A stretch of DNA of 64,000 bases from Acidobacteriota bacterium. Its GTDB lineage: Bacteria; Acidobacteriota; Blastocatellia; Chloracidobacteriales; JADJPF01. A program made the translations under genes and the position numbers. Each line of letters starts with the position of its first letter. Positions within the stretch are counted from its first letter, which is position 1. Below are positions 1 to 64,000 of this stretch, piece by piece. The DNA lies in NCBI GenBank assembly GCA_016213785.1, contig JACQZQ010000122.1:1-64000 (forward strand), read 5' to 3'. The notes under the pieces were generated by a model. It saw nothing but the letters and a program-made list of their open reading frames with translations. It was not told the DNA's origin and searched no databases.

Positions 1-99
1 ACTACTATCCAGGGCATTAACCATAAGTATTTTATACTTTTACATTCTTGTGATGGCTATTCTTATTCTTACTTAGCACAAAACAAGACTGCAATTCCT

Positions 100-119
100 C
101 CCACACCTAAAGTCGTGGG
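100..119 (+). other. Short hairpin upstream of the first kinase gene
   Basis: The sequence cccac, then a 10-base loop, then gtggg, followed by tttcctt, lies directly before the ribosome binding site of the gene at 138. Its layout resembles the end hairpins of IS200/IS605-type elements, but no transposase is visible and the window begins 99 bases earlier. It could equally be the terminator of an upstream gene or a leader hairpin. Confidence 0.25.
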
Positions 120-137
120 TTTCCTTGCAGGAGATTT

Positions 138-3100
138 ATGAACGTTACAGAAAAAGATTTTGCAGGAACATCGCGTTTTGAAATCAAGCGACGTTTAGGC
201 GCAGGCGGGTTTGGCGTTGTTTACGAAGCATTTGACCGGGAACGTAATGCCCCTGTAGCACTAAAAACCTTGCACCAAGCTGATGCAGAAGCTATTTATC
301 GTTTTAAGCAAGAATTTCGTGCTCTTGCAGATATTACACATAGAAATTTAGCCTCACTCTATGAACTTATTTGTGAAGAAGAACAATGGTTTTTTACCAT
401 GGAACTAGTGCAAGGAATTAATTTCCTTAAATACACTAGAGGAGATGCCCCTATACAAACAGGAAGCAAAAAAGCTACCGCAGCACGTATAACAGAACCA
501 GAAACTAGAACCCTATCAGACGCTATTGAAATTCTAGGCGTTACTAAATTACAAGGAAAAATTTCCACTAGAGCCTTAACTACTAAATTAGTAAGAGAAC
601 TGCCTCCCCCTTGTATAATTGATTTAGAACAGCTACGCGGCGTACTAAGACAATTAGCAATGGGAATTATGGCGCTACATTCTGCGGGTAAGCTGCATCG
701 TGATCTAAAGCCTTCCAATGTATTAGTTACAACAGATCAACGAGTTGTAATACTAGATTTTGGTTTAGCCATAGAATTACCTCGTAGAGATGTAGGTGAA
801 CAAGTTGCTCGTGTTGTAGGAACTCCTCAATTTATGTCACCTGAGCAAGCTTGTGGGTTTGCTGGTACAGAAGCAAGTGATTGGTATAGCTTTGGAGTAA
901 TGCTTTTCCAAGCATTAACAGGCCAGCTTCCCTTTACTGGAACACCTGCTGAAATAATGATGAAAAAACAACGCCGTGAAGCCGAAGCCCCTAGCGAGCT
1001 AGTTTCAGGCGTTCCAAGAGATTTAGATGAATTATGCGTTGACTTACTTAGAAGACTCCCTGAAGATCGCCCTACAGGTAAAGATATTCTTAAACGTATT
1101 TTTGTTGGACATACTTCTGATTTAAGAAAAAGTCTAACCCAATTAACTCAACTCTCTCCTATAGAATCACTCCCTTTTGTTGGTAGAGATGACGCTCTAG
1201 AATATTTAGATGAAGCATTCTTAAGAATGAAACAAGGTAAAGGAGTAAGTATTTTAGTACATGGAAGCTCTGGCTTAGGTAAAAGCGCCTTAGTACGCCA
1301 TTATATTGAAGAAATCCAATATGTAGAAGCCAAAGCTTTAGTTTTATCAGCCCGATGTTATGAGCGTGAATCAGTTCCTTATAATGCTTTAGATGGAATT
1401 GTTGATGCTTTAAGTCGCTACTTAAAAGGTCTTTCGCCAGGCGAATTAGAAGCACTGCTACCACATGATGTGCTTGCACTTGTTAGGCTTTTTCCGGTCT
1501 TAAAACAATTAGAAGTAGTGGCAACTGTTAGGCGACGTGTACTTGAAGCCCCACAAACTAGAGAGCTTCGCCGTCGTGCCTTTACAGCCTTAAGAGAGCT
1601 TTTAATAAGGCTTGCCGATAGAGAAATGTTAGTCCTATTTATTGATGATCTTCAATGGGGTGATGAAGATAGTGCAGCACTTCTTACAGAAATTCTAAGA
1701 CAGCCTGAACCTCCAGCACTTTTCCTAATTGCCACTTACCGAAGCGAAGAAGCAGAGACTAGTCCAATGTTAAAAGAGTTTTTATCTTTTTGCTCAGATA
1801 AGACTCATAAGCTTGAAGTTAAACAGCTTGAAGTAGCTGAACTAACCCAAGACGAAGCACAACAACTTATACTAGCTTTAACAGAAGAAAAAATTACTGT
1901 CGAGCCTGAAAGAATAAAGAAAATAGCCCGAGAATCAAAAGGTAATCCCTATTTTATTGATGAACTAGTGCGTTTTGAAATAACAGAAAAAGAAAAAAAT
2001 GTATCTAGTAAAACTCCTATTCTTGAAATTACACACAACCAATCTGTAATCAGTCTAGATAATATTGTTGAATCAAGGCTCTCAGGAGTTACAAAATCTG
2101 CTAAACAATTTCTAGAACTGCTTATGGTCAATGGTCAGCCCATACAGCTAGAAGTAATACGCAAAGCAATTACTTTAGGTATGGAAGAGCCTATGGTTTT
2201 ATCTATACTTCGCTCAGCAAGACTAATTCGAGTTCGTAGGACTCCTAAAGGTGATACGATAGAGCCTTATCATAACCGTATTAGAGAAATTGTTCTTTCA
2301 AAACTCTCAGCAGAACAAAAGAAGAGTTATCACTTAAAACTTGGGCTTGCGTTAGAAGCAACAAATTGTGAAGATGCTGAAATTCTAATGGCACACTTTC
2401 GTGATGCTGGTAATTTAGAGAAGACAATTCATTACAGTGAGTTAGCAGCAGAACAAGCAATTCATGCACTTGCGTTTGATCGTGCAATTAAACTTTATAG
2501 ATTTATTATTGAGCTTGTTTCTAATTATGAAGATAAAACTCAACCTACTTGGGTAAAACTAGGCGATGCTCTAGCTAATGCTGGTCGGGGGCTTGAGGCA
2601 GCCCAAGCTTATTTAGCAGCAGCAGAAAAAGCGCCTACAGAGCAAAAAATAAATCTTCAACGCCTTGCTAGTGAACAATTTCTAGTTAATGGTTATGTAG
2701 ATCAAGGAATTACTATCGTAGAAGATTTACTTAAAACTCTAGAAATAGGGTTTGCTAAAACCCCACAAAGAGCTTTTCTTTCAGCTTTTCTAAGACGAAC
2801 TTACTTAAAAGTACGAGGTCTTAATTTTCAAGAACGAGAGGCCAAAAGCCTCTCAACAGAAGAGATTGCTAAAGTAGATACTTTATGGTCAGTAACAATA
2901 GGGCTGACTTTTGTTGATCCAGTTCGTGCAGCAGATTTTCAAGCAAGACATCTACTCTATGCACTTAACTTAGGCGAACCCTATAGAGTGGCTAGAGCAC
3001 TTGCATTAGATGTAATTCATGCAGCTGGTGGTGGTGGACATGCTAAAGATGAGTCTGAGCGGCTTGTACAAACGGCTTTAGCCTTGGCTGAAAGAATACA

Positions 3101-4010
3101 TCATCCTCATGCTTTAGGAGTTGCAACGCTTACAGCAGGCGCAGCGGCTCATTTAATCGGTAATTGGAATAAAGCTAAAGAACTTTTAGAACGTGCTGAG
3201 ACTATTTTAAGAGAAAATTACACTAGAATTTATTGGGAGCTAGATGTAATTCAAATCTATTTACTACGCTCTTTATATTTTATGGGAGAAATTAAAGAAT
3301 TATCTTTGCGCTTGCCTCCACTACTTAAAGATGCAAAAGAGCGTGGGGATATGTCTACAATTACTTTACTTAGGACACGTTTTTATATAGTTAATCTAGC
3401 TGAAGATCATGTAGTAGAAGCTAAAAAAGAACTTCATTTAGCTTTACAAGAATGGTCACATAGAGGATTTCAATTACAGCATTATTGGGAGCTATTTGGA
3501 GAAGTAGAAGTTTATCTCTATAACGGTGATTATTATGCGGCTTGGCAGTTACTAGAAAGCTATTGGGAAACATTAAATAAATCTTTGCTATTTAGAATAC
3601 AGGTATTTTTAATAGAAACATTTCATTTACATGCTCGTGCTGCTATTGCAATGGCTTCTATTAATACAGAAAACGGTGACTTTTTCCGCCTAGCTCAACA
3701 GAGTATAAAGCGAATAGAGCAAGAAAAAATGGCTTGGGGTAATGCTTTAGCAGGTCTTATTCGTGCTGGACTAGAATCGATTCGTAGAGATATTAAACGA
3801 GCAATTGAAACCCTAGCTGCATCAGAAGTAGCATTTGAAGTGGCAGAAATGGCGCTTTATGCTGCTGTAGCTAGATATTGCCGTGGGCTTTTAATGAATA
3901 ATGAGCAAGGTAAACAACTCAAAGACAATGCACTTAGTTGGATGACAAATCAAGGAATAAAAAATCCTCCTAGAATGGTAGCTCTACTTGCTCCTGGTAA
4001 ATGGCAGTAA
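138..4010 (+). CDS. Large Ser/Thr protein kinase-AAA ATPase-TPR signalling protein
   Basis: This 1290-residue cytosolic protein starts with a Hanks-type kinase domain: glycine loop near residues 20-29, catalytic Lys43, catalytic loop HRDLKPSN with Asp189, and a DFG motif. A P-loop (GSSGLGKS, residues 376-383) and a Walker B (LFIDD, near 502-506) follow, giving an AAA/STAND-type NTPase module. The C-terminal half is alpha-helical and TPR-like. The family is PknK-like multidomain kinases, thought to act as signal-regulated scaffolds. The kinase carries an unusual insert of about 55 residues (roughly 104-160) between the hinge and the alpha-E helix. No membrane segment is visible. AGGAG lies just upstream of the ATG. 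The target is unknown. Domain calls are firm; the role is inference. Confidence 0.9.
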   Translation: MNVTEKDFAGTSRFEIKRRLGAGGFGVVYEAFDRERNAPVALKTLHQADAEAIYRFKQEFRALADITHRNLASLYELICEEEQWFFTMELVQGINFLKYTRGDAPIQTGSKKATAARITEPETRTLSDAIEILGVTKLQGKISTRALTTKLVRELPPPCIIDLEQLRGVLRQLAMGIMALHSAGKLHRDLKPSNVLVTTDQRVVILDFGLAIELPRRDVGEQVARVVGTPQFMSPEQACGFAGTEASDWYSFGVMLFQALTGQLPFTGTPAEIMMKKQRREAEAPSELVSGVPRDLDELCVDLLRRLPEDRPTGKDILKRIFVGHTSDLRKSLTQLTQLSPIESLPFVGRDDALEYLDEAFLRMKQGKGVSILVHGSSGLGKSALVRHYIEEIQYVEAKALVLSARCYERESVPYNALDGIVDALSRYLKGLSPGELEALLPHDVLALVRLFPVLKQLEVVATVRRRVLEAPQTRELRRRAFTALRELLIRLADREMLVLFIDDLQWGDEDSAALLTEILRQPEPPALFLIATYRSEEAETSPMLKEFLSFCSDKTHKLEVKQLEVAELTQDEAQQLILALTEEKITVEPERIKKIARESKGNPYFIDELVRFEITEKEKNVSSKTPILEITHNQSVISLDNIVESRLSGVTKSAKQFLELLMVNGQPIQLEVIRKAITLGMEEPMVLSILRSARLIRVRRTPKGDTIEPYHNRIREIVLSKLSAEQKKSYHLKLGLALEATNCEDAEILMAHFRDAGNLEKTIHYSELAAEQAIHALAFDRAIKLYRFIIELVSNYEDKTQPTWVKLGDALANAGRGLEAAQAYLAAAEKAPTEQKINLQRLASEQFLVNGYVDQGITIVEDLLKTLEIGFAKTPQRAFLSAFLRRTYLKVRGLNFQEREAKSLSTEEIAKVDTLWSVTIGLTFVDPVRAADFQARHLLYALNLGEPYRVARALALDVIHAAGGGGHAKDESERLVQTALALAERIHHPHALGVATLTAGAAAHLIGNWNKAKELLERAETILRENYTRIYWELDVIQIYLLRSLYFMGEIKELSLRLPPLLKDAKERGDMSTITLLRTRFYIVNLAEDHVVEAKKELHLALQEWSHRGFQLQHYWELFGEVEVYLYNGDYYAAWQLLESYWETLNKSLLFRIQVFLIETFHLHARAAIAMASINTENGDFFRLAQQSIKRIEQEKMAWGNALAGLIRAGLESIRRDIKRAIETLAASEVAFEVAEMALYAAVARYCRGLLMNNEQGKQLKDNALSWMTNQGIKNPPRMVALLAPGKWQ

Positions 4011-4141
4011 TAAAACTTAAAAACTAAAACAAAAGCGAAATATTTTTTTTTAATTTTATATGCCAATTCTATTTTCTCGCTTCTTAAAATGGTGTATTAT
4101 CGCAAGGAAAATTTTTCAAAAAACCTATCAGAGAAATTCTT

Positions 4142-5512
4142 ATGCCGATAAAGTGGACAGTTGAGCAAATTAACGCTTTGGCACCTGATGATGCTAGTGT
4201 TAGTGCTGCAAAAAAATTAACTAAACTTAGCACTTGGCAAACACTTGGTTATGATGGAGCATTGGCTTGGGGTGAATGTCAAGGAAGCGGCAAAGATCCT
4301 TATAAAACAGGAGTTGACTTAACCGAGTCCCCTGCTTTTAAGTGTAGCTGTCCTAGTCAAAAATTTCCTTGTAAACATTCTTTAGCATTATTTTTACTTT
4401 TAGCAAGTCAGGAAAATGCTTTTACTCAAAAAGATTTGCCTGCTTGGATGGTAGAATGGATAGAAAAACGAGTTAAACAAGCTGAACAAAAAGCTAAACG
4501 TGAGGCAACAAAAACAGCTAATCAAGGAAAACCTGTTGATATAGAAAAACAAGCAAAAAGAGCAAGCGAACGTGAGGCAAAAGTAAAAGCAGGTGTTCAG
4601 GAATTAGAAATCTGGTTAAAAGATATAATGCGCCAAGGTTTAGCATCTATTCAAAGTCAAAATTATTCTTTTTGGGATAAAATCGCGGCTAGAATGGTTG
4701 ATGCTCAAATCCCTGGAATTGGTCGAATGCTTAGAGAATTAGCAGGTATTTCTACCTCTGGCGATGGTTGGCAAGAACGCCTCTTAGATAGAATTTCGCG
4801 TATTCACCTTTTAATAGAAGGCTATAAACGCCTAGAAACCCTCCCTGAAGATTTTCAACAAGATATTCGCTCTTTTATGGGCTGGACACAAAAACAAGAA
4901 GAATTACTTACTCAATCTGGAGAGCAAGATAATTGGTTAGTTCTTGGGCAAACTATAGAAAATGATCCTCTAAATTATAATCTAACCATTCAAAGAATTT
5001 GGCTACAGGGTCAAAATAGTAAGAAATTTGCATTAATCTTAAATTTTGCTTTTAGCAATTTTAACAATGCTAAACCCCTAGATGAATCAATAGAAACTGG
5101 AACAATTATTGTAGGAGAATTAATTTTTTTCCCTAGCGCATATCCATTAAGAGCATTATTTAAAACTCGTCAAACAACTATTAAAGCTGATAATTTTTCT
5201 TGGTTAGCAGATATTTCAGAGTTTCTTATATATTATACTAAAGCTATATCACAAATTCCTTGGCTGGAAAGACTTCCAATTGCTTTAGAAAATGTTCGAT
5301 TTTCCTATGATGATAAAGGTTGGAGACTTGTTGATAAAGATGGCTATACATTAAATCTATCCGAAACTTACAATATAAATTTTTGGCAACCTCTAGCCTT
5401 AAGCGGAGGTTATCCAATTAAGATTTTTGGTGAGTGGTATTTAGATAAAGTTTCTTTACTAACTGTTTATGCTAATAATGAGTTTTATTCATTTAATAAT
5501 ATGTATAGGTAA
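4142..5512 (+). CDS. SWIM zinc-finger protein
   Basis: This 456-residue protein carries a SWIM-type zinc finger: C68-x-C70-x6-C77-x-H79. SWIM fingers bind nucleic acid or protein. A lysine-rich, probably coiled stretch follows around residues 105-150, then an all-alpha/beta domain without motifs I recognise. It is the first gene of a SWIM / DUF5691 / MoxR set; the next gene starts 35 bp downstream on the same strand. In many bacteria this trio is followed by DUF5682 and von Willebrand A (VWA) genes, proposed from comparative genomics to form a chaperone-like or biological-conflict complex. Those two partners are missing here. The function is unproven. Confidence 0.8.
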   Translation: MPIKWTVEQINALAPDDASVSAAKKLTKLSTWQTLGYDGALAWGECQGSGKDPYKTGVDLTESPAFKCSCPSQKFPCKHSLALFLLLASQENAFTQKDLPAWMVEWIEKRVKQAEQKAKREATKTANQGKPVDIEKQAKRASEREAKVKAGVQELEIWLKDIMRQGLASIQSQNYSFWDKIAARMVDAQIPGIGRMLRELAGISTSGDGWQERLLDRISRIHLLIEGYKRLETLPEDFQQDIRSFMGWTQKQEELLTQSGEQDNWLVLGQTIENDPLNYNLTIQRIWLQGQNSKKFALILNFAFSNFNNAKPLDESIETGTIIVGELIFFPSAYPLRALFKTRQTTIKADNFSWLADISEFLIYYTKAISQIPWLERLPIALENVRFSYDDKGWRLVDKDGYTLNLSETYNINFWQPLALSGGYPIKIFGEWYLDKVSLLTVYANNEFYSFNNMYR

Positions 5513-5547
5513 TAAGCTTATTTTCTGTTAGTTAGGAGTTTTTGTAG

Positions 5548-7098
5548 ATGTGGGATGATTTAGTATCTGTAGCATTAACTGGAACACAAAGACAAAAAAC
5601 AGAAATTTCTGCAAATTCATCTAGTGATAGCCTAAACAAAGTGCTTTCACAGCTAAATACTCCTGATCTAGAGCAAAATCTGCTTAGCGCTGCCGCCATT
5701 TTAGCCATTTATCAGCGTGCTGGGAAAATGCCTAGTAAATCAGAGGCTAAAATGCCTGAACCTTGTGAGCTAGATGATTTGCCTGTTTGCTCTCCAAAAA
5801 TAGTAAAAATCCTAGATTCTATATTTAAGGTAGCTTTTACAGCAGGTCTTTTAACTGAGTTTTTAGATTTACTTAGTAAAAAAGGTAATCGAGTTCCTTA
5901 TAATCGTCTTTGTGAGCTTTTAAGTTATGGGGATTCTTATCCACAATTTCGTCAAGGGATTTCTAAAGTAATAGGTAAGCGTGGTCAATGGTTAGCAGAG
6001 CAAAATTCATCTTGGGCATATGCTAGAACAACAAAATTAGAAAGTGTTTCGCCTCAAGAGCTTTGGCAAACGGGCAGTAAACTTGCTCGGATTAGTTTAT
6101 TAAAAGAACTTCGCGCTAAAGACCCTAAAAAAGCTAGAGAGCTTGTAGAGTCTACCTGGAAAGAAGAAGCAGCCGATTATAGATTTGCCTCTATCTCTGT
6201 ATTTAAGCATAACTTAAGTTTAGAGGATGAAGACTTTTTAGAAACTGCTCTTGATGATCGTGCTAAGGATATTCGCCTAGAAGCACAAAAATTATTATCT
6301 TGTTTATCTAAATCAAAATTCCACTCTAGAATGCTAGAGAGATTGCGTTTAATCGTTTTAGTTAAAGTAGAAAAAAAGAAAACCATTTTAGAAATCAATC
6401 CACCAGAAAAACTTGATGATAAGGCTATTAGAGATATTGTAGAAGTTGATCCACCAAATAAAACCATTGGGAAAAAAGCATGGTATTTACGTAAAATTGT
6501 TAGTAGCGTAAAACCTACTTTTTGGACAGATGAGCTTAAACTTCCTGCTAAAGAAGTTCTTACACTAATATCAAAAAGTGATTGGGAAAAAGATATTTTT
6601 TTTGCTTTACCAATAACCAGTGTTAATCATTTTGATCCAGAGTGGGCAACACTTTTGCTTGATTGGTGTATTGAGAAAAAAACTAATCTTGAAGATAAAA
6701 CTGCTCAAGAACTTTTTCTACAATTATCCACAGCAGAAAAAGAAGAATTTCTTAAAACTAGGCTTCTTTCAAATAAAACTGAAAAGTTTAATTTTTCTCA
6801 TTTAACAGGGCGTTTGATGTATTCTCATAATAATAGCTGGAGTAAAGACCTAGTAAAAGAAACCTTAGATAAAGCGCTATACTCTATACATACTAGTAAA
6901 AGTTTTGATTGGAGTCTTTCTAATTTATTTCAACATATAGCGCTTTACATACCTGAGAGTATGTTTGAAGAAATTCTCCCTTTATTTGAAGAAGAAAAAT
7001 TTGATCCTAAACAGTGGAAATTGGCAGAAAGAGCAATAGAGCAATTTACTGAGTTATTAAAATTAAGACAAAAAATGCTTAAGGAGTTTAGTTTATGA
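5548..7098 (+). CDS. DUF5691-family protein
   Basis: The N-terminus (MWDDLVSVALTGTQR) matches the start typical of DUF5691 proteins, and the gene sits in their usual place between a SWIM protein and a MoxR ATPase. The 516 residues are mostly helical, consistent with a HEAT-like scaffold, with no catalytic motif, signal peptide or membrane segment visible. AGGAG at 5534-5538 precedes the ATG by 9 bases. The stop codon overlaps the ATG of the MoxR gene (ATGA), which indicates translational coupling and a shared complex. Its biochemical role is not known. The family call rests on the N-terminal signature and on gene order. Confidence 0.7.
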   Translation: MWDDLVSVALTGTQRQKTEISANSSSDSLNKVLSQLNTPDLEQNLLSAAAILAIYQRAGKMPSKSEAKMPEPCELDDLPVCSPKIVKILDSIFKVAFTAGLLTEFLDLLSKKGNRVPYNRLCELLSYGDSYPQFRQGISKVIGKRGQWLAEQNSSWAYARTTKLESVSPQELWQTGSKLARISLLKELRAKDPKKARELVESTWKEEAADYRFASISVFKHNLSLEDEDFLETALDDRAKDIRLEAQKLLSCLSKSKFHSRMLERLRLIVLVKVEKKKTILEINPPEKLDDKAIRDIVEVDPPNKTIGKKAWYLRKIVSSVKPTFWTDELKLPAKEVLTLISKSDWEKDIFFALPITSVNHFDPEWATLLLDWCIEKKTNLEDKTAQELFLQLSTAEKEEFLKTRLLSNKTEKFNFSHLTGRLMYSHNNSWSKDLVKETLDKALYSIHTSKSFDWSLSNLFQHIALYIPESMFEEILPLFEEEKFDPKQWKLAERAIEQFTELLKLRQKMLKEFSL

Positions 7099-8174
7099 CT
7101 GATATTTTGCGCCAACATGCAGAACAACAATTTGCTGAAGAACTAGAGGAGCTTTCAAGAAATGATACTCGTCTACGTCCACCTAATTGGAAGCTTTCTC
7201 CTTGGGCAGTATCAACTTATGTTTTAGGTGGTAAGCTAGGTAATGGATTTGAGGTATCACCTAAATATATAGGAAGTCGTAGACTTATTGAAATTGCAAT
7301 TGCCACTCTTGCAACAGACCGAGCGCTACTGCTTTTAGGCGTTCCAGGGACAGCCAAATCCTGGGTATCAGAGCATATTTCTGCTGCTGTTTCTGGTGAT
7401 TCTACACTACTTATCCAAGGAACTGCTGGAACTAGCGAAGAATCTATTCGCTATGGATGGAATTATGCAAAATTACTTTCTGAAGGGCCTTCTAAAGCAG
7501 CACTAGTTGATAGCCCTTTAATGAGAGCAATGGAACAAGGAAAAATTGCTAGAATTGAAGAACTTACTCGTATCCCTGCTGATGTCCAAGATACATTAAT
7601 CACAGTTTTGTCAGAAAAAACTCTGCCAATACCTGAATTAAATGAAGAAGTTCAAGCTGTAAAAGGATTTAGTGTAATTGCAACAGCAAATAATCGTGAC
7701 CGAGGAGTAAATGAACTCTCTAGTGCGTTAAAACGTCGGTTTAACACGGTTGTGTTGCCTGTGCCAGAATCAGTTGATGAAGAGGCTGAAATTGTAGAGC
7801 GTAGAGTAAAAAGCATTGGTCGAGCATTAGAACTCCCTGCCGAAGCACCTGCATTAGAAGAAATTCGCCGTATTGTTACAATCTTTCGTGAGCTAAGAGA
7901 TGGGAAAACCATTGATGGAAAAACAAAACTTAAAAGCCCTAGTGGAACTATGAGCACAGCAGAAGCAATTTCTGTTGTAAATGGCGGGCTTTCCTTAGCA
8001 GCACATTTTGGCGATGGAGTTATGCGTTCCAATGATGTTGCAGCAGGAATAATTGGAGCGGTAGTAAAAGATCCTATCCAAGATCAAGTGGTTTGGTTAG
8101 AATACCTAGAAACTGTAGTAAAAGAACGCGATGGTTGGAAAGATCTCTACAGAGCTTGTCGTGATATTTCTTAA
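7095..8174 (+). CDS. MoxR-type AAA+ ATPase
   Basis: This 359-residue AAA+ protein has Walker A GVPGTAKS (residues 82-89), a Walker B-like strand ending ARIEEL (152-157, with Glu replacing the usual Asp), a sensor-1 Asn in ATANN (about 199-200) and an arginine-finger region ALKRRF (211-216). MoxR ATPases act as ring-shaped chaperones that normally work with VWA-domain proteins. The start overlaps the DUF5691 stop codon and AAGGAG lies 8 bases upstream, so the two are co-translated. No VWA partner follows; the next gene is an unrelated PLP enzyme. The Glu-containing Walker B seems typical of the SWIM-linked MoxR branch, but that is from memory. Confidence 0.88.
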   Translation: MTDILRQHAEQQFAEELEELSRNDTRLRPPNWKLSPWAVSTYVLGGKLGNGFEVSPKYIGSRRLIEIAIATLATDRALLLLGVPGTAKSWVSEHISAAVSGDSTLLIQGTAGTSEESIRYGWNYAKLLSEGPSKAALVDSPLMRAMEQGKIARIEELTRIPADVQDTLITVLSEKTLPIPELNEEVQAVKGFSVIATANNRDRGVNELSSALKRRFNTVVLPVPESVDEEAEIVERRVKSIGRALELPAEAPALEEIRRIVTIFRELRDGKTIDGKTKLKSPSGTMSTAEAISVVNGGLSLAAHFGDGVMRSNDVAAGIIGAVVKDPIQDQVVWLEYLETVVKERDGWKDLYRACRDIS

Positions 8175-8209
8175 AAATTTAATTTATAATACTTACTTAA
8201 TATTTTTCT

Positions 8210-9448
8210 ATGAATATAATATCAATACGTAGTCAATTTCCTTCATTAGAGCTAAAATCTAATGATCAACCTACAATATTTTTTGATAACGCTGCTGGAA
8301 CACAAGTAGCGCGTCAATCTATAGACCGACTTACTCAATATTTCTTAAGTTCTAACGCTAATACAGGAGGTGTTTTTGAAACTTCTTTGCGTTCAGATGA
8401 GCTAATAGAAACTTGTAGGCAAAAGGTTGCAGACTTTCTAGGGGTAAAGGATCGCCAAGAGGTTGCCTTTGGCCCAAATATGACAACCCTAACACAAGCT
8501 TTTGCTCGTGCTTTTGGCCGTTCTTGTAAAGAAGGTGATGAAATTATTACAACTTCCCTAGAACATGAAGCAAATATTTCTCCTTGGCTAGGACTAGCTA
8601 AAGAGCGCGGCGTAAAGGTTCGTTTTGTAGATATAAATCTAGAGGATATGACCATAAATCTAGATAGTTTACGCAGGCAACTGTCTAACCGTACTCGTCT
8701 AGTTGCTGTTGGTTATGCTTCAAATGCATTTGGAACTGTAAACCCTGTTAGAGAAGTGGCAGAATTAGCACATTCTGTAGGAGCACTTTGTTTTGTTGAT
8801 GCAGTACATTATTCTCCACATGGTTTAATTGATGTTAAAGAGCTTGGGTGTGATGTGCTGGTTTATTCTGTTTATAAGGCTTTTGGCCCACACTTAGGAG
8901 TAATTTGGGGGCGGCGTGAAATAATGGAAGGGCTTGAGACTTTCCATTTACGCACAGTAAAAAATATAATCCCTGATAAATTTGAAGTAGGAACACAAAA
9001 CCATGAAGGTATTGCAGGTGCTCTAGGCTCAATAGAATATCTCGAAACACTACCTAAGTTGTTAGGAAAACCGGAAAACGCTAGTCCAAATAACTCTTTA
9101 CCTCTAGCAATGAATGGAATTAGAGAGTATGAAAAAACTATTTCTGAAAGGCTCTTAGAAGTATTTGCAAAATACTCAAAAATTAAAGTTTATGGAATAA
9201 CCGATACCAAAAGACTAAACGAACGAGTACCAACTTTTGCTATTAATGTTGAGGGATATTCAGCTAAAGAGGTAGCAAAAAAACTAGCAGAAAAATCTAT
9301 AAATGTTTGGTCAGGAAATTATTATGCGCTTGAACCTATGACTCGTTTAGGAATAGAAGAAAAAGGTGGAGCAGTTCGTATTAGCTTAGTCCACTATAAT
9401 ACTTTTGAGGAAATTGACTTACTAGATAAAGCTCTAAATAGTTTGTAA
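8210..9448 (+). CDS. Cysteine desulfurase-like PLP enzyme (aminotransferase class V)
   Basis: This 412-residue fold-type I PLP enzyme shows the N-terminal FFDNAAGTQ motif, the EHEAN substrate-site segment, the DAVHYSPHG strand and the PLP lysine K223 in SVYKAFGPH. The sequence fits the cysteine-desulfurase-like subfamily (TIGR01976 type) better than IscS or SufS. The mobile-loop catalytic cysteine of true desulfurases is not evident, so activity on cysteine is uncertain. It starts 36 bp after the MoxR gene on the same strand and may share its transcript. No clear Shine-Dalgarno sequence precedes the ATG. No iron-sulfur assembly genes are nearby. Confidence 0.85.
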   Translation: MNIISIRSQFPSLELKSNDQPTIFFDNAAGTQVARQSIDRLTQYFLSSNANTGGVFETSLRSDELIETCRQKVADFLGVKDRQEVAFGPNMTTLTQAFARAFGRSCKEGDEIITTSLEHEANISPWLGLAKERGVKVRFVDINLEDMTINLDSLRRQLSNRTRLVAVGYASNAFGTVNPVREVAELAHSVGALCFVDAVHYSPHGLIDVKELGCDVLVYSVYKAFGPHLGVIWGRREIMEGLETFHLRTVKNIIPDKFEVGTQNHEGIAGALGSIEYLETLPKLLGKPENASPNNSLPLAMNGIREYEKTISERLLEVFAKYSKIKVYGITDTKRLNERVPTFAINVEGYSAKEVAKKLAEKSINVWSGNYYALEPMTRLGIEEKGGAVRISLVHYNTFEEIDLLDKALNSL

Positions 9449-9527
9449 TAATCAACTCTAGGAGATTTGCTTAAAATTTTATCTTGGAAGTAAAAATTTT
9501 TCACCTAACACTAAACTATAAATAAAG

Positions 9528-11015
9528 ATGCTAGAGCATTATCGTAAAGAATTTACTGATTTTAATATTAATTTAAATCGAACTAAATATTTATATTTAT
9601 CAGGGCAAAAAGTAGTTTTCCCTACTAAAGAAATATATGATCGTTATAGCGATCTTTTTTCTTTAGACGTAATTAGTTCATTAAAAAAACTTTTATCAGA
9701 GACTACTGAACATTATCAGACAAATCGCAAGACCTTTAATCAATTGATTAGTTTTGCAAGTAATGGATATTTAAGCTTAAAAGTAAAGAGTTTAGATCAA
9801 GAAATTCAAATGGCTGAAAACCGGCTAAGTATTTTTTGGAAAGAGCAAAAAGTACCAATAAATAATGTTAATTATTTGTTAGTAAATGAGTTTGATGGTC
9901 AAAAAAGAAAAGAAATCTATAGTAAAAAACTTTCTTCTCTTAATACTTTAGATAACCTTAGAGGAGAGAGAATAGAAAAAATACATGAATTTACTAAAGA
10001 GCTTGGTTATGAAAATTATTTACAAATGTCATCAGAGCTAAATCAAGTAGATTACTTAAAATTAAATTTTAGTTTACAACGTTTTCTTTCAGATACAGAG
10101 AAACTTTATCAAGTTAACTTAAAGCAATATTTATCAGTCAATTTAAGATTGCCTATAGAACTTGCTTCTAGTGCTGATATTCTAACATTTACTCAAAGAG
10201 AGAATTTTTCTTTTCTTTTTCCTGCTAAAAAGCTTCTTTTGGCATATCAGGAAACTTTGCTTCAATTAGGCATTAGGTCATCTAGCCAAAACAATATTTT
10301 TTTAGATAAAGAAATTCGGCCAACAAAGCATTTTGGGACATTTTGTTTACCTATAATTATTCCTGATGAAATTAAGATTGTTTTTCAGCCAAACAGTGGA
10401 GTAAAAGAATATGAGTTATTTTTTCAAGCAGTAGGAAAATCTAACCATTTTGTTTTTACTAATAAAAAATTGCCTACAGAGTTTAAGTATATTGGAGATA
10501 ATAGCTTAATAGAGAGTTATGGATTTTTATTTAGACATTTAATAAGTGAACCTCTTTGGCTTGAGCAAATGTTAGATGAACGAGAGTCAAAAGAACTTCA
10601 GACAGCGAATTTACTAACTAGACTTTATTTAATACGACGCTTAGCAGCTAAATTAAATTATGAAATAGAGTTGCATAGTAAAGGGTTAAGCAATTTGGCA
10701 AGATTTTATTCTGAAGAAATCTCTAACGCTACTTGTTTTCAAGCAAGCTCATCAGAATACTTAATTGATTATTCTGACAGCTTTTATACAGCTAATTATT
10801 TAAGAGGACTGCTTTTTGAAGCTATGTTTCGAGATTACTTAAAAACACACTTTGGGTATAAATGGTGGCAAAATTGCAAGGCTGGAAATTTGCTCAAAGA
10901 TATGTGGGATGTTGGAACACTTTATTCAATAGAAGAGTTTTCTCAGCAACTAGGACTAGGAGAGTTAGTTATTGAGCCTTTAGAAATAGAGTTTTTTACT
11001 AATCTAAGAGCCTAA
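9528..11015 (+). CDS. M3-like metallopeptidase homologue lacking the HExxH zinc motif (pseudopeptidase)
   Basis: The 495-residue helical protein resembles M3-type oligopeptidases: FTKELGYENYLQM near residue 155, the LPTEFKYIGDNS segment, the downstream Glu329, then GFLFRHLISEPLWL. Where the family has an FHEAGH-type zinc site, this protein reads FQAVGK at about residues 299-304. Both zinc histidines and the catalytic Glu are replaced (Q300, A301, K304). The reading frame is intact over its whole length, which argues for a retained non-catalytic role such as peptide binding rather than recent decay. It follows the PLP-enzyme gene by 79 bp. No Shine-Dalgarno or signal peptide is evident. The family call is by motif layout only. 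Confidence 0.6.
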   Translation: MLEHYRKEFTDFNINLNRTKYLYLSGQKVVFPTKEIYDRYSDLFSLDVISSLKKLLSETTEHYQTNRKTFNQLISFASNGYLSLKVKSLDQEIQMAENRLSIFWKEQKVPINNVNYLLVNEFDGQKRKEIYSKKLSSLNTLDNLRGERIEKIHEFTKELGYENYLQMSSELNQVDYLKLNFSLQRFLSDTEKLYQVNLKQYLSVNLRLPIELASSADILTFTQRENFSFLFPAKKLLLAYQETLLQLGIRSSSQNNIFLDKEIRPTKHFGTFCLPIIIPDEIKIVFQPNSGVKEYELFFQAVGKSNHFVFTNKKLPTEFKYIGDNSLIESYGFLFRHLISEPLWLEQMLDERESKELQTANLLTRLYLIRRLAAKLNYEIELHSKGLSNLARFYSEEISNATCFQASSSEYLIDYSDSFYTANYLRGLLFEAMFRDYLKTHFGYKWWQNCKAGNLLKDMWDVGTLYSIEEFSQQLGLGELVIEPLEIEFFTNLRA

Positions 11016-11168
11016 ATAATAAAATATAGGTCAAATACCTTATATTAGGACTTTCAAAAAAATTAGTTAACACAACTAAGGAATATGATATGCTTAATTT
11101 AATATCATAGTAGTTAATTAATATTTTCCTAAACAAAAATAAATAAGCTCCACAGGTTTATATCTTAA

Positions 11169-12989
11169 ATGGAAAATTGCCCTCTTTGCGGTTTTAAGGA
11201 AAATCAACTAAGTTCGCTCAACTGTAGTAATTGCGGCGAGTCTTTAGAACCTACTTTAACTAAAACTAAAAATTTTTCTGGTGCTCTTCTACTACCTAAA
11301 GATCGGTTTATAACAGAAGGTTTATTTTTAGAGAAAGGCAATCTTAAGTATTATTCTGTTTATGAGGTATTAGACCCATCTAAAACTTATACTATTATTA
11401 CCTGTCCAAAAAACAGTCATGATGCTTTAGCAAATGCGATCCCAGACCTAAATAGTAATTTACTTACTAACAATCTTACTGGGAATCTTCCTAGCAATAA
11501 TGATGAAAGTATTAAAGAAAATAGTCCCTTTTATAGTTTGTTTTATTTGCTAGCAAGGTTTAATTCTCCTAGTGTGCTTAGAGCAAGTAGTTATTTTAGT
11601 GATGATGAGTTAGCTTATTTAATAGTAGAGCGTTTAGAAGGGCAATTGCTTAGTAAAGTAGGAAAGTTATCTGAAGCAGAAGTTCGTCAAATAGGCATTC
11701 AGCTTTGTCAAATTGTAGATAATTTTCATCGACAACGATTTGTGCATAATGCATTAAATCCAAATTCTCTAGTAATGGATGCACAAGGTTTAGTTAAAGT
11801 TATTTCTTTTAATCAAGTACGCCCTATTAAATATTACAACCCTAACCATCCAATAGAGCTAACGAAGGGGTTTTCTGCGCCAGAACTTTACAATTTAACC
11901 GAGCGATCTATTTTAGATAAGCGTTCTGATATTTATTCTATAGGGGCTATGCTTTACTGGTTATTAACAGCCGAAGTATTATCTACAAATGAAGTTTATT
12001 CTCCAAGAAGTCAAAACTGGCAACTTTATCCCCAAGCAGTAGTTTCACCCTCTTTTGAAAGAATTATTTTACGAGCAATTGCTTCTGATCCAAATGATCG
12101 CTATAACTCAGTTAATGAAATTAAGTTTGCTTTAGCGGCTTTAAGCACACCTACGGCTATACAAGTTTCTTATGCTAGTGATATTGGTAAACATAGAGAA
12201 ATTAATGAAGATAGCGTTTTACTCCTAGATCTTAGACAATGTTTTGAGTCAGTAAATAATTATGTTGGGCTTTATGTAGTTTCTGATGGAATGGGAGGAG
12301 AAGCAGCAGGAGAAGTTGCTTCTCGTATAACAGTACGTGCTATTGGTGAATGGGTAACAGAACGTTTAACTCTAGCCTCACTACGTTCAATGCATGGAAC
12401 ACAACTGGTTCAAGCTAGCCAAACAGGCTCTCTTGCTTTACTTAATGATGGGGGTACAAATATAAGAGTCCCTCAATTAATTACTAGTGCAATACTACAT
12501 GCTAATAGTGAAGTTCTGGATTATGCACATTACCACCCTAGTACACGTGGACTTGGCGCAACTGTAACAGTTGCTCTTTTAGCTGGCAACATTCTTACGG
12601 TTGGTCAAGTAGGTGATAGCCGATGCTATATAATAAGTAATGATAGATTAGAGCAGTTAACAGAAGATCACTCTTTGGTAGAGCGTATGGTGCGAAGAGG
12701 AGAATTAACTAAAGAAGAAGCTAGAGTACATCCACACCGCAATATTATCTATAGATCTATTGGTAGTCGTGATGATTTAGAGGTAGATATAGTTACTAGA
12801 ATGGTTAGGCGTGGAGATGTAATTTTACTCTGTAGCGATGGGTTAAATGCAATGTTATCTGATATTGAAATTGCTAATATAGTAAAAAGAAATTCTAATC
12901 CTTGGCAAATTACTAAAGAACTTGTAGTTGCAGCTAATGCTAATGGAGGAGAAGATAATATTTCAGTAATTGTAATTAAAATTGACTGA
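11169..12989 (+). CDS. Zinc ribbon-pseudokinase-PP2C phosphatase fusion
   Basis: A 606-residue three-domain protein. An N-terminal zinc ribbon (C4, C7, C19, C22) leads into a Hanks-kinase fold (about 40-335) whose catalytic residues are gone: the HRD motif reads H193-N194-A195, the DFG motif reads S213-F214-N215, and the beta-3 lysine motif reads TIIT. The C-terminal PP2C Ser/Thr phosphatase (about 337-606) keeps its metal-binding aspartates: D348 in INED, D373-G374 in DGMGG, D557 in SDG, and D596-N597. The likely role is a phosphatase whose pseudokinase senses a ligand or docks a substrate, opposing the kinase at 14533. It opens the signalling locus. Domain calls are firm; the regulatory role is inference. 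Confidence 0.88.
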   Translation: MENCPLCGFKENQLSSLNCSNCGESLEPTLTKTKNFSGALLLPKDRFITEGLFLEKGNLKYYSVYEVLDPSKTYTIITCPKNSHDALANAIPDLNSNLLTNNLTGNLPSNNDESIKENSPFYSLFYLLARFNSPSVLRASSYFSDDELAYLIVERLEGQLLSKVGKLSEAEVRQIGIQLCQIVDNFHRQRFVHNALNPNSLVMDAQGLVKVISFNQVRPIKYYNPNHPIELTKGFSAPELYNLTERSILDKRSDIYSIGAMLYWLLTAEVLSTNEVYSPRSQNWQLYPQAVVSPSFERIILRAIASDPNDRYNSVNEIKFALAALSTPTAIQVSYASDIGKHREINEDSVLLLDLRQCFESVNNYVGLYVVSDGMGGEAAGEVASRITVRAIGEWVTERLTLASLRSMHGTQLVQASQTGSLALLNDGGTNIRVPQLITSAILHANSEVLDYAHYHPSTRGLGATVTVALLAGNILTVGQVGDSRCYIISNDRLEQLTEDHSLVERMVRRGELTKEEARVHPHRNIIYRSIGSRDDLEVDIVTRMVRRGDVILLCSDGLNAMLSDIEIANIVKRNSNPWQITKELVVAANANGGEDNISVIVIKID

Positions 12990-13025
12990 TTTATAGCTAA
13001 ATATAAATATTAGACTGTAGATATT

Positions 13026-13041
13026 AAGATATAAATATCTT
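13026..13041 (+). terminator. Weak hairpin after the PP2C gene
   Basis: The inverted repeat aagata-taaa-tatctt lies 37 bases after the PP2C stop and is followed by a T-rich stretch (tgatgtattttctt). It may be a weak terminator. The stem is AT-only, so confidence is low. Confidence 0.25.
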
Positions 13042-13143
13042 GATGTATTTTCTTAGGATTATGGAAATGCTCGCGAAAATAGTCTTGGGGTTTGTTACTG
13101 ACCTAAAAAGACTTATTTATTTTCTTTATAATTTAATTGTTAG

Positions 13144-13166
13144 GTTTAGCTTTTAAAAAGCTAAAC
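13144..13166. repeat. 23-bp near-perfect palindrome
   Basis: The sequence gtttagctttt, one central a, then its exact reverse complement aaaagctaaac, forms an 11-bp palindrome. No T-run follows. It could be an operator or a hairpin in the leader of the downstream FHA/kinase genes. It lies in the 690-bp gap between the PP2C and FHA genes. Confidence 0.4.
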
Positions 13167-13210
13167 TCCTTAAACTAATTAACTAAAAATAGCTTTAGCT
13201 AACTAGTTTA

Positions 13211-13234
13211 ACTACTAATGCAATTATTAGTAGT
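13211..13234. repeat. Hairpin in the PP2C-FHA intergenic region
   Basis: The arms actactaat and attagtagt (9 bp, perfect) enclose a 6-base loop. It lies 45 bp after the 23-bp palindrome and 34 bp before the possible small ORF at 13268. There is no terminator T-run after it. Confidence 0.35.
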
Positions 13235-13267
13235 AATTTGCTGGAAAATTTTGATAGGAACCTGTTG

Positions 13268-13429
13268 ATGGCTATTGCCGAAAAAGCAGCAGACAATTAT
13301 TATTACAGGAGCAATCCCGGCAATACTCCTGAAATCCTAACTAAAAAAGAATTGTTTTGGTTGCATAATATTAAAATTAGTAGAACAATACTTGACTTTA
13401 CCATAAAGCCCAAAACCTATAACAATTAA
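13268..13429 (+). CDS. Possible small protein, 53 residues
   Basis: An open frame from an ATG (an in-frame TTG lies 30 bases further upstream) encodes about 53 residues starting MAIAEKAADNYYY. An AGGAA sequence lies a few bases upstream at a plausible ribosome-binding distance. I recognise no domain. Codon use is not clearly coding-like, and the surrounding 690 bp otherwise holds only hairpins. Without conservation data it may be a chance frame. Confidence 0.2.
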   Translation: MAIAEKAADNYYYRSNPGNTPEILTKKELFWLHNIKISRTILDFTIKPKTYNN

Positions 13430-13634
13430 AACTCTAAAACTAAAATTGGGTAAAATTAATCAAATTTGTGATATCTTAATAAAAGGCTCTGACTATTAAA
13501 TAAGTTAGATTAAAGCTCAAATACTATATTAAGTAGTTTTATTAGAATAAGCTGTTTTTTTCAAATTATCTAAGTTAGGATTTTGTTAATATGTTTAGAA
13601 AAATCCAGGTTAGTAATATTGACTCTTTAGCAAA

Positions 13635-13684
13635 AAGGAGGCGGCGCATCACTTTATAAAAGTTACTGCGCTGATTTTTTAATG
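13635..13684 (+). promoter_or_regulatory. Hairpin-bridged ribosome binding site before the FHA gene
   Basis: A strong AAGGAGG (13635-13641) lies 40 bases before the ATG at 13682, too far for normal use. Between them, gcgca (13644-13648) can pair with tgcgc (13667-13671), and actt(t) with aaagt inside, giving a hairpin from 13644 to 13671. Folding it out leaves about 12 bases between Shine-Dalgarno and start codon. A T6 run (13675-13680) follows the stem, so an attenuator or terminator reading is also possible. Confidence 0.4.
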
Positions 13685-14449
13685 ATTAAATGCACCAATT
13701 GCGCAACAGACAACTTAGATGGCTCAGAATATTGTGATGAATGCGGGACTAAATTAAGTGCATTTGCGGCTCCACCTATGTCGGCTAGTTCACAACCCAT
13801 AGCTAAGCCCCCTCAATCTATGCCACCTATGCCAGGTATGCCTCAGATGCCACCAATGTCACGACCGCCTATTCCACCTGTTCCACCACCACCAAATAGT
13901 GGGGTGCCAAGGAATGTAATGTCTGGTAATATGCCAGAACCTCCTGCTTTTTCTGCGCCAGTAGGAATGCCTAAAACAGCCCCTCCTTATTCAGCTAATA
14001 TGCCTAGTAACCCATCTAGACCTTCAATAACTAGTAGTGATCCTAGTATGATGCCTCCACCTAATAACCCTGCTCCTACTCCTCAAGCAAGCCCTCCAGC
14101 AAGTTTTGCTAAGGGTACAAATAGAGCTAAATTAATCATTCAGCGTGGGGGAACAATAGGAAAAGAATTTATGTTAACCGATTCAGAATCAAATATTGGT
14201 CGTTGGGATGCAGATGGTGGAATTTTCCCAGATGTAGATTTAGATCAAGATGATCCTGAAGCAAAAGTTTCTCGCCGCCATGCACGTATTATTCATCAAA
14301 GCGGACAATATTTAATAGAAGATCTAGGAAGTACTAATGGCACTTTTATTAACCGAGGCCGCCGTTTACTACCAGGAAACCGCCACCCACTTAATAATGG
14401 TGATGAAATTATTGTTGGTAAGACTTTCTTAAAATTTGTGGTAGAATAG
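13682..14449 (+). CDS. Zinc ribbon-FHA domain protein
   Basis: A 255-residue cytosolic protein with an N-terminal zinc ribbon (C4, C7, C18, C21), a Pro/Met-rich disordered linker (about 28-145) and a C-terminal FHA domain (about 150-255). The FHA shows NIGRW, SRRHARI and the EDLGSTNGTFI signature that binds phosphothreonine. It is probably the reader of phosphorylation by the kinase encoded 83 bp downstream, whose own C-terminus has the same zinc ribbon plus FHA arrangement with close sequence similarity. The start is set by the zinc ribbon; a strong Shine-Dalgarno sits unusually far upstream behind a hairpin. Its function in this organism is unknown. Confidence 0.85.
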   Translation: MIKCTNCATDNLDGSEYCDECGTKLSAFAAPPMSASSQPIAKPPQSMPPMPGMPQMPPMSRPPIPPVPPPPNSGVPRNVMSGNMPEPPAFSAPVGMPKTAPPYSANMPSNPSRPSITSSDPSMMPPPNNPAPTPQASPPASFAKGTNRAKLIIQRGGTIGKEFMLTDSESNIGRWDADGGIFPDVDLDQDDPEAKVSRRHARIIHQSGQYLIEDLGSTNGTFINRGRRLLPGNRHPLNNGDEIIVGKTFLKFVVE

Positions 14450-14532
14450 ATTGATTTAAGAGAATGCTTTGCTGCCTTCTACATATCTAATCTACCAACA
14501 ACATAGTAGCAAAAAGATTTCCCGAGGAAAGT

Positions 14533-15873
14533 ATGTCAAGGAATAAGACTAAAAACCCTAATGCTCAACTTGAAGCAGGAACAATGTTAGTTGGGCGTTA
14601 TTTGATCGTCAAACGTGTAGGCGGTGGCGGCATGGGAAATGTTTATATGGCACGAGATAAGCGCTTAGCTGATGCGCTTCGTGCTGTAAAAGAAATGATT
14701 GAGATGTTTTCAGATGAAAACCAGCGCCGAAAAGCAGTTGAAGATTTTGAACGGGAATCTCAACTACTAGCAAGCCTAGAACATCCTTCTATTCCTACTA
14801 TTTATGACTACTTTGTCTCTGAAGGCCGCTACTATCTAGTAATGAAATTTATAGGCGGAGGAGATCTTGCAAGCAGAATGAAAATGTCTCCTACAGGCCG
14901 TTTAGAAGAGCGGACTGTAACTGAATGGGCAATTCAAGCTTGCGATGTACTTAGTTATATACACTTACAACAACCTCCAATAATTTATAGAGACTTAAAA
15001 CCTGCAAATTTAATGATTGATGATAAAACAAACCGCATTATGCTAGTAGACTTTGGTATTGCGCGTTTTGTTTCTCCAACACAAAAAGGTGTAACCGCAA
15101 TAGGGACAATGGGTTATGCTCCACCAGAACTATTCTCTGGTAAAGTTGAACCTCGTTCAGATATTTATTCTCTTGGTGCAACTATGTTTCATCTCTTAAC
15201 AGGTTCAGATCCTCAAGATAATCCACTGCTTATTTTTGATTTTAGTAAAAATCCTCGTCCTCGCCAGATTAACCCTCAAATTACTCCTGGAATGGATGCA
15301 ATAATTGCCCGTACTGTAGAACATAAACCAGAAAAGCGTTTTGCTAGTTCATTAGATATGAAAAAAGCATTAGAAGACCATTTACGTCAGCTTGATTCTG
15401 GGCAAGCTCTTAGAACTCAATATAGTACAGAAATTACAGGTCAAGTTTTTTGTGGTAATTGTGGGCAGAAAATTGCTAGTGATGATCTATTTTGTGCTCA
15501 TTGTGGCGCACGTCAGCCCCTAGCAGCCCCTAGCCCAGTAAAAGTAACAGCTAAATTAGTTATTATGAATAATTCTGATATGTCAACTTCCTTTATTTTA
15601 GATAAGGATACTAATCTAATTGGTCGTGTAGACCCACATACAGGTATTTTTCCAGAAGTTGATTTATCTACTTATGATCCAGAAACAAAAGTCTCTCGTC
15701 GTCATGCTAGGGTTTATCGTGAGGGAGGACAGTTTTTAGTAGAAGACCTCTCTAGTGTAAATGGCACTATAGTTAATGGTACTTTTAAGCTTTATCCTAA
15801 ACAACCTAGAGTATTACAAAATGGAGATGAAATAAGATTAGGAGAAACCGTCTTAAAATTTGTAATTGGGTAA
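14533..15873 (+). CDS. Ser/Thr protein kinase with C-terminal zinc ribbon and FHA domain
   Basis: A 446-residue kinase with glycine loop GGGGMGNVYM (about 30-39), catalytic Lys53, Y152-R153-D154 as the HRD-equivalent, and D173 of DFG, so it should be active. A zinc ribbon (C307, C310, C321, C324) and an FHA domain (about 335-446, with SRRHARV and a VNGT motif) follow. The zinc ribbon-FHA tail is paralogous to the whole protein encoded at 13682 without its linker, which suggests fusion or fission. There is no membrane segment. GAGGAAAG at 14524-14531 is very close to the ATG. This is the only evidently active kinase in the 11-20 kb signalling locus. Confidence 0.92.
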   Translation: MSRNKTKNPNAQLEAGTMLVGRYLIVKRVGGGGMGNVYMARDKRLADALRAVKEMIEMFSDENQRRKAVEDFERESQLLASLEHPSIPTIYDYFVSEGRYYLVMKFIGGGDLASRMKMSPTGRLEERTVTEWAIQACDVLSYIHLQQPPIIYRDLKPANLMIDDKTNRIMLVDFGIARFVSPTQKGVTAIGTMGYAPPELFSGKVEPRSDIYSLGATMFHLLTGSDPQDNPLLIFDFSKNPRPRQINPQITPGMDAIIARTVEHKPEKRFASSLDMKKALEDHLRQLDSGQALRTQYSTEITGQVFCGNCGQKIASDDLFCAHCGARQPLAAPSPVKVTAKLVIMNNSDMSTSFILDKDTNLIGRVDPHTGIFPEVDLSTYDPETKVSRRHARVYREGGQFLVEDLSSVNGTIVNGTFKLYPKQPRVLQNGDEIRLGETVLKFVIG

Positions 15874-15880
15874 GAAAATT

Positions 15881-15925
15881 ATGCTTTATTCTAAAATTCT
15901 ATAGCTCTTTTCTAAAATAAAGCAT
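15881..15925. repeat. Hairpin between kinase-FHA and RDD genes
   Basis: The arms atgctttatt (15881-15890) and aataaagcat (15916-15925) pair perfectly over 10 bp and enclose 25 bases. There is no T-run after it. It may stabilise or process the polycistronic transcript. Confidence 0.35.
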
Positions 15926-15974
15926 CAAAGTGAGTAAATCTTTATTACTTTACTGAAAGTTTATTACCTTAGGT

Positions 15975-16688
15975 ATGGCGAGATTGTGCCAGAACTGTAA
16001 GAATCCTTTATCTGAGCGTGCAAAATTTTGTCGAATGTGTGGCACGCCTGTAGTTATTACTAGTAGTGAAAATGCTAGTAATACTATAACTAAGAGTGAA
16101 GTCATATTACCAACAAAAGTTTTAGCTCCATCACCTGGAGTATCAGCAAAGCAAGTTGTACCACCTATTGTTAGTACAACCAAAGCAAAATCTATATCAG
16201 TAGTTCAAATAGTAGAAAAATTATCATCAAATTTATCACTTGCACCCCCTACAAATGCTTTAGTAGGTTCTCTTGAACAAGCTGGGTTTTTACTAAGAAT
16301 GGGTGCATTTATGCTAGACGTATTATTGATGATGGTTTTATTACTAGTTATTGCATTTCTAGCTAATAACTTTATGAACTATCAGATAGTTATTTCAAAA
16401 ATAGCAAAAATATTGTTTTTAGTTCTTTGGATTGGTAATTTTTTTATTTTACCAAGCATTAAAGGTCAAACATTAGGCAAATGGTTGATAGGCATACGTA
16501 TTATAAGCCTTAATCAAACTAGAGCTAAAACAAGCCAAATAGTTATTCGTCATTTATTTGGATATCCTATTGCTCTTATTCCTTTTGCCTTAGGTTTATT
16601 ATGGCTAATTTGGGATCCTAAACAACAGGGCTGGCATGATAAACTAGCAAAAACTTTAGTTATAAAAAAGCGTTTTGACTGGCAATAA
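15975..16688 (+). CDS. Zinc ribbon-RDD family membrane protein
   Basis: The 237 residues begin with a zinc ribbon (CQNCKN, then CRMCGT), pass through a low-complexity linker and end in an RDD domain with about three hydrophobic segments (near 108-130, 140-165 and 195-215). The charged signature GKWLIGIRI and a WDPKQQGWHDKLAKT tail are typical of RDD proteins. RDD proteins sit in the inner membrane; a few are linked to ion transport, most are uncharacterised. Sharing the N-terminal zinc ribbon with three neighbours suggests a common docking mode. The upstream ribosome binding site is weak. Confidence 0.85.
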   Translation: MARLCQNCKNPLSERAKFCRMCGTPVVITSSENASNTITKSEVILPTKVLAPSPGVSAKQVVPPIVSTTKAKSISVVQIVEKLSSNLSLAPPTNALVGSLEQAGFLLRMGAFMLDVLLMMVLLLVIAFLANNFMNYQIVISKIAKILFLVLWIGNFFILPSIKGQTLGKWLIGIRIISLNQTRAKTSQIVIRHLFGYPIALIPFALGLLWLIWDPKQQGWHDKLAKTLVIKKRFDWQ

Positions 16689-16797
16689 AACTTAAAAAAC
16701 CATATAGGTATTCTCCTAAAACTTTAAGTTTTGTTATATTTTTTGTTATATCTATTATCTATAAATAAAGTTTTTCTAGTATACTTTCTTAATCTAC

Positions 16798-16803
16798 TAT
16801 AAT
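16798..16803 (+). promoter_or_regulatory. Possible -10 box upstream of the TPR gene
   Basis: A perfect TATAAT lies 27 bases before the ATG at 16831. The -35 region 17 bases upstream is poor (tctagt), so this is only a weak promoter candidate in AT-rich sequence. Confidence 0.2.
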
Positions 16804-16830
16804 AGTAGTTGAAAATGAGTTGGAAATAAA

Positions 16831-17931
16831 ATGGCTGTTAATAATACAGTGAATTCTCCTGAAGGGAAATTAGTTAATAAAACACTACGTTATGCAATTC
16901 TTGCAGGGTGGTTTTTTAGCCTTTTTGTAGCCATAACCACAACAGGACTAGTTACTTACTTTAAGGTAATTAAAGCTAGGCTAATGCCTGCTGTAACTAA
17001 TTCTCCTACTCCAACACCTATTGCTAGCCCTATTACTTTAGTAATACCAGATTTAACAACTTTATTATCAGAAGCAAAAAATGAACTTCAGTCAGGAAAC
17101 ACTCAAGTAGCAATAGAGAAATTACTTGAAGCAATTAAACTTGATAGTAATAATGCTGAAATCTATAAAACTTATGCAGATGCCTTAGTAGCGGCTAATC
17201 GTTACCCAGAGGCTATAGAAAATTATCAAAAAGCCATTGAGCTAAATAAAGAGGACTTAGAAATTTATAGCAAATTGGCAAAAGCATCTGAACAAATAGG
17301 ACAAGATGACAAAGCAATTACAGCCTATACAACAGCACTAACAGTTAAAAACGATGCTAATTTACGCCTGCAACTAGCCCGTGTACTAGTTCGTAATAAT
17401 AGACCTGATGAAGCACGAAAAAATTATGACCAAGTAGTTAAGGGCGAAGATCCTGCTTTGGCAAATCTAGCTAGACAAGAACTAGCTAAGTTAAATGATG
17501 AACGAATTGCTAGTAGTAAACCTATTAAACCTACTCCACTACCTTCACCTTCTCTTAAACCAACACCTCTACTAACACCAACACCACTACCTTCACCTGT
17601 TAAAGTAGAACCTGTTAGAATAGAAACCCCTAAACCCGTTCCTGTACCAACAGAACCCGTATTAAGAGCTAGTGATTATATGGAAAGAGGAATTAAATTA
17701 CTTAATGTAAAAGATTATAACGCAGCATTAAGAGAGTTTGAGAAAATGCTTAAAGCAGATCCTAACAATTTAGGAGCACATTACTTAATTGGTCAATGTC
17801 AGTATGGTTTAGGAAATTCAACAGCAGCACTAAACTCTTTCCGAAGATGTGCTCCTCCTGTTTGGAATGGTATATATTCTGGCGCTTGTCAAGGTCAGGT
17901 AAAAAAAGTAGAAAAAGAATTAAAAAAATAA
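16831..17931 (+). CDS. Membrane-anchored TPR protein
   Basis: This 366-residue protein has a short cytosolic N-terminus, one transmembrane helix (about 24-45), a block of TPR repeats (about 80-220), a Pro/Thr-rich linker (about 230-275) and further TPR-like helices (about 285-345). TPRs bind protein partners, so a role as a membrane scaffold for the surrounding kinase, FHA and phosphatase proteins is plausible. The C-terminal segment contains two Cys (CAPP and GACQG), possibly forming a disulfide if extracytoplasmic. It is followed by the FHA-GAF-SpoIIE gene after 34 bp. Confidence 0.8.
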   Translation: MAVNNTVNSPEGKLVNKTLRYAILAGWFFSLFVAITTTGLVTYFKVIKARLMPAVTNSPTPTPIASPITLVIPDLTTLLSEAKNELQSGNTQVAIEKLLEAIKLDSNNAEIYKTYADALVAANRYPEAIENYQKAIELNKEDLEIYSKLAKASEQIGQDDKAITAYTTALTVKNDANLRLQLARVLVRNNRPDEARKNYDQVVKGEDPALANLARQELAKLNDERIASSKPIKPTPLPSPSLKPTPLLTPTPLPSPVKVEPVRIETPKPVPVPTEPVLRASDYMERGIKLLNVKDYNAALREFEKMLKADPNNLGAHYLIGQCQYGLGNSTAALNSFRRCAPPVWNGIYSGACQGQVKKVEKELKK

Positions 17932-17965
17932 TCTGTTAAATAGTTTTGAATATTTTGGTGAAGCT

Positions 17966-19717
17966 ATGCCGAGTTTACTAGTAAGATTACCTGATGGAGA
18001 AAGCCGTGAAGTTAAAACGGTTAAAACTAAAACTTCTATAGGTAGATCTTCTCGAAATGATATATGTATTAATGACCCTTTTGCTTCTAGACTACACGCA
18101 GAAGTAAGACACGATGGAAGTGCTTATTTTCTGACCGATTTAGGAAGCGCCAATGGAACTTTTTGCAACAATGGTAAGGTTACTGGCACTATTCCACTTA
18201 ACATTGGTGACATAATACAAATAGGTGAAACCAAAATTAGCCTTATAGCTGATCCTATTCCTACATCATCAAATGAATTAATGTTATCAGACTTAAATTT
18301 ACCTCCTGAAGCTGAGTTAACAATAGCTTCTGGCAAGCATAGTTCAGGGATATTTTCAGTTTTAGAAGAAGTATCAAACTCAGCTAAAAATAATAACGTA
18401 GGTCAAACAATAGTTACTAGTTCAGGAGAAAAAGAGCCTAAGAGAAATTTACTAGAAATAGTTAGTAAAGTAGGAGTAACCTTACTTTCAGATGCATCCT
18501 TAGATGACACATTAAAACGAATTATGGAGCTAGTTTTTGAGGCTTTACCTGTAGAAAGAGGCTTTTTATTTTTATCAACTCAATGGATGCCTAATGAAAA
18601 TGCTGGTCGTAGAATGAGAGCTAAGCCTAATGAGTTAGTTTGTAAAGTCGCTCGTAATGCAACTAAAGAGCTTACAGGAGAAGAGATAAAAATTAGCCGA
18701 TCTATCTCAGAAAAAGTTATTAAGGAAAGAACTTCTGTATTAACTTCTGATGCCTCACATGATCCTCGTTTTCAAGAAATGCAGTCTATAGTTATTAATC
18801 AAATACGTTCTATTATGGCTGTGCCTTTAGTAATAGGGGAAAAAGTTATGGGAATGATTTATGCAGAAAACCCTTATGCTACTCGCTTTAACCAAGATGA
18901 CTTATTAGTATTAACTACTATAGCTTCAGTAGCAGCAATTAAAATTGAAAATGCCCGTTTAATAGAGGAAAGAATAGAAAAGAAGAGGATGGAAGAAGAA
19001 TTAAAAGTAGCAAGCGAAATTCAAATACGACTACAACCCCTTTCACCTCCTCGTCTACCTAATTACGATATGATAGGAATAAGTTTTCCTTGTAGGGAAA
19101 TTGGAGGAGATTACTATGATTTTATCCATCGTAAAAACGGTCGTATTCTGCTTGCCTTAGGTGATGTTTCTGGTAAAGGTATGGGAGCAGCTTTAATGAT
19201 GTCTAGTTTACATGCTGCATTACATGCACAAGCTCAAACGCCTCTTAGACCGGCCCAGATAGTTACAGAGATCAATAAATATATTTTTGCTAGCTCTCCA
19301 GATAATAAATTCCTTACGCTATTTTGTGCCGAGTTAGATGTTATAACAGGAGAGCTTTTTTACTCAAATGCTGGGCATAATCCACCAATTTTAGTTTCTA
19401 AAGATGGTAATCATAAGCTTTTAGAGTCAGGTGGCCTCCCAATAGGTATTACTGATGAAATAACCTATGAAACTAATACTACTCTTATAAATCCTGGAGA
19501 CGTACTTGTTATTTATAGTGATGGTATTACTGATAGCGTAAATGAAAGAGATGAGGATTTTGGAGAAAACCGTTTAATAGAAGTCATTCGTCGTTATCGT
19601 ACTCGTACGGCTTCAAAACTTCGAGATCAAATCGAAGGAGCTATAGCTGAATTTATGGGGCCTTGTGCACCAATTGATGATACTACTATTGTAATAGTTA
19701 AACGAACTCTAGATTAA
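17966..19717 (+). CDS. FHA-GAF-SpoIIE (PP2C-type) phosphatase, RsbU-like
   Basis: A 583-residue protein with an N-terminal FHA domain (about 1-95, with RSSRND, SRLHAEV and GSANGTF), a GAF domain (about 170-335), a short coiled coil and a C-terminal SpoIIE/RsbU-type PP2C phosphatase. Metal-site residues are intact: D382 in GGDYYD, D400 in GDVSGKG, D519 in SDGITD, and D571-D572. Such enzymes usually dephosphorylate anti-sigma-factor antagonists when their sensor domain is triggered. Here the FHA domain would tie it to the Ser/Thr kinase of the locus. No anti-sigma antagonist is encoded nearby. GGTGAAG precedes the ATG. Confidence 0.92.
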   Translation: MPSLLVRLPDGESREVKTVKTKTSIGRSSRNDICINDPFASRLHAEVRHDGSAYFLTDLGSANGTFCNNGKVTGTIPLNIGDIIQIGETKISLIADPIPTSSNELMLSDLNLPPEAELTIASGKHSSGIFSVLEEVSNSAKNNNVGQTIVTSSGEKEPKRNLLEIVSKVGVTLLSDASLDDTLKRIMELVFEALPVERGFLFLSTQWMPNENAGRRMRAKPNELVCKVARNATKELTGEEIKISRSISEKVIKERTSVLTSDASHDPRFQEMQSIVINQIRSIMAVPLVIGEKVMGMIYAENPYATRFNQDDLLVLTTIASVAAIKIENARLIEERIEKKRMEEELKVASEIQIRLQPLSPPRLPNYDMIGISFPCREIGGDYYDFIHRKNGRILLALGDVSGKGMGAALMMSSLHAALHAQAQTPLRPAQIVTEINKYIFASSPDNKFLTLFCAELDVITGELFYSNAGHNPPILVSKDGNHKLLESGGLPIGITDEITYETNTTLINPGDVLVIYSDGITDSVNERDEDFGENRLIEVIRRYRTRTASKLRDQIEGAIAEFMGPCAPIDDTTIVIVKRTLD

Positions 19718-19754
19718 AGATTAAAGATTAAAGATTTAAAGATTAAAGATTAAA
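19712..19754. repeat. Tandem 7-bp repeat (gattaaa) at the phosphatase stop codon
   Basis: Six near-identical units of gattaaa run from 19712, one with an extra t, so the phosphatase stop codon (19715-19717) lies in the first unit. The repeat ends in aagattaaaatctt, a weak hairpin. It starts a 355-bp gap that otherwise holds only AT-rich sequence and a promoter candidate. Confidence 0.6.
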
Positions 19755-19883
19755 ATCTTAATATTCAAAATAATTTCTTACCTATAATTTTTCTGCTTTT
19801 ATGCTTTATAATTAAACTTTAGTCCTTTATTTTCATTAATTAATAAATCTTAAATATAAAAGTTTTTTAATTACTATATTTAC

Positions 19884-19913
19884 TTGACTTAAATAAGGTA
19901 ATGCTTTTATTAT
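19884..19913 (+). promoter_or_regulatory. Candidate promoter for the LuxR-HTH gene
   Basis: TTGACT (19884-19889) and TATTAT (19908-19913) are separated by 18 bases, a good match to a sigma-70 type promoter. It would give a leader of roughly 150 bases before the ATG at 20073. Nothing else is recognisable in 19755-20072. Confidence 0.35.
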
Positions 19914-20072
19914 GGCAGATATTATTCACTAAGGACTTGCTCTTACTACTCTAATCAAGAATATTAATAAAAAAGATTAAGTATCTTAAAAATCCATAGT
20001 TTAAATTCTTATACAAAATAGAAAATATTTATTTTAGAAAGTTATAAAATGCCAAATATAGGGAGATAATTA

Positions 20073-20330
20073 ATGGCTAAAAGATCAACTAATAAACAAC
20101 CTTCATTAACTGAACGAGAAAGCCAGGTTCTTAAACTTCTAGTAGATGGGTATGCGAATGAAGAAGTAGGACAAATATTAAACTTGTCTCGTCGTACAGT
20201 CGAAGCTCATCGTGCTCGAATTATGCTAAAACTTAATATGCACGATTTACCTGCACTAGTAAAATACGCTATTAAATCCAGTCTCACTACAGCCGACGAG
20301 CATCGTAGTGATCCTAGATTACCTGACTAG
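20073..20330 (+). CDS. Stand-alone LuxR/GerE-type HTH regulator
   Basis: Only 85 residues long, it consists almost entirely of a LuxR-type DNA-binding domain: LTERESQVLKLLVDGY, the recognition helix region LSRRTVEAHRARI, then KLNM. There is no receiver or ligand domain, so control must come through another protein, through its amount, or through phosphorylation. It lies at the end of the FHA/kinase/phosphatase locus, which makes it a candidate output regulator, although a 355-bp gap with its own promoter candidate separates them. GGGAG at 20061-20065 lies 7 bases before the ATG. A three-way-junction RNA candidate begins 8 bases after its stop codon. Confidence 0.85.
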   Translation: MAKRSTNKQPSLTERESQVLKLLVDGYANEEVGQILNLSRRTVEAHRARIMLKLNMHDLPALVKYAIKSSLTTADEHRSDPRLPD

Positions 20331-20337
20331 AAATATT

Positions 20338-20441
20338 TAATAGCTCAGCTAGTCCTGATTAAATAGCAATTGTTCTTTAATCGCTCCTATAAGTCTTAAA
20401 AAGTATTTATTTAAGACTAATCTTTTAGCGCTGAGCTATTA
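20338..20441 (+). ncRNA. Three-way-junction RNA candidate
   Basis: A perfect 12-bp closing stem (20338-20349 with 20430-20441, core tagctcagc / gctgagcta) encloses two perfect hairpins. These are gattaaa/tttaatc (20357-20363 and 20376-20382) and agtcttaaa/tttaagact (20392-20400 and 20410-20418). The result is a compact three-way junction of 104 nt. It directly follows the LuxR-HTH stop codon and no T-run follows, so it is not a simple terminator. It may be a 3'-UTR element, a small RNA or a mobile palindromic element. It matches no RNA family I know. Confidence 0.45.
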
Positions 20442-20790
20442 CCTCATCTTTCTAAGGCTTAAGAATAAAAATTTTAATTTAAAAACTTAACTTGTTTTAT
20501 TAGACTGTATTTATATTATATTAAGTGGCAGTTTGGTAACTAGGGTTTTTGCTATTTTTTGCTATTATAGTTCTTAAGAGCAATTATTTCCTATAGTTTA
20601 AGATAAAAGCCTTAAGTTTCTCTTAGACTAGTTTCTTCGCAGCATTTCTATTATATTTCTATTATATTTCTATTATACTCCTATAATACTCCTACAATAA
20701 TCTTTTTACTTAATCAATAAAAAGGTAGAATATATTTTGCTTTTGTTAAAGAATAATATATTTACCACTCTTTAGCGAGAAAGCCCCCAG
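20442..20790. other. AT-rich gene-free stretch with five 11-bp tandem repeats
   Basis: No gene is seen here. From 20644 to 20698 there are five head-to-tail 11-bp units: three identical atttctattat, then actcctataat and actcctacaat. The 11-bp period places the units on nearly the same DNA face. They could be protein-binding iterons or just an unstable repeat. Confidence 0.5.
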
Positions 20791-21327
20791 TTCAATGTTG
20801 TGATAGCAAAATAAGTGTGGGATGAATCGGGTCTTGATAGATAAAAAATATAGACAAAAATAAAAATAAAACCTAAAATCAATCATTCGATCAGCTTAAA
20901 TAAAGCATACTAATCTGAAGAGCCGAAACGCCCAGAGGTCGAATAATTAAGATTAAATTCTCAAAGAGAATTATCTAAAACTACTGAATTAACGGAAAAT
21001 AGAAAAACTACAAACAAGTAATTTTTCGGTATCCAACGACATAGAACCTTGTCGTTAAGATGGGAGTAAAAGCCCATACTAGGTGCGGTTAGTTCAGTAT
21101 TTGTGACTAATATAAAGCGCAACAGACGGATTAATTATCCTCAAACGTAGGTCACACTGCGTCAGAGTGCTTCGCACAAAAGATTGGAAACTATCTTAGA
21201 GCCTACAACGACATATTGTAGGAAGCGGATAGGGAGACATTTGGCCTTTTGCACTTGCCTCTGAAGATCACAGAATCCCCCACTTCAAAAAATTCATAGA
21301 ATTTTTAAGTGGGGGAGGTTCAATGTT
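20791..21327 (+). mobile_element. tnpB-less IS200/IS605-like element with omega-RNA-like right end
   Basis: The right end shows the layout I associate with tnpB omega-RNA 3' ends: ttgcctctgaag, then gaatccccc, a long hairpin (cccccactt 21277-21285 with aagtggggg 21307-21315, continuing inward) and gaggttcaa. The element is bracketed by ttcaatgtt at 20791-20799 and 21319-21327. Upstream stems add structure: aattctc/gagaatt (20956-20972), aacgaca/tgtcgtt (21035-21056), cctacaa/ttgtagg (21202-21222) inside ctatc/gatag (21191-21232). No tnpA or tnpB reading frame remains, so it would be a non-autonomous derivative. A guide-like segment would start at 21324. Element type is inferred from memory of the family. 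Confidence 0.45.
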
Positions 21328-21353
21328 AGCTGGATTAGAATATAATTCTTTTA

Positions 21354-21689
21354 ATGTCTAAAATAATAATTCTACACGAAAGTTTACCAACACGTTGTGA
21401 CATTTGTCATAAGGTAGATTTATTTAATCCTAAAACTGGTAAATGTAAAAGATGTATTAAAGTATCTAAAAAGTTAAAACGTTTATCTAATCAACATATT
21501 AGCCATCCTAATGATGCAAGTGTATTACAAATTTTTGGAGCATTATTGATTTTTGGAGTAAACATTTACTTTTTACCTTATGCTCGAACATTTTTACAAA
21601 ATTTTTGGCTTGTTTTTGGAATATATCTTTCTTCTCTATTACTTGGCACAATATTAATCTTATGTGGTAAAAGCCGATCCATAGTATAA
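21354..21689 (+). CDS. Small zinc-ribbon membrane protein
   Basis: This 111-residue protein has a zinc ribbon (C15, C18, C30, C33), a basic stretch, and two hydrophobic helices (about 58-75 and 84-103) that probably form a membrane hairpin. I do not recognise a family. It starts about 30 bp after the right end of the IS605-like element and has no visible Shine-Dalgarno. A second small CxxC protein follows, and the zinc-ribbon theme recurs throughout the window. Confidence 0.6.
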   Translation: MSKIIILHESLPTRCDICHKVDLFNPKTGKCKRCIKVSKKLKRLSNQHISHPNDASVLQIFGALLIFGVNIYFLPYARTFLQNFWLVFGIYLSSLLLGTILILCGKSRSIV

Positions 21690-21760
21690 TTATAAATTCT
21701 AATATTCATTAGACATTCAGTTAGTACTCATTAATAGCAAATCCTACAGAGTAGTTAATT

Positions 21761-22018
21761 ATGAATAAATATTGCTATTTATGTCACGATTCTTTAACTC
21801 CAAACCTAGAGGGTACAATTTTTTATAATGAATCGTCTAATCCTACTTCTGCTCTCTATGCTTGTAGCAAATGCGTTTGTGATTTAGGAACAGACGAAGC
21901 CTTTTCTCGCTTAGAAGAATCTTATGAACATCGGGCTAGCTTGCGAGATACTCTACCACGTGTAGATCCAGAACAATTACGCAAATTTAGAGAAGAAATG
22001 GAAAAACAAGAAGATTAA
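21761..22018 (+). CDS. Small CxxC...CxxC protein
   Basis: An 85-residue acidic protein with paired cysteines C5/C8 and C35/C38, likely a zinc-binding knuckle, then a charged helical C-terminus. I do not recognise a family. It lies 30 bp before the Nudix gene on the same strand and may be cotranscribed. Transfer of reading frame or function is not suggested by anything else in the sequence. Confidence 0.6.
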   Translation: MNKYCYLCHDSLTPNLEGTIFYNESSNPTSALYACSKCVCDLGTDEAFSRLEESYEHRASLRDTLPRVDPEQLRKFREEMEKQED

Positions 22019-22048
22019 AAATAATTTTAGGAGATAAAAAACAAATAA

Positions 22049-22570
22049 ATGTCTATAGACTACCCCAAACCATCTGTAACAGTTGATACTATTATTTTTG
22101 CATTAGCTGAAGAAGAAATTAAAATACTACTAATAAAAAGAAAATATCCCCCTTTTGCTGGTAAATGGGCAATTCCAGGAGGTTTTGTAGAAGTTGGTGA
22201 AGCTCTATCTACTGCCGCTTGCAGAGAATTAGAAGAAGAAACAGGTCTTAAAAATGTAACCTTAACACAATTTTATACTTATGGTGATCCTGGTCGTGAC
22301 CCTAGAGGCCATACCATTACTATTACTTACCATACATTCCTAGCAAAATTACCTGGAGATTTAGCAGGTGCAGATGATGCAGATGATGCTAAATGGTTTC
22401 CTATAAATGCATTACCAGAACTAGCATTTGACCATGATGTGGTGTTAGATGCTGCAATAAAAGATCTTTATAATAGAATAGAAATCACCACAAAAAATAC
22501 TGATTTCTTTTCTGGAGAATTAAATCTCTATCAATTAAGAAATCTTAAAAAAAATCTTAAAACACTTTAA
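22049..22570 (+). CDS. Nudix hydrolase (ADP-ribose pyrophosphatase-like)
   Basis: A 173-residue protein with a full Nudix box: GGFVEVGE, then RELEEETGL, which carries the catalytic metal-binding glutamates. The N-terminal VDTIIFAL and the C-terminal tail NLYQLRNLKK resemble the ADP-ribose/NrtR-like branch, but there is no winged-helix DNA-binding domain, so it should be an enzyme and not the NrtR repressor. It hydrolyses a nucleoside diphosphate derivative; the substrate cannot be read from sequence. TAGGAG lies about 15 bases before the ATG. Confidence 0.9.
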   Translation: MSIDYPKPSVTVDTIIFALAEEEIKILLIKRKYPPFAGKWAIPGGFVEVGEALSTAACRELEEETGLKNVTLTQFYTYGDPGRDPRGHTITITYHTFLAKLPGDLAGADDADDAKWFPINALPELAFDHDVVLDAAIKDLYNRIEITTKNTDFFSGELNLYQLRNLKKNLKTL

Positions 22571-22625
22571 AAAGCCTAGTAGTTTCTATTACTTAATTAA
22601 TTTTCAAAGTATTTACACTTAAAAT

Positions 22626-22655
22626 AAAAATAGCCACACAAGTGTGGCTATTTTT
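22626..22655. terminator. Bidirectional rho-independent terminator
   Basis: The arms aaaaatagccacac and gtgtggctattttt form a 14-bp stem with T-runs on both strands. It sits between the convergent Nudix (+) and kinase (-) genes, so it can end transcription from both sides. Confidence 0.85.
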
Positions 22656-22685
22656 ATTACTCTTATTATAGAAAATTTAAGTCTT

Positions 22686-23807
22686 TTACCTAGCAAATAC
22701 TAAACTAAGTAGTCTTTGCCAAAAGCTTTTCTTTGGTTCAACTGGAGGTGGTTGAGAAGGTGGAGGTGGAGGTGGATCATTTAAGCTACCATTTCCTTTG
22801 CCTTTATCTTTACCAAATTCTCTTGTTGGTTCTTTCTTTGCTTCAGTAGTTTGAGCAGATGCTGAAATAGCCTCTTCTAACTCTTTAGCTAGTAATGCTG
22901 CTGTTTGTTGACGATCTTTTGCTTGTTTAGATAGCGATCTTAGGACAACTTCTTCTAATTTAACAGGAATTTCAGGCTTAATTTCGCGTAGTGATTTAGG
23001 TTTAGCCTGAATATGTTGCATTAGTAACATTGCAGAAGTTTTCCCTGTAAAAGGAACATTACCTGTTAGCATCTGGTAAAGAATGATACCCATACTATAA
23101 ATATCTGATCGGCTATCTAGTTCTAGACCTTGGGCTTGTTCTGGAGAAATATATTGAGGAGTTCCTACAACAACTCCTGCACTGGTAAGATTAGGGTCTT
23201 TTCCGCTTTCTTTCATTTTTGCAATAGAAAAATCTATAACTTTTACTTTTTCTGTATCTGTACCATAATCAAGAAGTAAAATATTATCTGGTTTAAGATC
23301 CCTATGAATAATAGCTTTTTGGTGAGCAGCATCAACAGCTAAACAAACTTGCCGCATTATTTTCACGGTACGCGCACTATCAATTGTAATTTCTCTCTTA
23401 AGCATTTCCTGTAAGCTTAAACCATTAATCAATTCCATTGCTAGATATAATATGTTATCAGAAGTAACTCCGAAGTCCATTATAGAAATAGCATTAGGAT
23501 GATTAACAGTACGAGCAGAACGGGCCTCACGGCGAAAGCGTTCCACTGCCGTGCTATCAGTTACTAAATGAGGGTGAAGTATCTTAACAGCTACAGGCAA
23601 ACCCATATGAAGGTGTTTTGCTTCATAGACATTACCCATGCCGCCTTTACCAATAAGTCGTTCTACTTGGTATTTAGCGTCTAAGACTAAACCAACAAAT
23701 TTATCTGGAGACTCCTCATCATCAACTAGTCTTTTTCCATCATTTGGACAAAAAACAGCAGTTTCTGCGAAAAGTTGATTACAGGCTGGGCATTTTTTCT
23801 TGGCCAT
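22686..23807 (-). CDS. Ser/Thr protein kinase with N-terminal zinc ribbon
   Basis: A 373-residue kinase. The N-terminus has a zinc-ribbon-like knuckle (C6, C9, C20, then PND), followed by a complete kinase domain with glycine loop GKGGMGNVY (53-61), Lys75, HRDLKPDN and a DFS motif in place of DFG, a substitution that still allows activity in some kinases. The C-terminus is Pro-rich (about 340-358) with a short hydrophobic end, too short for a clear membrane anchor. Neighbours do not suggest a target. AGGAA lies before the ATG. Confidence 0.9.
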   Translation of the reverse strand: MAKKKCPACNQLFAETAVFCPNDGKRLVDDEESPDKFVGLVLDAKYQVERLIGKGGMGNVYEAKHLHMGLPVAVKILHPHLVTDSTAVERFRREARSARTVNHPNAISIMDFGVTSDNILYLAMELINGLSLQEMLKREITIDSARTVKIMRQVCLAVDAAHQKAIIHRDLKPDNILLLDYGTDTEKVKVIDFSIAKMKESGKDPNLTSAGVVVGTPQYISPEQAQGLELDSRSDIYSMGIILYQMLTGNVPFTGKTSAMLLMQHIQAKPKSLREIKPEIPVKLEEVVLRSLSKQAKDRQQTAALLAKELEEAISASAQTTEAKKEPTREFGKDKGKGNGSLNDPPPPPPSQPPPVEPKKSFWQRLLSLVFAR

Positions 23808-23979
23808 TATCTATTCCTATATAAACAAATTATTATTTAACTTAAAACGAAATGAATTATAAGCCCTTATATAAATTACGATTTTCTCGGCCAAGAATCA
23901 AGAAAATCCCGAATATAGTTTAGTAAGCAATTTATAGTGATAAAAATCTAGTAAATATTTCAACAGTTTAACACATCCA

Positions 23980-24008
23980 CTGGCAGAATTTTAGTTAAAT
24001 TCTGCCAG
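23980..24008. terminator. Hairpin downstream of the thermonuclease-like gene
   Basis: The arms ctggcagaattt and aaattctgccag pair perfectly over 12 bp around a 5-base loop, 15 bases past the minus-strand stop codon at 24023. There is no long T-run after it, so it may protect the transcript end instead of terminating it. Confidence 0.5.
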
Positions 24009-24022
24009 ATAAAGCAGAAAAT

Positions 24023-25162
24023 TTAAACATTCCCTATAGCGATCTGCATTTTTTGCGCATTTTGACGGTTAAGATAAAATTTTATTGTTCCATCCTTACC
24101 TGTCAAATTTAATACTAATCCTCCATCTTTACCAGTAGAAATAACAACATTTGTCCCATATTGACCGCTAAAACCACCTATAGTTGATTGTATAGAACTT
24201 AGAGTAGGTTGGCTCTCTGTACCCTTAGAAAGCAATTTATCTATCTCCTTGAGCCCATTAGCATTTGTAATAAAAACTACTTCCTTTGAATTTTGCTTAA
24301 CACTAATCCTGTAAGTAGTATCATTATCTCTAGTAACAGCTTTGTAAAGCTCTAGTTTTTGTTCCCCATCAAAAGTTGAAAAGAAAACAGCCCGAGTTGC
24401 TAAATCATAAATACTATTTCCATTATCTGCTGGATTAGCTTTTTTAGGTTCTTCTTTTTTAGGCCCATTAGGATTTCGTAATCTTAAATCTTCCATATCC
24501 ATAGCAGCACTTTTAGTAGGTGTTGTTGGTGTAGGTGTTTTGTTTATAGCAACCTCAGAAGTTACTCCAGGCCCTTGAATAATTGGGACTGTAGGGCGAA
24601 TAAAAATAAGATTTAGGCTAGCTGTTTCTTGAAATACTTTACCTTCTGCTTCAGCAATTTCTATAGGGGATTTATCTGTAGCTGCCCAAACTCCTGCTTT
24701 ACGTTTACGGGCATCGGTTTCAGCAGATTTTAATGCGGCTCCAATTTGTAATTCTTTTTCTGCTGGTAAGTAAAAACCTGCACCTTGTTTTAAGAGTTCT
24801 ATATTTGCAATTGATTTTTCTATCCCTTTAGCAACTGTTACATAAATTAGTGCTCGTCCAAATTGATCTCTATGGCCGCTAGAACCATAGGCAATATCAA
24901 AACCGACTTCTATTTTCCGCCCAAGTAACAATTCTTCTGTTAAAATGCGAGACTGTTCGCCAAAAACTTGTCCTTCTTGTTTTCCATGCTTAGCATGAGG
25001 TGAGCTTAAACCAATAAGCTTTGCAACCTCTCCATTATCTAAAACTACGGTATCTCCATCTATAACACTAATAACCGTTCGATTCTTCCAAGGATCAATT
25101 TGTGCAAAAGTTAGAGTAAAAACTAACAAGACTAAAGCTATTAGCCAGAAAATTCTATGCAT
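24023..25162 (-). CDS. Secreted thermonuclease-like (SNase fold) protein with extra C-terminal domain
   Basis: The 379 residues start with a signal peptide (about 1-20) and an SNase/OB domain (about 28-160: VISVIDGDTVVL, AKLIGLSSPH, DQFGRALIYV). A Thr/Pro/Lys-rich linker and a beta-rich C-terminal region of unknown family follow. SNase proteins cleave nucleic acids with Ca2+. In the canonical Arg-Glu-Arg active site, an arginine is expected after the VxxIDGDT segment (usually LRLIGID), but here it reads AKLIGLS, so activity is doubtful. It is likely periplasmic or extracellular. AGGAGAAAGG precedes the ATG. Confidence 0.75.
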   Translation of the reverse strand: MHRIFWLIALVLLVFTLTFAQIDPWKNRTVISVIDGDTVVLDNGEVAKLIGLSSPHAKHGKQEGQVFGEQSRILTEELLLGRKIEVGFDIAYGSSGHRDQFGRALIYVTVAKGIEKSIANIELLKQGAGFYLPAEKELQIGAALKSAETDARKRKAGVWAATDKSPIEIAEAEGKVFQETASLNLIFIRPTVPIIQGPGVTSEVAINKTPTPTTPTKSAAMDMEDLRLRNPNGPKKEEPKKANPADNGNSIYDLATRAVFFSTFDGEQKLELYKAVTRDNDTTYRISVKQNSKEVVFITNANGLKEIDKLLSKGTESQPTLSSIQSTIGGFSGQYGTNVVISTGKDGGLVLNLTGKDGTIKFYLNRQNAQKMQIAIGNV

Positions 25163-25437
25163 AGGCCTTTCTCCTAAAACAACTCAAAATTTGTGATTTT
25201 TATTAAGTTATTTTTTTCATAGCTTAAAAGAAAAGTAAAAAGTTTGAAATTACCTATTCTTAGAAGTTTGAAAATATATTTTAAGTTGTTTTTATGTTTT
25301 CTAAATAGTTTACTTTTTAGATCTTTATTAATGAATAGTTAGATAACTAAGTTTTTTATTTTATTCTTTTTTTCCTTTTGATTCAATTATGAGAAATCCT
25401 TCTTTAATAAGAAATCTGTTAAACTTTTTTCTATTTT

Positions 25438-26985
25438 TTAATGAGAAGGATTAGTTTTTTCCCCTGGAATTAAAGAAATTTCCTTAAACTGTCTAATTTC
25501 TTCTTTTGATGGCATTAGAAATGCCACCAGTAACGCTATTAGAGACATAAAAAAACTAATTATAAATACTAAATGTAGAGCACTTGATAGCGCATTAGAA
25601 AACTGGGTTATTACACTAGGGGCTAAATTGTTACGAGTCGCTACATCAACAATCAAATTAGGGTTATTTACTATTTTTTCTAATTCTTGACTTAGGCTTT
25701 TTTCTGAAATTTGGTTAACACTTTTAGTTAAACTAATACCCATAACACTACCAAAAATTCCTGTTCCTATCACGCCTCCAATATTTCGGAAAAATTGTGT
25801 TGAAGAAGTTACAACCCCTAATAAATCTGTAGGAAAAGAGCTTTGTACTGCAATTAAGATTGAAAAACTTGCTAGCCCCATTCCTACACCAATTACCGCA
25901 ACACTAAAATAAATATTATAAATACTACTAGTAGAACTAACAGTTAAGCTTAATAGAGATGTACCTATCACTAAAGCTAGCATACCAGCAATAACTAAAG
26001 GTCTATAGCCATAATGTAAAATCAATCTTCCGCTCACAGTCGAGCTACAAATCCAGCTAAATAATAGAAACATAATGGTTTTTCCAGAACTTGTAGCAGT
26101 TGTATTTAAACCAACTTGCATAAATAATGGAACAAAAGAAATAACTCCAAATAAAATACAGCCCCCAAAAAAGTTACCTAACGTAGAAACTAAAAATACT
26201 TTATTTCTAAATAAGTTAAGAGGCAAAATAGGTTCTTCTGCTTTGCTTTCAAAATAAATAAAGGCAATAGCGAAGAAAAGAAAGGTCAACAATAATAGTA
26301 AAATTACCTTAGTAGAAGCAATTTCTTTACTTTCTAAACAAGCTACTAATAAAATCGATATAGAGAGGCTTAAAGAGACTGTACCAGCATAATCTATTTT
26401 AGGTTTAGTAAGGCTATGAGAAACTAAGTCTTTCATTCCAAAAATAATTATCGCTGTTGCAACTAAACCTACAGGAATATTTATATAAAATACCCATCTC
26501 CATGAAAAATGATCTGCAATAAAACCTCCTAGTATCGGCCCAATAATTGAGGAAACACCCCAAACGCTACTAAAAACCCCTTGCATTTTTGCCCTTTCTT
26601 CTAATGTATAAATTTCTCCTATAACTATTAAAGATAAAGGCACTATCGCCCCTGAGCCAAGCCCTTGTATTGCCCGAAAAACAATTAATTGATTCATTGA
26701 TTGGGATGCACCAGAAAGCACAGATCCTAATAAGAAAATAGCAATACCTACTAGGTAACAGCTACGTCTTCCATAAAGATCTGAGAGTTTTCCCCATATT
26801 GGCATGCTAATAGTTGATGTAAGTAGATAAATAGAAAAAACCCAGCTATACCTAGATAGTCCTCCTAAACTTGCTACTATAGTTGGCATTGCAGTAGAAA
26901 CAATAGTCGATTCCATTGCAGCTAGTAATGTTGAGGTTAAAACACCTATGGTAATAAGTTTTCTACGATTACTCGATATTTGCAT
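25438..26985 (-). CDS. MFS drug exporter, DHA2 (14-TM) family
   Basis: A 515-residue integral membrane protein with 14 predicted hydrophobic segments. It shows the DHA2 features: an N-terminal LAAMESTIVSTAMPT segment, GKLSDLYGRR between TM2 and TM3, and the antiporter motif C region GPILGGFI in TM5. Such proteins use the proton gradient to expel toxic compounds. The substrate is not deducible. No TetR/MarR regulator adjoins it, and no membrane-fusion partner (EmrA-like) is present. It is a single-gene unit between 275-bp gaps that hold only AT-rich sequence. Confidence 0.92.
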   Translation of the reverse strand: MQISSNRRKLITIGVLTSTLLAAMESTIVSTAMPTIVASLGGLSRYSWVFSIYLLTSTISMPIWGKLSDLYGRRSCYLVGIAIFLLGSVLSGASQSMNQLIVFRAIQGLGSGAIVPLSLIVIGEIYTLEERAKMQGVFSSVWGVSSIIGPILGGFIADHFSWRWVFYINIPVGLVATAIIIFGMKDLVSHSLTKPKIDYAGTVSLSLSISILLVACLESKEIASTKVILLLLLTFLFFAIAFIYFESKAEEPILPLNLFRNKVFLVSTLGNFFGGCILFGVISFVPLFMQVGLNTTATSSGKTIMFLLFSWICSSTVSGRLILHYGYRPLVIAGMLALVIGTSLLSLTVSSTSSIYNIYFSVAVIGVGMGLASFSILIAVQSSFPTDLLGVVTSSTQFFRNIGGVIGTGIFGSVMGISLTKSVNQISEKSLSQELEKIVNNPNLIVDVATRNNLAPSVITQFSNALSSALHLVFIISFFMSLIALLVAFLMPSKEEIRQFKEISLIPGEKTNPSH

Positions 26986-27258
26986 TATGTTTTTTCTCTT
27001 ACAATATACAGTTATTATTTTTTTAGTCTTTTAGTATTGCCCAAACATAAAACGACTATTTTAATAAAACTGTTTTCTTATAGTAACAATAATAAAAACC
27101 CTTTTGCTACTTACTTAAGAAGTTTAATAAGTGATTATTAGTAGGTTTTAGATATTAGCAAGAAAATAACAACTTTAATTAATTCTTGCCGATAACTAGT
27201 CCTAACTTTAGCTTTGACCTTAAACTAAAATTCTTAAAACAGGCTAAGAGGCTATCTA

Positions 27259-27471
27259 ATGTCAGATCCTAAAAGCATATTTTGTGAACACATTAAAGTA
27301 GGCGATAAACCACTATTTGAAGATGAGGATCCTTCAAAAGATAGTTCTCAAGTAGAAACAGCCCCCGCCTTTCAATGTGCTTTAGCTCAACAACCTTGCC
27401 GCTATGCAACTCGCAAACATCAATGTCCAACCTATCAAGACTACTTAATCCAGCTAGCAAATCCAAGTTAA
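27259..27471 (+). CDS. Small cysteine-rich protein
   Basis: The 70 residues contain five cysteines: CEHIK near the start, then FQCAL, QPCRY and HQCPTY in the C-terminal half. This could bind zinc or an iron-sulfur cluster. I do not recognise the family. TAAGAGG lies 7 bases before the ATG, supporting real translation. A second small zinc-ribbon protein and an Rsm22-type methyltransferase follow on the same strand. Confidence 0.6.
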   Translation: MSDPKSIFCEHIKVGDKPLFEDEDPSKDSSQVETAPAFQCALAQQPCRYATRKHQCPTYQDYLIQLANPS

Positions 27472-27560
27472 ATTAAAGTTTTACATTTTCGCTAGTTGCA
27501 AAATACACTTAGTTATAGTAAAAACACAAAACACTTAATAGTTTTTTTTAGGATAAAATA

Positions 27561-27779
27561 ATGGCTGAATTTTTTAATTGCGATAACTGTAACCAACTTA
27601 TTCAACGTGCTCACATAAATGAAGGAAAACCTTATTGTGTACAATGTTTATCACATAAATGGCAAAAGTCTGATGAGTCTGATGAATTTGGTGAATCTGA
27701 AGCGTTATTTTTATTAGAAACCCCTGTTGATGTTCCAGAAGTCGAAATACTTAATGAAGCTTTAGTATTAGTTCGCTAA
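27561..27779 (+). CDS. Small zinc-ribbon protein
   Basis: A 72-residue protein with a single zinc knuckle (C7, C10, C26, C29) resembling half a LIM or ribbon domain, and an acidic C-terminal tail. The family is unknown. TAGGA precedes the ATG. It lies 51 bp before the Rsm22-family gene, and the two may be cotranscribed. Confidence 0.6.
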   Translation: MAEFFNCDNCNQLIQRAHINEGKPYCVQCLSHKWQKSDESDEFGESEALFLLETPVDVPEVEILNEALVLVR

Positions 27780-27830
27780 AGAAAATTAGGTTTTTCCTTC
27801 AAATTTAGTTTTCTTAATCTTAAAAATTAA

Positions 27831-28817
27831 ATGTCTTCTCTTCCCCCTAAACTTAGTCAAGCAATTGAATCAGAAGTCTCTAAAATAAACTTTTCGCTAT
27901 TTTCTGAGGCAATAAAAGAGCTTTCTCTACTCTATCGCAAAAATGAAAAAATATTTATTACTTCTCTAGAACAACGTCTTGCCTATATTGGGGTAAGACT
28001 CCCTGCAACTTATTGCGCAATTTTAAGCTCTTTTTTAGAAATAAAAAAACATTTCCCTGATATTGAAATCAGTAGTTTACTTGATTTAGGCTCAGGCCCA
28101 GGCACAACTCTTTGGGCAGCATTAAGTATTTGGCCCCAAATCAGTAAAATAACTCTAGTCGAACAAGATAGAGATTTTATTGCTCTAGGAAAAAAACTAG
28201 CAACCAATTTAACTAGCCCTACTATTAATTCTTTGGAATGGCTTAACTTAGACCTAAGTTTAACCCCAAACAATAAAGAAAACTTCTCTAAGCATGACCT
28301 AGTGATTATGTCCTATTCTCTAGGGGAAATGGACTCATTAACACAAAAGAAAGTGTTATCTCATGCTTGGCAAGCTACCCAAAATATATTAGTAATTATT
28401 GAGCCTGGTACAGTAAAAGGATTTAATAATATTCTTTTAGCTAGAGATTCTTTAATTCTTTTAGGAGCAAATATTATTGCCCCTTGCCCACATAAAGAAA
28501 AATGTCCTGTTCTAGAAAATGACTGGTGTCATTTTTCTGTACGTGTTGAACGCTCAAGCTTTCATCGTAGGGCTAAAGCAGGAACGCTTTCTTATGAAGA
28601 TGAAAAATTTTCTTATGTAATTGCAAGTAAACAACTAAGTGATAATTTTTATTCTAGAATCATCCGTCATCCGCTAAAACGCCCTAAACATATTCATCTA
28701 GATTTATGCACTAGTGCAGGTTTAAGTCGAGTAACTTTATCTCAAAAAAATAAAGAAGCTTATAAGCTTGCAAGAAAAGCTTCTTGGGGTGATATTTGGG
28801 AAAAAAATAAAACCTAG
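27831..28817 (+). CDS. Rsm22-family SAM-dependent methyltransferase-like protein
   Basis: A 328-residue protein with a Rossmann-type SAM motif I (LDLGSGPGTTLWAA, about 84-97) and the Rsm22 hallmark C-terminal region: a cysteine cluster CPHKEKCPVLENDWC, then RRAKAGTLSYEDEKFSYV. In mitochondria, Rsm22/METTL17 assists small-subunit assembly and binds an iron-sulfur cluster through such cysteines. Bacterial members are presumed to act on the ribosome or rRNA. Whether methylation occurs is unclear. No ribosome binding site is visible. Two small Cys-rich proteins are encoded just upstream. Confidence 0.85.
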   Translation: MSSLPPKLSQAIESEVSKINFSLFSEAIKELSLLYRKNEKIFITSLEQRLAYIGVRLPATYCAILSSFLEIKKHFPDIEISSLLDLGSGPGTTLWAALSIWPQISKITLVEQDRDFIALGKKLATNLTSPTINSLEWLNLDLSLTPNNKENFSKHDLVIMSYSLGEMDSLTQKKVLSHAWQATQNILVIIEPGTVKGFNNILLARDSLILLGANIIAPCPHKEKCPVLENDWCHFSVRVERSSFHRRAKAGTLSYEDEKFSYVIASKQLSDNFYSRIIRHPLKRPKHIHLDLCTSAGLSRVTLSQKNKEAYKLARKASWGDIWEKNKT

Positions 28818-29160
28818 AGATTTTACTAACTTTACCACCTTTATTGGTTTATTAGATTGCCTATTAAATCACTCTATAAGAGATTAGGAGCAAAAGCCTA
28901 TAGACAAAAAGGTTTTGAGAAAAGACCAAAACAACCCTACTTGATTTTTTATATCTTAAAATTACCCCTCCACTAAATATACTTAATCCACAAATTTACA
29001 ACACTTTCTTAGCACAATTTATACTTTCCTGATGAAAATTTGTCAGAAAAATACATAGTTTAAACAAACAAAAGGGCTAGACTTCCGCTTGTACAAGAAA
29101 GTTTATCCTGACAGGCAACAATGTAATTTTTGGCAATAAAGTCAAGGATAATACTTAAGA
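28818..29160. other. Gene-free upstream part of the accessory island
   Basis: No gene or strong structure is evident. It separates the Rsm22-family gene from the first copy of the inverted-repeat element. Only weak AT-rich inverted repeats are seen, for example gttttg/caaaac near 28.91 kb. Confidence 0.5.
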
Positions 29161-29328
29161 CTACTCAAAAGTAAGAGGACAATTGGTACAAAGTAAAAAT
29201 CTGCTTAACTCAATAATTTTTAAGGTTTTGCAATGGTGATTTTGCGAAAAATTTTTCTTACCATTTGCAGCTTTTTATCTAGCTTTGAGCAGTTATTGTA
29301 TTCAATTAGGCCATACACTTTTGAGTAG
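29161..29328 (+). repeat. Inverted-repeat-closed element, copy A
   Basis: This 168-bp segment is bounded by a perfect 12-bp inverted repeat: ctactcaaaagt (29161-29172) and acttttgagtag (29317-29328). Its interior resembles copy B (30552-30732), for example tctgcttaact versus cctgtttaact and caatggtgatttt versus caatggtgattttt. It ends 44 bases before the start of the gene at 29373. It could be a structured 5' leader, a shared regulatory region or a MITE. Confidence 0.6.
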
Positions 29329-29372
29329 GTAGTTTTTTGAGTACATAATCTTTAACTAAGGAGATAGTGAAT

Positions 29373-30545
29373 ATGTTTTTTCTACAAAAGAGAACTAATT
29401 TTTCAAATTATTTTGGCATGGCGCAAGCATTTCTTTTACTGATCTTTTTTTGTGCAAATATGTTTTTTTTATCTGCTAGCTCAATAACAGCACAGACACC
29501 TAAAAAAGAGATATTAATTTTTAATGGTGTTGTAACAGGAGTACAAGGAACAACTGTTCAAGTATTAAATGGGGCTTTGTCTTTTGATGTTTCAACAAGC
29601 AAGCTTATTGATGGATCAACTGGTAAGGCAATTCTACCTTCTGCTATAACAGTAGGCTCGGTTTTTGTTACAGAAGGCCCTATAGCAGAATCGCAATCTA
29701 CCCCTTCTAAACCTGAACTAGCTCAAGTAATTTTACCAGAAAACGGTTCAATAGGCGGTGTTTTCAAAAGCATGGATATGCTTGATGTAGCAAACCAGAC
29801 TATTACAATCAACAACCAAAAGATTACTATTGATAATGAAACAAGAATTTTTGGCCCTAGCGACGTTAAAATTGAAAAGTTTGAAGATTTTACAAAACTC
29901 AAACCCAATTTTCACGAAATTGTGATGGGAGTCAAGCTCTTAAACTCAGGCTTCATTGCCAAATCTGTATTTGTGAGTGCCATAGACGGAACTTTTTTGC
30001 GCGACTCTGGTGCTGGATATGTAACAGATGTTAAGCCAGGAATACTTGAGATTTTTGGTGGTAGAATTTCTATAAACATTGCAGATTTCCGTGCTGTTCA
30101 AGCTCAAGCAACAGGACAAACTCTTGATCCTAACTCTTCACTAAAAGGTGCTTTTATAAGCTTCGTCCGTGATGCTTCCAAATCTGCTAATGGTGAAATC
30201 AGGGTTCATCAACCAAATCTTGCTCAATTTCTTGGCAGATATAATCTCCAAAAAGTAACCAAATCCAATTTCCTTGCCTTCAATACACAGATTTTTGTTG
30301 ATAAAAATACAGAGTATCTTATAGATGGAGTCTTAGCCAAAGGAAATAAAGGGGTAAAGTTATTAAAAAAGAAGGTTGGCACACCTATCATTGTAATCGG
30401 TAAAATTATGCAAAACAAACTTTTTGCAGACACTGTTGATAATTTTGGGTTTGATGATATTTCTTTGGAAGACACTAGGTCTTTGCAATTTTATTTTCAA
30501 GAACCTATGGACTTGTTTATCTGGTCTTATTTGCCCACAGAATAA
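29373..30545 (+). CDS. Secreted protein of unknown family (DUF5666-like repeats)
   Basis: About 390 residues with a long N-terminal signal peptide (hydrophobic core LLLIFFCANMFFL, cleavage probably after SITAQ). The mature part is beta-rich, with repeated short units such as FNGVVTGVQGTTVQV, NQTITINNQKITI and GYVTDVKPGILEI, similar in style to DUF5666 proteins. No catalytic motif is visible. The start is taken at ATG 29373, not the GTG at 29367, because AAGGAG (29358-29363) is better spaced. It lies between two copies of the inverted-repeat element, copy B beginning 7 bases after its stop codon. Confidence 0.7.
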   Translation: MFFLQKRTNFSNYFGMAQAFLLLIFFCANMFFLSASSITAQTPKKEILIFNGVVTGVQGTTVQVLNGALSFDVSTSKLIDGSTGKAILPSAITVGSVFVTEGPIAESQSTPSKPELAQVILPENGSIGGVFKSMDMLDVANQTITINNQKITIDNETRIFGPSDVKIEKFEDFTKLKPNFHEIVMGVKLLNSGFIAKSVFVSAIDGTFLRDSGAGYVTDVKPGILEIFGGRISINIADFRAVQAQATGQTLDPNSSLKGAFISFVRDASKSANGEIRVHQPNLAQFLGRYNLQKVTKSNFLAFNTQIFVDKNTEYLIDGVLAKGNKGVKLLKKKVGTPIIVIGKIMQNKLFADTVDNFGFDDISLEDTRSLQFYFQEPMDLFIWSYLPTE

Positions 30546-30551
30546 AAGCAT

Positions 30552-30732
30552 CTATTCAAAAGTGGTGGTTTAATGGATGTAAAAAATGGAAACCTGTTTA
30601 ACTGCAAAAAACTTTAAGCTTATACAATGGTGATTTTTGCGAATTTTTTTGACATTCCTTTGCTATTTACAACCTTTATACAGCTTTAAGTGCTTATTAT
30701 ATCCATTAACCACACACTTTTGAGTTTTATAG
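30552..30732 (+). repeat. Inverted-repeat-closed element, copy B
   Basis: This 181-bp segment begins 7 bases after the stop of the secreted-protein gene and ends 19 bases before the GTG at 30751. Its ends pair over 11 bp (attcaaaagtg, 30554-30564, with cacttttgagt, 30715-30725) with one T-G wobble where copy A has a C-G pair. The interior is alignable with copy A across most of its length. Confidence 0.6.
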
Positions 30733-30750
30733 AACCTAATAGGAAAAAAT

Positions 30751-32961
30751 GTGGAAATTGAAAGTGCTGTCGCAAAATTAAACAACATTCTTTTTGCTAC
30801 TTTGTCTGCTTTTGAAAAGACAGGTTTGGTTGATTTAGAACTCTTACCTTATGCTGAAAGAGCTATGATACTAGCTCTTTCTCTATTTCCCAATCAGGAG
30901 ATAGCCTTTCAGATAGTTTTGGATGCTGCGCTTAACGTAAAACATGTTGCTTATGATAAAAGCCGCTATAGAAAACACTCTGATGCTAACAAAGTAACAA
31001 AAGTATTACTTAATAAAGTACAGATGTTCCAAGATATGATCTGGTTAGAATCGCAAAAGTGGGAAAAATACCAAGAAGTAGAATATGTTATGCGATATTT
31101 GCACTGCTGTAATGAAAAGTCACGTAGACAATACTTGGCAACATATAACCTACAAATTAAAGATTTAGAAAATACACTTAAGCTTAGTGAAATAGCTTCT
31201 GATAGTCATCTTACGAAATTATATGAGCAGCATAAAGATATCGCTCTAGAACAAAAAGATATGCTTGCTCGGTATTTAAAATTTCTTATTCAAAGCTCCA
31301 TTGATAACAACTCGTTTTATGTAGCATTGGCTATAAGTCATATGGTTTATGATTATTCGCTACCACAGGTGGTTGATCTCTGTGTATATCTTAATCCAGA
31401 TGTAGTAGAGGGAACATACCTATACAAACTAAAGAAAAAATTCATAGAAAAGCTAAAAAAACGTTTTTACTTATTTATTAAGTGGAAAAATGAAACAGAT
31501 AAAGAGCTTTTTGATATTAAAGAAGACCATGAAGGTTTGTGGCAAGAATTTATAAGGCAATGCAATTATAAGTTTATTCCCTGGGAAACTGACTGTGTAG
31601 CAGAAACCTTTAATAAAAGTACTAAGTCTTTTGACCAACATTTATTTGAAAGCCTCGAAAAAATTAGTACTATTGATCAAGTAGAAATGAGCCGTGCCCA
31701 TACTATAATATGTCCTGATTGTTATACTTGTTTGATTGATAACTATATCAAAGACACTTCTCTACATAAAACTAAACCGCTACAACCACCTAAACTAGTA
31801 GTTCCACACTTTAACATTCCCCAAATAGAAATAAGTGAACCTAGAGCAGGAGAAAAAGAGATGAGAAAAATCATAAACGGCTCAAAGGATCTTAAACAAG
31901 AACTTAGTAATTTAGCTATGCAAGTTATGCAAAAGGCTAAAAAGACGGGAGAAAATCTAGAAGAGATATTTGTTTTTATAGATGGTGAGAAAAAAGCAGA
32001 ATTCAACCTAAAACAAACTCGTAGCATTCGCTTAAGTCTGTCAGAGGATGTAAAGCTAATCAAGGTTACTTCTCATCATAACAATACTCTTTCTTTGTTA
32101 GCGGTTTTTGTATTAAGTGCAACAGATATAGACTATTCATGGCTAGATCGTTTATTAGGAAAGCAAAAGAAGTACTTTAGAGCCTTAGCTTTAGGAAGCC
32201 AAATTACTTTTATACTAAGACCTGCCAAATTTGGTATATTTGGTATAGATAATAAAACCTTTGTTATGGATATCTCTTATCAAAAACCTTTGGCTTGGCA
32301 AGAAAGTAAAATAAGCATATTAACCCTACTCAACCAACAATGGCAAAGACCTTTTAGGTTAGTAACAAGTTTTGTTACTGTTATTGTTATAGCTTGTGTG
32401 TTGTTAATCTATTTTAATTTGTCTAATAAACAAGGATTACCTAAAGACAAAGAAAATATAAGCCAGAAACAGAAAATAAATAAACAGGAAATAAATAAAC
32501 AAGAACCACTATCCAAAACACCTACACCACAACCTGAAGTAAATAAAACAATAGCAAAAAATACCAAAATTAAAGAACCTGTAAAAACAATAGCAAAAAA
32601 TACAAGAAAAACATTTCCTCAAGATGAGCAAACTTTATCTTCATCTGCGCCAATTGAAACAGAGTTAGTTAAAATAGAACAGATTTACATAGAGCTACTA
32701 GACAATAGCTCACTACACGAACAGTTTTATAAAATGCTAGAAGAATATTTGGCAAAAGAAAAGATAGAGGTTTTAGCAAGAAAAGATTTAGCTGATGCTC
32801 TGCTACAAGGTACGCTAAAAGAACATAATGGTGAGTTGTTAGTAGATATAGAAGTTGTAAATCGCAAAGGTAAAATATTATTCCAAGAAAGATTTACAGG
32901 ATATAAAGACCCTAGAGATTTGGCAATAGTTATTGTTTCCCGCCTAAAAGAAAAACATTAG
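30751..32961 (+). CDS. Large protein of unknown family with one transmembrane helix
   Basis: A 736-residue protein starting at GTG (AGGAAAAA just upstream). The N-terminal half is helical, with a start (AERAMILALSLFPNQ) recalling sigma-factor-like helical domains. A cysteine pair ICPDCYTC lies near residue 320. A single transmembrane helix (about 548-566, TVIVIACVLLIYF) is followed by a Lys/Thr/Pro-rich linker and a C-terminal alpha/beta domain (about 640-736). This could place the last domain in the periplasm. I do not recognise the family. It is preceded by copy B of the inverted-repeat element and followed by a large structured intergenic region. It may be island-specific. Confidence 0.65.
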   Translation: MEIESAVAKLNNILFATLSAFEKTGLVDLELLPYAERAMILALSLFPNQEIAFQIVLDAALNVKHVAYDKSRYRKHSDANKVTKVLLNKVQMFQDMIWLESQKWEKYQEVEYVMRYLHCCNEKSRRQYLATYNLQIKDLENTLKLSEIASDSHLTKLYEQHKDIALEQKDMLARYLKFLIQSSIDNNSFYVALAISHMVYDYSLPQVVDLCVYLNPDVVEGTYLYKLKKKFIEKLKKRFYLFIKWKNETDKELFDIKEDHEGLWQEFIRQCNYKFIPWETDCVAETFNKSTKSFDQHLFESLEKISTIDQVEMSRAHTIICPDCYTCLIDNYIKDTSLHKTKPLQPPKLVVPHFNIPQIEISEPRAGEKEMRKIINGSKDLKQELSNLAMQVMQKAKKTGENLEEIFVFIDGEKKAEFNLKQTRSIRLSLSEDVKLIKVTSHHNNTLSLLAVFVLSATDIDYSWLDRLLGKQKKYFRALALGSQITFILRPAKFGIFGIDNKTFVMDISYQKPLAWQESKISILTLLNQQWQRPFRLVTSFVTVIVIACVLLIYFNLSNKQGLPKDKENISQKQKINKQEINKQEPLSKTPTPQPEVNKTIAKNTKIKEPVKTIAKNTRKTFPQDEQTLSSSAPIETELVKIEQIYIELLDNSSLHEQFYKMLEEYLAKEKIEVLARKDLADALLQGTLKEHNGELLVDIEVVNRKGKILFQERFTGYKDPRDLAIVIVSRLKEKH

Positions 32962-33125
32962 GTTTGATTAATTAAACAAACACTACTGTTATTTTCTAGT
33001 TTTTAAATTCTATACCTATTTTTATTGGTTTTACGCAATTTCTTAACCCTTGCTTTAATATTTTACCAAATTTAACGATAGCATTAGGCTAAATATTGCG
33101 CGTTAGTTAGTATGAAGAAAAACAA

Positions 33126-33620
33126 GGCAAGTTTCATAACAAGCCTGTCCCTTTCAAGGGGTAGGTAATTGATATTGTAGTTAACAGTTTTGAGTATAAG
33201 AAATTTAAGTCGCCAATTAAACCAAATAACTATCTTTAGCTCAAAGATAAAATTTTCTGGCTTACCTTAACCTGTTAACTATTTTAATCAATATGAAACT
33301 TGCCAAAAAAATTCAATTAACGGATCTCAGAACAAATTAGTTTGCTGAGATAAATAATAATAAAGTATGTAAACCTAAACTCGCAAGAGTAATTAAGATA
33401 AAACATGTAATCCAAAACAGGAGGCACGCTTTCTAAGCCGATACTCGCCTATTAGCTCAAATATATGGACTGGGATGGAGTGTTTGCTTTTAGCGAAAGG
33501 GCAATACACCCACAGCCTAGCGATGTATAGCTATATATAGTCTAGGATCATCAACTCAATTTCAAGCAATTTAACCTATCAACAATGGACAACTGTCTAA
33601 AGGCACCTGTCTGTTTTGGT
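33126..33620 (+). ncRNA. Large structured non-coding RNA candidate
   Basis: This gene-free region is packed with stems. A perfect 12-bp stem ggcaagtttcat/atgaaacttgcc (33126-33137 with 33293-33304) encloses ccctt/aaggg (33149-33160), tagttaacag/ctgttaacta (33178-33187 with 33272-33281) and tatcttt/aaagata (33231-33249). Downstream are atctcag/ctgagat (33324-33351), actc-gcaa-gagt with a GNRA loop (33379-33390), and an interrupted ~16-bp hairpin (33467-33517). It matches no family I can name: RNase P, tmRNA, SRP and group I/II core motifs were not found. The strand and ends are uncertain. Confidence 0.4.
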
Positions 33621-33676
33621 GGAGTAAAGAAAATTTCGCTAATGATAATTCATAAAAAATAATTTAAGGAAATAGT

Positions 33677-35158
33677 ATGCACAAAATCGTTGTCATTTTT
33701 ATTATTTTTATTCTGATTAATTCTTTCTTTATATCTGCGTCCCAATCAACTCAATTACAAAGCGGACAAACTCCTTCAGTCCCTCCAAATATCATTTTCA
33801 TTCTAACAGATGATATGGATAAACCATTAATAGATTCAATGCCAACAGTTAAGCAACAACTAATGGTACAAGGTACAACATTTTCAAACTTCTTTGTTAG
33901 TGTGCCTTTATGTTGTCCATCACGCACTTCAATATTAACAGGGCAGTATGCACATAATCATGGCGTGTTAAAAAATTCTCCTCCTGAAGGAGGGTTTAGG
34001 ACTGTTTTTGCCAAAAATGTAGAGTTATCTACAATTGCTACCTCAGTTCAATCAGAGGGTTATAAAACAATCTACCTTGGTAAATATTTTAATGGCTATC
34101 CTGATAATAAACCAACTTATATCCCTCCTGGTTGGAATCAATGGTATGCTTTAACTAGTGGAGTAACAAAAGATAGGTTCTCTTTTAATTATGAAATGAA
34201 TCAGAATGGACAGATTGTCAAATATGGAGATAACCCTTCTGATTACTTAACAGATGTTTTAGCAAAACAGGCTACGGAATTTATTCAAAGTAATCAAAAT
34301 AACACACCATTTTTTATGTATTTTGCTACCTCTTCTCCTCATGCACCAGCGGTGCCTGCTCCTAGACATGCCAATCTTTTTGCAAATGCCAGAGCACCTC
34401 GTAAACTATCATTTAATGAGAAAAACGTTAGCTCGAAGCCTGATTATATTCGTGGGAGAGCATTATTGACCAAAAATCAAATAAACAAGTTAGATAATCT
34501 CTATCGCAAGCGCCTACAATCTCTACAAGCAGTTGATGAGGCAGTTGCAAAAATAATAAAGACACTAGCAGATACGGGTAAGTTAGAGAATACCTATATT
34601 ATTTTTACCTCAGATAATGGATTACAGTTTGGTGAACATCGTCTACCAGCCGGAAAGAGGACTCCTTATGAAGAATCTATAGGTGTGCCATTTGTAATTA
34701 GAGGGCCAAATGTCGCAAAAAATAAAGTGGTTAATGAACTATCTAGCATTATTGATATAGCGCCAACAATTGCTGAACTAACTAAATCAACAATGACTAA
34801 TACTACTGATGGCAGATCGCTTGTGCCATTACTAAAAAGTAACTTAGCTGTTGGGTCTTGGCGGCAAACAATTTTGCTAGAGCAATGGACATCGCCTAAA
34901 AAACAGAGACTAGATAATGAGTTTGTTGTACCCACTTATCATGGTTTAAGAAACACAAGGTATTTATATGTTGAGTATCAGAATGGAGAGCGAGAGCTTT
35001 ATGATCTAGATAAAGATCCTTTTGAACTACAGAATCTTTATACAACCGCAAATACCTCTCTTAAAAATGAACTAGCAAACAGACTGGGACTGTTGCGCAA
35101 TTGTGTAGGTGTAAATTGTCAGACACTAGAAGATTTACCAATCGTAGGCAACCCCTAA
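33677..35158 (+). CDS. Secreted sulfatase (arylsulfatase family)
   Basis: A 493-residue alkaline-phosphatase-fold sulfatase with a signal peptide (about 1-22). The signature C79-x-P81-S82-R83 contains the cysteine that must be converted to formylglycine. D45/D46 in ILTDDMD and the FTSDNG segment are metal ligands. It resembles N-acetylglucosamine-6-sulfatase-like enzymes, cleaving sulfate esters from glycans in the periplasm or outside the cell. Maturation needs an FGE or anSME enzyme; the SUMF1 proteins in this window lack the FGE cysteine pair. AAGGAAA precedes the ATG. It ends at a shared terminator. Confidence 0.9.
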   Translation: MHKIVVIFIIFILINSFFISASQSTQLQSGQTPSVPPNIIFILTDDMDKPLIDSMPTVKQQLMVQGTTFSNFFVSVPLCCPSRTSILTGQYAHNHGVLKNSPPEGGFRTVFAKNVELSTIATSVQSEGYKTIYLGKYFNGYPDNKPTYIPPGWNQWYALTSGVTKDRFSFNYEMNQNGQIVKYGDNPSDYLTDVLAKQATEFIQSNQNNTPFFMYFATSSPHAPAVPAPRHANLFANARAPRKLSFNEKNVSSKPDYIRGRALLTKNQINKLDNLYRKRLQSLQAVDEAVAKIIKTLADTGKLENTYIIFTSDNGLQFGEHRLPAGKRTPYEESIGVPFVIRGPNVAKNKVVNELSSIIDIAPTIAELTKSTMTNTTDGRSLVPLLKSNLAVGSWRQTILLEQWTSPKKQRLDNEFVVPTYHGLRNTRYLYVEYQNGERELYDLDKDPFELQNLYTTANTSLKNELANRLGLLRNCVGVNCQTLEDLPIVGNP

Positions 35159-35209
35159 AATGAATTAGATCCAATAATTAGCTACAAGAAATATTAAGTA
35201 AGAAAACAG

Positions 35210-35245
35210 AAAGCTAAAAATCAGTAAAAATGGATTTTTAGCTTT
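35210..35245. terminator. Bidirectional terminator between sulfatase and CHAT genes
   Basis: The arms aaagctaaaaatc and gatttttagcttt form a 13-bp stem with a 10-base loop. A T-run follows on the + strand and A-rich sequence precedes it, serving the minus strand. Confidence 0.75.
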
Positions 35246-35275
35246 TTGTTATTTGTGGTTAAAATTCTTGCCTCA

Positions 35276-38200
35276 TTATTTATATTCACCATTGAGAACA
35301 AAGGCAGCCCAATAATAAGGATTTTTCCAGCGTGATTGTTGAAGCATTTCTATTTGTGCTGCACGTAGTGCCGATGCAGGAGAGTGCTTTTGTCTGCCTA
35401 ACATATGTTTATAAAAACGTACCATCAGTTCTGAAGTAGCTTCTACAGGTATATTCCACATTGTAACCATTACGCGTGACGCACCTGCATAGACAAAGCC
35501 CCTTGTTAATCCTACTACTCCTAGATCTTTGGCTTTATTGAGTCGTTGTTTGATTATAAATGGGTTATCAGACTCTTCTGGATCTAGTGCTAGCCCAGTA
35601 CGACAAGCACTAAGAATCACTAAATCTACTGGTAAATCAAGGTTAAATATTGCTGCGGCACTAAGAAAACCATTCTGATTTCTACCTTCTACATCAAAAA
35701 GAGAAAGTACTATCCCAGAAAGTTCAGGATTAGGACTAAGAAAACCATGAGTAGCATAATGCACAATTCTGTATTGACCTATCTCTTGTTTTGTTGCCAT
35801 TGCCAAATTAGCATCAAATCCTAGCATTAATTTATTAGCTGATCCTGGAGTAATAGCAAGTATATCTCTTGCCATTTTTTCTGTCTCAGGTATAGGCGAT
35901 AATCCTGCAAGAATTTTCTCTAGTGAACCATTGGATAAATTATCCTGCTTTCCATTTGTTACATTTGCTGATGATTTAAGACGATTATCTTCTAGGGAAA
36001 AAACAGGGTTAGCAAAAATAGCAATATTTTTACTTGCAGGCTTGCGCCCTAGTATTTCTTGTCTTTGCAACGCAAGGCTTGCTACAGAAGGTAAATTAGT
36101 TACTTCATGAGTCAAAAGCAAAGGTGTCCAATCAGCCTTATATAGCTTTTTCACTCTCTGGCCTCTAGAAAGGCTCTTGGGCGTAGGAAGAGGTAGCGCA
36201 GCAAAAGGTACATACTGCAACATGCCTTCACTGACAATCAGTAGTCGCTTCTTTTGCCGATGCTCAGCCATTGGTTTAAGTACCATATTACTTAATTCAG
36301 TTACAGCCATTGCCATTTCACTTTGTGCCTTGTTTAATCGCTGAGCAAATTTTTCATCACTTTCAAAACTCTTTCTTTCCCGTGCAGTAAACAATTGGTA
36401 AACGCGTAATGCAAGAGTTTCTATCTCTGTACGTTTAGGTAGCTTATAACTAGCAATTGAAGTCTGTGTAACTGCCCATACATAGCTATGCTCACTTCCT
36501 AAGGCATACTCTAGTAATACTGTATCATCAAGTAGTTGTTCTTGAATTTGATCTAGTGTAATAGGTTGGGGTTGTTGTTGTGCTGCATAATGAGGATTAT
36601 TCTTATATATTAATGCTTCTACATATTGCAGTTCATTGTTTACTTTTTCTGCTTCTTGTTTTGCAGCATTCTCTTCTGCTTCAGTATGCTTACGAGTAAA
36701 AAGTTGCAGTAAATTTTCTGCTTTGATATTAATTTGCTTTCTAAGATTGCGTTCCCGCTCCAATAGCTGAGGATCTATGCCTTGACGTATATCTATGCGG
36801 GCTTCGGTTAGTATTTCTCGAAAAGTACGTGCACGTGCACGTTCACTGGCTTGTAATGCCAATACATCATAACCTGCTGATGGCTCTTCTTGATGTAGTT
36901 TCATCAGTAAATCTATATAAAATTCATAGTAATTATTCTGTGAGGCAGTAAAAGAGGCGCGTAGTTCTTTAACACTTATCTTGGTACGTAATGATTCAAT
37001 AAGGGTAAGTGCTTGTTGGGTTAAAGCAAGAGCTTCTTTGTATTCATTAGTACTATATTTAAGCTTAGCCATATTTAAGAATGTACTTGCTTCTAATGAT
37101 TTATCCTCTATGGCTCTTGCCAGTACTAATGCCTGATTAAAACAGTCAATGGCTTTTTGATTTTCTTTTATTAAAAAGTAAGTTCTCCCTAAATTCCTAA
37201 GAGCAGATGCTGTATTAGGTTTATCATCTATTGACCTTGCAAGTTGTAAGGCTTGATTATGAAAATCAAGTGCTTTCTGATTTTCACCTAAGTCTTCATA
37301 AACTATGCCAATGTGAGAGAGTCTACTTGGCACCAATGCTTTATCACGGCTCGCTTTTACTATTGCAAGTGATTGGTTTAGGTAATCTAGTGCTTTTTGG
37401 GGTTCTCCCAAGGCAATATAAACTATGCCAATATAATTAAAAATGTGTGCTTCTTCAAACTGAGCAAAAAGCGGAGCAAATTCAGGTGGAGGGTCATCAG
37501 TTACTTTTTTTCCTGATATTGCTTGATGGTAAAAATCAAGTGCTTTTTGATACTCTCCTAGTAAATCATAAATAACCCCAATTTGGCTTAAGATTACTGT
37601 TTGTACTCCATTATTTGGTAGAGGTAGAGATAAGGCTTGATTAAAACTATCAAGTGCTTTTTGTAGCTCTTCCACTTCAACATAACTTACTCCTATACTA
37701 TATAGTACATATACCTGCCATTTAATATCATCTAACTTCTGATAGATGGCTAATGCTTGGCATAGATAATCAAGTGCTTTTTGATGCTCTTGCAATACTT
37801 GATAAGAAGTACCAATAACTCCTAATAGTTGTGCTTCATAACCCTTATCCTCTAATTTCTTAATGATTTCTAATGCTTGGTGGAAAAAATCAAGTCCTTT
37901 TTGATTTTCATCTAGATCCTTGTAAGAACCACCTAAAGAATAAAGAGTTGTTGCTATTCTCTCTTGATCTCCAACGAGTTGCCATTCTTTTAGTGCTGCT
38001 TCATAGCTTTCTATTGTCTTTTGTAAGAATTCAGGAGTTATTTTTACAGATAAAGATTCTTTATAAATATCTGATAATATTTGTTGGGCAGTAAGGCAAT
38101 GGGAATCTTTTGCTATAGCCTGTCGCAACTCTATAATACTAATTTTATATTTGCCAGGTTTGGCTCTTTTATCTGTAGATTGTACCTTTAACTTATAGTT

Positions 38201-38536
38201 TGCTGTCTTCTCTGATATAAATGAGAGTGGCTCTTGACCATATTCGGCATTAGGGCTATCAACTGTCTGAAGTTGCTTATTATCAGCGTCAAAAATTGAA
38301 ACAGCTACATCTATACGGTTTTGTTCTACAACCACTTTAAGGTATTGCCCAGCATTGAGGCTAATTTGGTAAGAATGGCTATCACCTGCTTTTAGCTCTA
38401 GTTCAAGAGTTTTACCTTGCTCCAATTTATCCATATCATTCTTTGGTATGATAACTTCCTGTGATGGTGAAGTTATTACTGTCTTTGGTGTAAAACTATA
38501 AAATGGAAAAATTAGGTAAAAAAGTAGAAGTAGCAT
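35276..38536 (-). CDS. TPR-CHAT protease-like protein
   Basis: A 1086-residue protein. It begins with a hydrophobic segment (about 1-17, signal or anchor), then a beta-rich pre-peptidase-like region (about 40-135), ten or so TPR repeats (about 145-545), a helical linker and a C-terminal CHAT domain (about 760-1086). The caspase-like dyad is intact: H930 in YATHGF and C978 in LSACRTG. CHAT proteins are caspase-related proteases found in bacterial conflict and cell-death systems; TPRs recruit partners. The export signal would put the protease outside the cytoplasm, which is unusual for a suicide system but common in Acidobacteriota/cyanobacteria-type CHAT proteins. GAGAGGG precedes the ATG. Confidence 0.88.
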   Translation of the reverse strand: MLLLLFYLIFPFYSFTPKTVITSPSQEVIIPKNDMDKLEQGKTLELELKAGDSHSYQISLNAGQYLKVVVEQNRIDVAVSIFDADNKQLQTVDSPNAEYGQEPLSFISEKTANYKLKVQSTDKRAKPGKYKISIIELRQAIAKDSHCLTAQQILSDIYKESLSVKITPEFLQKTIESYEAALKEWQLVGDQERIATTLYSLGGSYKDLDENQKGLDFFHQALEIIKKLEDKGYEAQLLGVIGTSYQVLQEHQKALDYLCQALAIYQKLDDIKWQVYVLYSIGVSYVEVEELQKALDSFNQALSLPLPNNGVQTVILSQIGVIYDLLGEYQKALDFYHQAISGKKVTDDPPPEFAPLFAQFEEAHIFNYIGIVYIALGEPQKALDYLNQSLAIVKASRDKALVPSRLSHIGIVYEDLGENQKALDFHNQALQLARSIDDKPNTASALRNLGRTYFLIKENQKAIDCFNQALVLARAIEDKSLEASTFLNMAKLKYSTNEYKEALALTQQALTLIESLRTKISVKELRASFTASQNNYYEFYIDLLMKLHQEEPSAGYDVLALQASERARARTFREILTEARIDIRQGIDPQLLERERNLRKQINIKAENLLQLFTRKHTEAEENAAKQEAEKVNNELQYVEALIYKNNPHYAAQQQPQPITLDQIQEQLLDDTVLLEYALGSEHSYVWAVTQTSIASYKLPKRTEIETLALRVYQLFTARERKSFESDEKFAQRLNKAQSEMAMAVTELSNMVLKPMAEHRQKKRLLIVSEGMLQYVPFAALPLPTPKSLSRGQRVKKLYKADWTPLLLTHEVTNLPSVASLALQRQEILGRKPASKNIAIFANPVFSLEDNRLKSSANVTNGKQDNLSNGSLEKILAGLSPIPETEKMARDILAITPGSANKLMLGFDANLAMATKQEIGQYRIVHYATHGFLSPNPELSGIVLSLFDVEGRNQNGFLSAAAIFNLDLPVDLVILSACRTGLALDPEESDNPFIIKQRLNKAKDLGVVGLTRGFVYAGASRVMVTMWNIPVEATSELMVRFYKHMLGRQKHSPASALRAAQIEMLQQSRWKNPYYWAAFVLNGEYK

Positions 38537-38809
38537 TAAACCCTCTCACTATATCTTATTATAATATGGTTTGTAGATAACCTACGAGTTGATATGCTTC
38601 TGAGCCTAGGTTTGATGTTTCAATTGTTCTATAGGCTGTTTAGACAAACAAAATGATAGCATAAAATTATTGTAGATAAATTGAGTAGGGTTAAATATAG
38701 TCTGATTGGAAAGCCAAAAAAGCATCCTCTTTATCCATAATATCTATAAGAAGAAATATTAACTAGAGACTAAAATTTAATAATCTCTAAGGTATATTTC
38801 TTAAGCAAT

Positions 38810-39571
38810 TTATAAGGGTGTGCCTCCACCTGATTCAAAATAAGGTCTATAAAGTTCATTAAAGTCTTTTAAGCTCTTTTCCAAAATAGCTGGTAAAGAT
38901 TCTAAATCATCAGAATTAACTGTTAAGTTAACACAATTAAGAAAAGCCATATAGGTATCTAAGGTTTTTACTTGTGGAGAAACAAGCACAATATAAACAC
39001 GTCTACGATATTTTGGCATTAAGGAACTAACATGGCGAAGTACTGCAATTCCCCCTTGTCTAGCAGCATCAAATTGAGGATCAAGCACTAGTAAGTCTAC
39101 CTTTACATCATGCATTATTTCTAAAGCTTGTGCCGAGGTTTGCCCTACGTGAATATCATAGCGGGAGTCTCCCATAGTTTGTTCTATTACTTGTCTTTGG
39201 TTTTGATCTGCGCAGCAGATTAGCATATTTTTTCTAGCCCAAGCATAGCCAGTTTTTGGGTCTATGCCTTTTGGTAGAGCAGCAGTAGGTGCAGCCACTG
39301 GAGTTGCTGCCGTTGCACCTGCCATCATTTGCATAAACATCATCATAGTTTCTTGTAAATTTCCTGGTATACCTGCCTTAGTATTAGGAGCACCCATAAC
39401 ATTAGTACGAGCCATTGTTGCATCGCTCTTTAATGTTGCTTCAGGTTTAGGAGGGGGTGACATAGTAACAGTTTTTCTACATCTAGGGCATTCCATAGTA
39501 AATGCATAGGGGGGTGCTTGACTATCATCAATATGAACATCAAAGCCACAAGATGGACACATCTGATTCAT
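38810..39571 (-). CDS. Zinc ribbon-receiver-like protein
   Basis: A 253-residue protein with an N-terminal zinc ribbon (C5, C8, C28, C31), a linker rich in Ala, Met and Pro, and a C-terminal response-regulator-like domain (about 115-245, LICCADQNQRQVI then LLVLDPQFD). The receiver fold seems to keep the phospho-acceptor-type Asp on strand 3, but the acidic pocket at the end of strand 1 is atypical (ADQN), so phosphorylation is uncertain. It is downstream of pilT by 54 bp on the same strand, so a role in type IV pilus motility control is likely. AGGAG lies 11 bases before the ATG. Confidence 0.75.
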   Translation of the reverse strand: MNQMCPSCGFDVHIDDSQAPPYAFTMECPRCRKTVTMSPPPKPEATLKSDATMARTNVMGAPNTKAGIPGNLQETMMMFMQMMAGATAATPVAAPTAALPKGIDPKTGYAWARKNMLICCADQNQRQVIEQTMGDSRYDIHVGQTSAQALEIMHDVKVDLLVLDPQFDAARQGGIAVLRHVSSLMPKYRRRVYIVLVSPQVKTLDTYMAFLNCVNLTVNSDDLESLPAILEKSLKDFNELYRPYFESGGGTPL

Positions 39572-39625
39572 AAATGTTTTTGCTCCTAAAAATAACCTTT
39601 AGTTTATAAATTTGACTTAATATTT

Positions 39626-40828
39626 TTAGCGCTCTATTAAATTACGCATAGACCCTGCTCCAAAAGAAGCACTACGATTAGAACTATCCCCTCTAGAAGA
39701 ATCCTGCCCACCTACAACAAAGTCACTAGAAGCCCCAAGACCTGATAAACGAAGTTGTAAATTACTAGGATTAGTTGAGAATGATAAGCCATCCTCTTTG
39801 CTAATAATACCCTGACGTATCCATTTTTCAATTACTTGGTCAAAGTGTTGCATTCCTTCAAGTTCTCCATCATTCATAGCATCTAGTAAGGACTTGCCTT
39901 CGCTTTCACCCTTCTCAATATATTCTCTAGTACGGGGAGTAGATTTTAGGATTTCTACAGCAGCCATCCGACCTTTTCCATCTGCGCGTGGAACAAGCCT
40001 TTGAGAAATTATATAGCGGAAAGACTGTGCTAGACGAACCCGAATAATATGCTCTTCGTTTTTAGGATAAAGACCAATAATACGATCTATGGTTTTAGAA
40101 GCATCTGTAGTGTGAAGTGTTGAAAGTACTAAGTGGCCTGTTTCAGAAGCCTCTAATGCAATTTCTGTTGTTTCTAAATCTCTCATCTCACCTACTAGTA
40201 TTACTTTAGGGGCTTGACGTAGAGCAGCCCGCAAAGCAAGGGCAAATGATGGGGTATCACTACCTAATTCGCGTTGATTGATTGTAGAATTTTTATGAGA
40301 GTGGAGAAACTCTATAGGATCTTCAATAGTAACAATATGATAATATTTTTCACGATTAATCTTATCAATGATAGCTGCTAGAGTTGAAGATTTGCCACTA
40401 CCTGTAGGCCCAGTAAGCAACACAATACCATTTTTATAAAAAGAAATTTCCCCTAATTGTGGAGGTAAGGTTAAAGATTCAATGGTTGGAACTTCTGTAG
40501 GAATTACCCGCATCACTATACAATAAGTGCCGCGCTGAGAAAAAATATTAACTCTAAACCTTGTACGTTGATGAATACTAAATGAAATATCTACCGAGCC
40601 ACTCTTAAGCAATTTTTCTGCTGCATCATTATTGCCAGAAAGTAGCGACATAGCTATAACTTCAGTTTGATAAGGAGTAAGTACTCTTAACCCCTTTATT
40701 TCTACAGGCGTTAACTTACCATTTATTTCTACTTGAGGGGGTCGGCCAACAGAGAAATTTAAGTCGCTAATATTATCAGCCGTAGCTAACATTTTTTCAA
40801 TAAGCGGGGGTAATTCAAAAAAACTCAT
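39626..40828 (-). CDS. pilT: Type IV pilus retraction ATPase (PilT/PilU family)
   Basis: A 400-residue hexameric ATPase that depolymerises type IV pili for twitching motility. It has Walker A GPTGSGKSS (K146), an Asp box/Walker B segment VILVGEMRDLET, and the His-box HLVLSTLHTTDASKT with the PilT hallmark DRIIGLYP. The C-terminal 40 residues are Ser/Gly-rich and longer than in classic PilT (about 345 residues). AGGAGG (minus strand) is 9 bases before the ATG, and a palindrome (actcatatgagt) overlaps the start codon. It is followed by the zinc ribbon-receiver gene. PilT versus PilU cannot be decided here. Confidence 0.92.
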   Translation of the reverse strand: MSFFELPPLIEKMLATADNISDLNFSVGRPPQVEINGKLTPVEIKGLRVLTPYQTEVIAMSLLSGNNDAAEKLLKSGSVDISFSIHQRTRFRVNIFSQRGTYCIVMRVIPTEVPTIESLTLPPQLGEISFYKNGIVLLTGPTGSGKSSTLAAIIDKINREKYYHIVTIEDPIEFLHSHKNSTINQRELGSDTPSFALALRAALRQAPKVILVGEMRDLETTEIALEASETGHLVLSTLHTTDASKTIDRIIGLYPKNEEHIIRVRLAQSFRYIISQRLVPRADGKGRMAAVEILKSTPRTREYIEKGESEGKSLLDAMNDGELEGMQHFDQVIEKWIRQGIISKEDGLSFSTNPSNLQLRLSGLGASSDFVVGGQDSSRGDSSNRSASFGAGSMRNLIER

Positions 40829-41009
40829 ATGAGTCTTCCTCCTACATTAAAGGCTAACTATTCTAGAATAAGCACTTTCAAAGTTTAGAGCAATATATTT
40901 TAGAGTTTTATTTTTAGTTTCTAGCCCTGAAGAACTGTTGCTCTTAATCAAAAGTTTAGCCAATTGATTTTTAAGCTCTTACAAGTATGACAATCAATTT
41001 TAGGGACAA

Positions 41010-41660
41010 TTACCTTTTTAGGTTTTCTAAAAAAGCAGTTGTACGTTTGCTTATATCACTATGTTTTACTAAATCAGATATTACAGCTACTGCGCTTGCA
41101 CCAGCTTCTAAGACACTCAAGGCATTTTCCAAGGTAATTCCACCAATAGCAACTATTGGTTTATTAACCTTAAGACAGATTTCTTTTAATAAATCTAAAC
41201 CTATTTGTCCATCAGTAACACCTTTACTAGCTTCGGGTTTTGTTAGGGTTCTAAACACTGGCCCCACAGCAATATAGTCTATAGGTAATTTATTAGCCAT
41301 TAAGGCTTGTGTTAATGAATGTGTTGAGAGGCCAATTATAGCATTTTGGCCTAAAATCAAGCGAGCTTTTTCTGGTGAGAGATCATCTTGTCCTAAATGT
41401 ACTCCATCAGCTTTAACCATTTTAGCAATATCAACACGGTCATTAATAATTATATAAGCCCCTCTTTTATGGGCTATTTCCACTGATAGAGAAGCTATTT
41501 GATAAAAATCATTTGTTGGCAAAGTCTTTTCTCTAAGCTGAATTAAGCGCCCTCCACCAGCTAAAATAGCTGATACAATTTCTAGATGACTACTTTTAGC
41601 TATTTCTCTATCTGTAATAGCGTAAAGTCCTTTATGATCAATAGTATTAAATAAGCTCAT
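41010..41660 (-). CDS. thiE: Thiamine phosphate synthase
   Basis: A 216-residue TIM-barrel enzyme that joins the thiazole phosphate and HMP pyrophosphate moieties to give thiamine phosphate. Diagnostic segments include LYAITDRE, RLIQLREKTL, INDRVDIAKMVKADGVHLGQ, IGLSTHS, YIAVGPVF, and PIVAIGGI. The length fits ThiE. It stands alone, with no thiM, thiD or thiC nearby, and no TPP riboswitch motif (CTGAGA) is visible in the 104-bp upstream gap. It may be involved in salvage. Confidence 0.95.
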   Translation of the reverse strand: MSLFNTIDHKGLYAITDREIAKSSHLEIVSAILAGGGRLIQLREKTLPTNDFYQIASLSVEIAHKRGAYIIINDRVDIAKMVKADGVHLGQDDLSPEKARLILGQNAIIGLSTHSLTQALMANKLPIDYIAVGPVFRTLTKPEASKGVTDGQIGLDLLKEICLKVNKPIVAIGGITLENALSVLEAGASAVAVISDLVKHSDISKRTTAFLENLKR

Positions 41661-41764
41661 TGCTCTTACTAGAGGGTTTTTCTAGATGTTTTAATCTCTA
41701 AACTAGGTTATTATAAACACAAAAAATATCTTCGTCACTAAAAGTTTTTCACAAACCAACTATT

Positions 41765-42703
41765 ATGAGTAATTTACCTAAAACAAAAACAATTAGCGTT
41801 GCTGTACTTGATATGAATGATGGTTTTAAGAATCAAGGTATTGGATGCATTTATCAATTACTAGAAAATTCCCAGGAGTCTTGGAAATCCCGTCACCAAT
41901 CCTCTTTAGAACTTAATATAGAACACTTCCGGGTAAGAGATTTTGGAGAAGTACCTAAGCATTGCTTTGATATTTATATATCAAGTGGTGGCCCAGGTTC
42001 ACCCCACGATGGAGAGGGCAAACAATGGGAAATAGACTATTTTAATCTTCTAGATTCAGTCGTTGAGCATAATTTACATAAACAGCGAAAAACCTTCTTT
42101 TTTGCTATCTGTCATTCTTTTCAAGTCTTGACTAGGCATTTTGCTTTTGCTGAAGTTTGTGATGCTCCTAGATCGGTTTATGGTATTATGCCAGCCTATC
42201 CAACTCCTGTAGGTATGTCTTCTTATATGTTAGAGGGTTTAGGAGAAAGGTTTTTCGCCTTTGAACGCCGTAATTATCAAGTAGTCCACCCTGATGAATC
42301 TGCACTAGAAAAAATAGAAGCCAAAGTTTTAGCGCTAGAAAGCCGTCATGGGCTTAGAGGAAAAGCTATTATGACCCTATCTATAGGTGGTGAAGAATTT
42401 CAAGCAACTCAATTTCACCCAGAAGCCGATAGAGATAGCATATTACGTAACTTTTTAGACCCAGAAAAGCGCGAACATATATTAGCTCATAATGGAGAAG
42501 AACTTTTTAATAAAATGCTAGCAAGTCTACGCTCAGAAGATAGAGTAAAACGAACCCATGATTTAATTATGCCAAGGTTCTTAAATAAGGCCTATCACCA
42601 TTTATTAGAAATAGATAGTCGAAAAGCAACACGCTTACCTCGCGAACCTCAATTAATAGAAAACCTTCAAACACTTCCAGAAGATCTACTCTATGAAGTT
42701 TAG
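41765..42703 (+). CDS. Class I glutamine amidotransferase-like protein
   Basis: A 312-residue protein with a class I GATase domain: the SSGGPGSP oxyanion region, the nucleophile C116 in AICHSFQ, and the His-Glu of FHPEAD (H218, E220). The normally GxCxG nucleophile elbow is altered (ICHS), but the triad is complete. The C-terminal 80 residues have no recognised domain. GATases move ammonia from glutamine to a partner; no synthetase gene is adjacent, so the acceptor is unknown. It runs divergently from thiE across 104 bp. It ends in a clear terminator. Confidence 0.85.
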   Translation: MSNLPKTKTISVAVLDMNDGFKNQGIGCIYQLLENSQESWKSRHQSSLELNIEHFRVRDFGEVPKHCFDIYISSGGPGSPHDGEGKQWEIDYFNLLDSVVEHNLHKQRKTFFFAICHSFQVLTRHFAFAEVCDAPRSVYGIMPAYPTPVGMSSYMLEGLGERFFAFERRNYQVVHPDESALEKIEAKVLALESRHGLRGKAIMTLSIGGEEFQATQFHPEADRDSILRNFLDPEKREHILAHNGEELFNKMLASLRSEDRVKRTHDLIMPRFLNKAYHHLLEIDSRKATRLPREPQLIENLQTLPEDLLYEV

Positions 42704-42710
42704 TTAATCA

Positions 42711-42750
42711 AAAAAGGTGGTTAAAGATAATAAACCTTAATCACCTTTTT
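42711..42750 (+). terminator. Rho-independent terminator after the amidotransferase
   Basis: The arms aaaaaggtggttaa and ttaatcaccttttt pair with one G-T wobble around a 12-base loop, and end in a T-run. It lies 8 bases after the amidotransferase stop codon. Confidence 0.8.
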
Positions 42751-42840
42751 TACTAAATTCCTAAAAAATAATTTCTAACAACTTGATAGGTCTAAGGTCT
42801 CCTACTTTTTATTGTTACCAAGGCTTTATATTTCCAAGAA

Positions 42841-42869
42841 ATAGCTTAAAATAGCTTAAAATAGCTTAA
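42841..42869. repeat. Three 10-bp tandem repeats (atagcttaaa)
   Basis: Three head-to-tail copies of atagcttaaa (last copy ends in c) lie 51 bases before the epimerase ATG at 42920. The position suggests a possible operator, or a simple unstable repeat. Confidence 0.5.
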
Positions 42870-42919
42870 CCCTTCTATCGCTTAGTTACTAACATTTTTT
42901 ATTTAGGAAAACATTTGTT

Positions 42920-43831
42920 ATGCCAAATATTTCTCAAATACTTATTACTGGCTCAAGCGGATTGATTGGTTCTGCGCTAGTAAAAACCTTAGAAAAAAAC
43001 TCTTACAAAATAAAAAAGCTAGTTCGTTCTAACTCCAATCCTCAAGCAAATGAGTTTAAATGGCAGCCTGAGACAGGAGAGATAGACCCTTTAGCACTTA
43101 ATCAAGCAGATGGCTTAATTCATTTAGCAGGAGAAAATATTGCTGAAGGTAGATGGACAGAAGAAAAAAAACAACGTCTTCGAGATAGCAGAATTAAATC
43201 TACTAAAAACCTCTGTAATACTTTACTTAAGGCTAATTCTAACCTTAAAGTTGTCCTAATGGCTTCTGCTACGGGCTATTATGGGAATCGAGCAGATGAA
43301 ATTCTTGATGAGAAAAGCTCTCAAGGCAAAGGTTTTCTTTCTCAGTTAACTTTTGAATGGGAAGAAGCTGGTAAAATACTTGCTGAAAATGGTATTCGTC
43401 TAGTATTTATGCGTATTGGAGTTGTCCTAAGCCCTAATGGAGGTGCATTAAGTAAAATGATGCTGCCATTTCAACTTGGCCTAGGGGGTAAACTTGGCGA
43501 TGGAAAACAGTATATGAGTTGGATAATAATTGATGACGTATTAAACATTATTGAGTTTTTACTAAAAAATGATTCTCTCTCAGGCGTATTTAATGTTGTG
43601 GCACCTAATCCTGTTACTAACAAAGAATTTACTAAAGTTTTTGGTCAGGTATTAAATAGACCAACAATATTTTCTGTACCTGGATTTGCAGCACGCTTAG
43701 CATTTGGAGAACTTGCAGACGAAGCACTTTTTTCTAGTAGCCGTGTAATCCCTAATAGACTTAAAGAAGCAAACTATAAGTTTTTATTTCCAGATTTAGA
43801 AACAGGGCTAAGATATCTACTTAATAAATAA
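42920..43831 (+). CDS. TIGR01777-type NAD(P)-binding epimerase-like protein
   Basis: A 303-residue SDR-extended protein of the YfcH/SulA family (TIGR01777). The nucleotide-binding motif is ITGSSGLIGSAL (about 8-19); GLIHLAGENI, SATGYYG (a YxxxN/K-like site), and WEEAGK follow. The C-terminal motif RVIPNRLKEANYKFLFP is characteristic. These proteins are thought to act on nucleotide sugars or as cell-division-linked factors; the substrate is not known. AGGAAA lies about 11 bases before the ATG. It is followed at 71 bp by a SUMF1 protein. Confidence 0.92.
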   Translation: MPNISQILITGSSGLIGSALVKTLEKNSYKIKKLVRSNSNPQANEFKWQPETGEIDPLALNQADGLIHLAGENIAEGRWTEEKKQRLRDSRIKSTKNLCNTLLKANSNLKVVLMASATGYYGNRADEILDEKSSQGKGFLSQLTFEWEEAGKILAENGIRLVFMRIGVVLSPNGGALSKMMLPFQLGLGGKLGDGKQYMSWIIIDDVLNIIEFLLKNDSLSGVFNVVAPNPVTNKEFTKVFGQVLNRPTIFSVPGFAARLAFGELADEALFSSSRVIPNRLKEANYKFLFPDLETGLRYLLNK

Positions 43832-43902
43832 ATAATGGCCTTTTTATTAGCTACCTAACTTTTTCTGGATAATAACTTTATTATATTATAAAGTAACAAG
43901 TT

Positions 43903-44742
43903 ATGATAAATCATCTAAATACATTTGAATTCTCTGTACCAGTAGTTGACGGGTTTGGTCGAATTATCAAAAGACGTAAAAATAAAGCGCAATATTTTTG
44001 TCAAGACCTAGGTGGTGTTACTTTAGAAATGATATATATTCCTAAAGGACAGTTTCTTATGGGTAGTGTTGAGGGTGATAAAGACGAAAAACCTCAACAT
44101 CTAGTTTCAATACCTAGTTTCTTTATAGGAAAATACTTAATAACTCAAGCTCAGTGGGAGGTTGTAGCAAACTGGCCTAAGATAGATATTGATTTAGAGG
44201 CTGAAGGCTCTTTTTTTAAGGGGGATGACTTACCTGTAGAACAAGTTTCTTGGTATGATGCAATAGAGTTTTGTAAAAGATTATCCCAAAAAACCAGTTA
44301 TTCTTATCGTCTTCCTAGTGAAGCAGAATGGGAATATGCCGCTCGTGCAGGCACAACAACGCCTTTTAGTTATGGAGAAACAATAACAGCACGCCTAGCA
44401 AATTTTGATGGGAATTCTCCCTATGGTTCAGCACGTAAGAGCATTTATAGAACCACAACAACCAAAGTAGGGAGTTTAGCTAATCCTAATTTTTTTGGAC
44501 TTTATGATATACATGGAAATGTTTGGGAATGGTGTCAAGATGCTTGGCATGATAATTATGATGGAGCACCTATAGATGAAAAGCCTTGGGATAAAGGTGA
44601 AAAACCTACGCTAAAAGTATTACGTGGAGGTTCTTGGGATTATTCAGGCTATGGTTGTCGCTCTGCATTTCGCGATAGAGCAACAGCCCATATTAGAAGC
44701 CCTTTTAATGGATTAAGAGTAGTTTTAGATCTCAATCTTTAA
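43903..44742 (+). CDS. SUMF1/FGE-fold protein (non-canonical formylglycine-generating enzyme fold)
   Basis: A 279-residue SUMF1-fold protein: MIYIPKGQFLMGS, EKPQHLVSIPSFFIGKY, PVEQVSWYDA, YRLPSEAEWEYAA, NVWEWCQDAWH and RGGSWDYSGYGCR. The C-terminal signature of true formylglycine-generating enzymes has two cysteines (about RGGSF-x-C...C). Here only the second is present and the first reads Tyr, so sulfatase activation is unlikely. Such proteins often act as ergothioneine-type or signalling-linked factors. It is 26 bp upstream of the receiver-kinase fusion gene, and likely in the same operon. A kinase fused to this domain occurs at 53774. Confidence 0.88.
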   Translation: MINHLNTFEFSVPVVDGFGRIIKRRKNKAQYFCQDLGGVTLEMIYIPKGQFLMGSVEGDKDEKPQHLVSIPSFFIGKYLITQAQWEVVANWPKIDIDLEAEGSFFKGDDLPVEQVSWYDAIEFCKRLSQKTSYSYRLPSEAEWEYAARAGTTTPFSYGETITARLANFDGNSPYGSARKSIYRTTTTKVGSLANPNFFGLYDIHGNVWEWCQDAWHDNYDGAPIDEKPWDKGEKPTLKVLRGGSWDYSGYGCRSAFRDRATAHIRSPFNGLRVVLDLNL

Positions 44743-44768
44743 ATATTAAATAACAAGCAAGGTTAATA

Positions 44769-46055
44769 ATGGATAAACATTGTATTTTAATAGCAGATGA
44801 CGACTTTTTGACTCTTAAAATTCTAAAAAAAGCTTTGCAAGAATTAGATAGCGAAATAATTACAGCAGAAAACGGTCAAGAAGCCTTACAACTTTGTGTA
44901 GACCATCAACCTAGTTTAATTATTTCTGATTGGCATATGCCTGTATTGGACGGTATAGGGCTTTTTTTACAAGTAAAAAATTCTCCTCATACTCAACATA
45001 TCCCTTTTATATTTCTTACCACCTCAGATGATGAAGAAGTAAAAATTGCTTTACTTGAAACAGGTGTTGAAGACTATTGGAATAAGCCTTTTAATGTCAG
45101 AGAAATAGCTATTAGAACAAAAAAAATACTAAGCCGCTTAGGCTCACCTCAACAAGCTCGACAACCTCATACAAACATAATTGACCCAAATATTACAAAA
45201 AATATCCACATTAATAAAATACTTAACAATAAGTACAGATTAATAGAACCTCTTGGTCAAGGAGGAATGGGAATAGTTTATCGTGCTCAAGACCTGGTAA
45301 AAGAACAAACTATAGCCTTAAAACTTTTGCGTCATGAATATGTTTCCAATATTACTGAAGTTAGGCGTTTTGCTCGTGAAGCTGCGGCGGCAATGCGTAT
45401 TAAACACCCTAATGTAATTGAAACCTATGAATACGGTATTATTCCTTCAGGACAAGCTTATATTGTAATGGAAGTACTTTCGGGTAATTCTTTAATGAGC
45501 CATTTAGTAAAGCATGTTATGGTTGATATTAATTGGGCTGCAAAAGTAATGGGACAAGTTTGCCAAGGCGTTTTAGCTGCACATCAACAAGGCGTTGTTC
45601 ATAGAGACTTAAAACCTAATAATATTTTCTTATTAAATGATACTTTTATAAACCCTTTTATAAAAGTCTTAGATTTTGGCATTGCATTTTTGCAAAATAT
45701 TGAAAATGAAACGCAAGACTCTGATTTAGAAAGGCTTACAGATCCTAATATTATTGTTGGGACTCCTGAATATATGTCTCCAGAACAAATCAGAAAACGT
45801 GATGTTAACAAAGAAACCGATATATATTCTTTAGGAATCATTTTTTACGAACTCCTATGTGGACAAGTGCCTTTTTCAGGCTCAGAAGTAGACATACTAA
45901 TTTCTCATATAAACCTAGAACCACCTCATATTAGTAATAAAATTAGTATTGATAATCAATTAGCTAATTTAATTATGCAAATGCTTGCTAAAGATCCTAA
46001 TCAACGACCTTCACTTGAAGAAATTATCCAAATTCTTGGACATTATTCCCTCTAA
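44769..46055 (+). CDS. Response-regulator receiver-Ser/Thr kinase fusion
   Basis: A 428-residue protein with an N-terminal receiver (about 4-122: ADDD at 9-12, phospho-acceptor D54 in ISDWHMP, and the conserved KPF Lys in WNKPFN) and a C-terminal Hanks-type kinase (about 157-428: LGQGGMGIVYRA, HRDLKPNN, DFGIAF). It would let a two-component histidine kinase control Ser/Thr phosphorylation. No histidine kinase is encoded nearby. It follows the SUMF1 gene by 26 bp (AAGG before the ATG). No membrane segment is present. Both domains retain their key residues. Confidence 0.93.
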   Translation: MDKHCILIADDDFLTLKILKKALQELDSEIITAENGQEALQLCVDHQPSLIISDWHMPVLDGIGLFLQVKNSPHTQHIPFIFLTTSDDEEVKIALLETGVEDYWNKPFNVREIAIRTKKILSRLGSPQQARQPHTNIIDPNITKNIHINKILNNKYRLIEPLGQGGMGIVYRAQDLVKEQTIALKLLRHEYVSNITEVRRFAREAAAAMRIKHPNVIETYEYGIIPSGQAYIVMEVLSGNSLMSHLVKHVMVDINWAAKVMGQVCQGVLAAHQQGVVHRDLKPNNIFLLNDTFINPFIKVLDFGIAFLQNIENETQDSDLERLTDPNIIVGTPEYMSPEQIRKRDVNKETDIYSLGIIFYELLCGQVPFSGSEVDILISHINLEPPHISNKISIDNQLANLIMQMLAKDPNQRPSLEEIIQILGHYSL

Positions 46056-46090
46056 AATAAACTTATGTATCTATCCTTTATTATTGCCTT

Positions 46091-46114
46091 AATAGATAGT
46101 TTTATCTATTTTTT
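46091..46114 (+). terminator. Rho-independent terminator after the receiver-kinase gene
   Basis: The arms aatagata and tatctatt surround the 4-base loop gttt and are followed by tttt. It lies 35 bases after the stop codon. The stem is AT-rich, so it is moderate in strength. Confidence 0.6.
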
Positions 46115-46220
46115 AACAACCTCTATCTATAAAACCTACGTTTTAGGGTTTGTTAGTAAGCTTTTTTTCTGCTATAAAGAATTTCTCTTATTTTCTATAG
46201 AGGAGAAACTTATTAGCTAA

Positions 46221-47192
46221 ATGCGACTACGTTTACTATTATTTATACCTATTATACTTATTACCTTAATGCTAAATACAAGTAATTTAAGCTGTTCACC
46301 AAATGCAAGTAATGCAATAGAGCATATTAATGAACCTGGCATTATTGATGTTCATGCCCATATTGGAGAATTTAAAGGGTTTGACTTAAGTCTAAATAGC
46401 CTACTTGCAACAATGTCAGAGAGTAATATTGAGTATGCTTTTATTTCTAATATTGATGGAGCGGCAATTTCTGGAGTAACTGCCGATGGAGATGAAACAA
46501 CAGTCAATGAAAAAACTGCTAAAATCTCTAGTGAAAACCCTAAACTTAAACCTTTATTTTGGGCAAAGCCTGGAGCAAAAGGAGCAAGTGCAGAGATAGC
46601 AGAAAAATTCTTAAGAGATAAAAAGTTTTATGGAATTAAATTTCACCCTGATTTTAATAATTTCCAAGCTAATTCTGCTTCGGTAATTCCCTACTTAGCT
46701 TTATGCCAAAAATATAATGTACCTGCATTATTTCACTGTGGAGGTTCACCCCGCTCAAGTGCAAAAGTAATTTATGAAGTAGCAAAAAAATTCCCTAATG
46801 TGCCTTTTGTCCTTTATCATATGGGTTTTAACACTTCACACGAAGAAGCTATTAATGTTGCTCAAGAAGCCAAAAATAAAAAAGATGCTCTTATTTACTT
46901 AGAGATTTCTCATGTTCCTGTTCAAGAAATACTTAAAGCAATAAAAACTGTTGGTGCTGATAGAGTTATTTTTGGTACAGATGCCACTTATTATGGTAGA
47001 AACCACTATGACACTTACTTAGGCCCTTTAAAAACAATAAAAGGGGCTATTTCAGCAACAGAGTTTCAACAATTTATTCATAATAATGCTGTAGAGATTT
47101 TCCATCTCCCAAGCTCTACACCAAGTCAAGGAAATCAACAAAAAAATGAGCCATCAACAGGAAAAAGCGAAGATAAAACAAGAAAAAATTGA
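46221..47192 (+). CDS. Amidohydrolase family 2 protein, exported
   Basis: A 323-residue TIM-barrel amidohydrolase. The N-terminus is a hydrophobic signal ending in NLSC (C25), a possible but imperfect lipobox, so it may be a lipoprotein. Metal-site motifs are present: DVHAHIG, GIKFHPDF, FHCGG, YHMG and FGTDATYYG. Substrates of this family are varied (decarboxylation or hydrolysis) and cannot be told here. The C-terminal 26 residues are low-complexity and overlap the first 47 bp of the RluA gene. AGGAG lies about 15 bases before the ATG. Confidence 0.85.
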   Translation: MRLRLLLFIPIILITLMLNTSNLSCSPNASNAIEHINEPGIIDVHAHIGEFKGFDLSLNSLLATMSESNIEYAFISNIDGAAISGVTADGDETTVNEKTAKISSENPKLKPLFWAKPGAKGASAEIAEKFLRDKKFYGIKFHPDFNNFQANSASVIPYLALCQKYNVPALFHCGGSPRSSAKVIYEVAKKFPNVPFVLYHMGFNTSHEEAINVAQEAKNKKDALIYLEISHVPVQEILKAIKTVGADRVIFGTDATYYGRNHYDTYLGPLKTIKGAISATEFQQFIHNNAVEIFHLPSSTPSQGNQQKNEPSTGKSEDKTRKN

Positions 47193-48003
47193 AACAATTA
47201 GGCTTAGTTCAAAATTAACAGTCCCTATTATTTATGAAGATCGTCATTTAATAGCAATTAGTAAACCCTCTGGTTATCTAGTTGCGCCTGTGCAATGGGA
47301 GCAAACAAGCCGTAATTTAATGCTAATGCTTAGAGAAGGAATCGATATGGGCGCACCTTGGGCACGTCGTCGAGTACTACGTTTTATTGCTAATATTCAT
47401 AGACTAGATGCTGATACAAGCGGAGTACTTTTACTTGCTAAAAACCGTGCTGCTTTAAGCCAAATGACTGATCGTTTTGAAAGACGGCAAGTTGAAAAAA
47501 TTTATTTAGCCTTAGTAAAAGGCCAAATAGAAGAAGATAATTTTTCTGTTGATATTCCAATTGCAGAACACCCTAAAACCATAGGGTTAATGACTGTAGA
47601 TAAAAGAAATGGTCGTGAAGCTTTGACTTATTTTAGTGTAATAAAAAGGTTTGCTGAATATACGTTACTTAAAGCTATGCCTATTACTGGGCGAACTCAT
47701 CAAATCAGGGTTCATCTAGCTTGGATAGGCTTACCTGTTCTTAATGATCCTTTGTATGGTAAAGAAAACAAGCCTAAAATACTAAAAGACCAAAAAAATA
47801 CTCAAGAAAACTCTCAAGAAAGTTCTCAAGAAAATACGCTTCCAATAGAGCGTTTAGCCTTACACTCAAGCGAACTAATTTTTAAGCATCCATTACTGCC
47901 TAAAAAAGTTAGGATTGAAGCCCCACTTCCAAAAGATTTTGCTCAAACTTTGCAAAGATTAGAAAAGACTATAAAACCTGATTCTAGTCCCACAAACTCT
48001 TAA
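47146..48003 (+). CDS. RluA-family pseudouridine synthase
   Basis: A 285-residue enzyme that converts uridine to pseudouridine in rRNA or tRNA. The catalytic Asp is in HRLDADTSGVLLLAK, and GRTHQIRVHL and LHSSELIFKHPL are the usual C-terminal motifs. There is no S4 domain. A Gln/Glu/Asn/Ser-rich low-complexity insert lies near residues 222-234. The first ATG in frame lies inside the upstream amidohydrolase gene (47-bp overlap). No later start fits, because the next in-frame residues already match the family. Substrate specificity is not determinable. Confidence 0.92.
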   Translation: MSHQQEKAKIKQEKIETIRLSSKLTVPIIYEDRHLIAISKPSGYLVAPVQWEQTSRNLMLMLREGIDMGAPWARRRVLRFIANIHRLDADTSGVLLLAKNRAALSQMTDRFERRQVEKIYLALVKGQIEEDNFSVDIPIAEHPKTIGLMTVDKRNGREALTYFSVIKRFAEYTLLKAMPITGRTHQIRVHLAWIGLPVLNDPLYGKENKPKILKDQKNTQENSQESSQENTLPIERLALHSSELIFKHPLLPKKVRIEAPLPKDFAQTLQRLEKTIKPDSSPTNS

Positions 48004-48028
48004 TTTATTGCTCTAAAGTTTTACAGTT

Positions 48029-49342
48029 TTAATAAGACATTAAATATTTTTGAGTAAATAAGATATATCCTTCAATTATCTGTTTACCATATAAGAGGCT
48101 AATAATTGCACCTGCACCTAAGAAAACCCCAAAGGGAAGTTTAGCTTGCCAAGCTTCTCCGCCTTTTAAGATTAAGATAACAATGACTGGAATCATAGCC
48201 AAAGCAGGAGCAAGTAAAAGCGTAGAAAATGTTAATTGCCACCCTAAAAACATTCCTACATATAACATCATCTTAAAATCTCCTCCACCCATGCCTTCAA
48301 TCCCGCGTAAGACAAAATAAAGTCCTGCAATTACCATTAATGAGCCTGCTCCAATTATTGCCCCTAATGTCCCATTAATAAGCGAGTTTAATGCAGGGTA
48401 AGGAAATATTTTTTCTTGCCAAAAATAGAAAAATCCTTCTTGTATCACAAAAATCTTGTCTGGATCTTGAATTAACCAATTTAAGGCAATAGAAAAAATT
48501 AATACTACTCCAGCTAGTAACCCTAGTTGGACTACTCTAGTATCAAAAATTATCATTGCTATTAACAAAAATAAAACTATTAAAATTATTCCGCTTAAAA
48601 CTGCTGCTAAAAAAGTATTTGTAGGCGGTGATTCATTAGGAACAAAAATCCTTACAATAAAAGAAATACCTGCTCCATATAAAGTTATTACATTAGGTAA
48701 TATCATTTCATTATAATCAATAAAAATTAAAGCAATTATTGAAGAAATAAACACAACATTAGCAACATAATCTGCAATGCTAAAGATAGGTTTAGTCATC
48801 TGATGATAAAAAGCAAGTACAAATAAAATAGCTGTTAAAGCTTCAACAAATGGATAAATTAGTGAGATTTTTTCTCTACAACCTCTGCATTTTCCACCTA
48901 AGAAAATATAACTAAGGACAGGTATATTCTCTAATGCAGTAATATTATGTCCACAATTAGGACAAAAAGAGCGTTTAGGATAAAGTAAAGATATTTTTTC
49001 TTCTTCTGGTAAATTAGGGTTTCTGTCCTTTACTTTCTCTTCGGTTTTCTCTTCGGTTTGTTTTCCCTCAGCATTGTTTTGTTCTTCTACTATTTTTTCT
49101 TCTACTATTTTCTCTTTATTAGAAGAATTTTCTTCTTTATTTGTAGTGTTTTCTAAAGCTACCTTTTTTTCATTGCCTTCTTCGCTACTATCGGTTTCTT
49201 CATCAGGCAGATCGGGATACATTTTAGGAACTCGGTAAATTACTACATTTAAGAAACTCCCTATAGCCAGCCCAAATAATGTTACAGTTAAGACCCAAAA
49301 CCATTCTGGGATTAGATCAATATCAGGATTTCCTGTTTTCAT
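48029..49342 (-). CDS. Type IV prepilin peptidase / N-methyltransferase (A24 family) with charged insert
   Basis: An integral-membrane aspartyl peptidase that cleaves and methylates prepilins. It keeps the cytosolic zinc site (CPNCGH and CRGCREKISLIYP), the first active-site Asp in FIDYNEMILPN, and GGGDFKMM as the GxGD motif. Seven to eight hydrophobic segments are seen. An unusual Glu/Lys/Asn-rich insert of about 75 residues interrupts the region before the zinc site. The ATG at 49342 is preferred over an upstream TTG (49396) because AGAGGA directly precedes it. Together with pilT it indicates type IV pili. I do not assign pilD or comC. Confidence 0.88.
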   Translation of the reverse strand: MKTGNPDIDLIPEWFWVLTVTLFGLAIGSFLNVVIYRVPKMYPDLPDEETDSSEEGNEKKVALENTTNKEENSSNKEKIVEEKIVEEQNNAEGKQTEEKTEEKVKDRNPNLPEEEKISLLYPKRSFCPNCGHNITALENIPVLSYIFLGGKCRGCREKISLIYPFVEALTAILFVLAFYHQMTKPIFSIADYVANVVFISSIIALIFIDYNEMILPNVITLYGAGISFIVRIFVPNESPPTNTFLAAVLSGIILIVLFLLIAMIIFDTRVVQLGLLAGVVLIFSIALNWLIQDPDKIFVIQEGFFYFWQEKIFPYPALNSLINGTLGAIIGAGSLMVIAGLYFVLRGIEGMGGGDFKMMLYVGMFLGWQLTFSTLLLAPALAMIPVIVILILKGGEAWQAKLPFGVFLGAGAIISLLYGKQIIEGYILFTQKYLMSY

Positions 49343-49461
49343 GTGTCCTCTCAAAAAATAGTTAAATTTACGACCTAAAACATAAGGGGCAAGCAAGTTT
49401 GATAGTCTTTATAGTCTTTAAGTAATGACTTTCTTTCTATTTGTCAACTAAAATATTCCCC

Positions 49462-50598
49462 ATGAAGATTTTACAACTTAGCTCAGCACAAGAATTTGGT
49501 GGGGCAGAACGCCATGTTAGTGAACTTTCCATAGAATTAAAAAAACTTGGTCATGAAATACATCTAGTAGTTAGACCTAAAAGCCCGCTCCCTGAGTTAG
49601 TCAAATCCACAGGTGTAAAATGCTATGAAATGCCTTTAAGTGGCGCAGTAGACATATTTTCAGCCTACAAACTAGCCAAATTAGCTAAAAAGCTAGAAAT
49701 AGATATTATACATAGTCATTATGGAAGGGATTATCCTCTAACTGCGCTAGCCATTAGGCTTTGCCATTATCAAAAGTTTTATCCTAAGTTTTTCTTAACT
49801 CGTCATCATTATTTGCCTGTACGGGCAAATTGGGCTTATAGGCGTTTATTAAACGTGCTTGACTGTGCTATTACTGTCTCAAATAGTGTTTCTAGCACAT
49901 TAGCAAAATCTTTTCATTGGGAAATTAGTGATCCTAAACTAAAAATAATTCCTAATTGGATTAATACTCAAAAATTTTCTCTGTCCCAAACAAAAGAAGA
50001 ATCTCGTCTACTTTTTTCTATTGACCCAAATAAAACTGTAATAGGAATAGTTAACCAACTAACTATGGCTAAAGGCCAACACCTGCTTTTAGAAGCTCTC
50101 TATTTTCTACAAGATAAAATAAAGGATGATTATTTAATTGTTTTTGCAGGTAGCGAACACGATTCTAAAAAACCATATACAAAATTTTTAGAAGATCTAA
50201 TAAATAAATTTAAGCTAAATAATAAAGTAAAATTTTTAGGGCATGTAAAGAATTTAGCTTCTTTATACAAGGCTTTAGATATAATTGTAATTCCTTCAGA
50301 AAACGAGGCTTTTTCTATAGTTTGTTTAGAAGCAATGGTTTCTGCTTGCCCTGTTATAGCCTCTGACGTAGGTGGTTTAGCAGAACTTGTTAAAGAAGGC
50401 AAGACTGGGCTACTTTTTCCTGTAAATGACTCTAGAACCTTATCTGAAAAGCTTTTTCTTTTATTATCAAATCAAGAGCTTAGAGAAGGTCTGGTTAAAA
50501 ATGCTCAACTTTTTACTATAGAAAATTTTGCTATCGAAAAAGTTATTTCCAAAATAGAAGACTTATATAAAAAATCTATTTTAACTCCTAAGCCCTGA
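49462..50598 (+). CDS. Glycosyltransferase family 4 (GT-B)
   Basis: About 378 residues with the N-terminal acceptor domain (LSSAQEFGGAERHVSEL, typical of WaaG/PimA-like GT4) and a GT-B donor domain containing EAFSIVCLEAMVSACPVIASDVGG and GKTGLLFP. The E-x7-E motif is present. It transfers a sugar from a nucleotide sugar to lipid or glycan acceptors at the inner membrane. The start is taken as ATG 49462; an upstream TTG at 49441 adds seven residues, and neither has a clear Shine-Dalgarno. It is divergent from the prepilin peptidase and convergent with CapA. Confidence 0.9.
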   Translation: MKILQLSSAQEFGGAERHVSELSIELKKLGHEIHLVVRPKSPLPELVKSTGVKCYEMPLSGAVDIFSAYKLAKLAKKLEIDIIHSHYGRDYPLTALAIRLCHYQKFYPKFFLTRHHYLPVRANWAYRRLLNVLDCAITVSNSVSSTLAKSFHWEISDPKLKIIPNWINTQKFSLSQTKEESRLLFSIDPNKTVIGIVNQLTMAKGQHLLLEALYFLQDKIKDDYLIVFAGSEHDSKKPYTKFLEDLINKFKLNNKVKFLGHVKNLASLYKALDIIVIPSENEAFSIVCLEAMVSACPVIASDVGGLAELVKEGKTGLLFPVNDSRTLSEKLFLLLSNQELREGLVKNAQLFTIENFAIEKVISKIEDLYKKSILTPKP

Positions 50599-50606
50599 CC
50601 TTATAG

Positions 50607-51764
50607 CTAAGGAATTGCTGATAAAACGCTATCTTGGGTTAAAACATCATCTGTAAAATTAATTTTTTCTAATATTTTGCTTTTCTCTACTTGATTTGCT
50701 GGGCGTGGAGTACTGTAGTTTTCTATTACTATAGGAATAAGTTCAACTTTAGTAATCTTTGTAGGAGGTTTATTAATAGGTATAGTACTAGCAGGTTCTG
50801 CTAGTGCTTGATACCCTGTAAGAAAAATCTTTAGCACAAGCCCTTCCTTAGTATCTTGGCTCCAGGCTTGATCAAAAATAAAATTTCCTAATGAGTAAAA
50901 AATATATTTATCTTTATATTTTTCAACTAATTGTATCCAGTGAGGATGTGCGCCTATTACAATATCTGCTCCATAATCAATTGCTGAGCGAGCAAAATCT
51001 ATTTGTGGTTGATGAGGTTTTCTAGTGTACTCAACTCCTGCATGCATAGTAACTACAATAAAGTCAGATATTTTTTTTAGCTCAGCTAAAGAATTTTTTA
51101 AGTATTCAGTATCTTCAATTCTAGCAACTAAATCATTCCTACTTACTCCTCCATCATTTACTGAAGCATAGGAAGCGCCTAAAAAGCCTATTTTTAATCC
51201 ATTAAAAGTAACGACTTTAGGTTTCCAAGCTTCATCTAGGTTCTCACCTACACCAAGATAAGTAATATTTTTTTCTACTAACACTTTTCTAGTGTTTTCA
51301 AGCCCCTTAACTCCTTGATCTAAAGCATGGTTATTAGCTAAGTTTAATACCTTAAAATTATATTTCTCTAGCCCTTCAACATTTTTTATAGGAGTATTAA
51401 AAACAAGGCTATGAGCAGGGCCAGGTTTATCGCTTCCTGAAATAGGCGATTCTAAATTACCAAAATTAAAATCTGTACTATTAAGTAAATCAGCCATTAA
51501 ACTAAAAGGCCGTAGAGGGTCACTAGTGCGAGCAATTACATTATTAACACCCCGTGACATCATAATATCGCCTACAGCTATAAAACTTACAGAAGTCTCT
51601 TTAAGCTTAATCTCAGGGATTTTTGAAAGGGTTTTCTTAGATATAGGTGCAGGTTTAGTTTTACTAAGAAGATAATAGTAAATATTTTTATAGTTAACCG
51701 CGATTAAAATTAAGCTAAGCCCTAGAATTAACCCAATAACAAATCTAATTCTCTCGCGGTTCAT
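50607..51764 (-). CDS. CapA-family protein (PGA_cap metallophosphatase-like)
   Basis: A 385-residue protein with an N-terminal transmembrane helix (about 5-30) and a calcineurin-like fold of the CapA/PGA synthesis family: AVGDIMMSRGVN, NFGNLESPIS, NLANNHALDQG, VTMHAGVEYTRKPHQ, and IGAHPHWIQ with SLGNFIFDQ. In Bacillus, CapA takes part in poly-gamma-glutamate export; most homologues are uncharacterised. The catalytic role is inferred only from homology. It is 14 bp after the SDR gene on the same strand; no Shine-Dalgarno is clear. Confidence 0.88.
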   Translation of the reverse strand: MNRERIRFVIGLILGLSLILIAVNYKNIYYYLLSKTKPAPISKKTLSKIPEIKLKETSVSFIAVGDIMMSRGVNNVIARTSDPLRPFSLMADLLNSTDFNFGNLESPISGSDKPGPAHSLVFNTPIKNVEGLEKYNFKVLNLANNHALDQGVKGLENTRKVLVEKNITYLGVGENLDEAWKPKVVTFNGLKIGFLGASYASVNDGGVSRNDLVARIEDTEYLKNSLAELKKISDFIVVTMHAGVEYTRKPHQPQIDFARSAIDYGADIVIGAHPHWIQLVEKYKDKYIFYSLGNFIFDQAWSQDTKEGLVLKIFLTGYQALAEPASTIPINKPPTKITKVELIPIVIENYSTPRPANQVEKSKILEKINFTDDVLTQDSVLSAIP

Positions 51765-51778
51765 AAGTATTTTTTAGA

Positions 51779-52543
51779 TTAAAAACCATTTATTAAAAAG
51801 CCACCATCTACAGTAATACATTGTCCAGTAATATAAGAGGAAGCAGGCATAGCTAGAAAAGCTACAGCGCTTGCAACTTCTATAGGCTCACCGATTCTTT
51901 TCATAGGGGTTTTAGAAAGTACTTCTCTTAAATACTCTGGGTTTTGCAAAACGGTCTCAGCTAAAGGAGTTCGGATATACCAAGGAGCTACAGCATTAAC
52001 ACGGATATTATCATTTGCCCATTCAATAGCTAAATTGCGTGTTAGCTGTAAGATAGCAGCTTTACTCATTGCATAAGGTGAGCCTGTACGAATATGTGTA
52101 AGACCCGCTACTGACGCTATATTTACCACACTCCCACTATTACTTTTCTTTAGTAGAGGATAAGCTAATTGGCAAATTCTAAAGACTGTAGAAAGGTTTG
52201 TATTTAAGACAGACTCATATTCTGAAAAACTATATTCTACAGTTTTTTTACGAATATTAGTTCCTACATTATTAACTAAAATATCTAGGCTATCCCAATA
52301 GCTACCTAAAGTAGTAAAAATTTCATCCTCTTGAGAGCTATCAGCAACATCGGCAGCTATTCCTTGAGCTAACCAGCCTTTTTCTCTCCATTCGTCAACC
52401 AAATTTTCAATATCGGTTTCGTTGCGAGCAACAATACAAACCTCTGCACTAAGCTTAAGAAATTCCTCAGCAATGGCTCGTCCTATTCCCTTACTACCGC
52501 CTGTGATTAAAGCTTTTTTCCCTGCTAATTGCCAACGGTTCAT
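51779..52543 (-). CDS. SDR-family oxidoreductase (tropinone reductase-like)
   Basis: A 254-residue classical short-chain dehydrogenase: [15 protein letters not shown] (NADP-binding, about 15-29), NNVGTNIRK, the Ser/Tyr/Lys catalytic triad in NIASVAG and YAMSKAAI, and the C-terminal VDGGF. The tropinone-reductase-like subgroup is suggested by [10 protein letters not shown]. The substrate is unknown. AAAGGAAAAA precedes the ATG. It is followed by CapA in the same direction. Confidence 0.93.
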
Positions 52544-52656
52544 CCAATTTTTCCTTTAGTTTTTATTCTTAAATATCAATTCATTTGACAGTTATTTTAA
52601 CAAACCTTCTCAGGATTTTAAGGTTTAGGTGAATATATCATTTTTTTTATTATTCA

Positions 52657-53766
52657 TCACTTTACAAGAAAAACTACTAACACTATTGCTATTAATACTA
52701 TGGCTCCAATAACTATTGGGATCATAATTTTATTATTTTGTTTTTCTGGAGCTATAGCAACGTCTTTTGGTTGAGTTGAAGGAGTTGTACTAGATTTTTG
52801 TTCTAAATTACTTTTAGCATCTTTTTCTATAACAGATGGATTAGGAGGTGTTATAGATTCAGGGATTAAGCCTTTTTCAATCATATCTGTAATTTTTTGA
52901 AAGGCTTGATAAAACTCACCTGCACTTTTATAACGGTCTTCAGGATCGCGAGCTAGCACAGTCTTAAAAAGATTATCATAGGCTTGGCTAACAAAAGAAA
53001 ATTTTTTAGATGGAGGTGGGATATCTTGGCTTATTTTTGTTACTAGCAAGTTACGGACATCAGTTCCTTCTAGAGGGATTTTGCCTGTCATCATTTGATA
53101 AAGCATCACACCTAAACTATAAATATCTGCTGAAGCACCAACAGGTTGACCCATTATTTGTTCTGGTGACATAAAATGAGGTGTTCCAAAAATTTCTCCT
53201 ACTTCTGTTAAAGCTGCTCCTTTTGTTATTTCTCCATCTGGTTGAGTTAGTTTAACTAGCCCAAAATCTGCTAATTTTAATATTTCTTTTCCACTAGGAT
53301 CTTTAGCAATCATTATATTTTCTGGCTTTAAGTCACGATGTAAAATGCCTCGTTTATGGGCTGAGTCCATAGCCTCACATAATTGTCTAAGAATTTCCGA
53401 TATACGATTTATGGAAAGCTTACCTTCTTTTATAAGTTCTGCTTTAAGCGTTTCACCATTAACAAATTCCATTGCCATAAATAGTAAACCATTTTCAGTT
53501 TCACCATATTCTAGAACTTGAATAATATTAGGATGTGCTAAAGCCTTACCTACTTTAGCTTCGCGTTGAAAACGCTTAACAAAACGAGAGTTAACTAACA
53601 ACATAGGGGAAATTACTTTAAGCGCAATTAAACTATTATCAGCTATTTTAGTAGCCTTAAACACTGCACCCATACCACCTTCACCCAATTTTTTTTCTAT
53701 CAGATAGCCATTTATCTCTTTACCTATTAAGTCATCATAATAGTTTTTTGTTGCTGAATTACTCAT
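52657..53766 (-). CDS. Membrane-anchored Ser/Thr protein kinase
   Basis: A 369-residue kinase: glycine loop LGEGGMGAVF (about 23-32), HRDLKPEN, DFGLV, and the FGTPHFMSPEQ P+1 region. The C-terminus ends in a long transmembrane segment (about 346-368) with only a short extracellular tail, so it lacks a sensor domain. It is immediately downstream (7 bp) of a second kinase on the same strand, the SUMF1-fused one. AGGGAG is about 12 bases before the ATG. The two may form a pair; the signal is unknown. Confidence 0.93.
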   Translation of the reverse strand: MSNSATKNYYDDLIGKEINGYLIEKKLGEGGMGAVFKATKIADNSLIALKVISPMLLVNSRFVKRFQREAKVGKALAHPNIIQVLEYGETENGLLFMAMEFVNGETLKAELIKEGKLSINRISEILRQLCEAMDSAHKRGILHRDLKPENIMIAKDPSGKEILKLADFGLVKLTQPDGEITKGAALTEVGEIFGTPHFMSPEQIMGQPVGASADIYSLGVMLYQMMTGKIPLEGTDVRNLLVTKISQDIPPPSKKFSFVSQAYDNLFKTVLARDPEDRYKSAGEFYQAFQKITDMIEKGLIPESITPPNPSVIEKDAKSNLEQKSSTTPSTQPKDVAIAPEKQNNKIMIPIVIGAIVLIAIVLVVFLVK

Positions 53767-53773
53767 TATCTTT

Positions 53774-55621
53774 TTAACTCCCTAATTTAGCACAGGCGAC
53801 TCTAAAACTTAGGTCTGGGTTACGAAAACTGCTGTTATGCCAAGCACGAAAGGTTTTTGGCTCATTACCAGGTTTTTTATCTGGATCACCTTTTCCTCGG
53901 TAAATATAGAGATTTGGCGTTAATACTAATGGGTCAGTTTGTTTAATTTTAGAACCTGGATAAAGGCTAAATCTATTTTCTGTCCACTCATTATATTCAA
54001 ATAACTCTTCTACTCTTGTAAGGCCTTCATTACGAGCAACATATTCCCATTCTTTTTCTGAAGGGAGTCTATAAGCTTTACCTGTTTGTGAAGATAGCCA
54101 ATCACAATAAGCCTTAGTATCATCCCAACTTACATTAGTTACAGGATTATCTTCTATTTCTTTAGGTGGAGTTTTTCCTTTCCAATGCATAGGTGGAAAA
54201 TAATTTGTTCGTTTAACAAACTCTGAATATTGTTTATTAGTTACAAAAAACTTTGATATTTCAAATGCTCCCACTTTTTGAGGATGCTCTGGCTGACTAT
54301 ATTCATCACCCCTATTTGCACCCATAATAAAAGCTGCTGCTCTAACAGAAACCATTGTAGGTAAAAGGCTTTCTTCAACTACACTACTATTACCATTATT
54401 GCTATTGCTAGTATTATTATCTACTTTAATATATTTAAAATATGCATATCCTCCACCCCCTGCTAATAATACCAATACCAAGCTTATTATCAGATAACGT
54501 ACCCAGTTAGATGACTTTGTTTCGCTAGGGCTAATACTTACAACACTATTAACAGTGCTTGTCCTAGCATAATTTGGGCTTGGGTTAGGATTAACATCCT
54601 TACTAGAGTAACTACTAGCTTGTGTTAGTGTAGCATTAGAATTTGTTGAGCTAGTTTTTCCATCATTTATAGGGTTAGTATTTGCTCTTTTCCCCTGTTT
54701 ACTTGCCTTTTCTACCTCTTGATCTGAAAGCACAGAAGCACTATTTGAAAATAATGAGCCATGTTCTAAGTCTTCAAGTTGATTCCTTAAATCTAAAGCA
54801 TTTTGAGGCCTATCTTCTGGAGATAAAGATAAACCTTTGCTTACAAGCGTATTTAAGGCTGGAGTTAAACCTGGTCGCATTTCAGATAAAGACTTATACT
54901 TACCAATCATTACAGGAGGAATTTCTCCTGTAAGCATTTCATATAAAATCAAGCAAATTGTAAAAATATCTGTACGAGCATCTATTGCTAAGCTCATAAA
55001 CTGTTCTGGTGCCATATATTTCATAGTTCCAGGAGTATCATTACCAGTAAGATTTTTTTCGCTTGATTTACCAGATTTATTAGTTAATTTAGCTATACCA
55101 AAGTCTAGGACTCTAGCTAGAGTTTCGCCTGTAGAAAGGCGTTGAATCATAATATTTTCTGGTTTTAAGTCTCGATGAATAATCCCTAAGGTATGGGCTT
55201 CATGTATTCCTGCACAAATTTGTTTAATAATTTGTACAGCATCTCGTTCAGAAAAAGTTTTTTCCTCTAAAACTTCCCTTAAAGACTTACCATCAACATA
55301 TTCCATAACAATATAAGGAAAATTTTCTGAAGTAACACCAAAATCTACTATGCCAACAACATTTGGGTGAGTGATCTTTGCTAAAGCCTCTGCTTCACGC
55401 CTAAAGCGAATTAAACGGTTAGAATCTTCTTGTTGGAGTTCTTTTGAAGAGGTTTCTGAAGCAGAAAAACTCATTAATTTTAGGGCAAAAGTTTTACCTA
55501 AGTTTATATGGTTAACACGAAAAACTTTTCCCATCCCACCTTCCCCAAGGAGGGTAGTTATTTGATATTTGCCGTCGATAATAGTTCCTGGCGCTATCTC
55601 GGCGGTAGGGAGATGGTTCAT
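53774..55621 (-). CDS. Ser/Thr kinase-transmembrane-SUMF1 fusion
   Basis: A 615-residue receptor-like kinase. The kinase (about 17-290) has LGEGGMGKVF, HRDLKPEN, DFGIAK and TMKYMAPEQ. A Ser/Asn-rich linker, one transmembrane helix (about 383-403) and an outer SUMF1/FGE-fold domain (about 420-615: VSVRAAAFIMGANRGDEY, PVTNVSWDDTKAYCDWL, YRLPSEKEWEYVA) follow. The SUMF1 end (FRAWHNSSFRNPDLSFRVACA) lacks the FGE cysteine pair, so it likely senses rather than oxidises. It repeats, as a single chain, the pairing of SUMF1 and kinase genes at 43903-46055. No ribosome binding site is evident. Confidence 0.92.
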   Translation of the reverse strand: MNHLPTAEIAPGTIIDGKYQITTLLGEGGMGKVFRVNHINLGKTFALKLMSFSASETSSKELQQEDSNRLIRFRREAEALAKITHPNVVGIVDFGVTSENFPYIVMEYVDGKSLREVLEEKTFSERDAVQIIKQICAGIHEAHTLGIIHRDLKPENIMIQRLSTGETLARVLDFGIAKLTNKSGKSSEKNLTGNDTPGTMKYMAPEQFMSLAIDARTDIFTICLILYEMLTGEIPPVMIGKYKSLSEMRPGLTPALNTLVSKGLSLSPEDRPQNALDLRNQLEDLEHGSLFSNSASVLSDQEVEKASKQGKRANTNPINDGKTSSTNSNATLTQASSYSSKDVNPNPSPNYARTSTVNSVVSISPSETKSSNWVRYLIISLVLVLLAGGGGYAYFKYIKVDNNTSNSNNGNSSVVEESLLPTMVSVRAAAFIMGANRGDEYSQPEHPQKVGAFEISKFFVTNKQYSEFVKRTNYFPPMHWKGKTPPKEIEDNPVTNVSWDDTKAYCDWLSSQTGKAYRLPSEKEWEYVARNEGLTRVEELFEYNEWTENRFSLYPGSKIKQTDPLVLTPNLYIYRGKGDPDKKPGNEPKTFRAWHNSSFRNPDLSFRVACAKLGS

Positions 55622-55994
55622 AGGTTTAAGATAATCTACTAAAATTTGAAATTATTGGAGACTTTGTTTGGTATTGTTATTATATGGATAAAGTTTTATC
55701 TTTACAAGTCTTAAAGCTTTCTTAAAATTCCCCTTTTCATAAAATTTTAACCGCTATATTTAGCTTAGTAAATCGTTCTTACTAGGGATTTTTCTGTACT
55801 ATCTACTATATTACATCAAAACATAAAGCTTGTTACTAATCTCTCAAACCCCAGTCTGAAAAATTTTCGGAAAAATTTTTAGAGGATTAGTAACAAGCTT
55901 TAAAATTTTATTTAGGAGAAAATTATAGAAACTACTATGATTATACTTACGTCTAACTTACCACTAATAATAGAGCTATAGCTTTATTATTTTT
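55622..55994. other. Gene-free stretch with a large inverted repeat
   Basis: From 55824 to 55844 (taaagcttgttactaatc plus tct) and 55881 to 55902 (agag plus gattagtaacaagcttta) an inverted repeat of about 21 bp with one bulge encloses a shorter AT-rich palindrome (aaaaatttt, cgg, aaaaattttt). It lies downstream of the DUF4097 gene and upstream of the kinase-SUMF1 gene. It may be a terminator, a palindromic mobile element or a recombination remnant. The remainder holds nothing recognisable. Confidence 0.6.
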
Positions 55995-56768
55995 TTAGGG
56001 AAGTTTAGTGTCTTGATTTTGTGTAAGTACAATTGAGCCATTTACAGTTTCTAAATTTAATTTTGGGCCACCTCTTCCAATTTTACCCTTTAGCCGTTTA
56101 TTACTGGAAATCTTTCCAGTAAAACTTAATGGAAAATCAGTGGTAATCTTTCCGTTAAGAGTTTGCGCTTCTATATCAGCATCTATGCTATTGGGTAAAT
56201 ATAAGTTAATACTGCCATTTACAGTTTCAAAATTAGCTTTTTCACTACCAGAAATATTTAGTAAAGAAGCCTTAATACTTCCATTTACGGTTTCAGCTAA
56301 GACAGTATTACCCCCAGTAATATTAATAGAACCATTTACAGTATGGGTTTGTATATTTCCTTCTAATCCTGTAATTTCAATACTTCCATTAACGGTATCA
56401 ATATTACTTAAGTTAACTGTTTTTGGTACAGTTAGCTCATATTTAACTGAGACATTAAGGTTTTTACTTTCTTTAGGGTAAATAGTATCAATAACTAAGC
56501 GATCTGCTTGAGAGCTAATATCTATTTTTACTAGATCTAATTTTTCTTGTGAAGGGCCTGTTTTAATGGCTTTTACTTCTACTTTGGATTCATTCCAAGT
56601 TTTAATTGATACTGAACCATTAATATTTTCTAAGGAGACGACTCCGCGAGAATTAAGACTAAAAGTTTTTTGAAAATTTTCTTGTTCTTTAGCGCTTGAG
56701 ATATGACCACTAGCCCAAAAAATACCTAATAGAAAAGTAGAGAGACAGAAAAAGGATTTTTTAAACAT
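55995..56768 (-). CDS. DUF4097-family secreted beta-repeat protein
   Basis: A 257-residue protein with a signal peptide (about 1-23) and a beta-solenoid-like body of short repeats, most visibly the TVNGSI unit (HTVNGSINI, AETVNGSIKA, ETVNGSINL, ETVNGSIVL). This layout is typical of DUF4097 proteins, which form adhesin-like strands. It is presumably periplasmic or attached outside. No catalytic residues are expected. Upstream on the same strand is the lipoprotein-sorting-like gene. AGAGG precedes the ATG. Confidence 0.8.
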   Translation of the reverse strand: MFKKSFFCLSTFLLGIFWASGHISSAKEQENFQKTFSLNSRGVVSLENINGSVSIKTWNESKVEVKAIKTGPSQEKLDLVKIDISSQADRLVIDTIYPKESKNLNVSVKYELTVPKTVNLSNIDTVNGSIEITGLEGNIQTHTVNGSINITGGNTVLAETVNGSIKASLLNISGSEKANFETVNGSINLYLPNSIDADIEAQTLNGKITTDFPLSFTGKISSNKRLKGKIGRGGPKLNLETVNGSIVLTQNQDTKLP

Positions 56769-56838
56769 AAAACCTCTGTTTAGTAATTATTAGTATTAAA
56801 ATTTATATATTCTGGGGTTTCAAAACTTAATTAAAAAA

Positions 56839-56864
56839 ATATGGCTGCGGAGTTGCAGCCATAT
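56839..56864 (-). terminator. Rho-independent terminator (minus strand)
   Basis: The arms atatggctgc and gcagccatat enclose a 6-base loop, and on the minus strand a run of seven T follows directly. It lies 48 bases past the stop of the gene ending at 56912. Confidence 0.85.
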
Positions 56865-56911
56865 ACGCCCAAAAAAATTCATAGGTTCCTAAAAACTCCC
56901 TGAAATCGCTG

Positions 56912-58417
56912 TTATTTTTGCTCCTCTGTAGAATCATCATCAGCCTTTACTTCTACACTAGTCTGATAGCGACGATAATCGCTATATTGAGTAATTTGGT
57001 TTTGACTAAATTTGACAAAAAGTAACGCTCTGCCTCCAAAATTTACTTCTGTATAAGAAGGTAGCCAGACTTCATCTCGAATTTTTTCTTGCTCAAAAAC
57101 AAAAGCTGATGAAGAGGAAAGAGATGCAAGTAGTCCTCCACCAAGCTTAAATGAGTCTGAAAGGCGTGCTTCTAACCTAACAATCTGTTTAGCTTTCTCA
57201 TCAATAAAAAATGTACCTACTAGCTTGCTAACAATATTTTCAGCTAAGTTTTTAGGCTTATAGTCTTTACGTGGCTCAAAATCAAAAACCAGCACTTCTT
57301 GATCTCGAAACTTATCTCTATGAGCATCTTTAATCATTACGATTTTAAGAAATGTTAATATATCAACATCATCCCCTTCTTCATCTTCATCTTTATTCTT
57401 ATTTTTTTCCCGTTTCTTTTCCTCTTTTTTAGCTTCTTTTTTAGCCTCTTCAATTTCTTTTTTTACTCGCTTATCCTCTTTTTCCTGTTCAGAAGAAGAA
57501 AGAGGAACTCCATCAACACTAATTAAGCGCTCAACAAAAACCCCTACAATAGGGGTAACTTCATAAACTTTAGTAGTAGTTTTCTTAGCCTGACCTTTAT
57601 CATCAAGTTCTTTTGATGTTTCAGCAGACTTAAAAGTGTAAAGCTCTCTTAACTCCTTTATTTGCTCTTGATTAGCCATAACTTCTTTCATCACTTTTTC
57701 AATATCAGGTATTGGAAGGCTACCATCAAGGCTTGGATAGCGAAAAACCTTATCATCTACTCTTACATTATGTTCTACTTTTTCTACTGCTATTTCTAGC
57801 TCGCTATTAGGACGCTTAATCTTTATTAAAAAAGGCTCCATTACCTTATTAACGCTGCGATAATCCTGATAAAAAGTCTCTTCAATTCCATCATTTAGCT
57901 CTCTTTCTTGCTTAAGTAATAGACCTGTTTTAACATCAAACATTAATTTTATATAAGCACCATTTAGCTTAAATTCAACAACTTCAACTTGGTTATTATT
58001 TACAAGGATTTTTCCAAGAGATTGAACAGCAATACGAAAACGTGATAAGTCGCGTAGGTAAGAATTTTGTAGTAGCGCCTCTAGTCGTAAGGTTTTTGCT
58101 TCTGTTCCAATTATAGTACGAAGGTTTGTAGAATCTTGTCTCCAAGCAGAATTGCCGTTATAACATTCGCTTATTTTATGACTATTTAACTCTATATTAA
58201 CCCTTATTCGGTCTGGATCAGTAGATTGAGATAGAAAACTCCCTACTTCATTTCCTTGCTTTATTTTACCAGTAATTATTTTACTAGCTATTTTTTTTGT
58301 AGTATCACCGCCAACAGCTTTTTTATAGCGCTCAATAACCTTATCTTCTGGCCCAGCAAATGCTAGAGCAGAGAAAATAAAAAACCATAGCCACATTAGT
58401 AGCAGTAGTTTTTTCAT
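56912..58417 (-). CDS. Exported outer-membrane lipoprotein-sorting-like protein
   Basis: A 501-residue protein with a signal peptide (about 1-21, cleaved after FA-G) and a beta-rich body resembling LolA-like or MucB-type lipoprotein-sorting proteins: FDVKTGLLLKQERELNDG, then FDFEPRKDY and LEARLSDSFKLGG. Midway (about 300-350) is a Lys/Glu-rich coil. Whether it sorts lipoproteins is not shown. It is flanked by terminators and so is a single-gene unit. AGGAG (in taggagat) precedes the ATG. Confidence 0.65.
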   Translation of the reverse strand: MKKLLLLMWLWFFIFSALAFAGPEDKVIERYKKAVGGDTTKKIASKIITGKIKQGNEVGSFLSQSTDPDRIRVNIELNSHKISECYNGNSAWRQDSTNLRTIIGTEAKTLRLEALLQNSYLRDLSRFRIAVQSLGKILVNNNQVEVVEFKLNGAYIKLMFDVKTGLLLKQERELNDGIEETFYQDYRSVNKVMEPFLIKIKRPNSELEIAVEKVEHNVRVDDKVFRYPSLDGSLPIPDIEKVMKEVMANQEQIKELRELYTFKSAETSKELDDKGQAKKTTTKVYEVTPIVGVFVERLISVDGVPLSSSEQEKEDKRVKKEIEEAKKEAKKEEKKREKNKNKDEDEEGDDVDILTFLKIVMIKDAHRDKFRDQEVLVFDFEPRKDYKPKNLAENIVSKLVGTFFIDEKAKQIVRLEARLSDSFKLGGGLLASLSSSSAFVFEQEKIRDEVWLPSYTEVNFGGRALLFVKFSQNQITQYSDYRRYQTSVEVKADDDSTEEQK

Positions 58418-58522
58418 AAATATCTCCTAATTAAGTATTTATTAAAACAAATAGTTTTACTGGGGTTTTTACAGCTAGCTTTGATGTCTAAATTAACCTA
58501 GCGTTGCATCAAAAAAGTCTAA

Positions 58523-58542
58523 CCCAGCACCTTTAATGCTGG
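58523..58542 (-). terminator. Terminator after the TonB-dependent receptor gene
   Basis: On the minus strand, tagcccagca and tgctgggtta enclose a loop of about 7 bases and are followed by gacttttttg. It lies about 50 bases past the receptor stop codon. Confidence 0.75.
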
Positions 58543-58589
58543 GCTATTTTAATAAAAGCCTTTAGATAAAAACTAAAATCTTTGATTAC

Positions 58590-61500
58590 CTAGAAATTTA
58601 CTTTAACTCCAAACTGAAATTGGCGAGGAGGAAAAGCACTTAAAAATCTTTCCTTAGGTACAGTAAACCTACCGTCTTGTTTAGCAGGTAAATTAAAATT
58701 ACCATTTAAATCGGCAGGAAAAATTGCTCCAAATCTAGCTAAATTAAAGCGGTTAAAGATATTAAATCCTTCTATAAAGGCTTGGATTTGATATTTTTCA
58801 TTTATGCTAATTGTCCTCATTAGTCTTAAGTCAACATTGGCAAAACCTGGAGTTATCCCAACATTTCGACCTAAACCTAAGGGTCTATCGCCTTGATCGC
58901 CATTCATATTTAGATCTTCGCCTGCAAGTAAGTTATATGGGCGACCTGATTCTAGAGTAAGAATAGTTGAGACTTGAAAATCTTTTAAAAATGGGTTTTT
59001 AGTATAATCAAGTTTCCAATTACCAGACAAAATAAAGCGATTACGAACATCTTGGATAGATAGCCCTCGCTCATCTCCTGGTCTTAGAGTATTTACAGCA
59101 GCATCCGCTACATCTGTACGAACGTCAAAGAGATTATCTATTGTTTTAGAAAGAGTGTAGGTAATAAAAAGCCCTAACTTATTTGTAAAGCGTCGTTCTA
59201 GAAAAATAGTTAAACCATGATAATAACTATCAAAAGCTGACTCAAATTCAGTAATATCCCCTTTAGTAGGATCAACTCGTCCAGTAAGCCTAGTTTGTAG
59301 TAGCGAACCAGGAACAATACGAACTATAGGGTTAACACGCCTTGCAGCAAAGAGTTTTACTCCTCGAACAAAATTATAATTAGCAGAAAATAGGGTTTGA
59401 TTATTTAGTAGATAATCAAATCCCAAACTAATTTGCTGGCTATAGCTATTACGTAAATCTGGTTGATACTTAAAAGCAATTGAAAATTGAGGAATAAAAT
59501 TAACACTAGCTGGAAGTTGATCAGAGACTGGAAAACGGTTGCTTGGTTGAGCAAAAGAAATTATTGATTCAGGAAATGTTTGTATTGGTAAAACTAATGC
59601 ACCTTTTTGACTTTGATTTGCTAAGACAGCAGAACCAAATACTGGGGTGCCAAAAAATAAACCATATGAAGCGCGTATGTTTAATTTTTCTATTTTGCTA
59701 GGACGATAAGAAAAAGCAATCCTAGGGCTAAAATTACCATTATTATTAGGTGTAAAACGTAAGCGATTTATATCGTATCTCAATCCAACTTTAACAAGAA
59801 GATTTTGTTTAAGTTTAATATCATCCTGAACAAAAGTAGCAAATAATTTTGCTGGAGCAGTTGCTCGTAAATTACCAAAACTTTGACCAAAAGCTAATGG
59901 CAAAGAGCTTTCAGCTAGTGGGAAATTATTTGGAAAACCTGGAGAAAGCATAGGTAGAACTGTAGCAGCAAGTTTTAGGAAAGCTATTTGTTGTGGGCTA
60001 CGCTGTTTAGGATCAAGGGCTTCTAAAGAGGTAAAAACAGGTAATCCTGCTATTCCTGTAAGAGCAGTAAAATCTAGAGGTTGAAAAGCTGCTAACCCAA
60101 AATTAGTAAAACTAAACTCTGATTCACCGTCTGGGCCGCCAACATAATTAAAATCTATCCCAAATTTTATTTGATTAATACCGCGTGTAAGGCTCACATT
60201 ATTAACAATTTGGTAAATTCGTTCTTCGCGACGTTGTGGAGTAAAAACATTACGCCCAAAAACATTACTAGCACCCGAGTCTAAAATATCAATGGTTGGG
60301 CCATCATCAATAGTAGTAACATTTTGACTACGATTTCCATAAAGAAATCTAGTCTCATTTATTAGGTTTAACTTAGTATTAATATAAGTGTTATTGATAG
60401 CTACAGAATTATCTCTAACCTTTTCTCTTGCTCCATTGGTCTCCCCTACACGGCCTCCAAATGGCTCAAATTGCCCATTAAACCCGCCTCCAAAATTATA
60501 ACGAACATTTAACCTATCACTAGGTGTAACTTGTGCATCAACCCGCCCTAGAAAAGAAGTTTTTCCTACACCAAAAGGAACTGCGCCATTTCTTTCAGGA
60601 AAACCTATATTACGTAAAGCTGTTATAACAGCGTCTCTTACATTAACAATACTACTTTGCTCAACCGTTAGGCGTTCAAAGCTAGAGAAGAAAAAGAGTT
60701 TATTTTCCTTAATTGGCCCACTAAAAGTTGCACCAAATTGATATTGTGCAAATTGTGGTTCATCTTTAGCAAAAGGATCTCTTGCACTAATTTCATCGCT
60801 ACGATTAAGGAAAAAGGTTCCTCCATGATATTGATTACTTCCACCACGAGTAACAATATTAACAATTCCACCTAAGGCACGACCATATTCGGCGGCTGTC
60901 CCATCAGGAAGTACTTGAAACTCTTGTACAGCCTCTTGGCTAAATGTAGAGCGAACTGAACCTGAAGCTATGTCATTATTGTCTAGGCCATCTATCGTAA
61001 TATTATTAAATCTTGCAGATTGTCCATTAAATGATAGTCCTGAGGTTGCAGCTACGCCTTGTACTGGCAGGCGATCTCTTACTACTCTTGATGAGGTTAG
61101 AGTAAAGTCTAAAAAGTCACGTCGGTTAATTGGTAGTACATCAATTCTCTGACGCGTAACATTAACATTATCATCTGTTCTTGCTTCAGTAAGAGAATCT
61201 GCTGTAACCTCAACAACGTTATTACTATTTCCTATACGTAAAGTTACACCAATAATATTTGTATTTCCCAATGCCAAGTTTACTACAGCCGATGCCTTAT
61301 CAAAACCATCAGAAATAATGGTAAGTGTATATTCTCCTGGCGGAAGTTGAGCAAAAGAAAATTCTCCTAAATCAGAAGAAACTGTTTCTCTTTCCAGACC
61401 TGTAGCAAGGCTTTTAATTAAAACTTGTGCGCCACCAATGCTAGCAGCCTCAGGATCTCTTACTGTACCAGCTAAATTAGCTGTAGTAGCCCCTGCTGAC

Positions 61501-61592
61501 TGAGCTAAAACGTTTTCTGGGGTGCTTGTATAATTGGATATACCTAATAGAAAAGTTAGTCCTATAGATAATAGTTTTGAATTAGGTTTCAT
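58590..61592 (-). CDS. Oar-like TonB-dependent outer-membrane receptor
   Basis: A 1000-residue outer-membrane protein. After a signal peptide (about 1-30) come a carboxypeptidase-regulatory-like domain (about 40-125: GTVRDPEAASIGGAQVLIK), a plug (about 150-250, with NNDIASGSVR and EYGRALGGIVNIVTRGGSN) and a C-terminal beta-barrel ending in Phe (FQFGVKVNF), the usual assembly signal. Proteins of this type are abundant in Acidobacteriota; the substrate (often a glycan or peptide) is unknown. AAGGA precedes the ATG. It is divergent from the ferritin-like gene with 204 bp between. Confidence 0.9.
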   Translation of the reverse strand: MKPNSKLLSIGLTFLLGISNYTSTPENVLAQSAGATTANLAGTVRDPEAASIGGAQVLIKSLATGLERETVSSDLGEFSFAQLPPGEYTLTIISDGFDKASAVVNLALGNTNIIGVTLRIGNSNNVVEVTADSLTEARTDDNVNVTRQRIDVLPINRRDFLDFTLTSSRVVRDRLPVQGVAATSGLSFNGQSARFNNITIDGLDNNDIASGSVRSTFSQEAVQEFQVLPDGTAAEYGRALGGIVNIVTRGGSNQYHGGTFFLNRSDEISARDPFAKDEPQFAQYQFGATFSGPIKENKLFFFSSFERLTVEQSSIVNVRDAVITALRNIGFPERNGAVPFGVGKTSFLGRVDAQVTPSDRLNVRYNFGGGFNGQFEPFGGRVGETNGAREKVRDNSVAINNTYINTKLNLINETRFLYGNRSQNVTTIDDGPTIDILDSGASNVFGRNVFTPQRREERIYQIVNNVSLTRGINQIKFGIDFNYVGGPDGESEFSFTNFGLAAFQPLDFTALTGIAGLPVFTSLEALDPKQRSPQQIAFLKLAATVLPMLSPGFPNNFPLAESSLPLAFGQSFGNLRATAPAKLFATFVQDDIKLKQNLLVKVGLRYDINRLRFTPNNNGNFSPRIAFSYRPSKIEKLNIRASYGLFFGTPVFGSAVLANQSQKGALVLPIQTFPESIISFAQPSNRFPVSDQLPASVNFIPQFSIAFKYQPDLRNSYSQQISLGFDYLLNNQTLFSANYNFVRGVKLFAARRVNPIVRIVPGSLLQTRLTGRVDPTKGDITEFESAFDSYYHGLTIFLERRFTNKLGLFITYTLSKTIDNLFDVRTDVADAAVNTLRPGDERGLSIQDVRNRFILSGNWKLDYTKNPFLKDFQVSTILTLESGRPYNLLAGEDLNMNGDQGDRPLGLGRNVGITPGFANVDLRLMRTISINEKYQIQAFIEGFNIFNRFNLARFGAIFPADLNGNFNLPAKQDGRFTVPKERFLSAFPPRQFQFGVKVNF

Positions 61593-61796
61593 TTACTTGT
61601 CCTTAGAGTTAAAAAATATGGAGTTTTAGGGCGATTATTAATTTTAGTGTAAAATTCCTTTTGTAATAAAGCAAACTTCAGAACCTAATTAGTAGAAAAT
61701 TTTACAAAAATAACCTACTTAGCCAAGCTTGCTTGATAATTAATTTAGTGCTACCTTGCCAAAAAACACTTTAATTTTTATAAAACGGAAAAATTT

Positions 61797-62447
61797 ATGG
61801 GATTTGTTGAAGGACTCTACCATGAAGTCGCCCAAGCATTACGTAAACTAGAAGAGATTCCTATTTTAGAATCAGGAGTTTTGCCTAAAATTGGTGTAGT
61901 AGAATTACTAAAAATGGCATTAAAAAATGAGATGGAAGCAAGCCAGCTAGCAGCACTTTGGATGCCTTCAACTCCTGAAATCGATATTAAGCTTGGACTT
62001 GCGCGTCAATGCGGCGATGAAGCAAAACATTATCGTTTAATTGAAAAACGCCTAATAGAACTAGGAGAAAACCTAGAGGGTTTTTCCCCTTTAGCAATGG
62101 GCTATAGCCCTCTTTATCAATGGCTAGTTACGCTAGATAATTCTATTGAGCGTGTAGCAGCTGGCCCTTTTGCCCGCGAAGCCATTGCAATAAAGCGAAA
62201 CTTGCAATTAATTGCAGTGCTTGAAGCTATGGAAGATAAGGAAAGCGCAGATCTCTATCGTAATCAAATACAGCCAGATGAAGACTGGCACCATAATTTT
62301 GGCCTAACAATGCTGCGTAAGTATGCAACCACAGTTGAGTTACAAGAAAAAGCAACTCTTGCAACAATGAAAACCATAGAACTAGCCGATGAGCTACGAA
62401 CAGCAGCAATGGCAAAATCTGGCGCTTGTGTAATTCCTGGATGTTAA
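61797..62447 (+). CDS. Ferritin-like di-iron protein
   Basis: A 216-residue four-helix bundle of the ferritin-like superfamily. Carboxylate/His motifs fit a di-iron site: E46-x-E48-type region (KNEMEASQLA), GDEAKHYRL in helix 2, E in LEAMEDKES, and DEDWHH in helix 4. No exact family is assigned; it is not a bacterioferritin. It may be an oxygenase or a metal-storage protein. It is followed by an acyl-CoA dehydrogenase after 36 bp and probably shares its transcript. The C-terminus contains two Cys (SGACVIPGC). Confidence 0.75.
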   Translation: MGFVEGLYHEVAQALRKLEEIPILESGVLPKIGVVELLKMALKNEMEASQLAALWMPSTPEIDIKLGLARQCGDEAKHYRLIEKRLIELGENLEGFSPLAMGYSPLYQWLVTLDNSIERVAAGPFAREAIAIKRNLQLIAVLEAMEDKESADLYRNQIQPDEDWHHNFGLTMLRKYATTVELQEKATLATMKTIELADELRTAAMAKSGACVIPGC

Positions 62448-62483
62448 GTTTTTTAAAATTTTTTTAAGGAGAACATAACCCAA

Positions 62484-63668
62484 ATGATTGACTTTAGTAT
62501 TCCACCAGAAATAGAAGAAATGCGAAAAACTCTTACTAATTTTATGAATGAGCACGTTTATCCAAATGAAAAACATGCTGATGAACATGCTGGACTACCT
62601 CCTGAGTTAGAAAAAGATCTTCAAACTAAAGTCAAAGACTTAGGTCTATGGGCACCCCATATGCCTAAAGCTGAAGGCGGTATGGGTATTGGAGTTGTTA
62701 ATCTTGCTTTAGTAAATCAAATTATAGGCCGCTCGCCTATTGGGCCAAGGCTCTTTGGTTGTGCTGCTCCTGATGCAGGTAATGCTGAACTACTACATAT
62801 TGCAGGAAATAAAGAACAAAAAGAAAAATACTTAAAACCACTTGTTGATGGTGATATTAGGTCTTGTTTTGGAATGACTGAGCCAGAGGTAGCAGGTTCA
62901 GACCCTACAGGCATACGGACTTCAGCCATACGTGATGGCAATGACTGGGTAATAAACGGGCATAAATGGTTTATTACTGGTGCAATGGGATCAAGTTTTT
63001 CAATTGTTATGGCAGTAACAAACCCTGAAGCTAAAAGCCATAAAAGAGCAAGTATGATTATTGTCCCAACCAATACCCCAGGGTTTAATATTATCCGTGA
63101 TGTGCCTGTAATGGGGTCTGGTGGGCTTGGTGGACATTGTGAAATTCGTTTTGAAAATTGCCGAGTTCCTTTAACCAACCTTCTAGGCCAAGAAGGACAA
63201 GGTTTTCAACTTGCTCAGCTTAGACTTGGCCCAGGTCGTATTCAACATTGTATGCGCTGGCTTGGTATTGCTGAACGTAGCTTTGAGATGATGTGTAAAT
63301 ATGCCTTAAAACGTGTTTCATTTGGCGAACCATTAGCCAGTAAACAAACCATTCAAAATTGGATAGCTGATTCTGCGGTTGAGCTAAATGCCTTTAAGCT
63401 AATGACTCTTAATGCTGCCTGGAAAATGGATCAAGGCGATGAAGCCCGTGTAGAAGTCTCTTTAATTAAATTCTATGGCGCAAAAGTCCTTCATGATGTG
63501 GTTGACCGAGCTATTCAAGTACATGGAGCACTTGGGTTTTCTCAAGACACCCCATTAGAAGCTTTCTATCGAGGTGCTCGTGCTGCACGAATTTATGATG
63601 GTGTTGATGAGGTTCATAGAATGGTAGTTGCTCGTCGTATCCTCTCAGATTTTCAGGAGGAAGCTTAA
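62484..63668 (+). CDS. Acyl-CoA dehydrogenase family protein
   Basis: A 394-residue FAD enzyme: [17 protein letters not shown] and NGHKWFITG in the middle domain, and the C-terminal helical domain with [26 protein letters not shown] and [15 protein letters not shown]. The sequence is closest in style to ACAD10/11-type dehydrogenases. AAGGAG is 12 bases before the ATG. The next gene, a phosphotransferase, starts 1 bp after the stop codon, which suggests one pathway acting on long-chain or hydroxylated acyl groups. Confidence 0.93.
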
Positions 63669-63669
63669 A

Positions 63670-64000
63670 GTGACTATTATTAAAGACACTAAACCCATTA
63701 GACCTGGCGAAGAGCTTAATATAGCTTCGCTATCTGAATATTTAGAAAAAAATTTGACTGAATTTGCAGAAAAATTAGACTTTTCTCAAATTGAGATTTT
63801 ACAATTTCCTGGTGGACACTCTAATCTAACTTACTTAATAAAAATTGGAAGTCAAGAATTTGTCCTTCGTCGTCCGCCCTTTGGCCCAGTAGCACCAACA
63901 GCACATGACATGCCAAGAGAATTCCGCTTGCTTTCAATGATCCATCCCGAGTTTAATCTTGCACCACGCCCCTTTTTACTCTGTGAAGATCTAAAAGTTA
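63670..64000 (+). CDS. APH-type phosphotransferase (ACAD10/11-like kinase), truncated by window end
   Basis: The frame starts at GTG 63670 with AGGAGG (63655-63660) at 9 bases spacing and runs off the window. The first 110 residues show the phosphotransferase fold of the aminoglycoside-phosphotransferase-like family: [22 protein letters not shown] (nucleotide-binding loop and the ATP lysine region, split here) followed by [10 protein letters not shown], the helix-C Glu. In ACAD10/11 proteins such a domain is fused to the dehydrogenase; here the two are separate but 1 bp apart. The kinase phosphorylates a hydroxy group of an acyl-CoA in characterised eukaryotic homologues; here this is inference. 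Confidence 0.82.

Follow-up and report, generated by a model that had tools for sequence, protein, structure and literature searches.

Two related imperfect palindromes in front of two genes of a Blastocatellia genome, possible relics of a small foldback element

In the bacterial MITEs ERIC, RUP and Correia, the terminal inverted repeats (TIRs) are short, the termini are TA and the RNA forms a stem-loop (PMC2229807). ERIC (IRU, RU-1), an enterobacterial element of 127 bp, is co-transcribed, gives a hairpin RNA and has a reported effect on mRNA stability (PMC2229807). RUP of pneumococcus, a MITE of about 107 bp driven by IS630-Spn1 (PMC2229807, PMC3049150), has been counted 110 times in one strain (PMC3049150); its parent IS is known and carries identical ends. 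The Correia elements (NEMIS) of Neisseria measure 105–155 bp, fall into size classes that differ by internal deletion, and contain putative promoters (PMC2229807). Palindromes can also be shaped by replication itself: template switching acts on quasi-palindromes (PMC8794818, PMC8604942).

Here we compare with these systems two elements, A and B, that lie in front of two genes in the window, i.e., the whole 64,000-nucleotide stretch of DNA analyzed. The two elements resemble ERIC in size, imperfect palindromy, short TIR and intergenic position; RUP in length, AT-richness and short TIR; and Correia in length, predicted stem-loop RNA and the occurrence of size classes by internal deletion, the putative promoters inside Correia being comparable to a promoter-like hexamer in the right end of A. 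The TA termini of ERIC and Correia and the TA target of RUP have a possible counterpart in the TA on either side of A. The likeness is one of anatomy, and no sequence homology is claimed: the Correia TIR is 24 bp long and of other sequence, and whereas ERIC is multi-copy, Correia has a high copy number and RUP is widely repeated, A and B are two copies at one locus and, unlike RUP, have no known parent IS with the same ends.

Element A (29163..29327, + strand) is a TA-flanked, foldback- or MITE-like imperfect palindrome of 165 bp located 5' of gene 1, and element B (30554..30725, + strand) is an imperfect palindrome of 172 bp that takes up most of the gap between gene 1 and gene 2. Together with their orthologues described below, they measure 71–172 bp, below the few hundred bp typical of MITEs, and no ORF of at least 60 aa lies inside them. 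The initial annotation, which had recognized A and B as a pair of related inverted-repeat elements, was right on this point: in a whole-genome blastn search they are 72% identical on the same strand over 141–147 nt (E 3e-10 to 4e-10), they have in common blocks of 46 nt (74% identity) and 16 nt (94%) as well as the internal block CAATGGTGATTTT, and for neither element did any of 200 dinucleotide shuffles fold as well (RNA-fold z: A, -3.8; B, -5.85; A folded as DNA, -3.0). The arms of B extend over 30 nt and are 80% complementary. Since a scan of the 64 kb with a fixed 170-nt frame finds stronger structures than either element, which is not near the top, the notable point is the occurrence of two related palindromes 5' of two genes and not the strength of the fold alone. 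An intrinsic terminator (G+C-rich stem plus T run) was not found by the scanner at A or B.

The inverted ends ACTCAAAAGT...ACTTTTGAGT are common to both elements and both orthologues, with one mismatch at the left of B. The conserved left end of A, ACTCAAAAGT (29163..29172, + strand), is identical in the orthologue, and its right terminal repeat (29301..29327, + strand) reads as ACTCAAAAGTGTATGG on the minus strand; the right terminal repeat of B, of ~26 bp (30700..30725, + strand; ACTCAAAAGTGTGTGGTTAATGGATA on the minus strand), differs at 1–2 positions from the right end of each orthologue. A is bordered by TA on each side in both species, whereas the borders of B are TA/TT in the window's genome (G000) and AA/TT in the sister species. 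Because TA...TA is self-complementary, a target duplication at A is indistinguishable from an extra pair of the stem.

Gene 1 (29373..30545, + strand) encodes a secreted-looking, weakly DUF5666-like protein and gene 2 (30751..32961, + strand) a 736-aa protein with one hydrophobic segment. In the class, homologues of gene 1 were found only in the window's genome and the sister species, plus one paralogue in each (24–32% identity), while members of the gene 2 family occur in 31 of the 162 class genomes. Pairs of the end motif were absent near the gene 2 homologues checked and near the gene 1 paralogue; a general tie between the hairpin and the gene 2 family was rejected, as these homologues have no paired ends nearby. 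For the distance to a start codon, given as 19–44 bases in the initial annotation, we obtain the following: the gap between A and its likely start, the ATG at 29373, measures 45 nt, or 39 nt if counted to an in-frame GTG at 29367, and B, which begins 8 nt past the stop codon of gene 1, ends 25 nt 5' of the GTG at 30751. An out-of-frame ATG nearer to B (30749, ~23 nt) is not conserved, being ACG in the sister species. Between species the distance is constant at A but not at B (25 versus ~43 nt, with a 17-nt indel). A weak promoter-like pair, TTGAGT-17-CATAAT (29321..29349, + strand), has its first hexamer inside the right end of A and is conserved in the sister species; the region holds 8 promoter-like sites compared with 7.8 by chance, and a promoter function for this pair is putative. 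By Pfam, none of the genes immediately next to the locus encodes a DNA-binding regulator. In G005, a distantly related homologue of gene 2 (31% identity) adjoins a CHAT-type gene, and a TPR/CHAT-type gene lies two genes from gene 2 in the window (35276–38536), which suggests an old association between the two.

The sole same-genus species compared, G001 of the Blastocatellia (public record: MAG 'Blastocatellia bacterium isolate nzgw73'), has both elements at orthologous places, A' of ~95 bp and B' of ~71 bp. In both, the ends are retained and the centre has been lost or replaced, including the block in which A and B agree best; A' and B' likewise fold better than all 200 shuffles. Synonymous divergence between the two species is about 0.18–0.22 (Nei–Gojobori count). 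The 10-base ends differ at only 1 of 40 positions, compared with about 16–19% at synonymous sites (P 0.002–0.008, for ends that had been picked for matching), and the stretch from the right end of A to the ATG, which differs at 2 of 65 positions (P about 0.0001–0.001), is under constraint. Along the locus, divergence between the species is at its maximum on A and B and falls steeply at their right ends.

Synonymous divergence between the two species climbs along gene 1 from 0.06 in its first quarter to 0.47 in its last, beside B, while in gene 2 it is even (0.12–0.20); such a gradient could stem from recombination with an allele that had diverged, or from the proximity of a mutable palindrome. 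Synteny breaks 5' of A (28817–28930), where the window has an Rsm22-like methyltransferase gene and G001 a gene (L032) whose NERD/helicase-like function was assigned by eye from sequence, while the 230 bases 5' of A are conserved. Two further candidates were rejected: an invertible promoter, as the orthologues have the same orientation (covariance-model scores of 110 versus 48 on the two strands at A'), and a composite cassette around gene 1, as both species preserve the sequence on either side of it, without a visible junction.

Past the 10-bp core, A', B and B' agree almost completely in their right arms, to a length of ~26 bp. The left arm of B matches right arms (its own, p<=0.006; that of A', p about 0.015) but not the left arm of A (p about 0.9), and the left arm of B' is likewise similar to a right arm (p about 0.006); neither A nor A' has a left arm that matches the ~26-bp right-arm sequence. 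As judged from these alignments, the pattern would fit an ancestral ~26-bp repeat at both ends, some arms of which have since decayed, or homogenization of the arms. The C–G pair of A that corresponds to T–G in B, pointed out in the initial annotation, is real; however, as only one side of one pair has changed, it is not evidence of covariation, and covariation of the terminal stem across the four sequences is no better than in shuffles (120/500).

No copy besides A and B exists in their genome, and G001 likewise has two, both at this locus. The end motif at up to 3 mismatches gave nothing in 58 relatives beyond A, B and the G001 pair, and a covariance model run against 162 class genomes gave no further copies with homologous ends or core; the search for more copies that had been proposed thus ended with the G001 orthologues. 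The exact pattern matched nothing in the public species-genome collection except the record of G001 itself, plasmids, phages and viral contigs contained no copies, and nothing in the window reached the gathering score of an Rfam family or gave a meaningful match at a lax threshold. Nor were the ends ACTCAAAAGT...ACTTTTGAGT found elsewhere in the genomes searched as part of an autonomous element. The search for a parent IS, which covered IS630-like genes in incomplete assemblies, yielded one such gene in the window's genome, without these ends. No empty site was seen among the genomes compared: G001 is filled at both positions, and the other genomes have no gene 1.

Several other structures came to light in passing. 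Weak covariance-model matches in genomes of family f4 were low-complexity heptad hairpins with a different core and were rejected as copies, as were weak matches in G000, G001 and G002, which lack paired ends where inspected. Long, near-perfect intergenic hairpins with heptad-like arms (AAAAGGT/AAAAGTA/AAAAGGC) occur in G058 (L090–L094) and G068 (L095–L098); the five in G058 share the core GGCGAAAAGCAGTTTAA...GGTTTCAGCC and therefore constitute a repeat family there, and similar hairpins are present in G068, G075, G082, G085, G087, G123 and G147. In the window, an intergenic stretch at 20780–21340 looks structured (hairpin CCCCCACTTC...AAGTGGGGG) and has no Rfam match; it is possibly an intron or mobile-element RNA. 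An IS630-like transposase in the window's genome (contig C11, 4056–4352; L114) is split over two overlapping frames and followed by tandem copies of ~80 bp.

Our preferred reading, with little more than even confidence, is that a small non-autonomous foldback element of MITE/ERIC type left A and B as two relics, inserted before the two species split and eroded since. The observations on A and B on which it builds are their anatomy, relatedness, copy number, orthology, conserved ends and central loss: the terminal inverted repeats, AT-richness, length below 200 bp, TA at A and internal-deletion derivatives support it, and the restriction to two copies per genome at one locus, without dispersal, opposes it. 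The MITE option of the initial annotation fits the anatomy, but copies elsewhere with target-site duplications were found neither in the genome of A and B nor in 162 class genomes. In this scenario, a foldback element with terminal inverted repeats of ~26 bp (ACTCAAAAGTGTATGGTTAATGGATA) would have arrived at the locus, or been copied locally, before the sister species separated; the centres of the palindromes would then have decayed, with internal deletions in G001, and the arms may have been partly homogenized via replication template switching, as in quasi-palindromes. The left arm of B, which looks homogenized without covariation above chance, is like those structures; template switching would account for upkeep and erosion but not for two related copies 5' of two genes. 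As both elements lie upstream of genes in sense orientation, any transcript across A or B would form a hairpin, and the right end of A may provide gene 1 with a -35-like box. We infer the mobile origin, the template switching, the transcription and any effect on expression; transposition is a likely but unproven origin, since only two copies, no parent, an ambiguous TA and no empty site were found. A leader role would be secondary. A and B are lineage-restricted elements, probably of a known kind.

A functional, duplicated leader hairpin is a serious rival to MITE relics, although we consider it somewhat unlikely. It would be an immobile structure in which the closing stem matters while length and sequence of the loop are free, and it could serve in attenuation, in processing by RNase III, in shielding the 5' end of the mRNA or in linking gene 1 to gene 2. 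The same strand and gene-proximal place at both genes in both species, ends conserved above synonymous sites, strong folding retained despite loss of the centre, and exactly two copies, each 5' of a gene of one locus, all speak for it. However, the terminal stem covaries no more than shuffles do, the distance from B to the start varies, pairs of the end motif are absent at the relatives of gene 2 checked and at the paralogue of gene 1, and a terminator tail is missing; moreover, since neutral DNA would still be about 80% identical at this divergence, a function does not follow from the mere retention of A and B. A leader role and a foldback origin may both apply. A version that joins them, in which lineage-specific paired hairpins from a domesticated foldback element co-control the two genes, with only the closing stem and right arm constrained and a replaceable centre, seems to us unlikely.

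That the paired ends ACTCAAAAGTG are instead bound by a protein as DNA, an operator or looping site co-regulating genes 1 and 2, would agree with the ends and right ~26 bp being the most conserved part across copies and with the overlap between the right end of A and the promoter-like pair kept in G001. Yet the end-to-end spacing is variable (about 60–160 bp) and does not keep to one helical phase, neither genome has a third site, and the immediate neighbours include no DNA-binding regulator by Pfam, which leaves this quite improbable. The initial annotation had also proposed cis-regulatory RNAs. A riboswitch-like or otherwise sequence-conserved RNA common to both genes was suggested by the block CAATGGTGATTTT in A and B, but it is precisely this internal block that is deleted in A' and B' while the closing stem stays; ligand-binding or other sequence-conserved RNA is thus disfavoured and, with no Rfam match either, we regard it as highly improbable.

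If A and B are old MITE-type insertions, they would exemplify, within the Blastocatellia (Acidobacteriota), the fixation of small foldback elements in gene leaders, and offer a dated pair (synonymous divergence about 0.2) in which a palindrome erodes from the centre first and at the ends last. If, on the other hand, their closing stems are functional, the locus would be a simple natural test of expression control by a hairpin with a replaceable loop.
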